From Pseudomonas sp. CFBP 13711 (GTDB lineage: Bacteria > Pseudomonadota > Gammaproteobacteria > Pseudomonadales > Pseudomonadaceae), in contig NZ_JACYVI010000006.1 of assembly GCF_014842265.1 (NCBI RefSeq), positions 62,001 through 126,000 on the forward strand: 64,000 bases of DNA, written 5' to 3'. The notes under the pieces are model-generated. The model saw only the letters and a list, made by a program, of their open reading frames with translations. It was not told the origin of the DNA and searched no databases. Of this stretch, positions 1-64,000 are shown in pieces; positions within the stretch are counted from its first letter, which is position 1; every line of letters starts with the position of its first letter. The position numbers and the translations under genes are program-made.

Positions 1-502
1 TGTCAGCCACACCGCCTTCGCGACCGTCGTAACCTCCGATTGCTCCTACAGTGGATTTGCGTGCGACCCAGATATTTGGCGCGCCGCGAACCTGTGGCAT
101 ATCCCGTCGTCCAGACGACGCGCTGTCTGGCATCAAACACACCCCCTGTGGGAGCGAGATTGCTCGCGAAGGCGGCGATTCAGGCGCTAGAGATGCAGCG
201 GGGTGTCTCGACCCCTTCGCGAGCAAGCTCGCTCCCACCATTTTTGTGTCCACAGGTAGAACTGCGGCGTTGTCATGTTCATGAGAATGATCTCGCTCAC
301 GAAGCCAGTGTGTCTGCCAACATCGATGTCACAGACTCCCCCATCGCGAACAGGCGTGCTCTAGCGTAGATTGGCGTGCGCTGTAGATGCCGGCAGAGTT
401 CGGTGCCTCAAGGAACCCTGATGTAAGCTCACAGTCGCATGATCACATCGCAACGGCGTCCGGCGGCGCGGTGTCGCAACGGCATTGGCACAAGGAGCTT
501 GC
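1..502. other. Leading intergenic region before the RND pump operon
   Basis: No convincing gene is seen. Short open frames here have no recognisable domain and run through a REP pair at 147-240. The rest, about 241-502, should hold the promoter of the downstream efflux operon, but I could not pick a -35/-10 pair with confidence. The gene to the left lies outside the window. Confidence 0.5.
147..240. repeat. REP pair (family A) in inverted orientation
   Basis: Two copies of the GTGGGAGCGAG...CTCGCGAAG palindromic element face each other at about 147-172 and 214-240, with roughly 40 bases between them. This inverted-pair layout is the REPIN form known from P. fluorescens genomes. The same family recurs near 12.4, 41.8 and 47.3 kb, always between genes. 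Confidence 0.85.
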
Positions 503-1642
503 ATGCCCGCCCAACCCCTTTTTTTTCATGGTCGTCTGACCGTTCTTTCCCTCGGTCTGTGCCTGGCCGTGCTTGCTGGCTGCGGGAAGGAAAAGCCCCA
601 GGAACCGGTGCGCGCACGCGTGCAGGCCCAGGAGGTCAAGACGGCCGATTTCGCTGCGGACGTCGCGCTGACCGGCGATGTCCAGGCGCGGGTGCAGACC
701 CAGCTTTCATTCCGGGTGGGCGGCAAGATCATTCAGCGCACGGTCGACGTGGGCGATCGGGTGTCGGCCAAACAAGTGCTGGCCAAACTCGACCCCAAAG
801 ACCTGCAGACCAATGTCGATTCCGCCCTCGCTGCCGTTGCCGCCGAGCAGGCGCGCGTGAAACAGACTTCCGCCGCCTTCGTGCGTCAGGAAAAGCTCTT
901 GCCCAAGGGCTACACCAGCCGCAGTGAATACGATTCCGCCCAAGCCCAGCTTCGTGGCAGCCAGAGCGCGCTCAAAGCCGCCCAGGCGCAGTTGGCCAAC
1001 GCCCGCGAGCAACTGGGTTACACCGCATTGATCGCCGATGCGCCGGGCATCATTACCGCGCGGCAGGCCGAAGTCGGGCAGGTCGTACAGCCCACCGCGC
1101 CGATCTTCAGCCTGGCCCGCGATGGCGAGCGCGATGCCGTGTTCAACGTCTACGAGTCGCTGTTCGTCAACCCGCCGACCGACCAGCCGGTCGAAGTGAC
1201 GCTGCTGGACAACCCGAAGGTCAAGGCCGTCGGCAAGGTGCGCGAAGTCACGCCAGCCGTATCGGCGCAAACCGGCACGCTGCAAGTGAAGATCGCCCTC
1301 ACCTCGCTGCCGCCGGGCATGGATCTGGGTTCGGTGGTCAGTGCCGCGCTGAGCGTGCCGGCCAGGACCAGCGTCGAGCTGCCGTGGTCCGCGCTGACCA
1401 AAGGCCTGGGCGATCAGCTCGGCAAGCCGGCGGTGTGGGTGGTCGATGGGGATAACAAGGTCAGCCTGCGCAGCGTCACGGTCGGGCGCTACCTGACCGG
1501 CAAAGTGATCATTGTCGACGGTTTGAAGAATGGTGAAAAAGTGGTCGTTGCCGGTAACCAGTTGCTGCACCCGGACATGCAGGTGGAGCTCGCCGACGTG
1601 TACCCCGATGCCTCGAAACAGCTGACAGGAGCCCAGCAATGA
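503..1642 (+). CDS. triA: RND efflux periplasmic adaptor (first of two), TriA-like
   Basis: Membrane-fusion protein that links an inner-membrane RND pump to an outer-membrane channel. The 379-residue product begins with a lipoprotein signal ending in LAVLAGC (lipobox cysteine around residue 26). A first barrel/lipoyl half, an alpha-hairpin rich in A/Q/L (about 95-165), the second lipoyl half (YTALIADAPGIITAR) and a C-terminal beta-barrel follow. I chose the ATG at 503 because AAGGAG sits just upstream; an in-frame TTG at 485 lacks such a site. The stop overlaps the next adaptor's ATG, so translation is coupled. Two adaptors followed by this pump type is the TriABC arrangement of P. aeruginosa. 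The exact substrate is inferred, not shown. Confidence 0.8.
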   Translation: MPAQPLFFHGRLTVLSLGLCLAVLAGCGKEKPQEPVRARVQAQEVKTADFAADVALTGDVQARVQTQLSFRVGGKIIQRTVDVGDRVSAKQVLAKLDPKDLQTNVDSALAAVAAEQARVKQTSAAFVRQEKLLPKGYTSRSEYDSAQAQLRGSQSALKAAQAQLANAREQLGYTALIADAPGIITARQAEVGQVVQPTAPIFSLARDGERDAVFNVYESLFVNPPTDQPVEVTLLDNPKVKAVGKVREVTPAVSAQTGTLQVKIALTSLPPGMDLGSVVSAALSVPARTSVELPWSALTKGLGDQLGKPAVWVVDGDNKVSLRSVTVGRYLTGKVIIVDGLKNGEKVVVAGNQLLHPDMQVELADVYPDASKQLTGAQQ

Positions 1643-2709
1643 AGCGCTTGTCGGGGGTTGTGCTGGCGGGCCTGTTGTTGAGCGCATGCAGCAAGGAAGA
1701 GCCGGCACCCGAGCCGGTTCGGCCGGTGCTGTTCATTGAGGTGAAACCCCAGGCTCAGGAAAGCCTGGGTCGTTTCGCCGGCAACATCGCCGCGCGCTAT
1801 GAAAGCACTCTGGGCTTTCGCGTCTCGGGTCGCATTGCCCAGCGCAGCGTCGACGTCGGCGCACAGGTCAAGAAGGGCGACATGCTCGCCGTGCTCGACC
1901 CGACGGACCAACAGAACCAAGTGCGCTCGACCCAAGGCGATCTGGCCCGGGTCGAAGCCCAGTTGATCAACGCCCAGGCCAACGCCCGTCGGCAACAAGA
2001 GTTGTTTGATCGCGGCGTTGGCGCCCAGGCCGCGCTGGATGTCGCAGTCACCGACCTGAAGACCACTCAATCTTCCTACGATCAGGCCAAGGCCGCGATG
2101 CAACAGGCCAAGGATCAGCTGAGCTACAGCGAGCTGCGCGCCGATCACGATGCCGTCGTCACCGAATGGAAGGTCGAAGCCGGCCAGGTTGTCAGCGCAG
2201 GTGAGCAGGTGGTGACACTGGCGCGCCCGGACATCAAAGAGGCGGTCATTGACCTGCCGGCGCAACTGGGTGATCAACTGTCCAGCGACGTCGTGTTCAA
2301 AGTCGCCAGCCAGCTGGAGCCGGAGATCAACACCACCGCAACCGTGAGAGAACTCGAGCCCCAGGCCGAAAGCACCACTCGCACCCGTCGCGCACGTTTG
2401 ACCCTGGCGGATACGCCGGCGGCCTTCCGTCTGGGCACAGCGATCAGCGTCACCCTGAGCTCGGCGATCAAACCGCGCATCGAATTGCCCGCCACGACCG
2501 TTCAGGAGATCGACGGCAAGACGCAGATCTGGGTCATCGACGTGCAGAACCAGACCGTTTCCCCACGCGTCGTCACAGTCGTCAGCCGCAGTGATGATTC
2601 AGTGGTACTGGCCGGTGGGGTCAACAACGGCGATCGAGTTGTGACCGCCGGGGTCAATAGCCTCAAGCCGGGGCAGAAAATCAAAGTCGATAAGGAAAGC
2701 CCGCGATGA
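1639..2709 (+). CDS. triB: RND efflux periplasmic adaptor (second), TriB-like
   Basis: Second membrane-fusion protein of the operon, 356 residues. It starts with a lipoprotein signal (LLLSACSKEE, cysteine near residue 17), then has the lipoyl and hairpin layout of HlyD/AcrA-type adaptors, with a coiled hairpin around residues 95-160 and a lipoyl return at SYSELRADHDAVVTEW. It is related to the adaptor before it but clearly diverged, so this is not a recent duplication. It overlaps that gene by 4 bases and the pump gene downstream by 4 bases. In TriABC of P. aeruginosa both adaptors are needed for one pump; the same is likely here by analogy. Confidence 0.8.
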   Translation: MKRLSGVVLAGLLLSACSKEEPAPEPVRPVLFIEVKPQAQESLGRFAGNIAARYESTLGFRVSGRIAQRSVDVGAQVKKGDMLAVLDPTDQQNQVRSTQGDLARVEAQLINAQANARRQQELFDRGVGAQAALDVAVTDLKTTQSSYDQAKAAMQQAKDQLSYSELRADHDAVVTEWKVEAGQVVSAGEQVVTLARPDIKEAVIDLPAQLGDQLSSDVVFKVASQLEPEINTTATVRELEPQAESTTRTRRARLTLADTPAAFRLGTAISVTLSSAIKPRIELPATTVQEIDGKTQIWVIDVQNQTVSPRVVTVVSRSDDSVVLAGGVNNGDRVVTAGVNSLKPGQKIKVDKESPR

Positions 2710-5700
2710 AAGGGAAGTTCAACCTCTCCGATTGGGCGATCAAGCATCAGTCTTTCGTTTGGTACCTGATGTTCGTCGGCCTGCTGATGGGCGTGTTTTC
2801 CTACATGAACCTGGGTCGTGAAGAAGACCCTTCGTTCACCATCAAGACCATGGTCATACAAACCCGCTGGCCGGGCGCGACCGTGGATGAAACCCTGGAG
2901 CAGGTCACCGACCGCATCGAGAAAAAGCTCGAAGAGCTCGACTCCCTCGATTACGTGAAGAGCTACACCCGGCCGGGCGAGTCCACTGTTATGGTTTACC
3001 TGCGCGACACCACCAGCGCTGAGGCCATTCCCGAAATCTGGTACCAGGTTCGCAAGAAGATCGATGACATTCGCGGGCAGTTCCCCCAAGGTATTCAGGG
3101 CCCGGCGTTCAACGATGAGTTCGGCGACGTTTACGGATCGATTTACGCCTTCACCTCCGACGGCCTGACCCTGCGCCAGTTACGCGACTACGTGGAACAA
3201 GTGCGCGTCCAGATTCGCGACGTGCCGGGTCTGGGCAAAGTCGAAATGATCGGCGAGCAGGACGAAGTGCTGTACCTGAACTTCTCCACTCGCAAACTGG
3301 CGGCACTGGGCCTTGATCAGCGCCAGGTCGTGCAGAGCCTGCAATCGCAAAACACCGTGACGCCCGCCGGGGTTATCGAGGCCGGTCCGGAGCGCATTTC
3401 CGTGCGCACCTCCGGCCAGTTCGCCTCGGAAAAAGACCTCGAAAACGTCAACCTGCGCCTCAACGATCGCTTCTATCGCTTGAGCGACATCGCCGAAATC
3501 ACCCGCGGCTATGTGGATCCGCCCAAGCCGTTGTTCCGCTTCGACGGCAAGCCTGCCATCGGCCTGGCCATCGCCATGAAGAAGGGCGGCAACGTTCAGG
3601 AGTTCGGCAAACAGCTGCACGAACGCATGAGCGCCGCGACCGCCGACCTGCCGATTGGCGTCGGCGTGCATGTGGTGTCCGATCAGGCGCAGGTGGTCGA
3701 GAAGGCCGTCGGCGGCTTCACCAGCGCGCTGTTTGAAGCGGTGGTGATCGTGCTGATCGTCAGCTTCATCAGCCTTGGCATGCGTGCGGGGCTGGTGGTG
3801 GCCTGCTCGATTCCGTTGGTGCTGGCGATGGTCTTCGTGTTCATGGAGTACAGCGGCATCACCATGCAGCGTATTTCCCTGGGCGCCCTGATTATTGCCC
3901 TTGGCCTGTTGGTCGATGACGCGATGATCACGGTGGAGATGATGGTGTCGCGCCTTGAAAAAGGCGAAACCAAAGCCCAGGCCGCGACCTACGCCTACAC
4001 CTCGACGGCCTTCCCGATGCTCACCGGTACGCTGGTGACGGTTGCGGGCTTCGTGCCGATCGGCCTGAACGCCAGCTCGGCGGGGGAATACACCTTCACC
4101 CTGTTCGCGGTGATTGCCGTCGCCATGCTGGTGTCGTGGGTCGTTGCCGTGCTGTTCGCCCCGGTGATCGGCGTGCACATCCTTAGCGAAAACGTGAAGA
4201 AGCACGACGAAAACGCCAAGCCCGGACGCATCGCCAGAGCCTTCAACGGCTCGATGTTCTGGGCCATGCGCCATCGCTGGCTGACCATCATCATCACGAT
4301 TTTGCTATTTGCCACGTCGCTGTTCTGCATGCGCTTCGTGCAGAACCAATTCTTCCCGTCATCGGACCGCCCGGAGATTCTGGTCGACCTCAACCTGCCG
4401 CAGAACGCATCGATCAACGAGACGCGCCGCGCGGTGGACAAGCTCGAGGCGACCCTCAAGGACGATCCGGACATCGTCAGCTGGAGCACCTACATCGGCG
4501 AAGGCGCGGTGCGTTTCTACCTGCCGCTGGATCAGCAGCTGGAAAACCCGTATTACGCACAGTTGGTGATCGTCAGCAAAGGGCTGGAAGAGCGCGGCGC
4601 GTTGACCGAGCGCTTGCAAAAACGCTTGCGTGACGACTTCGTCGGCATCGGCACTTATGTGCAGGCGCTGGAAATGGGGCCGCCGGTGGGTCGTCCGATT
4701 CAGTACCGGGTCAGCGGCGAGAACATTGATGAAGTGCGTCAGCACGCCATCGAACTCGCCACGCTGTTGGACAAAAACCAGCACATCGGCGAGATGATCT
4801 ACGACTGGAACGAGCCCGGCAAAGTCCTGCGCATCGACATCAACCAGGACAAGGCGCGGCAGCTGGGCTTGTCGTCCGAGGACGTTGCGCAGTTGATGAA
4901 CAGCGTCGTAACCGGCTCGGCGGTGACCCAGGTGCGCGATGACATCTACCTGATCAACGTCGTTGGTCGCGCGGTGGATGCCGAGCGAGGGTCACCGGAA
5001 ACCCTGCAAAACCTGCAGATCGTCACGCCCCAAGGCACGTCGATTCCGCTGCTGGCCTTCGCCAATGTGCGCTACGAACTGGAACAGCCGCTGGTGTGGC
5101 GTCGCGATCGCAAACCGACGATCACGCTCAAGGCCGCCGTGAGCGACGACATGCAGCCGACTGACCTGGTCAAGGAACTCAAGCCCGAGATCGACAAATT
5201 CGCCGCCGGTTTGCCGGTGGGCTACAAGGTCGCCACGGGCGGCACGGTGGAGGAGAGCGGCAAGGCGCAGGGGCCGATCGCCAAGGTTGTGCCGTTGATG
5301 ATCTTCCTGATGGCCACGTTCCTGATGATTCAGCTGCACAGCGTGCAGAAGATGTTCATCGTCGCCAGCGTTGCGCCGTTGGGATTGATCGGCGTTGTGC
5401 TCGCGCTGGTGCCGACCGGGACGCCGATGGGGTTTGTGGCAATCCTCGGGATTCTGGCGCTGATCGGCATCATCATCCGCAACTCGGTGATTCTGGTGAC
5501 CCAGATTCATGAGTACGAGGTGGCGGGCTATCTGCCGTGGGATGCGGTGGCGGAAGCCACGGAACACCGGCGCCGTCCGATCCTGCTGACCGCTGCGGCG
5601 GCGAGCCTGGGCATGATCCCGATCGCCCGCGAAGTGTTCTGGGGGCCAATGGCTTACGCGATGATCGGCGGGATCATCATCGCGACCCTGCTGACGTTGC

Positions 5701-5846
5701 TGTTCCTGCCGGCGCTGTACGTGGCCTGGTACAAGATCAAGGAGCCGAGTGAGGAGGAGCGGCGCAAACATCAGGAACGCCAGCAGGAAGAGCAACACCG
5801 CCGTGATGACGATACGGACGACGGCGCGTCCTCTCCCGCGCATTAA
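2706..5846 (+). CDS. triC: RND multidrug efflux pump permease, TriC-like
   Basis: Inner-membrane proton-driven exporter of 1046 residues, the usual length for the HAE1 family. Visible hallmarks are the N-terminal membrane segment, two large periplasmic loops, TM4 with the proton-relay aspartates in LGLLVDDAMITVE, and a second cluster of helices at the C-terminus ending in a charged EEERRKHQERQ tail. The N-terminal stretch NLSDWAIKHQSFVWYLM and the preceding pair of adaptors match my memory of TriC of P. aeruginosa, a triclosan exporter that uses OpmH. No outer-membrane channel gene is present, so it probably shares a TolC-type protein encoded elsewhere. A rho-independent terminator follows at 5861-5893. 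Confidence 0.85.
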   Translation: MKGKFNLSDWAIKHQSFVWYLMFVGLLMGVFSYMNLGREEDPSFTIKTMVIQTRWPGATVDETLEQVTDRIEKKLEELDSLDYVKSYTRPGESTVMVYLRDTTSAEAIPEIWYQVRKKIDDIRGQFPQGIQGPAFNDEFGDVYGSIYAFTSDGLTLRQLRDYVEQVRVQIRDVPGLGKVEMIGEQDEVLYLNFSTRKLAALGLDQRQVVQSLQSQNTVTPAGVIEAGPERISVRTSGQFASEKDLENVNLRLNDRFYRLSDIAEITRGYVDPPKPLFRFDGKPAIGLAIAMKKGGNVQEFGKQLHERMSAATADLPIGVGVHVVSDQAQVVEKAVGGFTSALFEAVVIVLIVSFISLGMRAGLVVACSIPLVLAMVFVFMEYSGITMQRISLGALIIALGLLVDDAMITVEMMVSRLEKGETKAQAATYAYTSTAFPMLTGTLVTVAGFVPIGLNASSAGEYTFTLFAVIAVAMLVSWVVAVLFAPVIGVHILSENVKKHDENAKPGRIARAFNGSMFWAMRHRWLTIIITILLFATSLFCMRFVQNQFFPSSDRPEILVDLNLPQNASINETRRAVDKLEATLKDDPDIVSWSTYIGEGAVRFYLPLDQQLENPYYAQLVIVSKGLEERGALTERLQKRLRDDFVGIGTYVQALEMGPPVGRPIQYRVSGENIDEVRQHAIELATLLDKNQHIGEMIYDWNEPGKVLRIDINQDKARQLGLSSEDVAQLMNSVVTGSAVTQVRDDIYLINVVGRAVDAERGSPETLQNLQIVTPQGTSIPLLAFANVRYELEQPLVWRRDRKPTITLKAAVSDDMQPTDLVKELKPEIDKFAAGLPVGYKVATGGTVEESGKAQGPIAKVVPLMIFLMATFLMIQLHSVQKMFIVASVAPLGLIGVVLALVPTGTPMGFVAILGILALIGIIIRNSVILVTQIHEYEVAGYLPWDAVAEATEHRRRPILLTAAAASLGMIPIAREVFWGPMAYAMIGGIIIATLLTLLFLPALYVAWYKIKEPSEEERRKHQERQQEEQHRRDDDTDDGASSPAH

Positions 5847-5860
5847 TACCTATGGTTCAG

Positions 5861-5893
5861 GCGGAAGCGGTCGGGTGGCCACTTCCGCTTTTT
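5861..5893 (+). terminator. Rho-independent terminator after the RND operon
   Basis: A GCGGAAG / CTTCCGC stem (5861-5867 with 5882-5888), with GG/CC pairing further in, is followed directly by five T residues. It sits 15 bases after the pump stop codon. Confidence 0.75.
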
Positions 5894-5918
5894 ATCGGCG
5901 CACCGGTGAGGGGGGTTG

Positions 5919-6365
5919 TCAGGTCAGCTTGAAATCTTTGAAATGCACCTGCCCTGCCTGAGCTCTCAGCTTTGACGAATTGGAGACGGTGTGTACCTGC
6001 ACGGTCACCGTAGTGGCAGGGATCGGTTTGCGGTTCATCTCGAGAGTGACTTCCGTCCACTCCTCGGTTGCTACCGAAATGTCACCAAACGCCTCGGCGC
6101 TCCCGACCGTACTGATCAGCACCCCATAACTGAATACTATGGAATCGCCGGGCTTTATAATTTCCCCGGCCCGCACATAAAAACTAAATTGGCTGGGTTT
6201 ATAATTGCCCTCCGGGAGGGACTGGGACAGACCGGCTGCCTTTGCCAGCTGCACGTAGTAAACCGCCCCCTCTTTCTTGATCTCCCCAGTGACCTCAGTG
6301 GGGGTGATGGTCCAGGGTTCTAATTCGCCCGATGCGAAGTCACTGTTTTCCAATAAATTACTCAT
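5919..6365 (-). CDS. Small carbohydrate-binding-module-like protein
   Basis: A 148-residue product with no signal peptide. The opening NLLENSDFASGELEPWT, followed by alternating beta-strand patterns and a C-terminal QVHFKDFKLT, is the pattern of jelly-roll carbohydrate-binding modules (CBM4/9-like). I chose the ATG at 6365 because AAGGGA lies 7 bases upstream; an in-frame ATG at 6371 is too close to that site. It is divergent from the exported glycoside-hydrolase-like gene at 6625, which makes a shared sugar-related role tempting but unproven. Ligand unknown. Confidence 0.6.
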   Translation of the reverse strand: MSNLLENSDFASGELEPWTITPTEVTGEIKKEGAVYYVQLAKAAGLSQSLPEGNYKPSQFSFYVRAGEIIKPGDSIVFSYGVLISTVGSAEAFGDISVATEEWTEVTLEMNRKPIPATTVTVQVHTVSNSSKLRAQAGQVHFKDFKLT

Positions 6366-6624
6366 CGTCATTCCCTTGCTGATTGGCGATTGGCAGCCTG
6401 TGTTCATCAGGCAACCGGATCGTGGTTGGCACTCATGGCGCGGGTCCAGTGTGTGCGCGGGGACAGGAAGGGGCTACTGTCAGAAATGACAGTCCCGGAC
6501 CCCCGTCAATTGAGCGAGCATTTGCGAGGTGGGGCAAGGCCAGTCGTGATTTAGGAACGGTCCGACAGACACTCGTCGGTCCCTGCCTTACTGTGCCCCG
6601 CTGAATCGCTTCGCGGGGCTCGAC
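6366..6624. other. Divergent intergenic region
   Basis: Presumed to carry promoters for the CBM-like gene (minus) and the glycoside-hydrolase-like gene (plus). A small hairpin, CTGTCA-GAA-(A)TGACAG, lies near 6477-6492. I see no clear sigma-70 pair. Confidence 0.4.
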
Positions 6625-8877
6625 ATGTCTTTTCCCTTGGTACGCTTGTGTGTCTGCCTCTTGTTGGGCTGGATGCTCCCATTCGGCAGTTCGGCTGAAA
6701 CGTTGGAAAACGACTTCTGGCGGGTGGACGTTGATCCGCACACACTCGCGGTCCGCGTCTCGCCGAGCGGGCAATCTGCTTTGCAAGCGTCAAGCGGGGT
6801 CAAGGCGCATCGCGTCAGTGAGCTCAAGACTTCGCAGAACTACCTCGCGTGGCAGTGGGACGAGGGCGCCTGGCATCTCGAAGTCCGGCTGCAGCAACGT
6901 GACCTCTTGCTGACCATCAAGGCCCGGAATACGGGGGTACTGGAGTTCCTGAATCAGCCAGGCGACGCCATGGGCAAAGCGCTGATCTGGCCGATGGCCG
7001 AGGGGCATTATGTCCCTCGGGGGAACACTGTCTGGCAGCAGTTTCTTGCGACCCAGGGCGAGATCAACACCACACAGGACTTGAGCCTGCCGCTGTGGGG
7101 CATGGACCACGGCGCATTCACCCTGACCTGGCTGTTGACCCATCCATTCAACAACCGCCTTCGTTTGCATCCCCAAGGTGACGCCCTGGGTTTGTCCGCC
7201 CGACATGAGTTCACGGCGCTGGATGTCAGCACGCCAATGACCTTTCGCCTGTCGCTGGATGCCGCCGATCCGCTCGCTGGCGCAAGGCGTTACCGGCAGT
7301 GGCTCATCGACAATGGCGACTATCAGACGCTGGAAAGCAAGTTCGAGAAAACCCCAGAGGGGCGCAAGCTGCTCGGCGCCGCTCACCTGTATCTGTGGGG
7401 CAACGACCTGTTGGCCCTTGATGATATTCAGTCCTGGGGGCGTCTGACTCAGGTACTTGCGTCCGACGACCCACTGGCTGTGCAGTTGCGCAACCGGCTG
7501 GATAAAGAAGCGCTGGTTTTGCTGAGTGGCAGCCAGGGACAATTGCAGCGCTGGCAACAAGTCGCGCTGCTGCGCAGTCTCAACAGGGCGTTCAACTCTG
7601 TCGCAAGACAAGCATGGCAACGTGATGCCCAGCCCGACGTGTCGCGGTTGACGTCGCGTTACGGTGAGCTTCACGGGGAAGTCGCCCGTCTGTTTGCCGG
7701 CGCCCTCGCGGATGACCCGTCGACATGGGGCGGCGCGCTGTCCCTCAAGGGTATCGAGAGCCTGCAAGCATCTGGTTTGCCACGACTGTGGCTGGGGCTC
7801 GGCGAAGGTTGGGAGGGTGGTCTCTGGCATCCCGAAGCCGTTCGCGCCGCTGTGCAGGCGGGGTATCTGATTGCGCCCTATGACTCCTACGAAACGGCTC
7901 TGGCGACCCATGAAAACCCGGACTGGGTGACCGCTCACCTGGGCAGCGACGCACACCGTCAATGCGCCATCGTGCTGAAGGACGGAACGTTCAAAGCCGG
8001 TTTTCAACAGTCCGGGCATTACACCGATCCGCGTTGTGTCCGGCCGTTAATGGAGGCGCGGGTTACGGCTGTCCAGGCCGCTGCCGGTTTCAACAGCTGG
8101 TTTCTGGATGCCTATGCCACGGGGATGCTGTTCGACAGCTATCGGCTCGGCGCGGCCATGACCGAGATGCAAAACGCCGCCGCTAATGTCAGTGCTTCGC
8201 AGTGGGTGGCTGAAGCCCGAGCGCTGCCCTCAGGTTCCGAGGACGGCAATGCCGTCGCCGCCCAAGGCATCCTTTTCGCCCACGGCATGCAGACGCCGGT
8301 GATCGGATGGGGTGATCCGGAGCTCAGCCAGCACAAGTCCTCCCGCTGGTATCTGGGCAGTTGGTACCCGCCGGAGCAGCCGGACGTGTTCTTCAAACCG
8401 GTACCGATCAAGGAGCCTTATCGCACCATTCACTTCAATCGGACGACCCGCCTGCCGCTCTATCAGACCGTGTTCCATGGATCGGTCATCACAACTCACC
8501 ACTGGCTTTTCGACAGCCTGAAACTGGTCAATGTCAGGCAGGAGAACGAGCTCGCCCAGTTGCTCTACAACGTGCCGCCGCTGTATCACCTGAGCAGCGC
8601 GACGCTGGGCGAACGGTTGCCGGTGATGCAGCGTCAGGACCGGTTTTTCCGGCCACTGCATGAGCGCCTTGGTACCCAGACAATGACGGCGTTCAGTTGG
8701 CTGACGCTTGATCGACTGGTTCAGCAGACCACCTTCACGGACGGAACCAGACTGGTGGCGAACTTCGATGGTGGGACCCGTGAGGTAGGGACGACCCGGT
8801 ATGCAGGGCATAGCGTGACGGCGGTTGCGCCTGACGGAGCGGTCAGCGTCTATCACGCAACAGGCGAGGGCGGCTGA
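6625..8877 (+). CDS. Exported glycoside-hydrolase-like protein (GH101/GH129-related)
   Basis: A 750-residue protein with a Sec signal peptide (hydrophobic core LCVCLLLGWMLPF, cleavage after SSA near residue 24). An N-terminal beta-rich half (about 25-220) is followed by a probable alpha/beta-barrel. GLGEGWEGGLWHPE (around residue 390), LIAPYDSYETA, GFNSWFLDAYATG (around 490, with an acidic residue placed like a barrel catalytic aspartate) and a C-terminal beta domain resemble the GH101/GH129-related family of bacterial hydrolases. I recognise the family only from this general look; the catalytic residues are not confirmed. It acts outside the cytoplasm. No sugar transporter lies nearby; the closest relevant neighbour is the divergent CBM-like gene. 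Confidence 0.55.
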   Translation: MSFPLVRLCVCLLLGWMLPFGSSAETLENDFWRVDVDPHTLAVRVSPSGQSALQASSGVKAHRVSELKTSQNYLAWQWDEGAWHLEVRLQQRDLLLTIKARNTGVLEFLNQPGDAMGKALIWPMAEGHYVPRGNTVWQQFLATQGEINTTQDLSLPLWGMDHGAFTLTWLLTHPFNNRLRLHPQGDALGLSARHEFTALDVSTPMTFRLSLDAADPLAGARRYRQWLIDNGDYQTLESKFEKTPEGRKLLGAAHLYLWGNDLLALDDIQSWGRLTQVLASDDPLAVQLRNRLDKEALVLLSGSQGQLQRWQQVALLRSLNRAFNSVARQAWQRDAQPDVSRLTSRYGELHGEVARLFAGALADDPSTWGGALSLKGIESLQASGLPRLWLGLGEGWEGGLWHPEAVRAAVQAGYLIAPYDSYETALATHENPDWVTAHLGSDAHRQCAIVLKDGTFKAGFQQSGHYTDPRCVRPLMEARVTAVQAAAGFNSWFLDAYATGMLFDSYRLGAAMTEMQNAAANVSASQWVAEARALPSGSEDGNAVAAQGILFAHGMQTPVIGWGDPELSQHKSSRWYLGSWYPPEQPDVFFKPVPIKEPYRTIHFNRTTRLPLYQTVFHGSVITTHHWLFDSLKLVNVRQENELAQLLYNVPPLYHLSSATLGERLPVMQRQDRFFRPLHERLGTQTMTAFSWLTLDRLVQQTTFTDGTRLVANFDGGTREVGTTRYAGHSVTAVAPDGAVSVYHATGEGG

Positions 8878-8920
8878 TGCGCCAGGTTTTCCGAGTCTCG
8901 CTACGGGAGACCTGCAGCGG

Positions 8921-9547
8921 TCAGACCTTGCGCCACACGCTCGCCAGCCATGGCTGTTGATCTCTCGGTAATCCCGGCGGTCGGTAGTAATGCTCGACTT
9001 CGGTAAACCCGGCCTCGGTCAGTAACGCGCTCCACGACTCCAGATCATGGAACGCGCCATAGCGCTCGCCTTTCCAGCCTTCCTGATTGTCACCTCGGGG
9101 ATTGGAGCTGAACAGCACGCCGCCGGGCTTGAGTGCGGCGCGCAACTCACGCAGCACCCGAGGCAATTCCTGACGCGGTACGTGGAACAGCGAGGCGTTG
9201 GCGAAGATGCCGTCGAAGCGTTCTGCGGGCAGATCAAGTTCCAGGAAGTTCTGGTGCAGCACCTCGCAGCCGCTGTCGGCGCGGGCCATCTCGGCAAAGC
9301 GTTCGGAGCCATCCAGGCCAGTGGCGATGTGGCCCATGGCAGTGAAGGTCTGCAGATCACGGCCAGGCCCGCAGCCGAAATCCAGAATCTGAAACGGCGC
9401 CGGGCCTGTGATATTGCGCAGCAGCGCATCAATGTTCTGGCTCACATCATGGTCGCGGGTCCCTTCGCGAAAACCCTCGGCGACATCGTTGTAGTTGCCG
9501 AGGGTAGTGGCCGTGATCTGGGCGAGGTCGGTTTGATCAAGTTTCAT
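8921..9547 (-). CDS. Class I SAM-dependent methyltransferase
   Basis: 208 residues with a Rossmann methyltransferase fold. Motif I is ILDFGCGPGRDL (about 56-67), motif II GLDGSERF, then FDGIFANASLFHVPR as the post-I acidic/aromatic segment, and LKPGGVLFSSNPRG as motif III. It is cytosolic and stands alone, convergent with the preceding hydrolase-like gene. The family (methyltransferase type 11/25) is sure; the substrate cannot be read from the sequence. Confidence 0.75.
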   Translation of the reverse strand: MKLDQTDLAQITATTLGNYNDVAEGFREGTRDHDVSQNIDALLRNITGPAPFQILDFGCGPGRDLQTFTAMGHIATGLDGSERFAEMARADSGCEVLHQNFLELDLPAERFDGIFANASLFHVPRQELPRVLRELRAALKPGGVLFSSNPRGDNQEGWKGERYGAFHDLESWSALLTEAGFTEVEHYYRPPGLPRDQQPWLASVWRKV

Positions 9548-9628
9548 GAGGTGGTTGTCTGGGCGAATAAGGCCGCCAATATACCCCGCTCCCGAATTGC
9601 AATCTCCTGGCGGGACTGCATGCCGTTG

Positions 9629-9720
9629 GTAGGACCGGCTTCAGCCGGGAAGAGGCCCGTGGCAGCGCCATCAATTCTGCAGGGTGGCGCCTGACGCTTT
9701 CCCGGCTAAAGCCAGTCCTA
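9629..9720. repeat. REP pair (family B) in inverted orientation
   Basis: TAGGACCGGCTTCAGCCGGGAAG at about 9629-9652 faces a TTTCCCGGCTAAAGCCAGTCCTA copy ending at 9720. A further degenerate half copy follows near 9743. It lies in the gap between the methyltransferase and metI. Confidence 0.85.
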
Positions 9721-9785
9721 CTGAATGAACGCATGCCGATAGTGGGACCGGATTCAGCCAGTCCTGCAGGGAAGGCGCCCTTTGA

Positions 9786-10430
9786 TCAGCGCTTGTTCAG
9801 TCGCAATGCCAATCGATCCCCGCCCAACTGAATCACCGCTACCAGGATCACGAGCAACACGATCACGGTGAGCATCACCTGCGTATCAAACCGCTGATAA
9901 CCGTAGCGATAAGCGATGTCGCCCAGGCCGCCCGCGCCGATGGCACCGGCCATGGCCGACGAATTGATCATTGTCACAATGGTGATGGTAAATCCGCCGA
10001 CGATGCCCGGCAGCGCTTCGGGCAACAGCACGTGCCAGACGATGTGCCACCGGCGGCAGCCCATCGCTTGTGCCGCTTCGATCAGGCCGTGGTCCACCTC
10101 GCGCAGGCTGACTTCCGCAATACGCGCGAAGAATGGCGTCGACGCGATGGTCAGCGGCACCACCGCCGCCCACACGCCGTAGGTCGTGCCGACGATCAGC
10201 CGCGTGAACGGAATCAGCGCGACCATCAGAATCAGGAACGGCACCGAACGAAAAATATTCACGAACGCGCCCAGCACCCGGTTCACATTGGGCGCCTCAA
10301 AAATGCCTCCCTTGCCGCTGGTGACCAGAATCACCGCCAGTGGAATGCCCAGAATCAACGCAATCAGCGACGACACGCCCACCATCAGAAAGGTGTCGAT
10401 GACGCCCTGCCACAGACGATCAAGCCACAT
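9786..10430 (-). CDS. metI: MetI-type ABC transporter permease
   Basis: Inner-membrane subunit of a methionine-type (MetNIQ family) importer, 214 residues. It has about five hydrophobic segments and the EAA loop [28 protein letters not shown] (split here: EAA core around A-x-x-x-G, residues 125-150) that contacts the ATPase. The ATG at 10430 has GGAGGT nine bases upstream and overlaps the end of metN by 11 bases, so I prefer it to a longer in-frame start at 10469. Given the neighbouring sulfur genes, the cargo may be methionine or another organosulfur compound. Confidence 0.85.
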
Positions 10431-11550
10431 AACCCAATACCTCCGCGTGCTGCGCGTGTTTGCGGGCACGATTGAGCAATTCGTCCGCCGACAGCGGCGA
10501 ATGACTTACCGCCAGCAGCAGGTGACCCAGCGCACGCCCCTGAATGCGTTCGACGCCGCCATGCAGCAGGCTCACCCGCCCGCCAAATGCATTGAACAGT
10601 GCCGACAAATCAGGCTCCTTGCCGTCGCTGCCGGTGAATTGCAGGTCCAGCACAACGCTGACGTGTTGTTCGGATGGCTGCGGCTGCAAGCGCGCCTGCA
10701 AATCCTCCGGCAGCGCATGTTGCAGCGGCGCCAGCAGCGTCTTGCTCACCTCATGTTGTGGATTGCCGAACACCTGCCAGACCGGGCCTTGCTCGACCAC
10801 TTCACCTTTTTCCAGCACCACCACCCGGTCACAGATCTCCCGGATCACCGCCATCTCGTGGGTGATCAAAATGATCGTCAGGCCCAGGCGCTGATTGATC
10901 TCGCGCAGCAGGCCGAGAATCGATTGCGTGGTTTCCGGATCGAGGGCCGAGGTCGCCTCGTCGCACAGTAGAATCGCCGGATCGTGAACCAGCGCCCGGG
11001 CGATGCCGACGCGCTGCTTCTGCCCGCCTGACAATTGCGCGGGATAGGCGGTGTGCTTGCCTTCCAGCCCCACCAATGCCAGCAGCTCGGCGACTTTGCG
11101 CTGACGCTGCGCCTTCGGCACGCCCGCCACCTTCAGCGGCAGCTCGACGTTCTGCCACACGGTCTTGGCCGACATCAGATTGAAATGCTGAAAGATCATG
11201 CCGATGCGTCGGCGCAGCGCCACCAGCGTGTCTTCGTTGAAGTCGCCGATGTCCACCTGATCGATCAGCACGCGTCCGCTGCTGGGTTTTTCCAGACGAT
11301 TGATGGTGCGAATCAGCGACGATTTGCCTGCGCCGCTGCGGCCGATGATGCCGAAAACCTCACCGCGCTGGATATCCAGATCGATGCCCGTAAGCGCCGG
11401 CACCGGCCCTTGCGGCCCTTGATAGACCTTGCCCAGATTGATGAAGCGCACATGGGCGTGTTGCTTCTGCGGGTGCAGTTCGGCTTGCTCGGCGGCATGG
11501 GGAGCTGCAGCACCCTCAAGCGCCAAAGTGCGTTGCGCGGATGCCGTCAT
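10420..11550 (-). CDS. metN: MetN-type ABC transporter ATPase with NIL domain
   Basis: 376 residues. After an unusually long N-terminal lead of about 33 residues come Walker [10 protein letters not shown] (70-78), the signature LSGGQKQR and Walker [15 protein letters not shown]-terminal NIL ligand-sensing domain starts at about residue 285 (VVLDLQFTG...). In E. coli MetN the NIL domain binds methionine and inhibits transport. The gene is coupled to metI by overlap and lies 2 bases after metQ. Confidence 0.85.
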
Positions 11551-11552
11551 GA

Positions 11553-12347
11553 TCAGTTCTTCCAGCCAACCTGATACAGCGAGCCATTGACCTTATCCAG
11601 CGAGGCTCGCACGACCGGCGAGTGTTGGTAGATGTCGATGAACTTGGCCAGACGCGGGTCATCCTTATGGTCCGGTTTGATGACGAACTGAATCACGTAC
11701 TCCGGGTGATCGAGGCCGTCGAACAGAATCGCCGAGCCGGCATCGAAGGTCTTCGACAGACGAATGTAGGCCGGGTAGCCCTGCACCAGATCGGCATCGT
11801 CATAGGCGCGCACCAGTTGCACGGCTTCGACCTGAATCAGCTTGATCTTCTTCGGGTTGGCGGTGATGTCGTCTTCGGTGGCCTTGTAGCCCACGCCCGG
11901 TTTTAGGGTAATCAAGCCGGCTTTGGCGAGCAGCTGCAGGCCGCGTCCGCTATTGATCGGGTCATTGGCGATTGCGACGGTGGCGCCGGTTGGCAGCTCA
12001 TCGAAGCTTTTGTACTTCTTCGAATACAGCCCGACATTGTTGATGATGCCCGGCGCGTACGGCACCAGATCAAAACCCGACGCCGCTTTGGCGTTTTCCA
12101 GAAACGGGATGTGCTGGAAGTAGTTCACGTCAATGTCGCCAGCGTTGAGGCTGACGTTGGGCGCGATCCAGTCGGTGAATTCCACCAGCTCGACCTTCAG
12201 GCCTTGTTTATCGGCTTCGGCGACGGCCGCTTCCAGCGGGATGGCGAACGCCGCCGTGGTGCCGACTTTGAGCGGTTGATCGGCAGCGTGGGTGACGCCG
12301 GCAAACAGGCCCAGGGACAGCGCGAGGGTGAGGAGGGTTTTGGTCAT
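11553..12347 (-). CDS. metQ: MetQ/NlpA-family substrate-binding protein
   Basis: Periplasmic receptor of the importer, 264 residues. The signal peptide ends at THA-ADQ near residue 21. Unlike E. coli MetQ, there is no lipobox cysteine, so it is probably soluble in the periplasm. Family marks include [12 protein letters not shown] at the mature N-terminus, [12 protein letters not shown], and a C-terminal [11 protein letters not shown]. It is the first gene of the metQ-metN-metI unit, with a REP-containing gap before the monooxygenase gene upstream. The ligand could be methionine or a sulfur ester or thioether. Confidence 0.85.
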
Positions 12348-12584
12348 GGCGGGTAATCCGGGTCAGTGGTCTGGTTTGAATACTTGGGTGTCTGTGAAGC
12401 CGTCTTCGCGAGCAAGCTCGCTCCCACAGGAACCAAAGTCGCTCACGTCATGTGGATAAAAATGCGGCCTTTGTGGGAGTTCATTCCGCTGCCTACGCGC
12501 CGCGCTGTCGCGCAGGCAACACGGTCCATGTGGGAGCGAGCTTGCTCGCGAAGGGGGCAGTTCAGACATAAATGCATCGCTGAC
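12348..12584. other. Intergenic gap between monooxygenase and metQ
   Basis: Holds a family A REP pair (12404-12555) and little else. It may carry a separate metQ promoter or simply attenuate read-through from the sfnB-monooxygenase genes. Confidence 0.5.
12404..12555. repeat. REP pair (family A) in inverted orientation
   Basis: CTTCGCGAGCAAGCTCGC at about 12404 and TGTGGGAGCGAGCTTGC from 12529 face each other, with a longer spacer (about 95 bases) than the pair at 147-240. Confidence 0.85.
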
Positions 12585-13952
12585 TCACGCTTGCGATCTT
12601 GCCCTGTAGCTCGCCCCCGCATGCCGATCAGGCAGTTTTGCGTCACCGCCCTCGAACAGCTTCTCGCGCAAGGTGCCGTGCTCGTATGCGGTCTTGTATG
12701 AGCCGCGCCGTTGCAGCTCGGGGATCACCAGATCGATGAAATCCTCGTAGCTCTCCGGGGTGACGATGCGGGTCAGGTTGAAGCCGTCCAGGCCGGTTTC
12801 GGCGATCCACGATTCCAGCTCGTCGGCGACCTGCTCGGGCGAGCCGATCAGCGTGATGTAACGGCCGCCGAGGGCGTGTTGATCGAGCAGCTTTTGGCGG
12901 GTCCAGTCGTTGTTCTTGAGGATCTTCGTGGCTGACTGAATGGCGTTGCCTTTCACGTGCTGGATCGGCTCGTCGAGCTCGTAGTCGGCGAAGTCGATGC
13001 CGGTGGACGCAGCAAAATGCGCGAGCCCGGCCTCCGCGCTGGCGTAGTTCAGGTACTCCGCGTACTTGGCTCGCGCCGCTTCTTCGGTGGGGCCAACGAT
13101 GACGTTGAGGCCCATGAACACTTTGATGTCATCGGGGTTGCGCCCGGCCGCCACGGCACTGGCGCGGACCTTGTCGACCTGCTCGCGGGTCGCGGGTTTG
13201 TTCTGCGCGCTGATGAACACGCACTCGGCGTTGCTGCCGGCAAACTGCAAACCCCGCTCGGAACTCCCAGCCTGAAACAGCACCGGCGTGCGCTGCGGCG
13301 ACGGCTCGCACAGGTGATAACCCTCAACCTGATAGAACTCGCCGCTGTGCCGCACGTAATGGACTTTTTCCGGCTGGGCGTAGATGCGCGCCTGACGGTC
13401 CTCGATGACTGCGTCGTCCTCCCAACTGCCTTCCCACAGCTTGTACAACACCTCCAGGTATTCATCGGCCTGGTCGTAGCGGCGGTCGTGTTCGATTTGC
13501 TCGGTCAGGCCCATCGCGCGCGCGGCGCTGTCCAGATACCCGGTGACGATGTTCCAGCCCACGCGGCCGCGCGTCAGGTGATCCAGCGTCGACATGCGCC
13601 GGGCGAACAGATACGGCGCCTCGTAGGTGAGGTTGGCGGTCAGGCCGAAGCCGAGGTTTTTGGTGACCGCGGCCATGGCCGATACCAGCAGCAGCGGATC
13701 ATTCACCGGCAACTGGATCGATTCCTTCAGGGTTACATCCACCGACTTCTGGTAGACGTCATAGACCCCGACGATGTCCGCGATGAACAACCCGTCGAAC
13801 AGCCCGCGCTCAAGCAACTGCGCCAGCTCTGTCCAGTATTCCAGGGTCTTGTACTGGGTCGACGTGTCCCGGGGGTGTGTCCAGAAACCGTGGTTGATGT
13901 GGCCGATGCAGTTCATGTTGAACGCGTTGAGCAAAATCTTTTTCTTGCTCAT
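12585..13952 (-). CDS. LLM-class flavin monooxygenase (NtaA/SnaA/DszA family)
   Basis: 455 residues, the usual length for the NtaA/SnaA/SoxA/DszA branch of bacterial luciferase-like FMNH2-dependent monooxygenases. Marks include KKILLNAFNMNC with GFWTHPRD near the N-terminus, GLFDGLFIADIVG, the RGRVGWNIVTGYLDSAARAMG segment (about 125-145), LFQAGSSERG and a C-terminal DGFNL. These enzymes hydroxylate or cleave compounds such as nitrilotriacetate or sulfones, using reduced FMN from a separate reductase; none is encoded nearby. The ATG at 13952 shares one base with the stop of the upstream SfnB-like gene, so translation is coupled. Sitting with two DszC/SfnB-like genes, it most likely serves sulfur scavenging. 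Confidence 0.8.
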   Translation of the reverse strand: MSKKKILLNAFNMNCIGHINHGFWTHPRDTSTQYKTLEYWTELAQLLERGLFDGLFIADIVGVYDVYQKSVDVTLKESIQLPVNDPLLLVSAMAAVTKNLGFGLTANLTYEAPYLFARRMSTLDHLTRGRVGWNIVTGYLDSAARAMGLTEQIEHDRRYDQADEYLEVLYKLWEGSWEDDAVIEDRQARIYAQPEKVHYVRHSGEFYQVEGYHLCEPSPQRTPVLFQAGSSERGLQFAGSNAECVFISAQNKPATREQVDKVRASAVAAGRNPDDIKVFMGLNVIVGPTEEAARAKYAEYLNYASAEAGLAHFAASTGIDFADYELDEPIQHVKGNAIQSATKILKNNDWTRQKLLDQHALGGRYITLIGSPEQVADELESWIAETGLDGFNLTRIVTPESYEDFIDLVIPELQRRGSYKTAYEHGTLREKLFEGGDAKLPDRHAGASYRARSQA

Positions 13953-15172
13953 CAAATCGTCCCCCGGCGTGGCGGGTTGACGTCATTGAGGTAGTAGTTG
14001 CCGATGGCGTGATACTTCCAGCGCACCGGGTCGTGCAACGTGTGGACTCGCGCGTTGCGCCAGTGCCGGTCAAGGCCGTGCTCTGCCAGCGTGGCCTGGG
14101 AACCGGCGAGTTCGAACAAGGTGCTGCCGGCTTCCAATGAGATTTCAGTGCTGATCGCCCGCGCCTCCGCGACCGCAATCGATGCCTGGGCCAGATTCTC
14201 TGGCGTGGTCTCGGCCTGGGCTCGATCCAGGAATTCCCCCGAACGTTCGAGCAGGGCTTCGGCGGCGTGCAGGCGAATGCCGAGCTTGCCAAAGCTGTGC
14301 AGCGTCAGCGGGTCATCGACGGCTTTTTCGATGCCAGAGTCGATCCAGGGCCGCGTGCGGGTGCGCACGAAATGCAGCGCGTCTTCAAAGGCCGCGCGGG
14401 CGATGCCGGTGTCGATGGCCGCATGGAGGATTTGTGCGAGAGGGCCGACGGTGGTCGGGCGCTCGAAGGCGGTCTGAAACGGCACCACGTCGTCGGCGTC
14501 AACGTACACGTTATCGAACACCACCGAGCCGCTGCCCGTGGTGCGCTGGCCGAAGCCGCTCCAGTCATCGATCACGCTCAGCCCCGTTGCGTTGGCTGGC
14601 ACGAATGCCAGCTGCTGCACGCCGTTTTCATCGACCACCGAGGTCGGTATGCGTTGGGCGTAAAGCGCGCCGGTGGCGTAGAACTTGCGGCCGTTGATGC
14701 GCCAGCCGTTGCCGTCGCGGCTCAGTCGGGTGGTGCGGTCGTGGGCGGTTTTGGTACCCAGTTCAGCCAGCGCGTTACCGAAGCGCTGACCGGCGAGGAC
14801 CTCGGCGTACAGACGCGCCTGCTGCGCCGGGCTGCCATTCACGCGCAGCACTTCCAGCGCGTAAAAGTGGTTCTGTGGAATTTGCCCCAGAGAGGCGTCG
14901 GCGGCAGAGATGATCCGAATGACCTCGGCCAGGGTGACATTGGACACGCCAGCGCCGCCAAAGGCCTTTGGCACGCTGATGCCCCACAGTCCCGAGCGGG
15001 AAAACGCTTCCAGTTCCTGATGGGGCAGGCGCCGTTCACGATCACGGGTGGCGCTCTGTTGTTTGAAATCTTCCGCCAGCGTGCGGGCGATACGCAGCGC
15101 CTCGGCGTCGTCACGAATGATCGCGGTCACGGCGGTCGCCTGCGTTTCACGCGGCAAGGTTTGAAGGCTCAT
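13952..15172 (-). CDS. sfnB: SfnB-family (DszC-like) flavin-dependent oxidoreductase, second copy
   Basis: 406 residues with the acyl-CoA-dehydrogenase fold: a helical N-terminal domain (DRERRLPHQELEAFSRSGLW), a beta middle domain (WRINGRKFYATGALYA, DDWSGFGQRTTGSGS) and a helical C-terminal domain ending RVHTLHDPVRWKYHAIGN. This is the SfnB/DszC sulfur-acquisition branch rather than a fatty-acid dehydrogenase. DszC-type enzymes use FMNH2 and O2 to oxygenate sulfur. It is strongly similar to the neighbouring copy at 15195-16436, and a GGAAG site precedes the ATG. Substrate unknown. Confidence 0.8.
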   Translation of the reverse strand: MSLQTLPRETQATAVTAIIRDDAEALRIARTLAEDFKQQSATRDRERRLPHQELEAFSRSGLWGISVPKAFGGAGVSNVTLAEVIRIISAADASLGQIPQNHFYALEVLRVNGSPAQQARLYAEVLAGQRFGNALAELGTKTAHDRTTRLSRDGNGWRINGRKFYATGALYAQRIPTSVVDENGVQQLAFVPANATGLSVIDDWSGFGQRTTGSGSVVFDNVYVDADDVVPFQTAFERPTTVGPLAQILHAAIDTGIARAAFEDALHFVRTRTRPWIDSGIEKAVDDPLTLHSFGKLGIRLHAAEALLERSGEFLDRAQAETTPENLAQASIAVAEARAISTEISLEAGSTLFELAGSQATLAEHGLDRHWRNARVHTLHDPVRWKYHAIGNYYLNDVNPPRRGTI

Positions 15173-15194
15173 AGGTGTGCTTCCAGTGGTCTGG

Positions 15195-16436
15195 TTATAT
15201 CCAGGAGTGACGGGCGGGCAGGGCGCCGTTCAGGTGCCAGGCGCCGACGGCGTGGACCTTCCAGCGCACCGGGTCGTGGAGGGTGTGAACCCGCGCGTTG
15301 CGCCAGTGACGATCAAGATTGAATTCGGCCAGCGTCGCGCGACTGCCCGACAGCTCGAACAGCTTTTCGCTGGCCTGCAGGGCGATTTGCGTGGTCAGTA
15401 CCTTGGCTTCGGCGACCACGATGGACGCCCGCGCCGCTGATTGTTCGTCGATGGGTTCGGCGGCGATGCCATCCAGCGCACGGCCGGCCTTGCGCAGCAG
15501 CGCTTCGGCGGCGTGCAGCTCGAGTTTCAGCTTGCCGATGTCAGCGATCACATACGGATCGTCACCGGCGCGCTCGACATTGGCGTCGATCCACGGCCGC
15601 GAACGCTCGCGCACAAAACGAATGCTTTCGTCGATGGCTTCCCGGGCAATGCCCGCATCGATGGCGGCCTGAATCAGTTGCGAGACCGCGCCCTGAATGT
15701 TCGGAGACAGGCCCAGCTTCCAGTTATCAACAACCAGTTCGCCACTCACGCGCACGTTTTCCAGCAGCACGCTGCCGCTGGCGGTGGTGCGCTGACCGAA
15801 GCCGGACCAGTCGTCGATGATGTGCAGCCCCGGCGTCCCGCGAGGCACGAACACCAGCACCTGTTTGCCGTCGTCATTGATGGCCTTGACCGCCACCCAG
15901 TGAGCGAACAGCGCGCCGGTCGAGTAGAACTTGCGGCCATTGAGCAAAAACTGATCACCGTCCGCAGTTATTCGCGTTCTGACGTCGAGGGTGTTTTTGG
16001 TCCCGCGTTCGGGGCCGCCGTTGCCGATGCGTGCGCCGCCGAGCACGCTGGCGAACAGGGTTTCTTTCTGCGCCTCGGTGGCGCTGCCGATCAGCGAGTT
16101 GAGAATCCCGAAGTGGTTTTGCGGAATCTGGCCCACGGCAGGGTCAGCCGCCGAGAGGATGGCGAAGACCTCGGCCACGGTCACGAACGATACCTGCGGC
16201 CCACCGTATGCGCGCGGTACCGAGATGCTGCCCAGGCCACTGCGGCTGAACAGCTCGATTTCTGACCAGGGCAGTTGCCGCTCGCGGTCTCGCGTGGCGG
16301 CATTCGGGCGCACGATCGCGGCCAGTTCATGGGCCGCGGCAAGGGCATCGGCGTCGTTGCGCAGTACGTTGGCAGGGAGCAGGGGAGGAGCTACGTCCAG
16401 GGTGTGCTGGACAGAAAGGGCGTTCAGATCAGTCAT
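15195..16436 (-). CDS. sfnB: SfnB-family (DszC-like) flavin-dependent oxidoreductase, first copy
   Basis: 413 residues with the same three-domain acyl-CoA-dehydrogenase fold as the next gene. Shared signatures are TRDRERQLPWSEIELFSRSGL, FLLNGRKFYSTGALFA, IIDDWSGFGQRTTASGS and HTLHDPVRWKVHAVG. I start at the ATG at 16436 because GAAGGT lies about 8 bases upstream; an in-frame start at 16463 has nothing comparable. It is the first gene of a minus-strand unit running into the second copy, the monooxygenase and then metQNI. Two diverged paralogues in tandem suggest sequential oxygenation steps or two substrates. Confidence 0.8.
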   Translation of the reverse strand: MTDLNALSVQHTLDVAPPLLPANVLRNDADALAAAHELAAIVRPNAATRDRERQLPWSEIELFSRSGLGSISVPRAYGGPQVSFVTVAEVFAILSAADPAVGQIPQNHFGILNSLIGSATEAQKETLFASVLGGARIGNGGPERGTKNTLDVRTRITADGDQFLLNGRKFYSTGALFAHWVAVKAINDDGKQVLVFVPRGTPGLHIIDDWSGFGQRTTASGSVLLENVRVSGELVVDNWKLGLSPNIQGAVSQLIQAAIDAGIAREAIDESIRFVRERSRPWIDANVERAGDDPYVIADIGKLKLELHAAEALLRKAGRALDGIAAEPIDEQSAARASIVVAEAKVLTTQIALQASEKLFELSGSRATLAEFNLDRHWRNARVHTLHDPVRWKVHAVGAWHLNGALPARHSWI

Positions 16437-16484
16437 GGTGGTGACCTTCACGAGCGCGAGCACTGGGGTCGTTGTGCTTGACCA

Positions 16485-16516
16485 TTCGAACCTCGAATCA
16501 ATACCGCGATAGCGGC
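16485..16516 (-). promoter_or_regulatory. Candidate control palindromes upstream of the sfnB operon
   Basis: TTCGA-ACC-TCGAA (16485-16497) and CCGC-GATA-GCGG (about 16505-16516) are two short inverted repeats 48-80 bases upstream of the first ATG. Either could be an operator. I see no clear -24/-12 element, although sfn genes in other pseudomonads are often sigma-54 dependent. Speculative. Confidence 0.3.
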
Positions 16517-16573
16517 GGGAAAATTGACGATGGTCCGGTGGTCCGGTGCATATACCCTAAGCGTGTATAAACA

Positions 16574-16714
16574 TTAAATAAACTCACATTTAGGAATAAG
16601 CATAGAAGGCGAAATGGCGGCTGCTGTCGCCAGCGCCGTGGCTTGCGTGTAGGTCAGGCATGAACCGAAGGCCAGCGCCAGAATCATGTACTTGACCAAA
16701 TGTCTGAAGGGCAT
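16574..16714 (-). CDS. Possible 46-residue small exported or membrane protein
   Basis: From the ATG at about 16714 (AAGGTG six bases upstream) the frame encodes 46 residues with a basic start (RHLVK) and a hydrophobic stretch YMILALAFGSCLTYTQATA that reads as a signal peptide or single membrane helix. A longer GTG-started frame to 16846 has a low-complexity lead and is unlikely. No family recognised. Coding status is supported only by the start signals and the plausible hydrophobic profile. Confidence 0.35.
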   Translation of the reverse strand: MPFRHLVKYMILALAFGSCLTYTQATALATAAAISPSMLIPKCEFI

Positions 16715-16874
16715 GGCGAACACCTTGTGAGGGGTTTCACCGCAGGCTAGCAGCCCGTTCCCGCGTATCCAGGGGGAAGCTGTAGGACGCTGATGGAGAT
16801 GATGTGGGAGGTTTCTTCTCTGTGGCTGATCCGTGGCGCCGTTCACGATTGCAGCACGCCAGGCGGCAGACGTA

Positions 16875-16901
16875 TCGCGGCGCGCCGAGGGTGCGCCGCG
16901 A
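16875..16901. repeat. GC-rich hairpin downstream of the two-repeat hypothetical gene
   Basis: A perfect 9-base stem, TCGCGGCGC (16875-16883) with GCGCCGCGA (16893-16901), lies 24 bases after the stop of the minus-strand gene at 16925. No T-run follows on that strand, so it is not a standard terminator. Confidence 0.5.
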
Positions 16902-16924
16902 CAGCGTCTTGAGCGGGGTCGATA

Positions 16925-17659
16925 TCAAGCTCCGACCTCATCGGTCATGTCGGTCGATACCTTGATCAATCGCGCCGGTGCCCAGCGCGAGTTATTGCCG
17001 ACGCGGTCAATCACGCAATAGCTCACCTCCAGGTGCGGATCATCGCCCGCCTCGCGCACCAATTCTGCTGGTACTTCAACCACGATGGGCAGGCCGACGT
17101 CTTCTTGGGTGAGCGCTGGCAGATCCAGACGCATGTCGCCCCAGCGAAGGGTGATTTCATCGTAGGCATCCATGTTGGGATAAGCGTCGAGGGTGAGCTG
17201 TACGCCCTCATCGAAGTGGCGCGCAGTCAAACCGTCCTGCATGACCGACTCGGCGAACGTCACCGGTGCCAGTCCCTGATTCTCATCGCCCTCGCCGCTG
17301 ACCAATTGACCGCCGGGAATCTCCAGTTTGACCCATAGCTTGGCGCCGGGAGATTTAATGGGTTCGCTGCCAATTTTGGTAACGCGATAGTAGGTTTTCA
17401 CTTTTCCACTTCGAAGAAAACTTTCGGGTACATGTAGGACGGATGTATGCCCGATGTCGGACTCCGATAAAAGTTTTGAGGCGGCATAACAGCCTCCCCA
17501 AAACAATTCGATCAAATCACCGCAGTCCATCTCTGGCCAGGGGTCGATGTGCACTCGCAGATCGGCCGCCGCCAGGGCGCCAATCCCATGCTTGTTCGAC
17601 TGCGGAAGATACGGCGCCATCAACTTGAAAGACTGAGTCATTACAGGGATACGGATCAT
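16925..17659 (-). CDS. Hypothetical protein with two tandem Ig-like/beta-sandwich repeats
   Basis: 244 residues, no signal peptide and no known catalytic motif. The sequence falls into two homologous halves. HIDPWPEMDCGDLIELFWGG (about 36-55) pairs with LDAYPNMDAYDEITLRWGD (about 154-172). The later strands YYRVTKIG...APAxL-like in half one pair with SYCVIDRVGNNSRWAPARL in half two. This is the look of the Ig-like beta-sandwich repeat proteins common but uncharacterised in pseudomonads. It stands alone between the sulfur operons, with an AT-richer gap upstream. Function unknown. Confidence 0.65.
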   Translation of the reverse strand: MIRIPVMTQSFKLMAPYLPQSNKHGIGALAAADLRVHIDPWPEMDCGDLIELFWGGCYAASKLLSESDIGHTSVLHVPESFLRSGKVKTYYRVTKIGSEPIKSPGAKLWVKLEIPGGQLVSGEGDENQGLAPVTFAESVMQDGLTARHFDEGVQLTLDAYPNMDAYDEITLRWGDMRLDLPALTQEDVGLPIVVEVPAELVREAGDDPHLEVSYCVIDRVGNNSRWAPARLIKVSTDMTDEVGA

Positions 17660-18186
17660 CTTTTAATACTCTTCGAATGCGTGCCTGGATCAAGGCAAGT
17701 CAGGTGATTAATTCATTGCAACTGCAGCGTGAAAACGACTGGCACTAGTACACGCCGGGATGCATAGACATGGCAAACATTACAAACGGTGGTAATTAGT
17801 GGGTTGCTGTTCTGGAAAAAGAATAAGCCGAGAGCAATTTCAGCTAATTGTGTTGCGGTGTTTGTGTCAACGGTAATTAAGTTTTTAAAGTGTGTGTAAC
17901 GCAAATGCAGAATTTTCCTACAGTTGAGCGTTGCTTATGGGGAGGGGGGTGCGACTGTGGTCCTACCTGAGCCGCCGGGCGCGCCGTATTCCGCAGTCAG
18001 CAGGCTAATGAAAAGTGTCAGCGACAGTTATTTGTGGGCGAGGAAATGGTCAATCAACGTTGCGGGGAAGTAGAGACAGTGAGCGCTGTTCGTATTGAAA
18101 AAACAGATAGATTGATGACGGCTAGCCGGCGTTGAAATAGTAGGACTTTTAGTGGGTCAACGCTTTTCTAAATATGAACGACAAAG
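17660..18186. other. AT-richer intergenic region
   Basis: About 530 bases, visibly less GC-rich than the surroundings, with no frame I would call a gene. A 63-codon minus frame at 17713-17904 lacks a ribosome site and a recognisable product. It should contain the promoter of the 16925-17659 gene. The base composition could mark an old insertion or a large leader. Confidence 0.45.
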
Positions 18187-18212
18187 AAAACGGCGCCTAT
18201 TGGCGCCGTTTT
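18187..18212 (-). terminator. Terminator of the cystine importer operon
   Basis: A perfect 11-base stem, AAAACGGCGCC (18187-18197) with GGCGCCGTTTT (18202-18212) around a TATT loop, lies 20 bases past the tcyN stop. The A/T ends make it usable in both directions. Confidence 0.85.
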
Positions 18213-18231
18213 AAACACATAACGTGTCGGA

Positions 18232-18975
18232 CTAATTCCTGCTGCGCTCAAGAAACTGCCTTGTGCGTTCTTCTTTGGGGTTGGCGAACAGCTCTTTCGC
18301 TTCGCCCTGTTCAACGATGACGCCCTTGTCGATGAAGATCACCCGGTTGGCGACGTCCCGCGCGAAGCTCATCTCGTGGGTCACGATCACCATTGTGCGT
18401 TTCTCCAGGGCGAGAGCGTGAATGGTATTCAGCACCTCGCCCACCAGCTCGGGATCGAGCGCCGACGTCGGTTCATCAAACAGAATGACCTCCGGCTCCA
18501 TGGCCAGCGCCCGGGCAATCGCCACCCGCTGTTGTTGACCACCGGACAACCGACGCGGATAAGCGTCTTCTTTACCCGCGAGGCCGACCTTCGCCAGCAG
18601 CGTGCGGCCCAGCTCGATGGCCTGTTCGCGCGGCATCTTCTTGACCACAGTAGGGCCTTCGATGACGTTTTCCAGCGCGGTGCGGTGGGGGAACAGATTG
18701 AAGTTCTGAAAGACGAACCCGACATGCTGGCGCAGTTGCCGGATAAGACCCTGCTGCTGGCTCAACGGGCGGCTCAAATCGACTTTGATGTCGCCCACGA
18801 CAATGCTGCCGCTCGTAGGCACTTCCAGCAGATTCAGGCAGCGCAGCAGCGTCGTTTTACCCGAACCGCTAGGGCCGATGATCGCTACCACTTCGCCCGG
18901 CTCGACCGTCAGGTCAATGCCCTTGAGCACTTCGTTGCCCTTGAATTGCTTGGTCAGTTTTTCAACCGTGATCAT
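18232..18975 (-). CDS. tcyN: L-cystine ABC transporter ATPase
   Basis: 247 residues, the polar amino-acid (PAAT) ATPase type. It has Walker A GPSGSGKTT (about 33-41), signature LSGGQQQRVAIARAL, Walker B VILFDEPTSALD and the H-loop IVTHEM. Gene order with a YecS-like permease, a FliY-like binding protein and dcyD matches the cystine uptake locus of E. coli (fliY-dcyD-yecS-yecC). Cystine is therefore the likely cargo rather than a general amino acid. Confidence 0.85.
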   Translation of the reverse strand: MITVEKLTKQFKGNEVLKGIDLTVEPGEVVAIIGPSGSGKTTLLRCLNLLEVPTSGSIVVGDIKVDLSRPLSQQQGLIRQLRQHVGFVFQNFNLFPHRTALENVIEGPTVVKKMPREQAIELGRTLLAKVGLAGKEDAYPRRLSGGQQQRVAIARALAMEPEVILFDEPTSALDPELVGEVLNTIHALALEKRTMVIVTHEMSFARDVANRVIFIDKGVIVEQGEAKELFANPKEERTRQFLERSRN

Positions 18976-18978
18976 GCC

Positions 18979-19647
18979 TCAGGACTCCACATCGTGGCGG
19001 TTGGCCCGTGCTTCCAGGCGATTTTGAAAATGCGCCAGGATGCTGCACAGCACCCAATAGATCACCGCAACGGTGAAATACATGGTGAAAATTTCCAGCG
19101 TCCGCGAAGAGATCAGCTGCGCCTGGCGGAACACTTCCGGCACCTGAATGGTGGCGGCCATCGCCGTGTCCTTGACCAGTGAAATAAAGCTGTTGCCCAA
19201 GGGCGGCAACGCGGTGCGTGCAGCTTGCGGCAGGATGGCGCGGCGCATGGTCTGGGCGCGCGTCATACCAATGCTCGCAGCGGCTTCCCACTGCCCTCGG
19301 TCCACCGAACCGATCGCGGCCCGAAGGATTTCGCAGGCATACGCGGCCATGTTCAGCGACAGGCCGATCAGCGCTGCGGTGATCGCATCCAGTTCAATGC
19401 CCAGGTCCGGCAAGCCGTAATAGATCATGAACAGCTGGACGAGCAGCGGCGTGCCACGGAAGAACGACACGTAAACCCTGGCGACGGCGCTGATGACCCA
19501 GATCTTCGACAAACGCATCAGTGCCAGGCCGAAGCCCAGCACCAATCCGAAAAACATCGACCCCAGGCTCAAGCCCACCGTGTAATACGCGCCCTTGAGC
19601 AGGAAGGGCGCGGAGTCCAGCGCGAGCTGAAGGCTCTCTGGAATCAT
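18979..19647 (-). CDS. tcyL: L-cystine ABC transporter permease
   Basis: 222 residues with four to five membrane helices and the PAAT EAA loop (SVDRGQWEAAASIGMTRAQT, about 140-160). It overlaps the binding-protein gene by 4 bases and lies 3 bases before the ATPase, so the three are one transcript. Homologous in context to YecS. Confidence 0.85.
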   Translation of the reverse strand: MIPESLQLALDSAPFLLKGAYYTVGLSLGSMFFGLVLGFGLALMRLSKIWVISAVARVYVSFFRGTPLLVQLFMIYYGLPDLGIELDAITAALIGLSLNMAAYACEILRAAIGSVDRGQWEAAASIGMTRAQTMRRAILPQAARTALPPLGNSFISLVKDTAMAATIQVPEVFRQAQLISSRTLEIFTMYFTVAVIYWVLCSILAHFQNRLEARANRHDVES

Positions 19648-20441
19648 TTGGTCACGTCAGCCTTGAAGTACTTGTCCGACAGCTTGGCGAGGGTGCCGTC
19701 GGCGCGCAGCTTGTCGATGGCCTTGTTGATCGCGTCCAGCAGTTCAGGCTCGCCCTTGCGCAGTGCGATACCGGATTCCTGACGGGAGAACGGTTCGCCG
19801 GAAACGGCCAGCTTGTCCTTGGTCTTGGCGACCAGTTCCAGCGCAGCGAGACGGTCGACGAGGATGGCGTCGATACGGCCGACACGCAGGTCCTGGTATT
19901 TGGTCGGATCATCGTCGTAGGTTTTGACGATGGCATCAGGCACGTTGGCTTTCAGCCATTCTTCGTAGTTGGTGCCCAGGCCGACGCCCACTTTCTTGCC
20001 TTTCAGGTCTGCGGCCGTTTTGATCACGCCGACGTCTTTGGTCTGCACCAGCGCTTGAATGCCCGACACGGTGTAGGGTTCGGAGAAGTCGTACTTCTTT
20101 TTACGCTCGTCGGAGATGGTCACCTGATTGACCACGACATCCAGACGCTTGGACTCCAATGCCGCCAGAATGCCGGCCCACGGCGTGGCTTGCAGCTTGA
20201 CCTTGACGCCCAGTTCCTTGGCCAGTGCTTCGGAGAACTCCACTTCGAAACCGGTCAGCTTGCCGTCTTCACCCACGAAGCTGAACGGGGGATAAGTGCC
20301 TTCCAGGCCGACATTAAGGGTTCCGTTCTTTTTGATGGTTGCCAGTTGATCGCCAGCGACAGCCTGGCTGACCAGACCCGTGCCCAGCACCAGGCTAAAG
20401 GCCGACAACAGAAAGGTGCGGCGGATTGCAGACATGTTCAT
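19644..20441 (-). CDS. tcyJ: Periplasmic L-cystine-binding protein
   Basis: 265 residues. The signal peptide has core LLSAFSLVLGTGLVSQAVAG, with cleavage at or just before GDQLA near residue 30. The mature part is a family 3 solute-binding protein: LNVGLEGTYPPFSF, GFEVEFSEALAKELGVK, and the hinge LKGKKVGVGLGTNYEEWL. GLEGTYPPFSF and the dcyD context match FliY/TcyJ-type cystine receptors. A GGGGAC site precedes the first ATG. Confidence 0.85.
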   Translation of the reverse strand: MNMSAIRRTFLLSAFSLVLGTGLVSQAVAGDQLATIKKNGTLNVGLEGTYPPFSFVGEDGKLTGFEVEFSEALAKELGVKVKLQATPWAGILAALESKRLDVVVNQVTISDERKKKYDFSEPYTVSGIQALVQTKDVGVIKTAADLKGKKVGVGLGTNYEEWLKANVPDAIVKTYDDDPTKYQDLRVGRIDAILVDRLAALELVAKTKDKLAVSGEPFSRQESGIALRKGEPELLDAINKAIDKLRADGTLAKLSDKYFKADVTK

Positions 20442-20671
20442 GAAAGTCCCCTGTTTTAATTGGAATGTCAGGCAAGTATCAGACCCGACGAAGCTACGTT
20501 GGCATCACGCGTTTATCCAGCTTTTTCAGTCGCCTGCAACGCTCTGCACGCCGGCTGGCGGCGATCATAAGACTCGAGCCCAACGATGAAAAATAATAAA
20601 AAGCGGATCGGTTATCAGTTTCTGGAATATGGCGTTCACGCGACGGTTTGCGTGGCAGCGGGACGAAGGCC

Positions 20672-21673
20672 CTATCCCGCCGAAAAGACGTCTTGATACG
20701 CAAACAAAGCTGGCGCGCCGCCGGTGTGGAGAAAGACGATCGGGCCGTCTTCGAAGCGCTGCCGGCCAATGCCGTCGAGCAGTCCAGCCATGGCTTTGCC
20801 GGTGTAAACCGGATCCAGCAACAGCCCTTCATGGCTGGCCACCAGCCGGATTGCCGCCAACGTCCCGGCATTCGGCTCGCCGTACCGTGGGCCGAAGTAT
20901 TCATCCCACAGCTGCACCTTGAATGCGGCGGGCAATGATTCGCCCAGCAGTTCGACGGTTTGCTCGGCCAGGCGCTGAACCTTGGGCGCCTGGGTTTCTT
21001 CCGGACGCGATACGGTCACGCCTATCACCGGAAGCTCAGGCAGTTCTTCCGCCAGCGCCAACGCCAGGCCGCTGTGGGTGCCGGCACTGCCCGACGCGAG
21101 CACGACGGCCGCGAATGACAGGCCGCTTTGCTTGATCTGCTCGGCCAGCTCAAAACCGGCCTGCACATAACCCAGCGCGCCGAGGGCATTCGAACCGCCG
21201 ATTGGCACCAGATAGGGCCTCTTGCCGCTGAGGCGAAGTCGGCTGGCCAGGGCTTGTAACTGGTCGTCGGCGTTGTCGAGGTTCTCGACCAATTCGACCT
21301 TGGTATCGAACAAATCCAGCAGCAGGCGATTGCCGTTGCCCAGGTAATTGCTGTCGTCGGTTGCAATCGGGTTTTCCAGCAGCGCCACACAACCCAGGCC
21401 GAGGCGGGCGGCGAGGGCAGCCGTCTGACGCACGTGGTTGGACTGAATGGCGCCCGCAGTGATCAGCGTGTCACAGCCCTGAGCCAGGGCATCGGCCGCG
21501 AGGTATTCCAGCTTGCGCAGCTTGTTGCCGCCCATGGCCAGCGGGGTGATGTCGTCGCGTTTCACGTAAATGTCGCGCCCGGCCCAGTTCGAAAGGCGTT
21601 CGAGCTTTTCAAAGGGCGTCGGACCGCCGAGCAATTCCAGACGATTAAAACGGGCGAGCTGTTGTTTGATCAT
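20672..21673 (-). CDS. dcyD: D-cysteine desulfhydrase
   Basis: PLP enzyme that splits D-cysteine into pyruvate, sulfide and ammonia. The 333-residue product follows E. coli DcyD closely: [10 protein letters not shown] at the start, the PLP-lysine region [72 protein letters not shown] and the ending [12 protein letters not shown] use the ATG at 21673 because the 50 residues upstream in frame have no counterpart in the family. Located 230 bases upstream of tcyJ in the same direction. Confidence 0.9.
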
Positions 21674-21870
21674 GGTGGCGTCGACAGGTCTGCAATTGAG
21701 TCGCAGGACTATAGGCAGACGTTTCCCACAGGGCAACCGCCCGGCGTCCTCCATCCCCTGCACAGAAGCCCCACGAAAATAGTTATTTTTTTGCCGCGAA
21801 GGGATGTCGTAGAGTGATTCCACTTCGGCCGTTACAGCCTGACTGGCCGTTGAATTGAGGAGAAATCTGC
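21674..21870. promoter_or_regulatory. Divergent promoter region between dcyD and epsC
   Basis: This short gap must drive the minus-strand dcyD-tcyJLN genes and the plus-strand serine acetyltransferase. A T-rich tract (near 21780-21792) followed by TAGAGTGATTCC is a possible promoter edge. A CysB-type site is expected from the gene content but cannot be defined by eye. Confidence 0.4.
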
Positions 21871-22833
21871 GTGAGCACTATTCCCGACCTGTCCCCGGAA
21901 TCCTGCGCCGAGGGCGTGACCGGCCACTGGCAACTGCAGCGGATTGTGGGCGAATTGCGCGCCGCGCGTGATGACTGGCGTACCAGCAACGGCCGAATCA
22001 GCGGGGAGAAGGGCGGCCGCGAGCTGCCTTCCCGCGAGGCCATGCGCGACATTCTCGATGCGCTCTGCGGCGCGCTGTTTCCAATGCGGCTGGGGCCGGT
22101 GGACCTGCGCGAAGAGAGCGAGGACTTCTACGTCGGCTACACCCTCGACGTGGCATTGAATTCGCTGCTCGATCAGGCGCGGCTCGAACTGCGCTACGCC
22201 GCCCGCCAGAAAGGCCAGGATGCCAGCTGCGCGGATGTGCATGCGGAACGGCTGATTCAGGATTTCGCCAGCGCACTGCCGACGATTCGCCGCGTCCTCG
22301 ACACCGACGTGCTGGCGGCGTACCACGGTGACCCTGCCGCGCGCAGTGTTGATGAGGTGTTGTTGTGCTACCCGGGCATTTTGGCGGTGATTCACCATCG
22401 TCTGGCCCATCATCTGTACCACAACGGTTTGCCCCTGCTGGCGCGCATCAGCGCCGAACTGGCCCATTCCGCCACGGGCATCGATATCCATCCCGGTGCG
22501 CAGATCGGCCCGAGCTTCTTTATCGATCACGGGACCGGCGTGGTCATCGGCGAGACCGCGATCATCGGCGAGCGCGTGCGCATCTATCAGGCCGTTACCC
22601 TCGGTGCCAAACGCTTCCCCTCCGATGAAGACGGCCAATTGCTCAAGGGCCATGCCCGTCACCCGATCGTCGAAGACGATGTAGTGATCTATGCCGGCGC
22701 CACGATTCTGGGGCGCATCACCATCGGCAAGGGCTCGACCATCGGCGGCAACGTGTGGCTCACGCGCGGCGTCCCGGCGGGCAGTAACGTCAATCAGGCG
22801 AGCCTGCAGCATGAGGATGGCTGTCCGAAGTAG
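21871..22833 (+). CDS. epsC: Serine O-acetyltransferase (EpsC type)
   Basis: Makes O-acetyl-L-serine from serine and acetyl-CoA, the carbon skeleton for cysteine. 320 residues: a long helical N-terminal domain (about 1-185), then the left-handed beta-helix of hexapeptide repeats. The active-site region [44 protein letters not shown] and the C-terminal repeats ending [13 protein letters not shown] mark this domain. The N-terminal extension is that of the EpsC/SrpH branch rather than classical CysE. The GTG start follows GAGGAG. Placed opposite dcyD and the cystine importer, it completes a cysteine supply module. Confidence 0.85.
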
Positions 22834-22842
22834 CCCGTCATA

Positions 22843-23060
22843 TCGCAAATTTCAGGGTGAGCACACTGGCCTCTTCCCGGCTGAAGCCGGCCCCACTAAT
22901 TGACCGCATAGCTCTTGTAGGACCGGCTTTAGCCGGGAAGGCGTCAGTCGTTATGTCGCAAATCTTCGGGTGAGCACACTGGCCTCTTCCCGGCTGAAGC
23001 CGGTCCTACTAATTGACCGCATAGCTTTTGTAGGACCGGCTTTAGCCGGGAAGGCGTCGG
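22843..23060. repeat. REP pair (family B) duplicated in tandem with a 113-bp period
   Basis: The unit TCGCAAAT...GTGAGCACACTGGCCTCTTCCCGG...GACCGCATAGCT...TAGGACCGGCTTTAGCCGGGAAGGCGTC starts at 22843 and again at 22956. The same offset holds for GCACACTGGC (22861 and 22974). Each unit holds two REP palindromes facing each other, and the copies differ by only a few bases, so the duplication is recent. Confidence 0.9.
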
Positions 23061-23210
23061 TCGCCATACCGCCAAGCCTCCATAATTTTCCAGCGCATTG
23101 AAAACCCTACCGAACCCACGGAACGAAAGGCTTTCGTCGTCCGTCCTACCCTCGCCTGATTAAGCGTCACGCCACCGTGCATTAGTCTCCGGCCGTCTAT
23201 TCGTGCTTTA

Positions 23211-23224
23211 ATTGAACGTTCAAT
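23211..23224. promoter_or_regulatory. BetI-like operator upstream of betT
   Basis: ATTGAACGTTCAAT is a perfect 14-base palindrome with TTA and CAA flanks. To my knowledge it matches the operator type bound by the choline-responsive TetR-family repressor BetI. It lies about 100 bases upstream of the transporter start, so choline-dependent derepression is likely. Confidence 0.7.
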
Positions 23225-23325
23225 CAAGTTAAACCGGTGGTTCGCTGCCCGCTGATCTCAGGAGGCCTACCTTTGCCGCATCTACGTTGCATGATCGATC
23301 CCCTCGCCCGCGCGGCGGTATTCAT

Positions 23326-25320
23326 ATGAATAATTCAAGCGCTTCGAACAGCTCGCCTGTTCGCATGAACGGCCCTGTTTTCTACTTCGCTGCCAGCTTC
23401 ATCCTCATCTTCGGACTGGTCGTGATCGGCTTCCCGGAAGCCTCAGGGGCCTGGTTGCTCGCCGCGCAGAACTGGGCCGCCAACACCGTTGGCTGGTACT
23501 ACATGCTGGCCATGACCCTGTATCTGCTGTTCGTTGTGGTCACTGCGCTGTCCGGCTACGGCAAGATCAAGCTCGGCGCCGACCACGACGAGCCCGAATT
23601 CAGCTATCTGTCCTGGGCCGGCATGCTGTTCGCCGCCGGGATCAGCATCACGCTGTTCTTCTTCTGCGTGTCCGAGCCGCTGACCCACATGCTGCAGCCG
23701 CCCCAGGGTGAGGGCGGGACCACCCAATCGGCACGTCAGGCCATGCAGCTGCTGTTTCTGCATTGGGGCCTGCATGGGTGGGGCGTTTTCGCCTTCGTCG
23801 GTATGGCGCTGGCCTACTTCGCCTATCGCCATAACCTGCCGCTGGCGTTGCGTTCGGCGCTGTATCCGTTGATCGGCAAGCGCATCAACGGCCCGATCGG
23901 TTACGCAGTCGACGGTTTCGGCATCATCGCCACCATCTTCGGCCTCGGTGCTGACATGGGGTTTGGTGTACTGCACCTGAATTCAGGGCTCGACTACCTG
24001 TTCAACGTGCCGCACACCCAATGGATTCAGGTCGGTTTAATCACTCTGATGATGGGCGCGGCAATCCTCGTAGCCATTGCGGGCGTCGACAAGGGCGTGC
24101 GGGTCATGTCCGACATCAACATGCTGCTGGCCTGCGCGCTGCTGCTGTTCGTGTTGTTTGCCGGACCCACTCAGCACCTGCTCAATACGCTGGTGCAGAA
24201 CATCGGCGATTACCTCGGCGCGTTGCCGGTCAAGAGCTTCGACGTCTATGCGTACGATGGCCCGAGCGACTGGCTGGGTGGCTGGACCGTGTTCTATTGG
24301 GCGTGGTGGATTGCCTGGTCGCCGTTCGTGGGTCTGTTCATCGCGCGTATCTCCCGTGGTCGCACCATTCGTGAATTCGTCTGCGGCGTGCTGCTGATCC
24401 CGCTGGGCTTCACCCTCGCGTGGATGTCGATTTTCGGTAACAGCGCCATCGACCTGGTGCTGAACCACGGCATGGCTGCGTTGGGCCAATCGGCTATCGA
24501 CGATCCGTCGATGACCCTTTACCTGATGCTGCAGACGTACCCATGGAGCCGGACGGTCATTGCCGTGACGGTGTTCATCAGCTTCGTGTTCTTCGTGACT
24601 TCGGCCGACTCCGGCACCGTGGTGCTGTCGACGCTTTCTGCCAAAGGCGGCAGCCCGGACGAAGATGGCCCGAAATGGCTGCGTGTGTTCTGGGGCGTGA
24701 TGACGGCGCTGATCACCAGCGGCTTGCTGTTCTCGGGCAGCATCGATGCGCTGAAGTCGGCGGTGGTACTGACTTCGTTGCCGTTCTCGCTGATTCTGCT
24801 GCTGATGATGTGGGGGCTGCACAAGGCGTTCTACATGGAGTCCCAGCGCCAGATCGCCCAGCTGTATTCACTGGCACCGGTCTCCGGATCCCGGCGTGGT
24901 GGCTGGCGTCAGCGTCTGACTCAGGCCGTGGCGTTCCCGTCCCGTGATGAGGTTTACCGCTTCCTCGACCAGACCGTACGCCCGGCGATTGAAGAAGTGA
25001 CGGCAGTGTTCGTCGAGAAGGGCCTGACCGTCGTGACTCAGCCGGATCCGGCCAACGACACGGTGGGCCTGGAAATCGGCCACGGTGAAGAGCGTCCGTT
25101 TGTGTACCAGGTGACCATGCGTGGCTATTTCACACCGTCCTTCGCACGCGGCGGCATGGGCTCCAAACAGCTGAACAACCGCCGTTATTACCGCGCCGAA
25201 GTGCACTTGAGCGAGGGCAGTCAGGACTACGACCTGGTGGGCTACACCAAGGAACAGGTCATCAACGACATCCTCGACCAGTACGAGCGCCACCTGCAGT
25301 TCCTGCACCTGGTGCGTTAA
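23326..25320 (+). CDS. betT: BCCT-family choline/glycine-betaine transporter
   Basis: Sodium- or proton-coupled uptake of choline or betaine. 664 residues from the ATG at 23326, with about twelve membrane helices. The BCCT tryptophan-rich segment reads WTVFYWAWWIAWSPFVGLFIARISRGRTIREF (two parts, around residues 320-350). A long cytosolic C-terminal domain of about 150 residues follows, as in BetT proteins that sense osmolarity. I prefer this start to a TTG at 23287 because the extra residues are hydrophilic and not family-like. The operator at 23211 supports choline as substrate. Followed by a long inverted repeat at 25346-25410. Confidence 0.85.
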   Translation: MNNSSASNSSPVRMNGPVFYFAASFILIFGLVVIGFPEASGAWLLAAQNWAANTVGWYYMLAMTLYLLFVVVTALSGYGKIKLGADHDEPEFSYLSWAGMLFAAGISITLFFFCVSEPLTHMLQPPQGEGGTTQSARQAMQLLFLHWGLHGWGVFAFVGMALAYFAYRHNLPLALRSALYPLIGKRINGPIGYAVDGFGIIATIFGLGADMGFGVLHLNSGLDYLFNVPHTQWIQVGLITLMMGAAILVAIAGVDKGVRVMSDINMLLACALLLFVLFAGPTQHLLNTLVQNIGDYLGALPVKSFDVYAYDGPSDWLGGWTVFYWAWWIAWSPFVGLFIARISRGRTIREFVCGVLLIPLGFTLAWMSIFGNSAIDLVLNHGMAALGQSAIDDPSMTLYLMLQTYPWSRTVIAVTVFISFVFFVTSADSGTVVLSTLSAKGGSPDEDGPKWLRVFWGVMTALITSGLLFSGSIDALKSAVVLTSLPFSLILLLMMWGLHKAFYMESQRQIAQLYSLAPVSGSRRGGWRQRLTQAVAFPSRDEVYRFLDQTVRPAIEEVTAVFVEKGLTVVTQPDPANDTVGLEIGHGEERPFVYQVTMRGYFTPSFARGGMGSKQLNNRRYYRAEVHLSEGSQDYDLVGYTKEQVINDILDQYERHLQFLHLVR

Positions 25321-25345
25321 GACTCTTTCTTTTGTAGAAAAAACA

Positions 25346-25410
25346 CGTGCCCGCAAGGGCGTCGTGTCAGTCACCCCACCGGGGACGGACACGACGCCCT
25401 TGCGGGCACG
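25346..25410. terminator. Long perfect inverted repeat between betT and the SDR gene
   Basis: A 23-base arm starting CGTGCCCGCAAGGGCG (25346-25368) is repeated perfectly in inverse at 25388-25410, with a 19-base spacer. It sits between convergent genes, so it can terminate both, though the T-runs around it are weak. It may equally be a palindromic mobile-type repeat unlike the two REP families. Confidence 0.6.
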
Positions 25411-25436
25411 CTTGCTTTTACACCTTCGATTTCTAC

Positions 25437-26189
25437 CTAAGCCAAGCCACCATTGGCCCGCAGCACCTGCCCATTCACCCAGCCTGAATCCGGGCCGGCC
25501 AGAAAGGACACGACGCTGGCGATATCTTCCGGCTGCCCCAGGCGCTGCAACGGCGGCATGTTGGCAAATTGCTGGATTTGCTCTTCGGTTTTGCCTTGCA
25601 GGAACAGCTCGGTCGCCACCGGCCCCGGCGCGACGGCATTCACCGTGATATTCCGCCCGCGCAGCTCCTTGGCAAATACATGGGTGAAGGCTTCGACGGC
25701 CGCCTTGGTCGCGTTATAGATGGCATAGCCCGGCAGGTTCAGCGCCAGCGCAGTGGTGGAGAAGTTGATGATGCGACCGCCGTCGTTCATCCGCGCGCTG
25801 GCCTCGCGCAACGTGTTGAAGGTGCCTCGGGTGTTGATGTTGAACGCCTGATCGAATTGCTCATCGCTGGTGTCTGCCAGCGGCAGTGCCTTCATGACGC
25901 CGGCGTTATTGACCAGCACATTGACCTTGCCCAGCTTCGCTTCCGTTTGCTCGAACAGTTCGTGGACCTCGTCAGCCTTGGCAACGTCGGCTTTGATCGC
26001 GATGGCCTGACCGCCCTCGTCGTTGAGCTGCGCAACCAGGGCGTCCGCTTCTGCCGCGCTGCTGGCGTAATTCACGACCACCGCGAAACCATCGTGGCTC
26101 AAGCGCCGGGCGATTTCCGCGCCGATACCACGGGAGGCGCCGGTGACGATGGCGACCGGACGGGGGATGTGTGGAGTGGACTGCGTCAT
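25437..26189 (-). CDS. SDR-family oxidoreductase
   Basis: 250 residues of the classical short-chain dehydrogenase type. The NAD(P) site TGASRGIGAEIA (about 15-26), NNAGVM, catalytic region INFSTT...YAIYNATK (Tyr/Lys pair around 155-159) and C-terminal GGLA end are all present. The ATG at 26189 has GGAG seven bases upstream; the longer frame to 26207 does not. Substrate unknown. Divergent from the aldo-keto reductase gene. Confidence 0.75.
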   Translation of the reverse strand: MTQSTPHIPRPVAIVTGASRGIGAEIARRLSHDGFAVVVNYASSAAEADALVAQLNDEGGQAIAIKADVAKADEVHELFEQTEAKLGKVNVLVNNAGVMKALPLADTSDEQFDQAFNINTRGTFNTLREASARMNDGGRIINFSTTALALNLPGYAIYNATKAAVEAFTHVFAKELRGRNITVNAVAPGPVATELFLQGKTEEQIQQFANMPPLQRLGQPEDIASVVSFLAGPDSGWVNGQVLRANGGLA

Positions 26190-26427
26190 GGTGAGGCTCC
26201 GATTCATTTGAAAGTGAGTGCAGCTTCACATGGCAGACCGCGCTGATAAACGCCGCAGAAACGCCTTCATTGTTCTGCTGCAGCGAACAATGCAATGGCC
26301 GTCGCTTTCCTTCAGCGCTGGAGCGTAGCGTTCGTCCACTCTCTTGAACCCCCTCGCCGCAGAGAAATCCGAGTAATCTCGCAGGTTCGTTTTGTGACTG
26401 ACTTCCATACAAGAAAGAGAGGACTGG
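26190..26427. other. Divergent promoter region between SDR and aldo-keto reductase genes
   Basis: No gene seen. AAGAAAGAGAGGA directly before the ATG at 26428 is a clear ribosome site for the aldo-keto reductase. Both genes may share control from this gap. Confidence 0.45.
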
Positions 26428-27465
26428 ATGACTTACATCGCTGCCGAAAACCGTTATGAACGCATTCCCTATCGTCGCGTAGGCCGCAGTGGCCTGGTGC
26501 TGCCAGCGCTCTCCATGGGTCTGTGGCACAACTTTGGTGACAGCACGCCGATCGACACCCAGCGTGCGATGCTGCGCACGGCCTTCGATCTGGGTATCAA
26601 CCACTTCGACCTCGCCAATAACTATGGCCCGCCGTACGGCAGTGCCGAAATCAACTTCGGTCGCCTGCTCAAGGAAGACTTCAAGCAATACCGCGACGAA
26701 CTGATTATCTCCAGCAAAGCCGGCTGGGACATGTGGCCAGGGCCTTACGGTCAGGGCGGCGGATCGCGCAAATACGTGCTCGCCAGCCTCGACCAGAGCC
26801 TGCAGCGCATGGGCCTGGACTACGTCGATATTTTCTATTCCCACCGCTTCGACCCTGATACCCCGCTGGAAGAAACCGCGAGCGCACTGGCCACCGCTGT
26901 GCAGCAGGGCAAAGCACTGTATATCGGGATTTCGTCGTATTCGGGCGCCAAAACCCGCGAAATCGCAGGCCTGCTGAAAGAGTGGAAAGTGCCGCTGCTG
27001 ATTCATCAGCCGGCCTATAACCTGCTCAATCGCTGGGTGGAAAAAGACCTGCTGGACACCACCGAAGAACTCGGCTCGGGCGTCATTGCATTCACCGCGC
27101 TGGCCCAGGGGCTGCTGTCGGACAAATACCTGAACGGCATTCCAAAAGACGCACGGGTCAACCGTCCCGGTGGCGGGTCGCTACAGGCGGGGCATTTGTC
27201 GGAGCAGAACATCGAGCACGTGCGCGCGCTGAACGAGATCGCCAAGCGTCGCGGTCAGAGCCTGGCGCAGATGGCACTGGCCTGGACACTGCGCGATCCT
27301 CGCGTCACGTCCGCACTGATCGGCGCAAGCCGTCCGGAGCAGATCATCGAGAACGTCGGCGCCCTCGACAATCTTGAGTTCAGTCAGGAAGAACTGGCCG
27401 AGATCGACCGGTTTGCGGTGGAAGGCGGGATTAATCTGTGGGAGAAGCCATCTTCGGCTGAGTAA
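26428..27465 (+). CDS. gpr: Aldo-keto reductase, YghZ/GPR type
   Basis: 345 residues closely following E. coli YghZ, an NADPH-dependent L-glyceraldehyde-3-phosphate reductase that also detoxifies methylglyoxal. Marks include PALSMGLWHNFGD at the start, the catalytic acid/tyrosine segment FDLANNYGPPYGSAE, lysine in ISSKAGWDMWPGPYG, histidine in IFYSHRFD, and the cofactor-binding LIGASRPEQIIENV at the end. Cytosolic and alone on its strand. Confidence 0.85.
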   Translation: MTYIAAENRYERIPYRRVGRSGLVLPALSMGLWHNFGDSTPIDTQRAMLRTAFDLGINHFDLANNYGPPYGSAEINFGRLLKEDFKQYRDELIISSKAGWDMWPGPYGQGGGSRKYVLASLDQSLQRMGLDYVDIFYSHRFDPDTPLEETASALATAVQQGKALYIGISSYSGAKTREIAGLLKEWKVPLLIHQPAYNLLNRWVEKDLLDTTEELGSGVIAFTALAQGLLSDKYLNGIPKDARVNRPGGGSLQAGHLSEQNIEHVRALNEIAKRRGQSLAQMALAWTLRDPRVTSALIGASRPEQIIENVGALDNLEFSQEELAEIDRFAVEGGINLWEKPSSAE

Positions 27466-27473
27466 ACCCGCAG

Positions 27474-27552
27474 CCATCGTGGGCGCTCTTGCCCGCGATG
27501 GCGTCCTGCCTGCGGCGAATCCGTCTTTCAACTGACGCCATCGCAGGCAGGC
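27474..27552. terminator. Pair of inverted repeats between convergent genes
   Basis: A stem, CCATCG(T)GGGC with GCCC(G)CGATGG (27474-27501), is followed by CCTGCCTGCG / CGCAGGCAGG (about 27507-27552). Between gpr and ntrC stops these probably act as termination hairpins, but no long T-run follows either one. Confidence 0.5.
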
Positions 27553-27572
27553 GCTGCTGCCTATCGCAGGGC

Positions 27573-29009
27573 TTAGCCCTCGTCACCCTCGTCGTCATCC
27601 CCGCCATCGATCTTCATGCCCAACTCCTTGATCTTGCGGGTCAAGGTATTGCGGCCCCAGCCCAGCAGCACGGCGGCGTCGCGACGACGGCCGGCGGTGT
27701 GCTTGAGCGCGGTCTCGATCATGATGCGTTCGAACGTCGGCACGGCACTGTCCAGCAGGCTGGACTGACCCCGGGCCAGTGCCTGATCGGCCCATTGGCG
27801 CAGCGCTTGTTCCCAGTTGGTCACCGGGGCAGCGTCCTGGGGCAGACTCAGCAGTTCAGGTGGCAGATCGCTGACATGCACTTCGCGGCCCGACGCCATT
27901 ACCGTGATCCAGCGACAGGTGTTTTCCAGCTGACGGACGTTGCCCGGCCACGGCAGGTGCTTGAGGTATTCCTCGGTTTCCGCCTTCAGCAGCTTGGGCT
28001 CAACAGCCAGTTCCTGCGCAGCGCGGCTGAGGAAGTGGCGTGCCAGCGTCGGGATGTCTTCGCGACGATCGGACATGCGCGGAATATGGATGCGGATCAC
28101 GTTCAGGCGGTGGAACAAGTCCTCGCGGAACTTGCCGGCCTGGACCAGGGTTTCCAGATTCTGGTGGGTCGCCGCAATGATGCGCACGTCGACTTTGACC
28201 GGCACGTGGCCGCCCACCCGGTAGAACTCGCCGTCAGCCAATACGCGCAGCAGTCGGGTCTGGGTATCGGCTGGCATGTCGCCGATTTCATCGAGAAACA
28301 GGGTGCCGCCGTCGGCTTGCTCGAAACGCCCACGACGCAGGTTCGCCGCGCCGGTGAACGCGCCTTTTTCGTGGCCGAACAGCTCGGACTCCATCAAGTC
28401 TTTCGGAATCGCTGCCATGTTCAGCGCAATGAACGGCGAAGCCGAGCGTGGGCTGTGGCGGTGCAGGGCGTGGGCAACCAGCTCTTTACCGGTCCCGGAC
28501 TCGCCGTTGATCAGCACGGTGATGTTGGAGTGGCTCAAACGGCCGATGGCGCGAAACACCTCCTGCATCGCCGGCGCTTCGCCGATTATTTCCGGGGTGC
28601 GGGTCAAGGTTGGCGGAACGGCCAGGCCCTGCTGCTCCTGAGCGTGCTGATTGGCGCGTTTGACCAGCGAAACGGCTTCGTCAACGTCGAACGGCTTGGG
28701 CAGGTACTCGAACGCACCGCCCTGATAGGACGCCACGGCGCTGTCGAGGTCCGAGTGAGCGGTCATGATGATGACCGGCAGGCGTGGATGCTGTTCGCGA
28801 ATGCGCGCCAGCAAGTCCAGGCCGCTGGCGCCGGGCATGCGGATGTCGGAAATGATCACGTCCGGTTGCTGACGGGCCAGGCGGCTCATCACGCCATCGG
28901 CGCTGTCGAAACTCTGCGTGGTCATGCCCTCTTGCTGCAGGGCTTTCTCCAGTACCCAGCGGATGGAACGGTCGTCATCGACGATCCAGACAGTTTCACT
29001 ACGGCTCAT
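27573..29009 (-). CDS. ntrC: Nitrogen regulation response regulator NtrC
   Basis: Sigma-54-dependent enhancer-binding protein, 478 residues. The receiver domain carries the acidic pocket VDDD (10-13) and phospho-acceptor Asp55 in VIISDIRMP. The AAA+ domain has Walker A GESGTGKE (about 165-172), the sigma-54 contact loop GAFTGA, and Walker B GTLFLDEIGDMP. The C-terminal Fis-type helix-turn-helix includes RRRDAAVLLGWGRNTLTRKIKELG. It overlaps ntrB by 4 bases. It should activate glnA from the sites at 34055-34102 and may control its own operon through the box at 30359. Confidence 0.95.
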   Translation of the reverse strand: MSRSETVWIVDDDRSIRWVLEKALQQEGMTTQSFDSADGVMSRLARQQPDVIISDIRMPGASGLDLLARIREQHPRLPVIIMTAHSDLDSAVASYQGGAFEYLPKPFDVDEAVSLVKRANQHAQEQQGLAVPPTLTRTPEIIGEAPAMQEVFRAIGRLSHSNITVLINGESGTGKELVAHALHRHSPRSASPFIALNMAAIPKDLMESELFGHEKGAFTGAANLRRGRFEQADGGTLFLDEIGDMPADTQTRLLRVLADGEFYRVGGHVPVKVDVRIIAATHQNLETLVQAGKFREDLFHRLNVIRIHIPRMSDRREDIPTLARHFLSRAAQELAVEPKLLKAETEEYLKHLPWPGNVRQLENTCRWITVMASGREVHVSDLPPELLSLPQDAAPVTNWEQALRQWADQALARGQSSLLDSAVPTFERIMIETALKHTAGRRRDAAVLLGWGRNTLTRKIKELGMKIDGGDDDEGDEG

Positions 29010-30091
29010 GTCGACGCTGCTCCTTGTTCCAGCGGCAGGAAGATCGAGAATGTTGTATGGCCAGGGTGGCTATCACACTCGATCAGCCCCTGGTGCTGAC
29101 TGATGATGTTCTGGGTAATGGCAAGGCCCAGCCCGGTGCCATCCGGGCGGCCGCTGACCATGGGGTAAAAAATGGTTTCTTGCAGCTCCGGCGGAATGCC
29201 GGGGCCGTTGTCGATGATTTCGATCTTGCTGACCAGACGATGGCGCACATGGCCGATGGTGAACTGGCGCATGGCGCGGGTGCGCAGGCTGATGCGGCCC
29301 AGACGCAGCTCGTTCTGGCTGCTGATGGCCTGCATGGCGTTGCGCACGATATTGAGCACGGCCTGAATCATCTGCTCGCGGTCAATCAGCACATCGGGAA
29401 TGCTCGGGTCGTAGTCGCGCACGATGGTGATGCATCCCTGGCTTTCGGCTTCGACCAGGCTGCACACGCGCTCGAGCACTTCATGCACGTTGGTCATCGC
29501 CAGCATCGGCAGCTTGTTCGAGCCCAGCATGCGATCGACCAGATTACGCAGGCGGTCGGCTTCTTCGATGATGACGTTGGTGTAGTCCTTGAGGCTCTCC
29601 TCCGGCAGCTCGCGTGCCAGCAACTGCGCGGCGCCGCGAATCCCGCCAAGGGGGTTCTTGATTTCATGGGCCAGGCCACGCACCAGCATTTTGGTGGTCT
29701 CCTGCTTGGACAGCTGAGCCTCTTCCTTGGTGATCCGCAGCAAGCGATCACGGGGGTGGACTTCCAGCAGCAGCATGGTCTCGGCCTGGGAAAGAATCGG
29801 CGTGACAGCGTAGTCGACCGTCAACGTCTGGCCGGTCAATGCGGTCAGCATCGCTTCACGTTTCGTGAACGGGTGCGCCTGCTCCACTGCCTGACGAAGC
29901 GAACTGAGCGCTTCGGCAGATTCGGTGAACAGCTCGCTGATGAATTGGCCGTGGCTGCGCTGACCACTGATGGCCAGCAGCATTTCAGCGGCAGGATTCA
30001 TGTACTCGAGGCGCAGGTCCGAGTTGAGCAGAATCGTGGCAGTGGTCAGGTTGTCGAGTAACAACCGATGCAACGCATCGCTGATAGTCAT
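29006..30091 (-). CDS. ntrB: Nitrogen regulation sensor kinase NtrB
   Basis: Soluble histidine kinase and phosphatase for NtrC, 361 residues without membrane helices. It has an N-terminal PAS domain (about 1-110), the phospho-histidine His142 in GLAHEIKNPLGG, the N box NIVRNAMQA, the G1 box DNGPGIP and the G2 box GRPDGTGLGLAI. It responds to PII (GlnB/GlnK) in the known system. Upstream is a 300-base gap with a possible NtrC box. Confidence 0.95.
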   Translation of the reverse strand: MTISDALHRLLLDNLTTATILLNSDLRLEYMNPAAEMLLAISGQRSHGQFISELFTESAEALSSLRQAVEQAHPFTKREAMLTALTGQTLTVDYAVTPILSQAETMLLLEVHPRDRLLRITKEEAQLSKQETTKMLVRGLAHEIKNPLGGIRGAAQLLARELPEESLKDYTNVIIEEADRLRNLVDRMLGSNKLPMLAMTNVHEVLERVCSLVEAESQGCITIVRDYDPSIPDVLIDREQMIQAVLNIVRNAMQAISSQNELRLGRISLRTRAMRQFTIGHVRHRLVSKIEIIDNGPGIPPELQETIFYPMVSGRPDGTGLGLAITQNIISQHQGLIECDSHPGHTTFSIFLPLEQGAAST

Positions 30092-30393
30092 GAATCCCGG
30101 TGACCTCTTTTGGCTCTATGCACTCGGGCTGGGCCGTGAGTGCAGGCTCTGATTGGTCTTTGCCAGCGTATGGAACCGCTAGAACGTGTGGTGTGCTCGC
30201 GCATTCATTACAAAATGCAAAAACCAAACCAAGGCTCCGAAAAGAAGCGCGGATTGAGGAATTACGAACGTTTTTTGGACGGCTGGCCCGGCGACAGTGC
30301 ATGGATTCCTGAGCGCCGAACCAAAATGGGCTTTTTACGCGAAAGCTCGTTCAGGTTGTGCACCATAATAGAGCATAGCCGGTCGGGCAGGGT
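30092..30393. other. ntrB leader/promoter region
   Basis: About 300 bases without a gene. It contains the 7-base palindrome TGCACTC-N12-GAGTGCA (30119-30144) close to the ntrB start and the NtrC-like box at 30359-30375 near the end of the upstream DUF4124 gene. The palindrome could be an operator or a leader hairpin. Confidence 0.5.
30359..30375 (-). promoter_or_regulatory. Possible NtrC box overlapping an ntrBC promoter
   Basis: TGCACCA-TAA-TAGAGCA matches the NtrC consensus TGCACCA-N3-TGGTGCA in 7 of 7 left and 5 of 7 right positions. On the minus strand it overlaps TATTAT, a possible -10. In E. coli an NtrC site overlaps the glnL promoter and represses it; this looks alike but the -35 is not clear. 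Confidence 0.45.
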
Positions 30394-31038
30394 TTAGCGG
30401 AAGAACGAAAAGAAACTCGATTCTTCTTCCGGCTTGTCCTTGATAGGGCATTCGGGGCGCGCACCGTAATCATCGTTTTTACAGGGCTGTGCGAGCCGCT
30501 TCTGGGCCAGAGAGATGCGTATCAGGTGAAAGGGTTGATTGGGGGTTCGCTCCAGCACTCGCCCGTACTGATCAATGATCTCTACGGACAGCTGGTGAGT
30601 GCCACGGTCGATGTTCGTCAGCGGGAAAACCGGGCTGCGCGTCGGCTCGCCGTAGGGTTTGCTGTCGAGCAGTAACCGGTACAAGTGATCCGGCTGCAAC
30701 TCGGGATCATTGCTGACGGTGACATTCAGATTGCCTTCAATGTCGCGGATCGTGCTGTCGGGTTCCGGCGCCAGAATGCGCAGCAACTGATAATGGAAGA
30801 TGGGTCTCGCCGCTGGCTTCGGTGTGGATGCCCGACTGGGCGCCTTCGTGGGCTGATCGACCCGGTTGGTCGGCGCTATGTCGACCTTCTTAGCATTGCG
30901 GTGAGGCTGATCGGTGAAGACCCGATTGCCGTCTGCATCGACGTAGGTATACACCTCCGCCAAAACGGCCTGGCTCACGCTGGACAGCAGGCACAAAGCG
31001 ACGGCCAACTGGTAGACGTATTTAAGGCCGGCCAACAT
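30394..31038 (-). CDS. DUF4124-domain envelope protein (downstream copy)
   Basis: 214 residues. A signal peptide (YQLAVALCLLSSVSQAVLA, cleavage near residue 27) leads into a DUF4124 domain, recognisable by VYTYVDADGNRVFTDQP at the mature N-terminus. A linker rich in T/P/A (about 60-80) and a C-terminal beta region with LYRLLLDSKPYGEPTRSPVF follow. It shares both parts with the gene just upstream, which it overlaps by 17 bases. Periplasmic, function unknown; in this position next to ntrBC it recurs in other pseudomonads as I recall. Confidence 0.75.
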   Translation of the reverse strand: MLAGLKYVYQLAVALCLLSSVSQAVLAEVYTYVDADGNRVFTDQPHRNAKKVDIAPTNRVDQPTKAPSRASTPKPAARPIFHYQLLRILAPEPDSTIRDIEGNLNVTVSNDPELQPDHLYRLLLDSKPYGEPTRSPVFPLTNIDRGTHQLSVEIIDQYGRVLERTPNQPFHLIRISLAQKRLAQPCKNDDYGARPECPIKDKPEEESSFFSFFR

Positions 31039-31564
31039 GGACTCGCTGCACTGTCAGATTGACCGTCTCGCTTTGCTGGATCGAACGCTGATTTTCCAGC
31101 ACCTGAACGGAAAAGCTGTGTTCGCCCCGATCAAGCTCCATGACCTGCAGCCGAGGAATATTCGTGGGCTGGCCATAGGGTGCGCCGTCCACCACCAACT
31201 GCAACAAATGCCCAGGCTGCAAACGGGGCTCTATGGCCACGCCAACAGTGAACGAGCCGTTATTGGCACGAAGCGCTTCGTCCTGGGGCAGGTCTTTCAG
31301 CGCGAGCACCTGATAGGCGGCGGCGCTTTGCTGGTCCCGGGTTTGGTTCTGGTTCTGGTTCTGCGTCGCGGGCAGTGGCGGCGGCGGTGCAGGGACGACG
31401 GTCTCGACACTGTTGAGTGGCGGCAGCTCGACGGTTTCGGCTTTGGTCCCGTTCGGCGGCTGGTTGCTGTACGCCGTATTGCCGGAGGCATCGGTGTATT
31501 TGTAAATCTGCGCGGCAGCGGGCAGCGCAAATACCAGCAACAGAAGGGCAAGACATTGACGCAT
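31022..31564 (-). CDS. DUF4124-domain envelope protein (upstream copy)
   Basis: 180 residues with signal peptide CLALLLLVFALPAAAQ and the DUF4124 signature IYKYTDASGNTAYSNQPP directly after it. A proline-rich linker with an NQNQNQ run (around residue 80) and a C-terminal half LLQLVVDGAPYGQPTNIPRL match the next gene. The ATG at 31564 has GGAG five bases upstream. The two genes are a diverged tandem duplication. Role unknown; periplasmic. Confidence 0.75.
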   Translation of the reverse strand: MRQCLALLLLVFALPAAAQIYKYTDASGNTAYSNQPPNGTKAETVELPPLNSVETVVPAPPPPLPATQNQNQNQTRDQQSAAAYQVLALKDLPQDEALRANNGSFTVGVAIEPRLQPGHLLQLVVDGAPYGQPTNIPRLQVMELDRGEHSFSVQVLENQRSIQQSETVNLTVQRVHVGRP

Positions 31565-31690
31565 GAACACTCCAGTGTAGCGATCAGGACAACCAACAAT
31601 GGTGCCGCGCTAAATCCATGACGCGGCACGGGTCAGCATAGAGGAATACTGATCGACGGTGTCATTCGAGAAGCGGACCTGCGCACCCGC

Positions 31691-32257
31691 TCACGCGCTT
31701 GGTGTGGTCCGGCAGAGGTCGCCTCCCGCCCGTTGCAGCGCGGTCTCAATGACGGGATCACTTGCCTGTCGCTGGATTTCCGACTGCACCCAGCCAGCGC
31801 ATTTGGCATCGCTGCGGTAAGGCTGAAACGCCGAGTAACTTTGCATCAACACCGGCAGCAGCGTATCCAGCCGACCCCGGATGCCATCGGTCAGGTTGAC
31901 GTCTGGCTTCTCCGGGGAGTGGCCGGTTTCGCGCCACTGCTCGATACGCGCGTATTGCACCATCTTGTTGGCTTCCATCTGGGCGGTCATGAAATCGCGT
32001 ACGTCGTCGGCGCCCAGCTTGAATTCACTCGCCCGTGACTCGGCGTTCTGAATCACCTGGCGCTCGCGCTCACTGTCCTGAACCGGCTTGCCGCTGTGCC
32101 ATTTGCTGCGCGCCACGTCATTGGCGATTTCCAAGCGTTGCTCCATGGCTGCGATGAGCGGTTGAAGCTGTGCGGGAGGCTGCTGAGTGTTCGCTGCATA
32201 AAGGCCTGGCGCAAACACGGCCAGCGCGAAGAGGGTGATCTGAATCAGCTTGGGCAT
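31691..32257 (-). CDS. aroQ: Secreted chorismate mutase (AroQ-gamma type)
   Basis: Converts chorismate to prephenate. The 188-residue form from 32257 carries a signal peptide (ITLFALAVFAPGLYA, cleavage before ANTQ). An all-helical AroQ domain follows with LIAAMEQRLEIANDVARSKW and the active-site segment PVQDSERERQVI, then the C-terminal extension of the gamma subclass with two cysteines (KCAGWV, DLCRTT) that could form a disulfide. An in-frame ATG at 32275 would lengthen the signal n-region and is an equally possible start. An exported enzyme with no obvious periplasmic substrate is a known puzzle of this family. Confidence 0.8.
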   Translation of the reverse strand: MPKLIQITLFALAVFAPGLYAANTQQPPAQLQPLIAAMEQRLEIANDVARSKWHSGKPVQDSERERQVIQNAESRASEFKLGADDVRDFMTAQMEANKMVQYARIEQWRETGHSPEKPDVNLTDGIRGRLDTLLPVLMQSYSAFQPYRSDAKCAGWVQSEIQRQASDPVIETALQRAGGDLCRTTPSA

Positions 32258-32401
32258 AAGGGTGTGTTCTCGCATGAGTACTCTGGCTCGCGATCGTCGA
32301 GGCACGTGTTCGGAAAAGTCGGAGTGCTGACTATATTGCCTCAACGGGTGATCTCAACTGCGTTACATATGTATGTACGTAACGCGGCGAAAGACGAGCA
32401 C

Positions 32402-32426
32402 AAAAAAGGCCTCCCGAAGGAGGCCT
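32402..32426 (-). terminator. glnA terminator
   Basis: On the minus strand AGGCCTCC-TTCG-GGAGGCCT is followed by six T residues. It begins 34 bases after the glnA stop and has a stable TTCG-type loop. Confidence 0.9.
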
Positions 32427-32459
32427 CTTGTTCACGCGGCTCTCGCCGGCGCGACTGGA

Positions 32460-33866
32460 TCAGCAGCTGTAGTACAGCTCGTATTCCAGTGGGTGTACGA
32501 ACGTGCGCACTTTGATTTCTTCTTCGGATTTCAACGCGATGTAAGCGTCGATGAAGTCGTCGCTGAATACGCCGCCTTTGGTCAGGAACGCACGACCTTT
32601 GTCCAGCTCTTCCAGGGCTTCCTTCAGGCTGCCGCAAACTTGCGGGATCTCTTTCGCCTCTTCAGGCGGCAGGTCGTACAGGTTTTTGTCAGCCGCATCG
32701 CCAGGGTGGATCTTGTTCTGGATGCCGTCCAGGCCAGCCATCAACAGGGCAGCGAAGGCCAGGTACGGGTTGGCTGCCGGGTCCGGGAAACGTGCTTCGA
32801 TACGACGGCCCTTAGGGCTGTTGACGTAAGGAATACGGATCGACGCCGAACGGTTACGAGCCGAGTAGGCCAGCATGACCGGCGCTTCGAAGCCTGGAAC
32901 CAGACGCTTGTACGAGTTGGTTGCCGGGTTGGTGAAGCCGTTCAAGGCCTTGCCGTGTTTGATGATGCCGCCGATGAAGTACAGAGCGGTGTCGGACAGG
33001 CCGGCATAACCTTCGCCTGCGAAGGTGTTCTTGCCATCTTTGGAGATGGACATGTGAACGTGCATACCCGAACCGTTATCGCCGTAGAGAGGCTTGGGCA
33101 TGAAGGTAGCGGTGCGGCCGTAAGCGTCGGCAACGTTGTGCACGACGTATTTCAGGGTCTGAACTTCGTCAGCCTTTTTAACCAGCGTGTTGAATTTCAC
33201 GCCGATTTCGTTCTGGCCTGCGGTTGCCACTTCGTGGTGGTGAACTTCGACGACCTGGCCCATTTCTTCCAGGGCGTTGCACATTGCGGTGCGGATTTCG
33301 TGGTCGTGGTCGAACGGTGGAACCGGGAAGTAGCCGCCTTTGATGCCTGGACGGTGACCTTTGTTACCGCCTTCGATGTCGGCGTCGGACATCCACGAAC
33401 CTTGTTCGGAGTAGATTTTGAACATGGAGCCGGAGATGTCGGACTTGAATTTCACTTCGTCGAAGATGAAGAATTCTGGCTCAGGGCCGGCGAATACAGT
33501 GTCACCGATACCGGTCGACTTCAGGTATTCCTCGGCGCGGTGAGCAATGGCGCGTGGGTCGCGATCATAACCTTGCATGGTCGAAGGTTCGATGATGTCG
33601 CAAACCAGGATCAGGGTAGGCTCTTCGGTGAACGGATCCAGCACGGCGGTTTCGTCGTCCGGCAGCAGGATCATGTCGGAGGCTTCAATACCTTTCCAGC
33701 CCGAGATGGAGGAACCGTCGAACATTTTGCCGACTTCGAAGAAGTCGTCTTCCAGCGCATCGCGGGCCGGCATGGTCACGTGGTGCTGAGTGCCTTTGGT
33801 GTCCGTGAAGCGCAGATCAATCCACTTAACGTCATGATCTTTGATGAGTTGAACCGACTTCGACAT
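32460..33866 (-). CDS. glnA: Glutamine synthetase type I
   Basis: ATP-dependent synthesis of glutamine from glutamate and ammonia; dodecameric. 468 residues, full length. Visible: [16 protein letters not shown], the ATP/metal region [33 protein letters not shown], the latch-side loop [20 protein letters not shown], and the adenylylation tyrosine in NLYDLPPEE near residue 398, so it is subject to GlnE control. Transcription should start from the sigma-54 promoter at 33967-33982 under NtrC. Confidence 0.97.
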
Positions 33867-33966
33867 GTTGTCCTCCGGGGTGGATTAGGGCCTGAGTAGT
33901 GGTTGGCCCTTCAATTTGGGTGATGCCGGGCGCGATACTCGACCAAGGCAACCTGCCTCACAAGGG

Positions 33967-33982
33967 AGCAATTTGCATGCCA
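33967..33982 (-). promoter_or_regulatory. Sigma-54 promoter of glnA
   Basis: On the minus strand TGGCAT-GCAAA-TTGC matches the -24/-12 consensus TGGCAC-N5-TTGC with one change. Transcription would start about 90 bases before the glnA ATG. Confidence 0.85.
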
Positions 33983-34054
33983 GTGCCCTGTGTTGGGTTT
34001 TCCGCGGGAATAGCTGACTTTAAGCGCGTTAAACGTCGCATATTCGAAAACCGG

Positions 34055-34102
34055 CGCACCCTTATGGTGCCAAGTAATTGTATACAGGGCCGTTTTGGTG
34101 CG
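34055..34102 (-). promoter_or_regulatory. Two NtrC enhancer-like sites for glnA
   Basis: CGCACCC-TTA-TGGTGCC (34055-34071) matches the NtrC dyad in 11 of 14 positions. A weaker AGGGCCG-TTT-TGGTGCG follows at 34086-34102, 31 bases on, which puts the two on one face of the helix as in E. coli glnA. They lie about 75-120 bases upstream of the -24 element. Confidence 0.7.
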
Positions 34103-34150
34103 CGGACGATTGGCCGTACGATAACTGGTTAAACCTTGAGCAATTTCCGC

Positions 34151-34156
34151 TATAAT
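34151..34156 (+). promoter_or_regulatory. Candidate -10 element of thiI
   Basis: A perfect TATAAT lies 43 bases before the thiI ATG. The upstream hexamer at the right distance (GTTAAA) matches the -35 consensus poorly. Confidence 0.5.
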
Positions 34157-34198
34157 CCGCGCCCCCCTTTTTCGACCGGGACCTAGCGCGCTGTTTTC

Positions 34199-35653
34199 AT
34201 GAAATTAATCGTCAAAGTCTTCCCAGAAATCACTATCAAAAGCCGGCCTGTGCGCAAGCGCTTCATCAAACAGCTGGCCAAGAACATCCGTACGGTGCTC
34301 CGCGATCTGGACCCGGCGTTGGTGGTGGATGGTGTGTGGGACAACCTTGAGGTCGAAACCAGGGTCGAGGATGCCAAAGTCCTGCGCGAGATGACCGAGC
34401 GGCTCAGCTGCATGCCCGGCATCACGCACTTTCTGCAGGTTGACCAGTATCCGCTGGGCGACATGGAAGACATCTACGAGAAGTGCAAGCTGCACTTCGG
34501 CGACGCGCTCCCCGGCAAGATTTTCGGGGTGCGCTGCAAGCGTGCGGGCCATCATGACTTCAGCTCCATGGACGTCGAGAAGTACGTCGGCAGCAAACTG
34601 CGTCGTGAATGCAACGCCGCCGGCATTTCGCTGAAAGCCCCGGAAGTCGAGGTCAGAATCGAGATTCGGGACCAGCGCCTGTTCGTGATCCACAGCCAGC
34701 ACAACGGCATCGGCGGTTATCCGCTGGGTTCGCTTGAACAGACCCTGATCCTGATGTCCGGTGGCTTTGACTCAACCGTGGCCGCGTACCAGATCATGCG
34801 TCGCGGCCTGATGAGCCATTTCTGCTTCTTCAATCTGGGCGGACGTGCTCACGAGCTGGGCGTGATGGAAGTCGCGCACTTCATCTGGAAGAAGTACGGC
34901 AGCTCTCAGCGGGTGCTGTTCGTGAGCGTACCGTTCGAGGAAGTTCTGGGAGAAATTCTCGGAAAAGTCGATAACAGTCATATGGGCGTAGTATTGAAGC
35001 GTATGATGTTGCGCGCTGCGACCAACATTGCCGACCGGCTGGAAATCGACGCGCTGGTGACCGGCGAGGCGATTTCCCAGGTGTCCAGCCAGACGCTGCC
35101 CAACCTTTCGGTCATTGATTGCGTGACGGAGAAGCTGGTCCTGCGACCGCTGATCGCCAGTCACAAGCAGGACATCATCGACCTGGCCGATCAGATCGGC
35201 ACCGGCGATTTTGCCCGGCACATGCCCGAATACTGCGGTGTGATTTCGGTGAATCCGAAGACCGCCGCCAAGCGCAATCGGGTCGAGCACGAAGAAAAAT
35301 CGTTCGACATGGCCGTGCTCGAACGTGCGCTGGAAAACGCTCGTCTGGTACCGATCGATCGCGTGATCGAGGAATTGGGCCAGGACGTTCAGATTGAAGA
35401 AGTCAGTCAGGCGCTGGCGGGGCAAGTGGTCATCGACATCCGTCACCCGGATGAAGCAGAAGACCGCCCGCTGGCGCTGACTGGCGTCGAAGTACAAACG
35501 CTGCCGTTCTTTGCATTGAACAGCCGTTTCAAGGAACTGGATGACACGCGCCAGTACCTGCTCTATTGCGACAAAGGCGTCATGAGTCGCCTGCATGCTC
35601 ATCATCTGCTCAGTGAGGGGCATGCCAATGTGCGCGTTTATCGACCGAGCTAA
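34199..35653 (+). CDS. thiI: tRNA 4-thiouridine synthase ThiI
   Basis: Transfers sulfur from IscS persulfide to U8 of tRNA and also feeds thiazole synthesis for thiamine. 484 residues with an N-terminal ferredoxin-like part and THUMP domain (about 60-165), PP-loop [11 protein letters not shown] (about 185), the conserved Cys in [10 protein letters not shown] (about 345), and a C-terminal rhodanese domain with catalytic Cys in [12 protein letters not shown] (about 462). All key residues are present. Monocistronic by position, with typA 140 bases downstream. Confidence 0.95.
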
Positions 35654-35793
35654 GTGCCCGGGGCTGTTTGCCTGTGGCTTGCGTCACCGGCCCCCCGACA
35701 CCAGTCGTCAGCCGTAACGGCTTTCGCCGGCTCCACCGTTCATAGCTGCCTACAATCAGACAGCTGACCGAATCCTCTGATCGAGATACACAA

Positions 35794-37614
35794 GTGATCG
35801 AAAATCTACGCAACATCGCCATCATTGCTCACGTTGACCACGGTAAAACTACCCTCGTCGACAAGCTTCTGCGCCAGTCCGGCACCCTTGAGCGCAACGA
35901 GCTCAACGACGAACGCGTGATGGACTCCAACGACCAGGAAAAAGAGCGCGGTATTACCATTCTCGCGAAGAACACCGCGATCAACTGGAATGGCTACCAC
36001 ATCAACATCGTTGACACCCCGGGCCACGCCGACTTCGGTGGTGAAGTAGAGCGCGTGATGTCGATGGTTGACTCCGTTCTGCTGCTGGTCGACGCTCAAG
36101 ACGGCCCTATGCCGCAAACCCGTTTCGTGACCAAGAAGGCTTTCGAAGCCGGCCTGCGTCCGATCGTGTGCATCAACAAGGTTGACCGTCCAGGCGCGCG
36201 TCCGGACTGGGTTCTGGACCAGATCTTCGACCTGTTCGACAACCTCGGTGCTACCGAAGAACAGCTGGACTTCAAAGTCGTTTACGCCTCGGCCCTGAAC
36301 GGCATTGCCGGTCTGGATCACACCGACATGGCTGAAGACATGACCCCGCTGTACCAGTCGATCGTCGACAACGTACCTGCGCCGAAAGTCGACCGTGATG
36401 GTCCGTTCCAGATGCAAATCTCGGCACTGGACTACAACAGCTTTCTGGGCGTCATCGGTGTTGGCCGTATCGCTCGTGGCCGCGTCAAGCCGAACACCCC
36501 GGTTGTCGCGATCGGTGCTGACGGCAAGCGCCGCAACGGCCGTATCCTGAAACTGATGGGTCACCACGGTCTGCACCGCATCGACGTAGAAGAAGCTGCC
36601 GCTGGCGACATCGTCTGCATCAGCGGTATGGACTCGCTGTTCATCTCCGACACTCTGTGCCACCCGGACGCAGTTGAAGCGATGAAGCCGCTGACCGTTG
36701 ACGAACCGACCGTTTCGATGACCTTCCAGGTCAACGACTCGCCGTTCTGCGGTAAAGAAGGCAAGTTCGTGACCTCCCGTAACATCAAGGAGCGTCTGGA
36801 CAAAGAGCTGCTGTACAACGTTGCTCTGCGCGTTGAAGAAGGCGACTCGGCTGACAAGTTCAAGGTCTCGGGCCGTGGTGAGCTGCACTTGTCGGTACTG
36901 ATCGAAACCATGCGTCGCGAAGGCTTCGAAATGGGTGTCGGTCGTCCTGAAGTGATCATCCGTCAGGTAGACGGCGTGAAGCAGGAACCGTTTGAAAACG
37001 TGACCATCGATACCCCGGAAGAATCCCAGGGCAAGGTCATGGAAGAGATGGGTCTGCGTAAGGGCGACCTGACCAACATGGTGCCGGATGGCAAAGGCCG
37101 TGTGCGTCTGGAATACAACATCCCTGCTCGTGGCCTGATTGGTTTCCGTAACCAGTTCCTGACCCTGACCAACGGTGCTGGCATCCTGACCTCGATCTTC
37201 GACCGCTACGACACCATGAAGTCCGGCGACATGTCCGGTCGTCAGAACGGCGTTCTGGTATCGGTTGAAACCGGTAAGGCACTGACCTACTCCCTGGAAA
37301 CCCTGCAGGCGCGCGGCAAGCTGTTCGTCGAGCACGGTCAGGAGATCTACAACGGTCAGATCGTTGGCTTGAACAGCCGCGACAACGACATGGGCGTCAA
37401 CCCAACCAAAGGCAAGAAGCTCGATAACATGCGTGCTTCGGGCAAGGACGAGACCATCGCTCTGGTTCCACCTGTTCGCTTCACCCTGGAACAGGCTCTG
37501 GAATTCATCCAGGACGACGAGCTGTGCGAAGTTACCCCTAAGTCGATCCGTCTTCGCAAGAAGATCCTCGACGAAGGCGAGCGTACCCGTGCTGCCAAGA
37601 AAGCCAAGGCGTAA
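35794..37614 (+). CDS. typA: Ribosome-associated GTPase TypA/BipA
   Basis: Translational GTPase needed for ribosome assembly at low temperature and stress adaptation. 606 residues with GTG start. G1 AHVDHGKTT, switch I with [11 protein letters not shown]3 [13 protein letters not shown]4 [10 protein letters not shown], then EF-G-like domains III/V and the TypA-specific C-terminal domain ([32 protein letters not shown]). Codon choice appears more biased than in neighbours (few rare codons), in keeping with high expression. A strong terminator follows. Confidence 0.97.
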
Positions 37615-37631
37615 CTAGCCCCGGCTGAACG

Positions 37632-37666
37632 AAAACGCCCCCGGTCGAAAGGCCGGGGGCGTTTTT
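37632..37666 (+). terminator. typA terminator
   Basis: A perfect 13-base stem, AAAACGCCCCCGG (37632-37644) with CCGGGGGCGTTTT (37653-37665), and a T-run lie 17 bases after the stop codon. Confidence 0.95.
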
Positions 37667-37726
37667 GTTTGTCTGGGGTTTGGTTTGGCCGGTGTCGATG
37701 TGAGGTCGATGTTGCTCAATCCGGCC

Positions 37727-37793
37727 CCTTCCCGGCTAAAGCCGGTCCCACTAAAGCCCGCGCGCCTTTGGTAGGACCGGCTTTAGCCGGGAA
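37727..37793. repeat. REP pair (family B) in inverted orientation
   Basis: CCTTCCCGGCTAAAGCCGG at about 37727 faces GGTAGGACCGGCTTTAGCC ending near 37793, with about 18 bases between. It lies between typA and the convergent cysteine-cluster gene. Confidence 0.9.
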
Positions 37794-37817
37794 CGCGTGC
37801 GCGAACTCTGTAGGGGC

Positions 37818-38273
37818 TTAGAACTTCAACGGCACACGGCCGGAGTTCGAGTTCAGCGTGCCGGTGCTTTCACGCACGACTTCTTTCGGCTTGTACGCGC
37901 AATAACCCGGGCGAGGGCCGATCTTCGGGTGATTGCGGCAGGTGTCGGGGCGCTTGTCGTAGATCGTGCACAGCCGGCTCTTGCGATCCAGGTACAGGCA
38001 ATCGTTGTTGCTCATGCGCTGGAGGGTGAAGATCCCGGACTTCTGGTTGAAGCGCTCGACGATCCCGTCCTTCTGCAACCGCTTGGCGATGTTCTTCGGG
38101 TTATCCCCTTGTTCGAACTCGTCAACGATGCCGATGCGGATCAGGTCCTTGATCTTCACTTCCACAGGCAGCGTGCAGCAGCTGGAAACGCAGCCCCCGC
38201 ACATATAGCTGGAGTATTTCTGCCAGGTCTCGATGCGGTCGAGTTCTGCAGCGGCGATCAAGGTGGGTTTCAT
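37818..38273 (-). CDS. YkgJ-family cysteine-cluster protein
   Basis: 151 residues. The CxxCxxxCC cluster MCGGCVSSCC (24-33), a further NDCLYLD, RLCTIYDKRPDTCRNHP and a late GYCAY give the eight or so cysteines typical of the YkgJ (CxxCxxCC) family. These likely bind a metal or iron-sulfur centre. Cytosolic, function unknown; stands alone. Confidence 0.8.
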   Translation of the reverse strand: MKPTLIAAAELDRIETWQKYSSYMCGGCVSSCCTLPVEVKIKDLIRIGIVDEFEQGDNPKNIAKRLQKDGIVERFNQKSGIFTLQRMSNNDCLYLDRKSRLCTIYDKRPDTCRNHPKIGPRPGYCAYKPKEVVRESTGTLNSNSGRVPLKF

Positions 38274-38394
38274 GCGCGTGTGCTTCCGGGTGTATCGGGC
38301 GCGCGATCATACCGGTCCGCGCGCAATTCCCCTACCGCAAAATGATTGAAGCGACTGTCGGCAGCTTGCCGCCCGATCAGTCGTGTGGCTCATT

Positions 38395-39780
38395 TCAGAC
38401 GAGCACGGTCTTCGCCAACGCCTCGACTTGCTCCTGCCGCTCGTTCTGATTCAGCTTCGCCCCCGGATTTAGCGACGACCATTGCGGGTGCGCCCGCGCC
38501 TTATGCAGCGCCTCTGGCAGCTTGCCTTCGCGCCAGGTTTTGTCGAGAGGGGCTGTCAATTTGATGCTCTCTATCGCGGCATGACCCCGCACCTCCAAGG
38601 CTTGCAGCAGTTGCCGTTGGCGCAGCGCCAGCAGCCGGAGCACGGCATCGTCGACCGTCAGTTCGCGCTGCCCCTTGAATTTGTCCATCAACCGGCCGCC
38701 ATAACTGCGCGCTGTTTGCAGGGCGCCGCCGGCAATCGCGCCGACCAGTGCCGCCGCACCCAGCGTGATGCCGCCAACCAGCAAATCCACGCCAGCACCT
38801 GCGGCCGCGCCCGCAGCGATACCGCCACCCACGCGCACGCCCAGCAATTTCAGGGTTTCGGGATTGAACAGGTCATCGCCCCAACGGCCATCCATCAAGG
38901 GTAAATCGCTGGCCGAGGCGTCTTCGCGACGAAAGGCGTAGAGCTTGAGCAGCGACTCGACGCAACGTTGTTCGCGCTGGCGCACGGCCTTGCGCAGGTC
39001 ATCGATCGCCGCCTGCACCTGACCGGAATCCGTTGCCACACTTCGGCGACAGGCTGCGCAGTCCAGCAACAGTTCGGCGATCAGCCTGGCTGCGCTCTGC
39101 TTGCGAGCTTCACGCTGGGCCTGCTGGTCTGCGATAAGACGCTCAAGTCTTCCCCGTGATGTTTCCAGCAGCAGGGCGAGGCTTTCATACAGACGGCGTT
39201 CGCCATCTTCCGGTGGGGCGACGCTGTCAAAACGCACCAGCGCATGCAGTCCGAGACGCGCCAGCGCTTCACGCCAGTCCGGTTCGCGCTGCTGCGCACT
39301 GCTGACAAAATTGAGCACGGGCAGCAAGGGTTTGCCGCAACTGGCGAGGACCGCCAGCTCGTCGCGATATTTGGCGAGCACCGGCTCTCGCGCGTCGATC
39401 ACGTACAAGCCGGCGTCGGAGGCGAGCAACTGACGCAGCACCTTTGCCTCCTGTTCGAAACGCTGGCGCGCCTCGCTGCCCTCCAGAAAGCGCCCGAGCC
39501 GCGCCGGGCCGTCGAGCCGTTCGCCGGGTCTGTCCAGCCGCTCGAGATAATCCAGCAGGGCGATGGCGTCTTCCAGGCCAGGCGTGTCGTACAGCTCAAG
39601 TAGCGCCTCGCCATCCACCGACAACCGCGCGCCTTCGACGTGCCGGGTGGTGCTCGGACGATGGGAGACTTCGCCGAAGCCGACATCGCGGGTCAGCGTG
39701 CGCAACAGCGAGGTTTTGCCGACGTTGGTATGGCCAACCACGGCCAGTTTCAGCGGTCGAATTGCGTCCTTGTCAGTCAT
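38395..39780 (-). CDS. GTPase with DUF3482 domain
   Basis: 461 residues. The N-terminal Era/TrmE-like G domain has G1 VVGHTNVGKTSLLRTL (15-25), switch threonine in RPSTTRHVEG, G3 LYDTPGLEDA and a G4-like LPVLNFVSS that lacks the usual NKxD. The C-terminal DUF3482 part (about 280-461) includes a glycine/alanine-rich hydrophobic segment (RVGGGIAAGAAAGAGVDLLVGG) that could insert in or lie against a membrane. Its start overlaps the DUF2868 membrane-protein gene by 8 bases, so the two are coupled and probably act together. Role unknown. Confidence 0.8.
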   Translation of the reverse strand: MTDKDAIRPLKLAVVGHTNVGKTSLLRTLTRDVGFGEVSHRPSTTRHVEGARLSVDGEALLELYDTPGLEDAIALLDYLERLDRPGERLDGPARLGRFLEGSEARQRFEQEAKVLRQLLASDAGLYVIDAREPVLAKYRDELAVLASCGKPLLPVLNFVSSAQQREPDWREALARLGLHALVRFDSVAPPEDGERRLYESLALLLETSRGRLERLIADQQAQREARKQSAARLIAELLLDCAACRRSVATDSGQVQAAIDDLRKAVRQREQRCVESLLKLYAFRREDASASDLPLMDGRWGDDLFNPETLKLLGVRVGGGIAAGAAAGAGVDLLVGGITLGAAALVGAIAGGALQTARSYGGRLMDKFKGQRELTVDDAVLRLLALRQRQLLQALEVRGHAAIESIKLTAPLDKTWREGKLPEALHKARAHPQWSSLNPGAKLNQNERQEQVEALAKTVLV

Positions 39781-41152
39781 GTCCGCTCTCCAGCCAGTTC
39801 ACTGGCGCGCTGTCGGTCCAGTTCAGTTCAAGCTGCTGCAACGCCGTGTGCCAATCCTCCAGTCGGTCGGCGTCCAGCGCCTGTCCGGTGGGGGCCGGCA
39901 ACAGCCAGATGCGCGTCGCCGTGGCGCAGCGCGCGAGTTCTGCAATCAACGCCAGGCTGCCGCGGTCTGGCGAGCGACGTGGGTCGCAGGCAATGGCAAG
40001 GCGCGCGGGCGGATAGCGTGTCAGTTGGTCAAGCAGTGTGCGCCGTGATTCCCGGGAGTCGAGAACGCCGGCGTTGACTACGTTGTCGGGAAGCTCGGGC
40101 GGCCACGGCTGCTGATTGTCCAGCTCGATGGCGACGAGCAGCGCACCTTGGCTTTCGCTCGCCGAAGGACCGGTGATTACCGCGTGAAGCTCAGGAGGCG
40201 CTGCATCGTTGATGCCCAGCCGTTCACTGCTGGGCATCAAGCGCTCGCGCAGTTCGACGAAGCCGGGGTGATTCAGATCCAGCGCCAACCCTTGTCGACC
40301 CACGCGCCAACGCAGGTAACACAGCACCGTCAGCAGAAGACGCGGCACAATACCGAACACCACCAGCACGCCGACCAGCCATCCGGCCCAGGCCTGACGG
40401 GCGTTTTCGATGGCGAGGGCGTTGTCGCCGCTGGCGCGAATCATCGATTCGGTCGGCACGCTGAAACCCAGCAACGACGGAATCGCCCCCAGGCCTCGGG
40501 TCAGGCTGACAAAAGTGTCACTGCCCAAAATGGTCGTTTCCCAGACGAAGCCGTAGCGCCGCGTCGCCATCAGTAACAGCAGCAGCGTCAGAGCGCTGAG
40601 CAGGGCGAGCAGCCACAGGCCATTGACGCAGATGCCCAGCACCCATCGGTTCAGACGCTTGCGTTGCAGCAGAAATATCAACGCCGGCGCGAGCTGCGCG
40701 GCCTGGGCATCGCGTGCCAGCTTCTCGCTGAGCCACATCCAGAGGCGACCGAGGCCGGCGGTATTTTCCCCGACGAAGAGCAGGCCCATCGCCCAGCTTG
40801 TCAGCAGAATCAGGTTAAGCCCGAGCAGGCTGCCCAGCGCCCAGAACACATTGACAGGCGTTTGTCCGTCGCCCAATGCGGCGAAAGCCAGTCCGGCGCC
40901 GCTGACCACCGTGAACACCGCCAGCACGATCAGCGCCAGCCGCGCGCCTTGTTTCCAGTGGTGCAGGGCCTTGCGCATGCCGTCACGTTCGGCAAGCCAC
41001 AGGGCGCGGTGTTTGATCCGGGTTTGCAGGTCGCCCGCAGCGGCACGAGCGCGGCGATTGGCTTCTTCATCTTCGAGCGCGCCAGCGTGTTCTTCACGCA
41101 GGCGCACGGCTTCGGTCAGCCAGAGTTCATCAAGGGGAGTCAGTGCAGTCAC
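39773..41152 (-). CDS. DUF2868 membrane protein, partner of the GTPase
   Basis: 459 residues with about four to five membrane helices (for example LALIVLAVFTVVSGAGLAFA near 75-95, LLGLNLILLTSWAMGLLF, LLALLSALTLLLLLM and GWLVGVLVVFGIVPRLLLTVLCYL). A C-terminal soluble domain (about 310-459) with Rossmann-like alternation follows: LLVAIELDNQ, RLAIACDPRRSPDRGSLALI. It is the first gene of a two-gene unit with the DUF3482 GTPase. Function unknown; the pairing recurs in Proteobacteria as far as I recall. Confidence 0.75.
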   Translation of the reverse strand: MTALTPLDELWLTEAVRLREEHAGALEDEEANRRARAAAGDLQTRIKHRALWLAERDGMRKALHHWKQGARLALIVLAVFTVVSGAGLAFAALGDGQTPVNVFWALGSLLGLNLILLTSWAMGLLFVGENTAGLGRLWMWLSEKLARDAQAAQLAPALIFLLQRKRLNRWVLGICVNGLWLLALLSALTLLLLLMATRRYGFVWETTILGSDTFVSLTRGLGAIPSLLGFSVPTESMIRASGDNALAIENARQAWAGWLVGVLVVFGIVPRLLLTVLCYLRWRVGRQGLALDLNHPGFVELRERLMPSSERLGINDAAPPELHAVITGPSASESQGALLVAIELDNQQPWPPELPDNVVNAGVLDSRESRRTLLDQLTRYPPARLAIACDPRRSPDRGSLALIAELARCATATRIWLLPAPTGQALDADRLEDWHTALQQLELNWTDSAPVNWLESGHD

Positions 41153-41280
41153 GCGGCGTCTCGTCGGTAAAGTCGTGGGTGAGCATAACCGGTGGAGAGA
41201 GCGAAACGAAAACTGCCGCTATGAAACGCCTTTCACTTTGTCAGTTCAGCAAAACAGGCGCCTCTGGTATCCTCGCCGCC

Positions 41281-41793
41281 ATGAAAAACTCTCTCCCACT
41301 CAGCCTGATTGCAGCTATCGGTGAAAACCGCGTTATCGGCTGGAATAACTCTATGCCCTGGCACCTCCCGGGCGATTTCAAATATTTTAAGGCGACCACG
41401 CTGGGCAAGCCGATCATCATGGGGCGCAAGACCTGGGATTCCCTGGGCCGTCCGCTGCCGGGTCGGTTGAATCTGGTGGTCACGCGCCAGCAGGATTTGC
41501 AGCTTGAAGGCGCCGAAGTATTTACCTCTCTGGACGCGGCGGTGCATCGCGCGGAAGAGTGGGCGCGCGAGCAAGGTGTCAGCGAAGTGATGCTGATCGG
41601 CGGCGCCCAGCTTTACGGCCAGGCCCTCGAGCACGCTGACCGCCTGTACCTCACCCGCGTTGCGTTGAGTCCCGAAGGCGATGCGTGGTTTCCGGAATTC
41701 GATCTGGCGCAGTGGAAACTGGTTTCCGACACGCCAAACCCGGCACTGGATGACAAGCCTGCGTACAGTTTCGAGGTTTGGGAGCGGGCCTGA
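41281..41793 (+). CDS. folA: Dihydrofolate reductase
   Basis: NADPH-dependent reduction of dihydrofolate, needed for thymidylate, purine and methionine synthesis. 170 residues: SLIAAIGENRVIGWNNSMPWHLPGDFKYFK with the folate-binding Asp in PGD, NADPH motif MGRKTWDSLGRPLPGR, and the GGAQLYGQAL glycine pair. The ATG at 41281 matches the family start; the longer frame from 41143 crosses the divergent promoter and is not real. Confidence 0.95.
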   Translation: MKNSLPLSLIAAIGENRVIGWNNSMPWHLPGDFKYFKATTLGKPIIMGRKTWDSLGRPLPGRLNLVVTRQQDLQLEGAEVFTSLDAAVHRAEEWAREQGVSEVMLIGGAQLYGQALEHADRLYLTRVALSPEGDAWFPEFDLAQWKLVSDTPNPALDDKPAYSFEVWERA

Positions 41794-42098
41794 TATCGCT
41801 ATCGCGAGCAAGCTCACTCCTACAGGGGAGTGCGGTCAACGGTGGGAGTGAGCTTGCTCACGAAGATGGCATTTCAGCCGGTGAAGATTTAGGGGATGTA
41901 CCGGCCTATTCGCGAGCAAGCTCGCTCCCACAAGTTTAAGCAGCTCAAGCGTTGTCACAAAAACGTCGTTTTCATGTCATCTGTCGCGAATGGCGCCTGA
42001 GGTGACGCGGTGAGAACGGACGCTGTCGCTGACGCATCGAAACAGTCATGGCTTTTTGTTACGGTCCTCCTCGAACCAAAAAAGGGGAGGGGATCACC
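41794..42098. other. Intergenic region between folA and pchP
   Basis: Three family A REP copies (41804-41932) fill the first half. The second half should hold the pchP promoter; choline/betaine-responsive control (GbdR) is known for pchP in P. aeruginosa, but I cannot define the site here. Confidence 0.5.
41804..41932. repeat. Three REP copies (family A)
   Basis: CGAGCAAGCTCACTCC near 41804, GTGGGAGTGAGCTTGC near 41842 and CGCGAGCAAGCTCGCTCC near 41911. The first two face each other; the third is single. The first two carry paired G-to-A/C-to-T changes that keep the palindrome intact. Confidence 0.85.
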
Positions 42099-43154
42099 AT
42101 GAAATTCGTACCAACATTATTGGCCACCGCGCTGTGCCTGGGCCTGGCCGGACAGGCACTCGCCACCGAGCTGACCCACTGGCCTGCGCCTGCCGCCAAG
42201 CAGCTCAACGCCATGATTGCGGCGAACGCCAACAAAGGTAATTTCGCCGTTTTCGACATGGACAACACCAGCTACCGCTACGATCTGGAAGAGTCACTGC
42301 TGCCGTTCATGGAAAACAAAGGGCTGATCACCCGCGACAAACTCGATCCTTCTCTCAAGCTCATCCCGTTCAAGGACACCGCTGACCATAAGGAAAGCCT
42401 GTTCAGTTACTACTATCGACTCTGCGAAATCGACGACATGGTCTGTTATCCATGGGTCGCGCAAGTGTTTTCCGGCTTCACCCTCAAAGAACTCAAAGGC
42501 TACGTCGACGAGCTGATGGCCTCGGGTAAACCCGTACCAAGCACCTATTACGAAGGCGACGTGGTCAAGACCATCGAAGTGCAGCCGCCCAAGGTCTTCA
42601 CCGGCCAGGCCGAGCTGTACAACAAGCTGATGGAAAACGGCATCGAGGTCTATGTCATGACCGCGGCCTCCGAAGAGCTGGTGCGCATGGTCGCCGCCGA
42701 TCCCAAGTACGGCTACAACGTGAAGCCGCAGAATGTCATCGGCGTGACCACGCTGCTTAAGAACCGCGAGACAGGCGAATTGACGACCGCGCGCAAGCAG
42801 ATCACCGCCGGCAAGTACGATGAGAAAGCCAACCTCGGTCTTGAGCTGACGCCTTACCTGTGGACCCCGGCGACGTGGATGGCCGGCAAGCAGGCGGCGA
42901 TCCTGACCTACATCGATCAGTGGAAAAAACCGGTGCTGGTCGGCGGCGACACCCCTACCAGCGACGGCTACATGCTGTTCCACAGCGTCGACGTCAGCAA
43001 AGGGGGCGTTCACCTGTGGGTCAATCGCAAGGACAAGTACATGACCCAGCTCAACGGCATGATAAAGACCAACGCCGAAGCTCAGGCCAAAGAGGGATTG
43101 CCGGTGACGGCGGACAAGAACTGGGTGATCGTCAAACCGGACGAGATTCAGTAA
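42099..43154 (+). CDS. pchP: Phosphorylcholine phosphatase (HAD family)
   Basis: Periplasmic release of choline from phosphorylcholine. 351 residues from the ATG at 42099, which follows a strong AGGGGAGGGG site. Signal peptide LLATALCLGLAGQALA, cleavage before TELTHW. HAD motif I is FAVFDMDNTSYRY with the nucleophilic Asp, motif II is VYVMTAAS, and motif III/IV is in PVLVGGDTPTSDGYM. The DMDNTSYRYDLEE and LWTPATWMAGKQAAI stretches match PchP of P. aeruginosa as I recall it. It may feed choline to the transporter at 23326. Confidence 0.85.
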   Translation: MKFVPTLLATALCLGLAGQALATELTHWPAPAAKQLNAMIAANANKGNFAVFDMDNTSYRYDLEESLLPFMENKGLITRDKLDPSLKLIPFKDTADHKESLFSYYYRLCEIDDMVCYPWVAQVFSGFTLKELKGYVDELMASGKPVPSTYYEGDVVKTIEVQPPKVFTGQAELYNKLMENGIEVYVMTAASEELVRMVAADPKYGYNVKPQNVIGVTTLLKNRETGELTTARKQITAGKYDEKANLGLELTPYLWTPATWMAGKQAAILTYIDQWKKPVLVGGDTPTSDGYMLFHSVDVSKGGVHLWVNRKDKYMTQLNGMIKTNAEAQAKEGLPVTADKNWVIVKPDEIQ

Positions 43155-43198
43155 CCCGTCTCATCGCGCGGCGCGGCGATATGCTGTGCCGCGCACTG

Positions 43199-44467
43199 TC
43201 AGGCCCATAGCCTGCGGTAGGCGCCGTCGGCATCATGCTCGTCGGCCTGCTTCGCGGTGTTGAAGCGCCGACCGCCCCTGGGGTCCGTTCCGTAGCCGGC
43301 GATGTACAGCCAATTGCCCTGATTGCTGTAGACGTCGTAATCCACCAGCTGCGCTTCGAACCAGGCGGCCCCGGCGCGCCAATCGCTCTTGAGGTCAAAG
43401 ATCAGGTAACTGGCGACGATCTGGCGCATTCGGTTGGATAAGTAGCCGGTTGCTGCCAATTCCCGCATGCCAGCGTCAATCAGCGCCTCTCCGGTTTCAC
43501 CCCGACACCAGCGCGCGAACCCCTGTGGGTTGTGGCCCGGCTCGCTGCCACCTTTCAGGCCGCTGGCGCGGTAGAGAAGCCGGCCGTATTTGAGGTGCAG
43601 CAAGCGAAAGTAATCACGCCAGAGCAATTCGAAATATATCCAGTACGTGCTGTCGTTGGCGCCGTGTTCGGCCTCGAAAGCCTTCAAAGCCTGATCGATC
43701 TGCGGCGCTGACAGCGAACCCCGTGCAAGCCAGGGCGAAAACTTGGTGGAGTCGTCCACAGCGCTCAAGTTATTGCGGGTGGCTTTATAGCTGTTCGCCA
43801 ATCCGCGGCTGAAATACTGCTGCAGATGCTCAATGGCTGCCTGCTCGCCACCGTGGAACGCTTGCTGTTGGTAAGCAAACGCCGAGCGGGAGTCCAAAGC
43901 GGGAGGCGCCTGCAGCGTGACCGGCTTGATGCTCGAACCTGGGGGCAGTGCAGGAATTGTCGTTGGCGACGGTATGACGGGGCGTGCAGAAGTGTGGGCT
44001 TTTTCCACAAGACGACGAAAGCTGCTGAATACGTCGGGCAACTCCTCGACCGCCATCGGCAACTCATCCAGCGAAAACAGCGTCGACTGCCAGTGATCTT
44101 CCACGGTCAATCCCGCTGCGCGAAGGCCCTGCACCTGTGCTTCCTCTTCCGGCGCCGCGATGCGTTCGCAGATGACCGTATCGATACCCCATTCGTGGGC
44201 CAGGGCGACAAGCCGCTCCACCGGATCACCCTCGATCTGCATCAACCCACTGCCGTGAGCCCGCAACTGCTCGGCCAGTGCGCTGACCGCTGATTGTTCG
44301 AAATACTGGCGGTGGGCGCCGATGCGCTCGAATCCCCATGGCGACGAAGTCGTCACGGGTGCGCAGTAAACCGGCAGCAGCGTGTCAGCAATTTCACATG
44401 CGTGAGTGAACGCTGGGTTGTCGGCAAGTCGCAGGTCCTGACGGAACCAATAGATCAACGTATTCAT
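43199..44467 (-). CDS. FAD-dependent photolyase / DASH-type cryptochrome
   Basis: Blue-light DNA repair or signalling flavoprotein, 422 residues, slightly short for the family. The N-terminal alpha/beta photolyase domain (LIYWFRQDLRLADNPAF) is followed by the helical FAD domain with STKFSPWLARGSLS, YWIYFELLWRDYFRLLH, TGYLSNRMRQIVASYLIFDL and DYDVYSNQGNWLYIAGYGTD. The last segments are DASH-like. Whether it repairs single-stranded DNA (as DASH proteins do) cannot be told from sequence. Divergent from the DUF3429 gene. Confidence 0.85.
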   Translation of the reverse strand: MNTLIYWFRQDLRLADNPAFTHACEIADTLLPVYCAPVTTSSPWGFERIGAHRQYFEQSAVSALAEQLRAHGSGLMQIEGDPVERLVALAHEWGIDTVICERIAAPEEEAQVQGLRAAGLTVEDHWQSTLFSLDELPMAVEELPDVFSSFRRLVEKAHTSARPVIPSPTTIPALPPGSSIKPVTLQAPPALDSRSAFAYQQQAFHGGEQAAIEHLQQYFSRGLANSYKATRNNLSAVDDSTKFSPWLARGSLSAPQIDQALKAFEAEHGANDSTYWIYFELLWRDYFRLLHLKYGRLLYRASGLKGGSEPGHNPQGFARWCRGETGEALIDAGMRELAATGYLSNRMRQIVASYLIFDLKSDWRAGAAWFEAQLVDYDVYSNQGNWLYIAGYGTDPRGGRRFNTAKQADEHDADGAYRRLWA

Positions 44468-44610
44468 ATGAAGGTCTCAGCGTCTAGGGATCAAGGCCTT
44501 GATCAGTTGGTTTGAGGGCGTGGTCCTTTTTCCGTTCGAGCGAAGAGAAGCTAAACAGGATTGCGCTTTTGAGCGATAGTCTTTCAAGTAAATGACTGGA
44601 AGGGGCTCAA

Positions 44611-45075
44611 ATGAAAGCGTTGTCGCTGTCTTCGTCGCCAAGGTATGTCGCCCTGCTGGGCTATGGGGGGTTGCTGCCGTTCGTTGGGCTGCTGTTGCTG
44701 ATTCTTTTTTCAGTCGAATATCGCCCTTTCTTGACGCAAGCGCTGGTTGCTTACGGGGCGGTGATCCTGAGCTTTGTGGGCGCGCTGCATTGGGGGTTCG
44801 CCATGACCCTGCAAGGGTTGAGTGCCGATCAATGTCGCGAGCGGTTCATCTGGAGTGTCATCCCGGCACTGATCGCCTGGCCCGCTCTGTTATTGCCGGC
44901 ACCGCTGGGGCTTTTGCTGTTGATTTTAGGTTTCGTCACGCATTACTGGCAGGACCGGCGTCTGGTGAAGACGGCAACACTGCCCGCCTGGTATTTGCCG
45001 ATGCGTCTGCGTCTGACGTTGGTCGCCAGTCTTTGCCTGCTGTTGGGTGCGATCACCGTAGCCATTGGCTCATGA
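44611..45075 (+). CDS. DUF3429 small membrane protein
   Basis: 154 residues with about five membrane helices: YGGLLPFVGLLLLILF, ALVAYGAVILSFVGALHWG, WSVIPALIAWPALLL, LGLLLLILGFVTHYW and LVASLCLLLGAITVAIG. The SFVGALHWGFAM and HYWQDR patches are the DUF3429 signature. Inner membrane, function unknown. A bidirectional terminator separates it from ilvD. Confidence 0.75.
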   Translation: MKALSLSSSPRYVALLGYGGLLPFVGLLLLILFSVEYRPFLTQALVAYGAVILSFVGALHWGFAMTLQGLSADQCRERFIWSVIPALIAWPALLLPAPLGLLLLILGFVTHYWQDRRLVKTATLPAWYLPMRLRLTLVASLCLLLGAITVAIGS

Positions 45076-45177
45076 ATCGCCGGTGTCTGGATCTGTTGCC
45101 GGCGAAATTGATGGGCCCGGGTGGATGTTCGACGGATGGTCGAGCCTTGCCTCTTTAAAGCGGCCGGCAGACAAAAG

Positions 45178-45203
45178 AACACCCCGACAGGCGGGGTGTT
45201 TTT
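45178..45203. terminator. Bidirectional terminator between DUF3429 gene and ilvD
   Basis: AACACCCC (45178-45185) pairs with GGGGTGTT (45193-45200). T-runs follow on the plus strand, and an A-rich start gives T residues on the minus strand. It serves both convergent genes. Confidence 0.8.
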
Positions 45204-45219
45204 CAGTGCGGGGTGATGC

Positions 45220-47067
45220 TTACGGCACCAGCTTGTCCAGCAGGGCCTTGTCACGCACAGCACCTTTGTCGGCGCTGGTCGCCAGCAGGGCGTAGGCCTT
45301 GAGGGCGGTGGTCACCTTGCGCGGGCGGGACTCAACCGGCTTCCAGCCTTTCTTTTCCTGCTCGGCGCGACGTTCGGCCATTTCCGCGTCGTCGATCATC
45401 AGGTTGATCGAGCGATTCGGAATGTCGATCAGCACTTTGTCGCCGTCACGAACCAGACCGATCGCGCCGCCGGCTGCGGCTTCAGGAGAAGCGTGGCCGA
45501 TGGACAGGCCAGAGGTCCCGCCCGAGAAACGTCCGTCGGTCAGCAGCGCACAGTCTTTGCCCAGGCCTTTGGATTTCAGGTATGACGTCGGGTACAGCAT
45601 TTCCTGCATGCCCGGGCCGCCTTTCGGACCTTCGTAACGGATGATCACGATGTCCCCGGCCTTCACCTCGTCCGCCAGAATGCCGCGAACGGCGCTGTCC
45701 TGGCTTTCGAAAATCTTGGCGTTGCCTTCGAACACATGAATCGATTCGTCCACGCCGGCGGTTTTTACCACGCAGCCGTCGAGCGCGATGTTGCCGTACA
45801 GCACGGCCAGGCCGCCTTCTTGCGAGTAGGCGTGCTCGACGCTGCGGATGCAGCCGTTCTCGCGGTCGTCGTCCAGGGTTTCCCAACGGGTCGACTGGCT
45901 GAAGGCCGTCTGGGTCGGAATACCGGCAGGGCCCGCTTTGAAGAAGTGATGCACCGCTTCGTCGTCAGTCTGGGTGATGTCCCACTTGGCGATGGCTTCT
46001 TCCATGGATTTGCTGTGCACGGTCGGCAGGTCGGTGTGCAGCAGTCCGCCACGGGCCAGCGAGCCCAGAATGCTGAAGATGCCGCCGGCGCGGTGGACGT
46101 CTTCCATGTGGTACTTCTGGATATTCGGCGCGACCTTGCACAGTTGCGGCACGCGGCGCGACAGGCGATCGATGTCGCGCAGGTCGAACGGAATCTCGGC
46201 TTCCTGGGCAGCGGCCAGCAAATGCAGGATGGTGTTGGTCGAGCCGCCCATGGCAATGTCGAGGGTCATCGCGTTTTCAAAGGCCTTGAAGTTGGCGATG
46301 TTGCGCGGCAGCACCGAGTCGTCATTGTCTTTGTAATAGGTTTTGCACAGGTCGACGATGGTGCGGCCGGCCTGCAGGAACAGCTGTTCGCGGTCGGAGT
46401 GGGTCGCCAGCGTCGAGCCGTTGCCCGGCAGCGCAAGGCCCAGGGCTTCGGTCAGGCAGTTCATCGAGTTGGCGGTGAACATCCCGGAGCACGAACCGCA
46501 CGTCGGGCAGGCGCTGCGCTCGTATTCAGCGACTTTTTCGTCGGACGCGGTGGAGTCGGCAGCGATGACCATGGCGTCGACCAGGTCCAGGCCGTGGCTG
46601 GCAAGCTTGGTCTTGCCGGCTTCCATCGGACCGCCGGAGACGAAGACCACCGGGATGTTCAGGCGCAACGCAGCCATCAGCATGCCGGGGGTGATCTTGT
46701 CGCAGTTGGAGATGCAGACAATGGCATCGGCGCAGTGGGCGTTGACCATGTACTCGACCGAGTCGGCAATGATCTCGCGGCTTGGCAGCGAATACAGCAT
46801 GCCGTCATGGCCCATGGCGATGCCGTCATCCACCGCGATGGTGTTGAATTCCTTGGCCACGCCGCCTGCTCTTTCGATCTCGCGCGCCACCAGCTGACCC
46901 ATGTCCTTCAAGTGGACGTGGCCCGGTACGAACTGGGTGAACGAGTTGGCGATGGCGATGATCGGCTTCTTGAAATCGTCGTCCTTCATGCCCGTGGCAC
47001 GCCACAAGGCGCGGGCGCCGGCCATATTGCGGCCGTGGGTGGACGTTTTCGAACGGTAATCAGGCAT
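45220..47067 (-). CDS. ilvD: Dihydroxy-acid dehydratase
   Basis: Fe-S enzyme of valine, leucine and isoleucine synthesis, removing water from dihydroxy acids. 615 residues. Iron-sulfur ligands and metal site are visible in [11 protein letters not shown] (about 121-131), [17 protein letters not shown] (about 194-210) and [17 protein letters not shown] near the C-terminus. [17 protein letters not shown] at the start is typical. The next helix region [14 protein letters not shown] is complete. Full length and apparently monocistronic. Confidence 0.97.
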
Positions 47068-47489
47068 TGGAACACTCCGGCTAATCGGCTGAATAAGGAA
47101 GGGAGTGAGCTTCTAGTGACGTCGTGTGCAAAAGGCAGTGACCGGATGCAGCGAAGAAACCGAACGATACGGGATCACCGTACGCCCAGCCTGAGCTCAT
47201 AAACCCGCCGGGGGATGACTGGCGATGAATAGCGCTGATTCTACACCTGTGAGGGCGGGAGGGAATGGCGGGAAGTGGGGCTGCGGATTCATCGGTCTGA
47301 TAACACAGATGTATCTGCAGACAAACGCAACTGTGGGAGTGAGCTTGCTCACGAAGGTGGCGGTACATTCGCTAAAGCTTCAGCGGGTGCAACGCCGTCT
47401 TCGTGAGCAAGCTCACTCCCACAGGGAGCAATCGCCTTCAGATCCGCGCGGGATCTGCATAAATGGGCGATCTCGTTACGCCACAGCCA
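47068..47489. other. Intergenic region between rlmI and ilvD
   Basis: About 420 bases with the ilvD promoter (near 47070-47300) and a family A REP pair (47331-47425). No gene seen; short frames have no recognisable product. Confidence 0.5.
47331..47425. repeat. REP pair (family A) in inverted orientation
   Basis: CTGTGGGAGTGAGCTTGCTC (47331) faces CGTGAGCAAGCTCACTCCC (ending near 47421). Both arms carry the GTGAG variant, so the pair changed together. Confidence 0.9.
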
Positions 47490-48686
47490 TCAGCTGTTCG
47501 GCAGCAACCGGCAGGTTATGCTTTTGATGTAGCGGGTCTCTGGGATCGCAGGGTGGACCGGGTGGTCCGGGCCCTGGCCTCCGCGCTCGAGCAGCTGGAT
47601 GTTGCGGTCCAGATGGCGGGCGCTGGTCAGCAGGATGTTTTGCAGGTCGTCTTCCGGCAGGTGCATCGAGCAGGAAGCGCTGACCAGAATGCCGTCCTTG
47701 CTGAGCAGGCGCATGGCTTGCTCGTTCAGGCGGCGGTAGGCGCCTTCGCCGTTTTTCATGTCTTTCTTGCGTTTGATGAACGCAGGCGGGTCGGCGATGA
47801 TCACGTCGAAACGCTCTTCAGCGGCTTTCAGCTCCTTCAGCGCTTCAAACACGTCGCCTTCGATGCAGGTGACCTTCTCCGCGAAGCCATTCAGCGCCGC
47901 GTTACGCTCTACACCGTCCAGCGCAAAGGCAGACGCATCCACGCAGAACACTTCGCTGGCGCCGAACGCACCGGCCTGGATGCCCCAGCCGCCGATATAA
48001 CTGAACAGGTCCAGCACACGCTTGCCCTTGGCGTAAGGCGCCAGGCGCGCGCGGTTCATGCGATGGTCGTAGAACCAGCCGGTCTTCTGGCCTTCCATCA
48101 CCGGCGCTTCGAATTTCACGCCGTTCTCTTCCAGCGCGACCCACTCCGGCACCAGGCCGAACGCGGTTTCAACGTAGCGGTTCAGCCCTTCGGCGTCGCG
48201 CGCGGCGGAGTCGTTCTTGAGCAGAATGCCGCTCGGTTTGATCACTTGAATCAGCGCAGCCAGCACGTCGTGTTTCAGTTGCTCCATGGCGGCTGACGCC
48301 AGCTGCACCACCAGAATGTCGCCGAAACGATCTACAACCAGACCCGGCAGCAGGTCGGAGTCGCCATAGACCAGGCGATAAAACGGCTTGTCGAACAGAC
48401 GCTCGCGCAGCGACAGGCAGACGTTCAGGCGATGAACGAGCAGCGACTTGTCCAGTGGCAGCTTGACGTCGCGGGACAGCAACCGTGCGCAGATCAGGTT
48501 TTGCGGGCTCATCGCGACGATGCCCAGCGGCTTGCCACCCGCGGCTTCGAGAATGGCTTGAGCGCCAGGAGCAAAGCCGTTGAGCGGGGTGGCAGCGACG
48601 TCGATTTCGTTGCTGTAGACCCACAAATGACCGGCGCGCAGGCGGCGATCGGCGTTGGGCTTGAGGCGCAAGCTAGGCAGGGACAT
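47490..48686 (-). CDS. rlmI: 23S rRNA m5C1962 methyltransferase RlmI
   Basis: 398 residues: N-terminal PUA domain (RLKPNADRRLRAGHLWVYSNEI), a linker domain, and a Rossmann methyltransferase with RVLDLFSYIGGWGIQA (about 225-240), catalytic DPPAFIKRKKDM and the second cysteine-bearing loop SASCSMHL. Length and order match RlmI/YccW. Single gene, divergent from the HDOD gene. Confidence 0.9.
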   Translation of the reverse strand: MSLPSLRLKPNADRRLRAGHLWVYSNEIDVAATPLNGFAPGAQAILEAAGGKPLGIVAMSPQNLICARLLSRDVKLPLDKSLLVHRLNVCLSLRERLFDKPFYRLVYGDSDLLPGLVVDRFGDILVVQLASAAMEQLKHDVLAALIQVIKPSGILLKNDSAARDAEGLNRYVETAFGLVPEWVALEENGVKFEAPVMEGQKTGWFYDHRMNRARLAPYAKGKRVLDLFSYIGGWGIQAGAFGASEVFCVDASAFALDGVERNAALNGFAEKVTCIEGDVFEALKELKAAEERFDVIIADPPAFIKRKKDMKNGEGAYRRLNEQAMRLLSKDGILVSASCSMHLPEDDLQNILLTSARHLDRNIQLLERGGQGPDHPVHPAIPETRYIKSITCRLLPNS

Positions 48687-48853
48687 GACGTCGCTCCGGA
48701 AAAAAGAGCGGGAGTATAGCGCGTCAGTCGGCTGGCGGGCGCGCCGTGCTCTGTTACCGTCTGGCTGTCCGTCGGATCCGTTGAATCGTCATCCAGTTGT
48801 CGACCCATGGCCGCGAGGGGTTAGAATCGTGGCCTGACCCCGAGTGTGAAGTT

Positions 48854-49720
48854 ATGTCCCAAGAGCTTACGTCCGAGCAGATCCAGCAGGCGTTACAAGG
48901 CATCAGCGTCCCGCCCCAGCCGCAAATCATGGTGGATTTGCAGATGGAGCAGTACATGCCCGACCCTGACCTGGGTGCCATCGCCCGGTTGATCGCCCAG
49001 GATCCGGGGCTTTCCGGCGCGCTGCTGAAAATCGTCAATTCCAGCCATTACGGCCTGAGCAATAAAATCGCTTCGATTCAGCGGGCGGTGAATCTGCTCG
49101 GCAGTCGCTCGGTCATCAACCTGATCAACGCGCAGTCGATCAAGGGCGAGATGAGCGACGAAACCATCGTCGTGCTCAACCGTTTCTGGGACACCGCCCA
49201 GGACGTTGCGATGACCAGTCTGACGATCGCCAAGCGCATCGGCTCACAAACCGTGGACGAATCCTACGCGCTGGGTCTGTTTCATGACTGCGGCGTGCCG
49301 CTAATGATCAAGCGTTTCCCCGATTACATGAGCGTGCTCGAAGAAGCGTATTCCAACGCCACCGCCGAGTGCCGCGTCGTCGACACCGAGAACAGGCTGC
49401 TGAACACCAACCACGCCGTTGTCGGTTATTTCACCGCCAAGTCCTGGCGTTTGCCTGAACATGTGAGCAACGCCATTGCCAATCACCACAACGCGCTGGC
49501 GATTTTTCAGGACGACTCGGGTCGCAACGCGCCACTGAAAAACATGCTGGCCGTGCTGAAAATGGCCGAGCATGTGTGCGAATCTCACCGCGTCCTGGGC
49601 AACGAGCCCGTCGACCACGAGTGGAACAGCATTGGTCCTCTGGTGCTCGACTACGTCGGCTTCTCTGACTATGACTTCGAAAACCTCAAAGAAAGTATTC
49701 GTGAGCTGAGTGCGCACTGA
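48854..49720 (+). CDS. HDOD-domain signalling protein
   Basis: 288 residues, nearly all one HDOD domain (an HD-like fold that lacks full metal-binding residues). Marks: LGAIARLIAQDPGLSGALLKIVNSSHYGLSNKIASIQRAVNLLGSRSV in parts around 38-85, then ALGLFHDCGVPLM and HHNALAIF. Such proteins act as scaffolds in motility, chemotaxis or division control; the specific role is unknown. The ATG at 48854 fits the family; the longer frame from 48797 does not add a domain. mutM follows 38 bases downstream. Confidence 0.8.
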   Translation: MSQELTSEQIQQALQGISVPPQPQIMVDLQMEQYMPDPDLGAIARLIAQDPGLSGALLKIVNSSHYGLSNKIASIQRAVNLLGSRSVINLINAQSIKGEMSDETIVVLNRFWDTAQDVAMTSLTIAKRIGSQTVDESYALGLFHDCGVPLMIKRFPDYMSVLEEAYSNATAECRVVDTENRLLNTNHAVVGYFTAKSWRLPEHVSNAIANHHNALAIFQDDSGRNAPLKNMLAVLKMAEHVCESHRVLGNEPVDHEWNSIGPLVLDYVGFSDYDFENLKESIRELSAH

Positions 49721-49758
49721 CCCTGCGCACCTGACCTCACCCTTCATCGAGCGGCCCC

Positions 49759-50571
49759 ATGCCTGAATTACCTGAAGTCGAAACCACTCGTCGGGGCATC
49801 GCACCGCATCTGGTGGGCCAGCGCGTCAGCCGGGTGATCGTGCGCGATCGTCGCCTGCGCTGGCCGATCCCCGAAGACCTCGACGTGCGCCTGTCTGGGC
49901 AGAAAATCGTGGCCGTCGAGCGCCGCGCCAAGTATCTGCTGATCCAGGCGGAGGTCGGCACCTTGATCAGCCACCTCGGCATGTCGGGCAATCTTCGCCT
50001 GGTGGATGCCGGTCTGCCGCCGCTCAAGCATGAGCACGTCGACATCGAACTCGAGTCCGGCCTGGCCTTGCGCTACACCGACCCCCGTCGTTTCGGCGCC
50101 ATGCTCTGGAGCCTTGATCCGCTCAACCACGAGCTGCTCGCGCGCCTGGGGCCGGAACCGCTGACCGAGGTGTTCGATGGTTTGCGTCTGTTCGAGCTTT
50201 CTCGCGGCCGGGCGATGGCAGTCAAGCCTTTCATCATGGACAACGCAATCGTGGTGGGCGTCGGCAACATCTATGCGACCGAAGCCCTGTTTGCCGCCGG
50301 AATCGATCCGCGCCGTACCGCCGGGAGTGTTTCCAAGGCGCGCTATATAAAGCTGGCCATTGAAATCAAACGCATCCTGGCCGCCGCCATCGAGCGAGGC
50401 GGGACGACGCTGCGGGATTTCATCGGCGGCGACGGCCAGCCCGGCTACTTCCAGCAGGAACTGTTCGCGTACGGCCGCGGCGAGCAGCCGTGCAAGGTCT
50501 GCGGGACCACGCTGCGAGAAGTGAAGCTGGGTCAGCGGGCCAGCGTTTACTGCCCGAAGTGCCAGAAATAA
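49759..50571 (+). CDS. mutM: Formamidopyrimidine-DNA glycosylase
   Basis: Removes 8-oxoguanine and ring-opened purines from DNA. 270 residues with the catalytic N-terminus [13 protein letters not shown] (Pro2/Glu3), the conserved lysine region RRAKYLL, LSHLGMSG-like [12 protein letters not shown], the H2TH helix area [21 protein letters not shown], and the C-terminal zinc finger CKVC...CPKC (about 246-267). Complete. Confidence 0.97.
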
Positions 50572-50736
50572 TTCCCGACAGCGACAGGAAGTACTGACCG
50601 CCGCTTGGTCGCCAGGGTTTATCCGACGTCTCCTACAGGGCGTGTGTCGTCAGTGAGACACGCCGCCCCTTGCGTAAGCCCGCGCCCTGTTTATAGTGAA
50701 CAGCTTCATATCTGCCTTAGCCTGAAGGACCATGCC

Positions 50737-51072
50737 ATGAGCCCGTTTCGCATGCTTGCTGCCACGTTGGCCGTGTTCTTCGGCTTGCAATTCACGCCTG
50801 CGCTGGCTCAGGACGCGACAGGCAGTGGTGATCCCGTCTACGAAATCGAAAGTCCTCCTGCCTACGCGATGATCGGCGACCTGCTGATTGCGCGGCCGAT
50901 TCTCATCGTTGCCACCGTCATTGGCGCCGGGTTGTTTGTGGTTGCATTGCCGTTTACCGCCGCCGGTGGCGGCATTGGCCGCACCGGCAAGGCCCTTGTC
51001 GTGGATCCGGGCAAGGCGGCATTTGTCCGCTGCCTGGGTTGCACCGGCGATGGTTACGGCAAGCAGGACTGA
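50737..51072 (+). CDS. Small exported/membrane protein of unknown function
   Basis: 111 residues. A signal peptide-like start ([20 protein letters not shown], cleavage after ALA near residue 24), one further membrane helix ([20 protein letters not shown], about 52-72) and a tail with [19 protein letters not shown] containing CLGC. The ATG at 50737 lies 5 bases after another ATG that is out of frame; GAAGGAC precedes both. The 3' end overlaps the convergent ggt gene by 19 bases. Homologues are often labelled as multidrug transporters without support. Confidence 0.65.
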
Positions 51073-52796
51073 TCGGCGCAGGCGCGCATCAGCTTCAGCG
51101 CGCCATCGGGTTTGAATATCGTCGAAACGCCGATGCCGCGTGGATCACTGGCCGCTTCAACCCGGGCACTGTTCTTGTGCCACAACAACACCTGCTGGTT
51201 GCCAAAATCCTTCGCCGTCTCTTTCAGCGTGTAACCGCGCTCGCGCAGGTCAGCCAGTTCCTGCTCAGTGAAAGTCCCCGGCTCGTACTCGACCACATCC
51301 GGCGTGTACTGGTGGTGATAGCGCGGCGTTGATGCCCAGTTGGCAATCGGCTGATCATCAAGGTATTGCAGTATCGACAGCAGCACCATGCTGGGGATAC
51401 GGCTGCCGCCCGGGGTGCCGAAGGCTGCGAGGGACTGCGGGCCTTCTATGAAACTCGGGCTCATGCTGGAGAGGGGCCGCTTGCCCGGCTCAATGGCGTT
51501 GGCGTGACCGCCTGCCGCCGCCGAGGTGCTTTGGCCTTTGGGGTCGATGGCAAAGTCGTCCATTTCATCGTTGAGGATGATCCCAGTGCCAGGCACGGTG
51601 AACGCGGAGCCGAAGGGCAGATTCAGCGAGAGTGTCGCCGTGACGGCGTTGCCCTCGTTATCCAGGACCGCGAAATGGCTGGTGTTATCGCCCTCACGCC
51701 AGCGCGGGGCGGGTGGCAGGATGTTGTTGGGCGTGGCGCGGTGGGGGTCGATGCTGGTGGTGAGTTGCAGCAGGTAGTCGGGGGAGAGCAGTTGAGCCAC
51801 CGGATTGGGCACGAAGTCAGGGTCCCCCAGCAATACGCGATCACGGTAAGCGCGGCGCAGTGCCTCGATCACCAAGTGCGCCCGCTGGATTTTCCCTGAC
51901 TCCCGCCACGGCAGTTGTTGCAGCATGAACAGGCTTTGCGCCAGAGCGATGCCACCTGCCGAGGGCGGAGGTGCGCTGATCAGCTCCCGTTGATCGGCCA
52001 TCTGAACGCGCAAAGGCGTGCGCGTGACGACTTCATATTCTTCGAAATCGTGGTAATTCCAGATGCCCCCTGCGCGGCGAACGCCGCTGACCATCGCCTG
52101 CGCCACCAGACCGCTGTAGAACCCTGCGCGGCCATTGTCGGCAAGGCGCTCCAGCGTCTGCGCCAGTTCCGGCTGGGTGATGACGTCACCCAGATTTGGC
52201 ACATCGTTGTTGCGCAGAAACAGGCGCGCACTCTCCTTGTCATTACGCAGCGCGAACAGCCGCCAACTGGCGCGTTCGCGATAAACACTGTCCACTTTGA
52301 AACCGCGATAGGCGACCCGGATTGCCGGCGCGAGTGAAATCGTAAGCGGCAATCGGCCATAGCGTTCGGCGAGTTCGACCAGCGCAGCGGGAAGCCCGGG
52401 AATCGCGGCCGCCAGAGGTCCGTTGAGGGATAGGTCCGGCTGGAGGATCCCTTTGCGGTGGAACATTTTGGGTTTGGATTTGAGCGGCGCCTTTTCGCGC
52501 GCGTCGAGAAATTGATACTGAACGGGGATGCCGGATTGGCGCAGCAGGAAAAACCCGCCGCCGCCGAGGCCCGACCCGTAGGGCTCCACGACGGCGAGGG
52601 TCGCGCTGATGGCGATTGCGGCATCGAATGCGTTGCCGCCGTCGACCAGGATTTCCTGACCGGCGGCCGTCGCGATGGGGTGCGGACTGGCAATGGCGGC
52701 CTGATCAGGGTGATCGGGGCTGGCCTGGGCCGAAAAAACGCACAGCAGAAACACTGCGCCTGACAAAACAGGTATCCGTTCCAGCATAGAGATCAT
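51054..52796 (-). CDS. ggt: Gamma-glutamyltranspeptidase
   Basis: Periplasmic hydrolysis and transfer of gamma-glutamyl groups from glutathione; the precursor cuts itself into two chains. About 580 residues from 52796, with an alternative ATG at 52787. Signal peptide [15 protein letters not shown]. Large subunit: [21 protein letters not shown] and [12 protein letters not shown]. The catalytic threonine opens the small subunit in [16 protein letters not shown] (about 383), with the oxyanion/substrate region [12 protein letters not shown] later. Releases cysteinylglycine, in line with sulfur recycling seen elsewhere in the window. Confidence 0.9.
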
Positions 52797-52874
52797 GCGT
52801 ATCTCGCTCAATTCAACAGGCGTTAAGCCAGTGTCTTCGGCGAAAGCACGTATGCCGACAGGATATGCGTTCGG

Positions 52875-53159
<285 letters not shown>

Positions 53160-53225
53160 TCAAAACGAATGCGGCGGATTGTGCCGCATTAGCGCTCGGT
53201 ATGCACCTCGCCTCGACGCAAGGCC

Positions 53226-54031
<806 letters not shown>

Positions 54032-55471
54032 TCACCGCACGAACAGTTTCTGAATCAGCTTCTGGATCGCCTTTCCATAGGGCGGGTAGATCAGGCGTGC
54101 GGCGTTGAAGCGTTGTTTGATCAGCACGCCTTTGGCATGGCTGAACGTCAGAAACCCTTCGTGCCCGTGGTAATGGCCCATGCCCGACGCGCCGATGCCG
54201 CCGAAAGGCAAGTCGTCCTGGGCGACATGCAGCAGGGTGTCATTCAGGCAGACGCCGCCCGAATGCGTCTGCTCCAGCACGCGGTTCTGTTCATGTCGGT
54301 CGTAGCCGAAGTAGTACAGCGCCAGTGGCCTTGGGCGTTGATTGATGTAGGCGAACGCGTGCTCGATCTGGTCATAGGGCACGATCGGCAGCAGCGGTCC
54401 GAAGATCTCGTCCTGCATGATCAGCATGTCGTCGCTCACATCCAGAATCAGGCTGAACGGCATTCTGCGGTCCTGCCCCTCGGCGAACAGCTGAACCACC
54501 CGGGCACCCTTGGTTTGCGCGTCGGCGAGATACGAATTCAGCCGTGCGACATGCCGCTGATTGATGATTGCGGTGTAGTCCGGGTTGTCGGCCAGCGTGG
54601 GATAAAAACGCATGACCGCTTCCCTGTAGGATTCGACGAATTCGTCAACGCGATCCCTGGGCACCAGCACGTAGTCGGGCGCTACGCAGGTTTGTCCGGC
54701 GTTGAGGGTTTTGCCGAAAGCGATGCGTTCGGCGGCGTCCTTGAGCGGGACGTCGCGGGACACGATGGCGGGGGATTTACCGCCCAGCTCCAGCGTCACG
54801 GGCGTGAGGTTTTCCGCCGCCGCGCGCATGACATGCCGCCCGACGCTGGTGGCGCCCGTGAACAATAAGTGATTAAACGGTAACCTCGAAAAGGCCGCGC
54901 CGACCTCCGCCTCGCCCAGCACAACCCCGACGTGATCCTCCGCAAACACTCGTGCCAGCAGGCTTTTTAGCAAAGCGCCGGTGGCGGGCGTGGATTCGCT
55001 GAGCTTGAGCATCACGCGGTTACCCGCCGCCAACGCGCCCACCAGCGGCCCGATGGCCAGATACAGCGGGTAATTCCACGGCACCACCACGCCAATCACG
55101 CCTAACGGCTGGTAAACGACTTTCGCGCTCGCGGGCTGGAACGCCAGGCCGACGCTTCGGCGGGAAGGCCGCATCCATTGCTTCAAATGACGCTGGGCAT
55201 GGCGGATGTTGTGCAGGCAGGGCATCAGCTCGGCGAGGAGCGTTTCATCGGCGCTGCGGTGGCTGAAATCAGCGCTGATCGCGTCAATGATTGCCTGACG
55301 CTCGGTGCTGAGCAGCCCGTGCAGGCGGTCGAGCCATTGCTTGCGTTCTTGCAGCGTCGGCATCGGATTGGCGGCGAATGCGCGACGTTGTTCGTCGAAT
55401 ACCTGCTCCAGGCTGCTGCGAAAGGGAGGGGCATCGTCTGCATAGGGCAGAAGCTTGGATTCGACGGGCAT
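54032..55471 (-). CDS. Coniferyl-aldehyde-type dehydrogenase
   Basis: NAD(P)-dependent oxidation of an aldehyde, 479 residues. PWNYPLYLAIGPL, the catalytic Glu in TLELGGKSPAIV and catalytic Cys in NAGQTCVAPDYVLV (about 255) are present. The branch with QPLGVIGVVVPWNYP and GGIGASGMGHYHGHEGF resembles CalB coniferyl aldehyde dehydrogenases and ALDH3-like enzymes. It is divergent from an MFS exporter. The neighbouring TetR regulator may control it. Natural substrate unknown. Confidence 0.8.
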   Translation of the reverse strand: MPVESKLLPYADDAPPFRSSLEQVFDEQRRAFAANPMPTLQERKQWLDRLHGLLSTERQAIIDAISADFSHRSADETLLAELMPCLHNIRHAQRHLKQWMRPSRRSVGLAFQPASAKVVYQPLGVIGVVVPWNYPLYLAIGPLVGALAAGNRVMLKLSESTPATGALLKSLLARVFAEDHVGVVLGEAEVGAAFSRLPFNHLLFTGATSVGRHVMRAAAENLTPVTLELGGKSPAIVSRDVPLKDAAERIAFGKTLNAGQTCVAPDYVLVPRDRVDEFVESYREAVMRFYPTLADNPDYTAIINQRHVARLNSYLADAQTKGARVVQLFAEGQDRRMPFSLILDVSDDMLIMQDEIFGPLLPIVPYDQIEHAFAYINQRPRPLALYYFGYDRHEQNRVLEQTHSGGVCLNDTLLHVAQDDLPFGGIGASGMGHYHGHEGFLTFSHAKGVLIKQRFNAARLIYPPYGKAIQKLIQKLFVR

Positions 55472-55619
55472 CGCAGCAGTCCTTATTAACGTTATGCAGG
55501 GGTTTTTAGAGTCATTGCTCTACGAAGTCAACGGTCCTTGCATTCGCTCGCAGACGCACGCCAGACTGTCCCGGCTAAAACTGAACTGCCGCCCCTGCAC
55601 CACCCGACACGGAGTCTCA

Positions 55620-56816
55620 ATGCGCACGGACTATCTGGCGTTTTTCATTTCCCTGTTTCTCTCCCGCCTCGCCGATCAGGTTCTGCTGTTTCTGGTGCCG
55701 CTGATTGTCTTTCAAACCACCAACAGCGCGTCCCTGGCGGGGCTGGCGTTTTTCGTCGAGACATTGCCGCGCTTCCTTGCCTTCCCGATTTGCGGCGCGC
55801 TGTGCGACAAATACTCGCCCATCCGGTTGCTGCACATCAGCCAGATCTACCGCGCATTGATCTGTCTGGTCGCGATGGGGCTGTACGGCCTGTTTGGCGG
55901 CATCGGCTGGCTGATCGGGCTGTCGGCGATCTGCGGCGTCCTGACCACCCAGGGGATCATGGCCCGGGAAGTGGTGATGCCGCATATTTTCCCGGATTAC
56001 CGCTACGGCAAGACGCTCTCCTACTCTCAGATCGCCGACCAGACCGGCCTGGTGCTCGGGCCTTTGCTGGCCGCGCTGGCCCTGGAAATCTGCCCGTGGT
56101 GGGGCGTCGTGATGGGTGTGGCGCTGGTGTTCGTTGCGGCGGATCTCGCCATGGGCGTCTGGCAACGCAAGAGCGACGTCACGCTGGAGCGCTTTGATCA
56201 GCACGCAGGCCGCTGGACCCAGCCACTGAAAATCGCCTTCGGACACATCTTCCGACTGGCCGAACTGAAGAAGATCATTTTGCTGGCGGTCGGCGTCAAC
56301 CTGATCGTCGGCGTCACCCTGGCCAGCTCGGCGGCCATGGTGATCGGCTCGTTTGGCGAGAGCAAAGATTTCTACGCCGGTCTGCAGGCGGCGGGCGCCT
56401 TGCTGACCATCGCGATTCTGTTTGTTCTGGCCCGGGTCAGCCTGCCGCTGAAACTGCTCGGTGCGATGTCATACATCGCCTTGCTGCTGGGTGCATTCAT
56501 TACCGCCACGAGTGCGTCATCCGAGGTCTACCTTGTCGGCTTTCTGCTGATCGTCGGCTTCGACAAAATGTTCAACGTCTACATGCGCAGCATTCGTCAG
56601 CGGGTCATTCCGGCGCGGGACTTCGGCAAGACCGTCGGCGTCATCACGCTGCTGAACAACCTGTCGCAACCGCTGGCCGGGTTACTGGTGGGAGTGCTGA
56701 CGGCGCCGATCGGTCTGCGCGGCGTCATTTTAATCAACGTGCTGGCGGCAGCCGTGCTCGGTGTTGGCGTCGCAGCGGTGGTTCGGCTCAGGGTGGCAAC
56801 GGCCGTGGAGCGATGA
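55620..56816 (+). CDS. MFS transporter
   Basis: 398 residues with about twelve membrane helices. The motif-A-like loop GALCDKYSPIRLL (about 60-72) after TM2 marks the major facilitator superfamily, DHA-like exporters. RTDYLAFFISLFLSRLADQVL begins TM1. GGAG five bases before the ATG at 55620 sets the start; the longer frame from 55455 would enter the divergent dehydrogenase gene. Cargo unknown. Confidence 0.8.
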   Translation: MRTDYLAFFISLFLSRLADQVLLFLVPLIVFQTTNSASLAGLAFFVETLPRFLAFPICGALCDKYSPIRLLHISQIYRALICLVAMGLYGLFGGIGWLIGLSAICGVLTTQGIMAREVVMPHIFPDYRYGKTLSYSQIADQTGLVLGPLLAALALEICPWWGVVMGVALVFVAADLAMGVWQRKSDVTLERFDQHAGRWTQPLKIAFGHIFRLAELKKIILLAVGVNLIVGVTLASSAAMVIGSFGESKDFYAGLQAAGALLTIAILFVLARVSLPLKLLGAMSYIALLLGAFITATSASSEVYLVGFLLIVGFDKMFNVYMRSIRQRVIPARDFGKTVGVITLLNNLSQPLAGLLVGVLTAPIGLRGVILINVLAAAVLGVGVAAVVRLRVATAVER

Positions 56817-56888
56817 AGTCTGCAACGGATCCGACGCTTGCGTTAAGATCCGGCACATCCCTGTTACGTTTCGACGTTCGAGTTGAAC

Positions 56889-57575
56889 ATGGCGCCGCGC
56901 ATCAAAACCGTACGCATCAACACCCGTGAACGCATCGTGCACAGCAGCCTGGAGCTGTTCAATCAGCAGGGCGAGCGCAGCGTCAGCACCAATCACATCG
57001 CTGCGCACATGGAAATGTCGCCCGGCAATCTGTACTACCACTTCCCCAACAAGCAGGCGATCATCGCCGAGTTGTTCACCGAATACGAAACGCTGGTCGA
57101 CAGCTTTCTTCACCCGCCCAAGGGCCGTCTGCCGGGTGTCGAAGACAAACGCCATTACCTGATGGCGATCATCGACGGCATGTGGCGCTACCGTTTTCTG
57201 CACCGCGACCTCGAGCACCTGCTTGAAACCGATCCCGAGCTGGCAGTGCGTTACCGACGCTTTTCCCAACACTGCCTGATCAAGGCGATGTCCATTTACA
57301 GCGGCTTTGTCGACGCGCAGATTCTGAGCATGGACAAGGTCCAGATCGAATCGCTGACGCTCAATGCGTGGATCATCCTAACGTCTTGGGTGCGTTTTCT
57401 GTGCACCACCCGGGAGAACGCCGCTCACCTGAATGAGGACGCGATACGTCGCGGCGTTTATCAGGTGCTGATGCTGGAACTGGCCTACGTCACGCCCCAG
57501 GCGCTGGAAGCAGTGAATGCGCTGTGCGCGGAGTTTTACGTGCCGTTGGCCAAGGCACTGGAAGACGCTGGCTGA
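56889..57575 (+). CDS. TetR-family transcriptional regulator
   Basis: 228 residues. The N-terminal helix-turn-helix (RERIVHSSLELFNQQGERSVSTNHIAAHMEMSPGNLYYHFPNKQAI, about 14-58) is canonical TetR. The C-terminal ligand domain (about 70-228) begins with a long helix and is of the type found in PA0367-like regulators. It probably acts on the aldehyde dehydrogenase/MFS genes just upstream, a guess from position only. Confidence 0.85.
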   Translation: MAPRIKTVRINTRERIVHSSLELFNQQGERSVSTNHIAAHMEMSPGNLYYHFPNKQAIIAELFTEYETLVDSFLHPPKGRLPGVEDKRHYLMAIIDGMWRYRFLHRDLEHLLETDPELAVRYRRFSQHCLIKAMSIYSGFVDAQILSMDKVQIESLTLNAWIILTSWVRFLCTTRENAAHLNEDAIRRGVYQVLMLELAYVTPQALEAVNALCAEFYVPLAKALEDAG

Positions 57576-57637
57576 CTCGGCCCGGTTGTCTCACTCGATT
57601 GTCATATCGCCCTTTTTACTGCCTGCAGGAGCCTGTC

Positions 57638-58492
57638 ATGTCCATCGCGCAATTGATCAGCCCGCAACAATTGTCAGAACGCCTGACCCAGCCCGGGCTT
57701 GTGATACTGGATTGTCGTTCGTCGCTGGACGATCTGGACTACGGCCAGCGCAGCTACGCAGAGGGCCATATCGAAGGCGCTTCTTACGCTGACTTGCTCA
57801 ATGATCTCAGTGGTGCCATCACCAAGGGTGTGACCGGTCGCCACCCGCTGCCGGATCCGCAGACACTGATCGAGCGCTTGCGGTTCTGGGGTGTGAACAA
57901 CCACAGCGATATCGTGCTTTACGACGATGGCCCGGGTGCGTATGCCGCCCGAGCCTGGTGGTTGCTGGCGTGGCTGGGCAAGCGCGACGGCGTGTATATG
58001 CTCGATGGCGGGCTCAAGGCCTGGCATGGGGCGGGTCTGCCGCTGAGTCTTGATCCACCGCACCAACCCGAGGGTTCATTCGACGGCGTGCCAGATGAAT
58101 CGATGGTGCTGGCGGCCGAGCAACTGCAGGCCCGCATCGGCGATCCCGCCATGACGCTGATCGACGCACGTGCCCCCGCGCGGTTCCGGGGTGAAGTCGA
58201 GCCTATCGACCCTATTGCGGGGCACATTCCGAGCGCACAGTGCGCGGCATTCACCGACAACCTCGGGCCGGATGGCCACTTTCTCCCGGCAGAGCAGCTG
58301 AAGCAGCGCTTCGCCGAGGCACTACAAGGCCGTCCTGCCCATGCGCTCGTCGCTTATTGCGGTTCCGGCGTAACGGCCTGTCACAACCTGTTTGCCATGA
58401 CTCTCGCCGGGTATCCGTTGGGGGCGCTGTACGCGGGGTCATGGAGCGAATGGATCAACGACCCGCAGCGGGGCGTCGCGACCGGGGACTAA
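57638..58492 (+). CDS. sseA: Sulfurtransferase, 3-mercaptopyruvate type
   Basis: 284 residues with two rhodanese domains. The first is inactive: ILDCRSSLDD opens it and LDGGLKAWHGAGLPL closes it. The second carries the catalytic cysteine in VAYCGSGVTACHNLFA (about 245-258). CGSGVTA is the loop of mercaptopyruvate sulfurtransferases such as SseA, not of thiosulfate rhodaneses. AGGAG precedes the ATG at 57638. Cytosolic; links to cysteine breakdown. Confidence 0.85.
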   Translation: MSIAQLISPQQLSERLTQPGLVILDCRSSLDDLDYGQRSYAEGHIEGASYADLLNDLSGAITKGVTGRHPLPDPQTLIERLRFWGVNNHSDIVLYDDGPGAYAARAWWLLAWLGKRDGVYMLDGGLKAWHGAGLPLSLDPPHQPEGSFDGVPDESMVLAAEQLQARIGDPAMTLIDARAPARFRGEVEPIDPIAGHIPSAQCAAFTDNLGPDGHFLPAEQLKQRFAEALQGRPAHALVAYCGSGVTACHNLFAMTLAGYPLGALYAGSWSEWINDPQRGVATGD

Positions 58493-58510
58493 GGTAGCGG
58501 CGTATCTGCC

Positions 58511-58834
58511 TCACATCTGGCCCATCGCCCAGCGCAGCAAGAAGAACACCAGCAATCCGCCGCCGATGGTCGCCAGAAGATTGCGGCTGAATGCCGCAAT
58601 GCCAATCGACACGATCCCGGCCAGCAAGTAGGCGTTGTCCAGGGACAACTGCCAGTGCGCGCCGTCGGGCAGCAACATGCCAGGGACGACGATGGCGGTC
58701 AGCACGGCGGTGGGTACGTAATGCAGGCCTTGGCGCACCAGCGGCGGGAAACGCAGGTTCGGCCAGGCGAACAGGCTGTAGCGCATCAGAAAAGTGATCG
58801 CCGCCATGCCCAGAATCAGCCACCAGTACGTCAT
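58511..58834 (-). CDS. azlD: AzlD-type branched-chain amino acid export subunit
   Basis: 107 residues with about four membrane helices (LILGMAAITFLMRYSLF, LTAIVVPGMLL, AYLLAGIVSIGIAAFS and LLATIGGGLLVFFLL). It overlaps the AzlC-type gene by 4 bases, the usual pairing. Together they export valine or related amino acids by analogy to YgaZH. A frame extending it to 59650 is an artefact running through azlC. Confidence 0.85.
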   Translation of the reverse strand: MTYWWLILGMAAITFLMRYSLFAWPNLRFPPLVRQGLHYVPTAVLTAIVVPGMLLPDGAHWQLSLDNAYLLAGIVSIGIAAFSRNLLATIGGGLLVFFLLRWAMGQM

Positions 58835-59559
58835 GGGCGCACCTCGTTCGGGGTCATGTCGTCCAGCCTTGCCGCTTGCCTTCTCTCCAGAAACACCCCC
58901 GTCGCGATGCCACTGAACGCTGCGGCCATGAGCCCCAGCTTGTAGGGCCATGACCATGTCAGCAGGGCAACCGCGCCAGCGACCAGCGCGGCGGCGATTT
59001 GTGGGTGGGTGCGCAGTAGCGGCACGACGATACCGATGAAAGTTGCCAGCATCGCGAATTCCAGGCCCCAACTGGCCATGTCGGGAAAAGCCTGACCAAA
59101 CAGCACGCCCACCAGCGAGCTGCTTACCCAGCAGGCATACAGCGAGCTCGCCACGCCCAGCCAGTACCAATGCGCGAGCGGCGTCCGGCCGTGGACCAGG
59201 TAGTGGCGTTGAACAATGGCGAAAGTTTCGTCCGTCAGCCAGAACGCCAGCAGCAGTCGCCAGCGCTGGGGCAGCCCCTGAACCTGTGGCTGCAGGGTGG
59301 CGCTGTACAGCACGTGGCGCAAATTGACGATGAACGTCGTCAACAGAATCACAACCGCGCCGGCCCCGGCGCCCATCAGGCTGATGACGATAAACTGCGC
59401 CGATCCTGCGTAAACGAACATCGACATGCCGACCGCCTGCCACAGGGTCAGCCCACCCACACCGGCGAGGGTGCCGAAGATAATGCCGAATGGGGCAATG
59501 CCAACCAGCATCGGCACGCTGTCGCGAAGGCCGCGGACGAAGAGTTGATGACGGGACAT
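58831..59559 (-). CDS. azlC: AzlC-type branched-chain amino acid exporter
   Basis: 242 residues with five to six helices. Family marks: GIAPFGIIFGTLAGVGGL, SMFVYAGSAQFIVISL, NLRHVLYSATL and FWLTDETFAI. The ATG at 59559 follows GGAGAAAAACC. Main subunit of the exporter formed with AzlD. Confidence 0.88.
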   Translation of the reverse strand: MSRHQLFVRGLRDSVPMLVGIAPFGIIFGTLAGVGGLTLWQAVGMSMFVYAGSAQFIVISLMGAGAGAVVILLTTFIVNLRHVLYSATLQPQVQGLPQRWRLLLAFWLTDETFAIVQRHYLVHGRTPLAHWYWLGVASSLYACWVSSSLVGVLFGQAFPDMASWGLEFAMLATFIGIVVPLLRTHPQIAAALVAGAVALLTWSWPYKLGLMAAAFSGIATGVFLERRQAARLDDMTPNEVRP

Positions 59560-59627
59560 GGTTTTTCTCCTTATGCCCCGGATGGTAAGCGGGCGGCGCA
59601 CACGTGTCTTGAACGATCGTGCAGGCG

Positions 59628-60644
59628 TTAGCGGCTTGGCTGCGTGCCATGGACGTCCGTCAACCACGCCGGAATCCGTTGCTCCAGGTAATACGTCGGC
59701 TTTCTAATCGTGCCGCCGACAAAACCCACGTGACCGCCTTTTTTCTGCAGGTCGAATTCGGTGCTGGACGACAGCTCCGAGCCTTCAGGCAGGCTGTGCT
59801 TGAACACGAACGGGTCATCAAGAGATTGAATCAGCAGCGTTGGCGTGCGGATGGCGCCGAGGAAGTACCGACTGGAGGCGCGCTGGTAGTAATCATGGGC
59901 GTCCACGAATCCATTGAGCGGCGCTGTCACGCGCCCGTCGAAATCCCAGAACGTGCGCATGTCTTTCAGGGAGCCCAGTGCCGCCAGTTCTGCCAGCCCG
60001 TCACTGAGGCCTTCGTGCTGAAAGCGTCGCTGCTTGTCCTTGATGTAGCCGACCATCTCGCGCATGAAGTGCCGTTGGTAAACCCTGGAAAACCCCAGCC
60101 CGATCCGGTCGGCGCATTCGTCCAGACGAAACGGCACCGACACCGCCGCAGCCCCCTGCAGGTGGCTGTCGAACCCGGTTTCGCCAAGGTGCTTGAGCAA
60201 AATGTTGCCGCCGAGGGAATACCCGACCGCGTAAAGCGGCGCCAACGGTCGAGCCTTGCGCAGATGATCGATCACGGCGGCAAGGTCTTCGCTGGCGCCG
60301 GAGTGATAGCTGCGGGGCAACAGGTTCGGCTCCCCTGAACAGCCTCGCCAGTTGAGGGCGACACTCGCCCAGCCACGTTTTTCCATGGCGTGCTGCAGCC
60401 CGGCGACATAGGGGGAGTTGGACGAGCCGGTCAGACCGTGCAGCACCAGCACGACCGGCACAGTGGCGTCGTGCGGGCCGTGCCAGTCCATGTCGAGGAA
60501 ATCACCGTCTTCCAGCCAGATGCGCTCGCGCCGACGCTCGAGGTGGGTGGTCGGCCGCCAGAGCGGTCCCCACAGCGTCTGCAAGTGCGGGTTGCCCAGG
60601 CCGAATGCCGGGACAAACCCGGGAAGATCAGCTCGCGACCGCAC
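59628..60644 (-). CDS. yheT: YheT-type alpha/beta hydrolase
   Basis: 338 residues from a GTG at 60644; a farther GTG at 60689 is also possible. There is no in-frame ATG, so the start is uncertain and overlaps rsmD either way. FGLGNPHLQTLWGPL at the N-terminus is the YheT signature, then LVLHGLTGSSNSPY, the nucleophile elbow GYSLGGN (Ser), and a late catalytic GGHVGFVGG (His). Cytosolic carboxylesterase-like enzyme of unknown substrate. Confidence 0.8.
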   Translation of the reverse strand: MRSRADLPGFVPAFGLGNPHLQTLWGPLWRPTTHLERRRERIWLEDGDFLDMDWHGPHDATVPVVLVLHGLTGSSNSPYVAGLQHAMEKRGWASVALNWRGCSGEPNLLPRSYHSGASEDLAAVIDHLRKARPLAPLYAVGYSLGGNILLKHLGETGFDSHLQGAAAVSVPFRLDECADRIGLGFSRVYQRHFMREMVGYIKDKQRRFQHEGLSDGLAELAALGSLKDMRTFWDFDGRVTAPLNGFVDAHDYYQRASSRYFLGAIRTPTLLIQSLDDPFVFKHSLPEGSELSSSTEFDLQKKGGHVGFVGGTIRKPTYYLEQRIPAWLTDVHGTQPSR

Positions 60645-61248
60645 TGCGTTCCCACACCGCGTAGTGAACCTGACCGGCTTTCTTTTCACGGTGCAGGCGC
60701 CAGTTGGCGGGCATGCCCAGCGTCGACGGCGCGGTTTCGCTTTCGGTGTAGATCCACGCGCTGTCCGCCAGCCAGTTGCGCTCTTCGAGCAGCGTGCAGG
60801 CAGGCATCAGCAAGTCCTGGTGGAACGGCGGGTCGAGGAACACTACGTCGAACTGTTCGGCCGGCTGGGTCTCCAGATGACGGAGCGCGTCGCCGGTCGC
60901 GGTTTTGCCGACGGTGCAACGCAGCGTGCCGAGGTGTTCGCGCAGGCTGGAGATCGCCATCGAGTTGGTGTCCAGCGCCAGACCCATGCTGGCGCCGCGC
61001 GATAGGGCTTCAAGGTACAGCGCGCCACTGCCGGCGAACGGATCGAGGACGCGCGCGCCTTCGATGTACGGCGCCAGCCAGTTGAACAGAGTTTCCCGCA
61101 CACGGTCCGGCGTCGGGCGCAGACCGGGGGCGTCAGGGAAACTCAGACGCCGACTGCGCCATTCGCCGCCGATGATCCGCAGTTGGCCCAGGCCCGTGTG
61201 GATTTTGTGCCCTTTGTGGATACGCGGCGGCTTGGAAGTCGAGGTCAT
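60628..61248 (-). CDS. rsmD: 16S rRNA m2G966 methyltransferase RsmD
   Basis: 206 residues: RIIGGEWRSRRL and the substrate loop GLRPTPDRVRETLFNWL, SAM motif LDPFAGSGALYLEALSRGA (about 68-86) and catalytic DVVFLDPPFHQDL. Its ATG shares one base with the upstream M16 peptidase stop. Conserved position before the M16 pair as in P. aeruginosa. Confidence 0.93.
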   Translation of the reverse strand: MTSTSKPPRIHKGHKIHTGLGQLRIIGGEWRSRRLSFPDAPGLRPTPDRVRETLFNWLAPYIEGARVLDPFAGSGALYLEALSRGASMGLALDTNSMAISSLREHLGTLRCTVGKTATGDALRHLETQPAEQFDVVFLDPPFHQDLLMPACTLLEERNWLADSAWIYTESETAPSTLGMPANWRLHREKKAGQVHYAVWERSAVAS

Positions 61249-62741
61249 CAGTGCTCCGGAACGCCGAGCGGTTGCTCGGCGGGTTTGTCAGTAGGGGGTG
61301 GCAGTGGCTTCTGCGGGACGGTCGGACCTGCGGTCACGATCACCAGCTTGTCGGCGTCCAGATGTTTGTTCATCACGGTCTTGATCTGCTCGACCGTGAC
61401 GCTCTGGGACTGCGTCATGAAATCTTCGAGGTAGGTCAGCGGCAGATTATAGAAGCCGACTGCGCCCAGTTGGCCAACGATGGCCGCATTGCTGGCAGTC
61501 GCCAGTGGAAAGCTGCCGGCCAGTTCGCGCTTGGCATCATCGAGCTCTTTTTGGGTCGGGCCGTTGGCAAGGAAGTCACGGGTGATGTCCTTCACCAGCT
61601 TGAGGGTGTTTTCGCTGAGTTCGGCCCGGGTCTGCAGGCTGATCATGAACGGACCTTGTGCCTGCATCGGCGTAAAGCCCGAAGAGACGCCGTAGGTCAG
61701 GCCACGTTTTTCCCTCACTTCGGTCATCAGACGGCTGCCGAAACCGCCGCCACCGAGGATCGAGTTGCCAAGTGACAGGGCCGCGTAATCAGGATCGCCG
61801 CGGGTGATGCCCAGTTCAGCCAGCATCAGGTGGGTCTGCTTGGACGGAAACTCGATGTGGGTTTCACTCGGCTTGGGTTCGGTCGGTGCGACGGTTGGCG
61901 CCAGCGCCGGGCCTTTGGGGAGCGCAGCGGAAACTTGCGCCGCAACGGCTTCGGCTTCCGCTCGCGTCAGGTCTCCGGCCAGCGCAATCACTGCGTTGCC
62001 AGCGGCGTAGGCCTTGGCATGAAAGGCCTTCAGTTGAGCAAAGGTCAGAGGCGCGATGCTTTTGGCCGTGCCCATGCTCGGATGCGCGTAGGGATGATCG
62101 CCGTACAACCGCTTGAACAGCTCATCGCCTGCGAGCTTGCCCGGGTTCTGCTTTTGATATTCGAAGCTCGCCAGCAGTTGATTTTTGATCCGCGCCAGCG
62201 AGTCCGCCGGGAACGTCGGTTTGCCCACCACTTCGGCAAACAGTTTTAACGCGGGCTCGCGTTTGTCGGCGGCGCTCAGGCTGCGCAGCGAAGCGATCGC
62301 CATGTCGCGATAGGAGCCGTTGCCGAAATCAGCGCCCAGCCCTTCGAAACCTTCGGCGATGGCGCTGACGTTCTTGCCTTTGACGCCCTCGTTGAGCATC
62401 GCGTTGGTGACCAGCGCAATACCGGGATTGGCGCCGTCCTGGCTGCTGCCGGCCGCGAACAGCAGGCGCATGTCGAACATCGGCAGTTCATGGGCTTCGA
62501 CGAAGAGCACGCGAGCGCCTTCGGCGGTATTCCACGACTGGATGTTCAGCGAGCGGCGAGCCGGCGCTTTACCGTCCAGCTCTTTCAGGGATTCCAGCGT
62601 GCTGGCGGCCTTATCGATGGCTTTCGGGGCTTCGGCGGTCTCTGCCATCGCCGATGCCGCACCGAACAGACCAAACGTGACGGCAAGTGCGAAGGAGCAG
62701 GCCCGCGTCCGCGCAAAGCGGGAGTCGTTGCGCTGGTTCAT
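61248..62741 (-). CDS. M16-family peptidase partner without the zinc motif
   Basis: 497 residues with signal peptide (CSFALAVTFGLFGAASAMA, cleavage near residue 33). The M16 fold is clear (LPMFDMRLLFAAGSSQDG; C-terminal REKRGLTYGVSSGF with the substrate-binding R/Y pair). Where the catalytic HxxEH should be it has GIALVTNAMLNEG. It therefore likely supplies the R/Y subunit of a heterodimer with the gene upstream, which carries HxxEH. Periplasmic. Confidence 0.85.
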   Translation of the reverse strand: MNQRNDSRFARTRACSFALAVTFGLFGAASAMAETAEAPKAIDKAASTLESLKELDGKAPARRSLNIQSWNTAEGARVLFVEAHELPMFDMRLLFAAGSSQDGANPGIALVTNAMLNEGVKGKNVSAIAEGFEGLGADFGNGSYRDMAIASLRSLSAADKREPALKLFAEVVGKPTFPADSLARIKNQLLASFEYQKQNPGKLAGDELFKRLYGDHPYAHPSMGTAKSIAPLTFAQLKAFHAKAYAAGNAVIALAGDLTRAEAEAVAAQVSAALPKGPALAPTVAPTEPKPSETHIEFPSKQTHLMLAELGITRGDPDYAALSLGNSILGGGGFGSRLMTEVREKRGLTYGVSSGFTPMQAQGPFMISLQTRAELSENTLKLVKDITRDFLANGPTQKELDDAKRELAGSFPLATASNAAIVGQLGAVGFYNLPLTYLEDFMTQSQSVTVEQIKTVMNKHLDADKLVIVTAGPTVPQKPLPPPTDKPAEQPLGVPEH

Positions 62742-64000
62742 TGGGCTTTCTCCTCAGGCAAAACATGCGCAACGGCGAGGCGCTCGCGGGTGAAATAAGT
62801 ACGGGCGGCTTTCTGGATGTCTTCCGGCGTCACGCTTTGCAGCGCGGCCAGTTCCTGATCGATGAGCTTCCAGGACAGGCCCACTGTTTCCAGTTCGCCA
62901 ATGGTGCTGGCCTGACTGGTGATGGAATCGCGCTCGTAGACCAATCCGGCGATCACCTGGGCCCGGACCCGTTCGAGCTCTTCCTTGGCGGGCGGCTTGG
63001 TTTTCAGCTCGTCGAGCAGGCGCCAGATGCCGGCTTCAGCGTCGGCGAGGGTTTTCTTCTTCTGCTGATTGGGCGTGGCGCTGATGGTGAACAGGCTGTC
63101 GCCGCGGGTGTAGGCGTCGTAGTCGGACGCGGCGCCGGTGACCAATTCTTCGCCGCGCTCCAGGCGGGTCGGAATGCGCGCGCTGTAGCCGCCGTCAAGC
63201 AAGGCCGAAATCAGGCGCAGTGCGTTGACCGACTGAGGATCGGTGGCGGTAGCCAGGCTCGGCACGTTGAAGCCATACATCAGGCTCGGCATCTGCGTGG
63301 CCACATGCACGGTGATCTGGCGCAGGCCAGGTTCGGCGAGCTCCAGCGGCTTTTTCGACGGCGGTACGTCGCGGCGTGGCACCGGGCCGAAGAAGCGCTC
63401 AGCCAAGGTTTTCACTTCATCGGGCTTCACGTCACCGACCACCACCAGCGTGGCGTTGTTGGGGACATACCAGGATTCATACCAGTGGCGCAGCTCCTCG
63501 ACCTTCATGCGCTCAAGGTCCGCCATCCAGCCGATGGTCGGCGTGTGGTAGCCGCTGGCGGGGTAGGCGATGGCCTTGAAGCGCTCGTAGGCCTTGGCGT
63601 TCGGCTTGTCATCGGTGCGCAGGCGTCGCTCTTCCTTGATGACTTCGATCTCCCGGGCGAACTCTTCAGGGGGCAGGCGCAGGGTGGCCATGCGGTCGGC
63701 TTCCAGTTCGAAGGCAACAGCCAGTCGATCACGGGCCAGCACTTGGTAATAAGCGGTGTAGTCATCGCTGGTGAAGGCGTTCTCTTCAGCGCCCAGGTCG
63801 CGCAGGATCAGCGATGCTTCGCCAGGGCCCGCCTTGGAGCTGCCCTTGAACATCATGTGTTCCAGCGCATGGGAAAGGCCCGTCTGTCCAGGCGTCTCGT
63901 AGCTGGAGCCGACCTTGTACCAGACCTGCGAAACCACGACCGGCGCGCGGTGGTCTTCACGGACGACGACCTTCAGGCCGTTGTCCAGCGTGAACTCGGT
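62738..64000 (-). CDS. Zinc-dependent M16-family peptidase (cut at its 5' end by the window)
   Basis: The visible part, about 420 residues, runs off the right edge. It carries the inverted zinc motif HALEHMMFKG with the distant glutamate in AFELEADRMATL, and EFAREIEVIKEERR typical of M16B. It overlaps the non-catalytic partner by 4 bases, so the two probably form a periplasmic heterodimer. In P. aeruginosa the equivalent genes precede ftsY; the start and signal peptide lie beyond the window. Confidence 0.88.
   Translation of the reverse strand, partial: TEFTLDNGLKVVVREDHRAPVVVSQVWYKVGSSYETPGQTGLSHALEHMMFKGSSKAGPGEASLILRDLGAEENAFTSDDYTAYYQVLARDRLAVAFELEADRMATLRLPPEEFAREIEVIKEERRLRTDDKPNAKAYERFKAIAYPASGYHTPTIGWMADLERMKVEELRHWYESWYVPNNATLVVVGDVKPDEVKTLAERFFGPVPRRDVPPSKKPLELAEPGLRQITVHVATQMPSLMYGFNVPSLATATDPQSVNALRLISALLDGGYSARIPTRLERGEELVTGAASDYDAYTRGDSLFTISATPNQQKKKTLADAEAGIWRLLDELKTKPPAKEELERVRAQVIAGLVYERDSITSQASTIGELETVGLSWKLIDQELAALQSVTPEDIQKAARTYFTRERLAVAHVLPEEKAQ

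Follow-up and report, generated by a model that had tools for sequence, protein, structure and literature searches.

Six adjacent genes of Pseudomonas sp. CFBP 13711, sfnB1-sfnB2-dmoA-metQ-metN-metI, probably form an operon for use in sulfur starvation. It would serve a single class of organosulfur compounds, other than free amino acids, that are imported, oxygenated at the sulfur and cleaved at a C-S bond. The genes lie in this order on the minus strand at 9786-16436 of the window, i.e. the whole stretch of 64,000 nucleotides that was analysed (Table 1). An earlier note on this DNA had described two tandem SfnB-type genes, a monooxygenase and a metQNI importer in minus-strand order, and both the coordinates and the family scores agree with it. 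Its general interpretation, an organosulfur-scavenging importer joined to FMNH2-dependent oxygenases, is upheld by gene order, by the protein families and by published co-regulation, but two of its points, the likeness of the monooxygenase to DszA and the argument from the lipobox, needed correction.

Organization and conservation of the cassette

Table 1. Features of the cassette and its surroundings, in window coordinates.
Feature	Position	Strand	Description	Evidence
sfnB1	15195..16436	-	413-aa group D flavin monooxygenase of the SfnB family with acyl-CoA-dehydrogenase fold	TIGR04022 599.3 bits; own clade
sfnB2	13952..15172	-	second SfnB-family monooxygenase, 406 aa	TIGR04022 637.6 bits; own clade
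dmoA	12585..13952	-	NtaA/DmoA-family FMNH2-dependent monooxygenase, 455 aa	TIGR03860 560.9 bits; nearest PDB relatives DmoA, LadA
metQ	11553..12347	-	NlpA-family periplasmic receptor, no lipobox	PF03180 235 bits; pocket alignment; model
metN	10420..11550	-	ABC ATPase, C-terminal NIL domain, 376 aa	PF00005 and PF09383 (NIL)
metI	9786..10430	-	ABC permease, 214 aa, 11-base overlap with metN	PRK10782 230.5 bits; translation checked
Inverted pair of REP-like elements, dmoA-metQ gap	12530-12551; 12406-12427	plus; minus		0 mismatches each to motif read from the same gap
Conserved upstream region, presumed promoter and leader	16533..16608	-	CTTCTAT..TATTCC.AAA ... GGTATAT.ACCGGACCACCGGAC	alignment of 23 upstream regions
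Short upstream ORF	16429..16485	-	overlaps sfnB1 start, out of frame in the window	
tcyJ-tcyL-tcyN (context)	18232..20441	-	cystine importer, neighbour	above the cut-offs of NCBIfam models for TcyN, the cystine permease and the cystine receptor

The stop codon of sfnB2 and the start codon of dmoA overlap by a single base (TGATG, with a common A at 13952), just as had been noted before. The gap between dmoA and metQ is about 237 bases in the window, with extremes of -4 and +469 bases among 20 loci of the same genus, apparently Pseudomonas; the two genes overlap or are at most 5 bases apart in 8 of the 23 loci measured, as would be expected of one operon. All 20 same-genus loci share this order of the six genes, as do 76 of the 80 named loci (almost all Acinetobacter), so the arrangement is kept far beyond chance. 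An orthologue of the cassette metQ was found in 159 of the 199 same-genus genomes sampled. Three distant loci (L165, L168 and L169) have dmoA together with metQ-metN-metI and no SfnB pair within the 20 kb examined, with only single SfnB matches (34-35%) in L165 and L169, so whatever is imported can be used without the SfnB steps. One Acinetobacter locus (L209) contains the three oxygenases without the importer, and four metQ-like genes are present in one relative (L166).

Upstream of the cassette and on the same strand, tcyJ and tcyN of the cystine importer are found in 19 of the 20 same-genus loci. By reading, a dcyD-like ORF also lies upstream on this strand. Some relatives have the short upstream ORF in the reading frame of sfnB1. 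No sigma-54-like (SfnR-type) site was matched within 420 bases upstream of sfnB1 in the window and in L055-L074, while the scan of 15 other loci gave one strict match (L151) and loose matches in L153, L162 and L164. Between positions 9600 and 18000 there were no sigma-70-like sites and 9 terminator-like sites (7.3 expected), and Rfam gave no match at 9700-21900.

Probable locus tags of the cassette are PA2345-2350 in P. aeruginosa and PP_0221-0224 in P. putida. Titles, abstracts and passages of openly licensed papers yielded no functional study or published substrate of it, and neither PA2346-2349 nor metQ nor sfnB occurs in PMC12581299.

The oxygenases

Both SfnB proteins score above the curated cut-off of the SfnB family model TIGR04022 (430.9 bits) and share 53% identity; against the DszC model NF043015 they reach 238.3 and 191.6 bits, well below its cut-off of 850. 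In the tree the sfnB1-type and sfnB2-type proteins form clades of their own (20 rows each, support 100/99 and 100/98, respectively), both separate from a clade that unites the Acinetobacter baylyi protein C2:219628 with a third Pseudomonas SfnB, i.e. the cassette proteins do not group with the Dms2 type. The A. baylyi protein, which is 54% identical to sfnB2 and 51% to sfnB1, is probably Dms2 and as such the closest assayed SfnB relative. Dms2 oxidises DMS and DMSO with flavin supplied by MsuE, and Dms1-3 are strongly induced when DMS replaces sulfate (PMC13352529). In the same study of strain ADP1 five group D enzymes were assayed, ACIAD2064 and ACIAD2065 were insoluble and found in inclusion bodies, and none of the tested group C enzymes, which have the DmoA-type fold, oxidised DMS (PMC13352529).

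The genome of A. baylyi DSM 14961 encodes seven SfnB-type proteins scoring above 260 bits, and its cassette SfnB pair is located at 392-395 kb of contig C7. Three anchors relate this contig to the ADP1 map: a PcaR/PcaU-family gene at 45 kb (PCA cluster, ACIAD1702-1712), nitrate/nitrite reductase genes at 240-247 kb (NAS cluster, ACIAD1908-1914) and sarcosine-oxidase-type genes at 853-858 kb (SOX cluster, ACIAD2549-2552). Interpolation by hand, which presupposes collinearity of the two strains, places the cassette pair near ACIAD2068 and the gene at 840 kb near ACIAD2535, as compared to ACIAD2537 for Dms3. The idea that the pair is Dms1/Dms2 of ADP1, prompted by the tandem SfnB genes, was dropped because of this map position. 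ACIAD2064 and ACIAD2065 are probably A. baylyi cassette genes, either the SfnB pair, as seems likely, or one SfnB gene and dmoA.

The product of dmoA is far above the curated cut-off (279.7 bits) of the NtaA/DmoA family model TIGR03860. It is 51% identical to the dimethylsulfide monooxygenase DmoA (6ak1, 452 aligned positions) and 52% to LadA (3b9n, 448 aligned positions), and the cassette enzymes form their own clade next to these two proteins (21 rows, support 99/96). DszA is only 37.5% identical, and a 100/100 split parts it from the cassette enzymes, which are thus nearer to DmoA and LadA. Thirteen of the 20 listed DmoA binding residues are kept, whereas those at Q18, V59, S137, A229, G231, L367 and G368 of DmoA differ in the cassette enzyme.

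The receptor and the importer

The metQ product has a signal-peptide-like N-terminal stretch without cysteine and belongs to the NlpA/MetQ fold family PF03180 (Pfam cut-off 27 bits), but stays below the methionine-specific models PRK11063 (161.3 bits, cut-off 374) and TIGR00363 (152.2 bits, cut-off 228.85). MetI exceeds the cut-off of PRK10782 (212 bits), and MetN, although it has the NIL domain, does not reach that of TIGR02314 (354 bits, cut-off 499.7). The predicted MetQ model (pLDDT 83.2) matches MetQ structures with Z of about 31; no other kind of receptor appeared near the top of the list of fold matches, an absence that proves nothing.

In MetQ, Asn202 and Asn229 (E. coli numbering) bind the amino-acid head of methionine (PMC6739813), and the mutations N229A in E. 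coli (PMC12357092) and N238A in Neisseria (PMC6739813) lower the affinity for L-Met by a factor of more than 10^5. In the alignment the two residues are Tyr and Ile in the cassette receptor, and both asparagines are absent from 170 of 171 related receptors, a single row having Asn at 202 and 229. Arg144 is present in 171/171 and Trp69 in 168/171 rows, and the window protein retains Arg144, Phe86 and His88. The loss of both head-group asparagines supports a ligand other than methionine, and a receptor without the residues that grip methionine most likely supplies sulfur from another sulfur compound. Since the aromatic side that surrounds the thioether is kept, the ligand may carry a reduced sulfur group. 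As judged from the alignment, the label "methionine lipoprotein" of the nearest database models is probably wrong for this receptor.

The earlier note had doubted a methionine ligand since the lipobox is missing. The lipobox is indeed absent and the doubt is supported by the lost asparagines, but lipobox loss is not diagnostic, because the two other MetQ proteins of the genome (contig C16 and C6:57 kb) also lack it; these two keep both asparagines. Of the 171 receptor rows, 28 contain a cysteine among the first 45 retained residues, and MetQ proteins across Proteobacteria are predicted to be either lipid-modified or secreted (PMC8416018).

Proposed function

We propose that the MetQ receptor, the MetI channel and the MetN ATPase import a small organosulfur compound whose sulfur end would fit the old thioether cage of methionine, and whose acidic group, if it has one as is probable, would be held by the kept arginine. 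SfnB1 and SfnB2 would then use FMNH2 and O2 for one or two rounds of S-oxygenation, from thioether via sulfoxide to sulfone or in a comparable series, after which a C-S bond would be cut by the DmoA-type enzyme. This cleavage would more likely leave a thiol, sulfinate or sulfonate than sulfite, and general enzymes such as SsuD would convert the product to sulfite. None of the six cassette genes codes for an FMN reductase, as stated previously. A profile search found one SsuE (contig C13) and one SsuD (contig C14) over cut-off elsewhere in the genome, and in A. baylyi a single reductase serves many such oxygenases (PMC13352529), so the absent reductase leaves no gap: SsuE can supply FMNH2 to the cassette enzymes.

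Induction by sulfur starvation would agree with published data. Two SfnB genes of P. protegens are co-regulated with sulfur-starvation genes in a gacS mutant (PMC12892942), and PFL_0244/0245 of this species are probable homologues of the cassette pair. An A. baumannii mutant impaired in cysteine synthesis likewise shows a rise of SfnB genes and methionine ABC transporters.

The cassette might instead be a further branch of DMS/DMSO assimilation, with SfnB1 and SfnB2 oxidising DMS to DMSO and dimethyl sulfone in a manner similar to Dms1-3, and the importer travelling along or bringing a related methylated sulfur compound. The family relationship to the probable Dms2 and the similarity of dmoA to DMS monooxygenase point in this direction, yet we consider it unlikely: the SfnB clades stand apart from that of the A. 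baylyi protein, and neither DMS nor DMSO should need an ATP-driven importer. Besides, growth on DMSO is nearly abolished in a dms1-dms2-dms3 mutant of ADP1 (PMC13352529), in which the cassette is presumably still present if the link to ACIAD2064/2065 holds. Use of a sulfonate ester or a similar activated sulfonate, with SfnB- and DmoA/DszA-type enzymes hydroxylating an arginine-bound ester, appears more doubtful still. It agrees with the invariant arginine, and seuABC of Corynebacterium glutamicum serves sulfonate-ester use with a similar mix of flavin monooxygenases, but the conserved aromatic side of the receptor suggests reduced sulfur.

An importer and degrader of methionine or methionine sulfoxide, whose changed pocket would bind the amino acid in another way, is suggested by the MetQ fold, by the MetI score and by the retained Arg144, Phe86 and His88. 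We regard it as improbable, given the nearly universal loss of the amino- and carboxyl-contacting asparagines, MetQ and MetN scores well under the methionine cut-offs, and the two both-asparagine MetQs that the genome already has. Hardly any weight can be given to a cluster unrelated to sulfur, in which the substrate of the DmoA-type enzyme would be a nitrogen compound, an alkane or a halogenated compound, in the manner of NtaA, LadA or HcbA1. LadA is as close as DmoA and NtaA-type enzymes fall under TIGR03860, but dmoA is linked to two SfnB-type enzymes and, in nearly all same-genus loci, to tcy genes, and attempts to reproduce the alkane activity of LadA failed (PMC12449030).

Within the organosulfur operon that we favour, we tentatively entertain, at somewhat less than even chances, that the cassette is a widespread new uptake-and-desulfurisation system. 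Its receptor would belong to an NlpA-type subfamily whose pocket has been remodelled to Trp, Phe, His or Gln, Phe, Arg, Tyr or Phe, Ile. The imported ligand would be an organosulfur compound that abounds in soil or plants and has no amino-acid head; candidates are a methylthio-carboxylate, a compound like dimethylsulfoniopropionate or a sulfinate. Its sulfur would be freed by a dedicated chain of SfnB1, SfnB2 and DmoA. Once the ligand is named, several common and probably misannotated genes would gain a function, and it would be seen which organosulfur compound is contested among soil and plant bacteria when sulfate is scarce.

Comparison with known systems

With the MetNIQ methionine importer the cassette shares the gene set, the NIL-domain ATPase, a MetI over the cut-off and the MetQ fold; it differs in the loss of Asn202 and Asn229 and also lacks the lipobox, as do the other MetQs of the genome. 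The DszABC dibenzothiophene pathway is alike in its general chemistry, S-oxygenation followed by C-S cleavage with FMNH2, and DszC and DszA have the same folds as the cassette oxygenases, but the cassette has no DszB-type gene among its six and does have an importer. The ssu and msu sulfonate systems also rely on FMNH2-dependent oxygenases in sulfur starvation, and ssu likewise has an ABC importer, whereas the importer and oxygenase families of the cassette are different and a reductase gene is not part of it. Dms1-3 of A. baylyi ADP1 are likewise group D flavin monooxygenases of the SfnB type that oxygenate thioether sulfur with flavin provided in trans (PMC13352529), and differ from the cassette pair in clade.

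The cassette, its putative promoter region and the start of sfnB1

The gene cluster proposed in the earlier note is real, i.e. sfnB1, sfnB2, a DmoA/NtaA-type monooxygenase gene (dmoA), metQ, metN and metI follow one another in order on the minus strand, and sfnB2 and dmoA share one base as claimed (TGATG). The spacing between metQ and metN is 2 bases, and metN and metI overlap by 11 bases. The gap between dmoA and metQ, about 237 bases, carries two opposed REP-like elements. Across 23 loci (the 20 same-genus loci L055-L074 together with L161, L164 and L170) this gap varies from -4 to +469 bases, and since it is 5 bases or less in 8 of them, the REP elements appear to have been inserted within a single operon instead of marking its border.

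Coordinates of the features in the window and of related sets outside it
Feature	Sequence	Positions	Strand	Remark
Cassette, sfnB1 to metI	window	16436-9786	minus	six genes
Short ORF (MVKHNDPSARAREGHHHD)	window	16429-16485		overlaps sfnB1 start
ACCGGACCACCGGAC	window	16533-16547		direct repeat of ACCGGAC
Gene of 244-aa protein	window	16925-17659		between tcyN and sfnB1
Sulfur island	L005 (C6:56-62 kb)	12009-17952		just beyond the window
Second set, sister genus	L161	~12-17.3 kb		immediately upstream of cassette
Second set, sister genus	L162	~12-16.5 kb		immediately upstream of cassette
A. baylyi DSM 14961 cassette	L243	C7:392-399 kb		complete

In an alignment of 23 regions upstream of sfnB1, most positions of a block ending GGTATAT.ACCGGACCACCGGAC are kept by at least 90% of the sequences, though not by L161; the direct repeat within this block reaches the same 90%. 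We take its make-up to fit a putative promoter of the CysB-activated type; no sigma-54-like site was found upstream of sfnB1 in the window or in the 20 same-genus loci. The short ORF has a conserved start region, reading MV..TITPV in many relatives, which lies in frame with sfnB1 in L060, L062, L066 and L170, so the start of sfnB1 seems to have shifted in the lineage of the window. Twelve of the 20 same-genus loci carry a homologue of the 244-aa protein, which gave no match in Pfam and NCBIfam searches.

Conservation across genomes

The cassette is widespread. A metQ orthologue (E 1e-60 or better) occurs in 159 of 199 same-genus genomes and, at the same threshold, in 19 of 398 genomes sampled across the phylum, the 19 including the genome itself and seven more of the genus. 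Twenty same-genus genomes were hand-picked from the list of metQ orthologues for spread of identity, and up to 20 kb around metQ was taken from each. All six genes are present in order in every one of these loci; in 19 of them the cystine importer genes tcyJ and tcyN also lie upstream, in the same orientation.

The query for a scan of named genomes was an aligned set of SfnB2 proteins taken from the family containing Acinetobacter, and the best 80 of 144 loci were kept. The six genes are in order in 76 of these best 80, and a second metQ follows the first in 38 of them. As to the four exceptions, L188 and L198 stop near the end of the available sequence, L209 keeps the oxygenase genes but lacks the importer, and the ATPase ORF of L251 is short and was scored as tcyN. 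One of the 80 loci, L245, is labelled Streptomyces cinereus and carries an Acinetobacter-like cassette at a G+C of 0.45; this record is probably a contaminated assembly. Among distant loci, the SfnB pair is missing from L165, L168 and L169, which do have dmoA and metQ-metN-metI, and four metQ-like genes are present in L166. L163 extends past the fetched stretch and was left out of the counts.

The receptor

According to PMC6739813, Neisseria MetQ binds the amino and carboxyl groups of methionine by R156, N213 and N238 and surrounds the thioether with Y81, F98, H100 and Y103; N238 is given there as N229 of E. coli MetQ. The remaining positions were mapped by sequence motif to E. coli R144, N202, Y69, F86, H88 and Y91. 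In this numbering, the aligned pocket of the window MetQ reads W69, F86, H88, F91, R144, Y202 and I229. At column 202 the alignment gaps E. coli and shows Val, so the position was anchored on a motif of the MetQ on contig C16 (INTNYA vs GYPAY). The fetched loci, together with the window, gave 171 receptor rows (one genome may recur under two loci). In these, Arg144 is invariant (171/171) and Trp69 nearly so (168/171), while position 88 is His in 123 and Gln in 44. A single row, one of the metQ genes of L168, has Asn at 202 and at 229, and no other row has it at either position; Glu is found at 229 in two. The N229A exchange lowers L-Met affinity by more than five orders of magnitude (PMC12357092). 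The predicted structure of the window MetQ (pLDDT 83.2) has the MetQ fold: the Z score is 31.0 against 3tqw and 30.6 against 4yah, the MetQ of E. coli.

The earlier note drew its ligand argument from the missing lipobox. The lipobox is indeed absent from the cassette MetQ, but also from both other MetQ proteins of the genome, so its absence says nothing on the ligand. One of these two, on C16, adjoins ABC permease and ATPase ORFs resembling MetI and MetN.

Further sulfur genes lie close by. The island just beyond the window holds a second MetQ, in which Thr replaces His88 and both asparagines are kept, and, named by reading, a sigma-54-activator-like ORF, a TauD-like dioxygenase and a Tau-like importer, with a sulfate-importer-like set (also named by reading) farther out. 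The second set in the sister genus comprises sfnB-like, dmoA-like, metI-like and metQ-like genes, the last with Glu at 229.

The oxygenases and their flavin supply

The label 'DszA-like' does not hold for the monooxygenase. Its top PDB matches are 6ak1 (DmoA, 531 bits) and 3b9n (LadA, 520 bits) as opposed to 271 bits for DszA, and in the tree the cassette enzymes form their own clade (21 rows, 99/96) adjoining DmoA, whereas DszA lies beyond a 100/100 split. Of the twenty binding residues of DmoA listed in PMC9259527, 13 are kept. The alkane activity of LadA is in dispute (PMC12449030).

SfnB1 and SfnB2 both exceed the cut-off of the SfnB model and fall under that of the DszC model. In a tree of 60 rows, for which the program warned of long branches in the outer rows, they belong to two clades of 20 rows each (SfnB1 100/99, SfnB2 100/98); a separate clade (99/96) unites the A. 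baylyi protein at C2:219628 with the third SfnB of four same-genus genomes.

It is true that the cassette has no FMN reductase, but this leaves no functional gap, nor does the last step, since SsuE and SsuD are encoded elsewhere in the genome and A. baylyi shares one reductase, MsuE, among all oxygenases of its DMS pathway (PMC13352529). One gene exceeds the SsuE cut-off (C13, 237 bits) and is also the sole match of the MsuE model in the genome, there under the cut-off; one exceeds the SsuD cut-off (C14, 648 bits), and a second on C4 (260 bits) stays under it. Two further clusters of organosulfur type (L269, L270) contain one SfnB-like and one DmoA-like (49%) gene on C10, and SsuD-like, SsuA-like, NtaA-type and DszC-like genes on C4.

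Taken together, the earlier interpretation holds only in part: the cassette most likely scavenges sulfur from an organosulfur compound other than methionine, but the DszA label and the lipobox argument fall away. We infer, rather than observe, its ligand, reaction order and products.

Comparison with Acinetobacter

It is useful to compare the cassette with the DMS oxygenases of A. baylyi. In PMC13352529, Dms1 (ACIAD0427), Dms2 (ACIAD0428) and Dms3 (ACIAD2537), all of group D, oxidise DMS and DMSO, DMS oxidation was undetectable for all group C enzymes tested, and ACIAD2064 and ACIAD2065 were insoluble. ACIAD tags were interpolated in DSM 14961 from three anchor clusters whose tags are published (PMC2265553, Table 2), placed by family matches (PcaR/PcaU family and NirB over the cut-off, SoxA and SoxB under theirs). 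This puts the cassette pair near ACIAD2068 and the gene at C7:840 kb near ACIAD2535. If the strains are collinear, the cassette SfnB pair is therefore probably ACIAD2064/2065; Dms1/2 would be the pair at C2:218-221 kb. In P. protegens, two SfnB genes are reported to be co-regulated with sulfur-starvation genes (PMC12892942). In A. baumannii with cysteine synthesis blocked, SfnB-family genes and methionine ABC transporters go up, as reported in PMC13344012, and we infer that the genes in both species would be those of the cassette.
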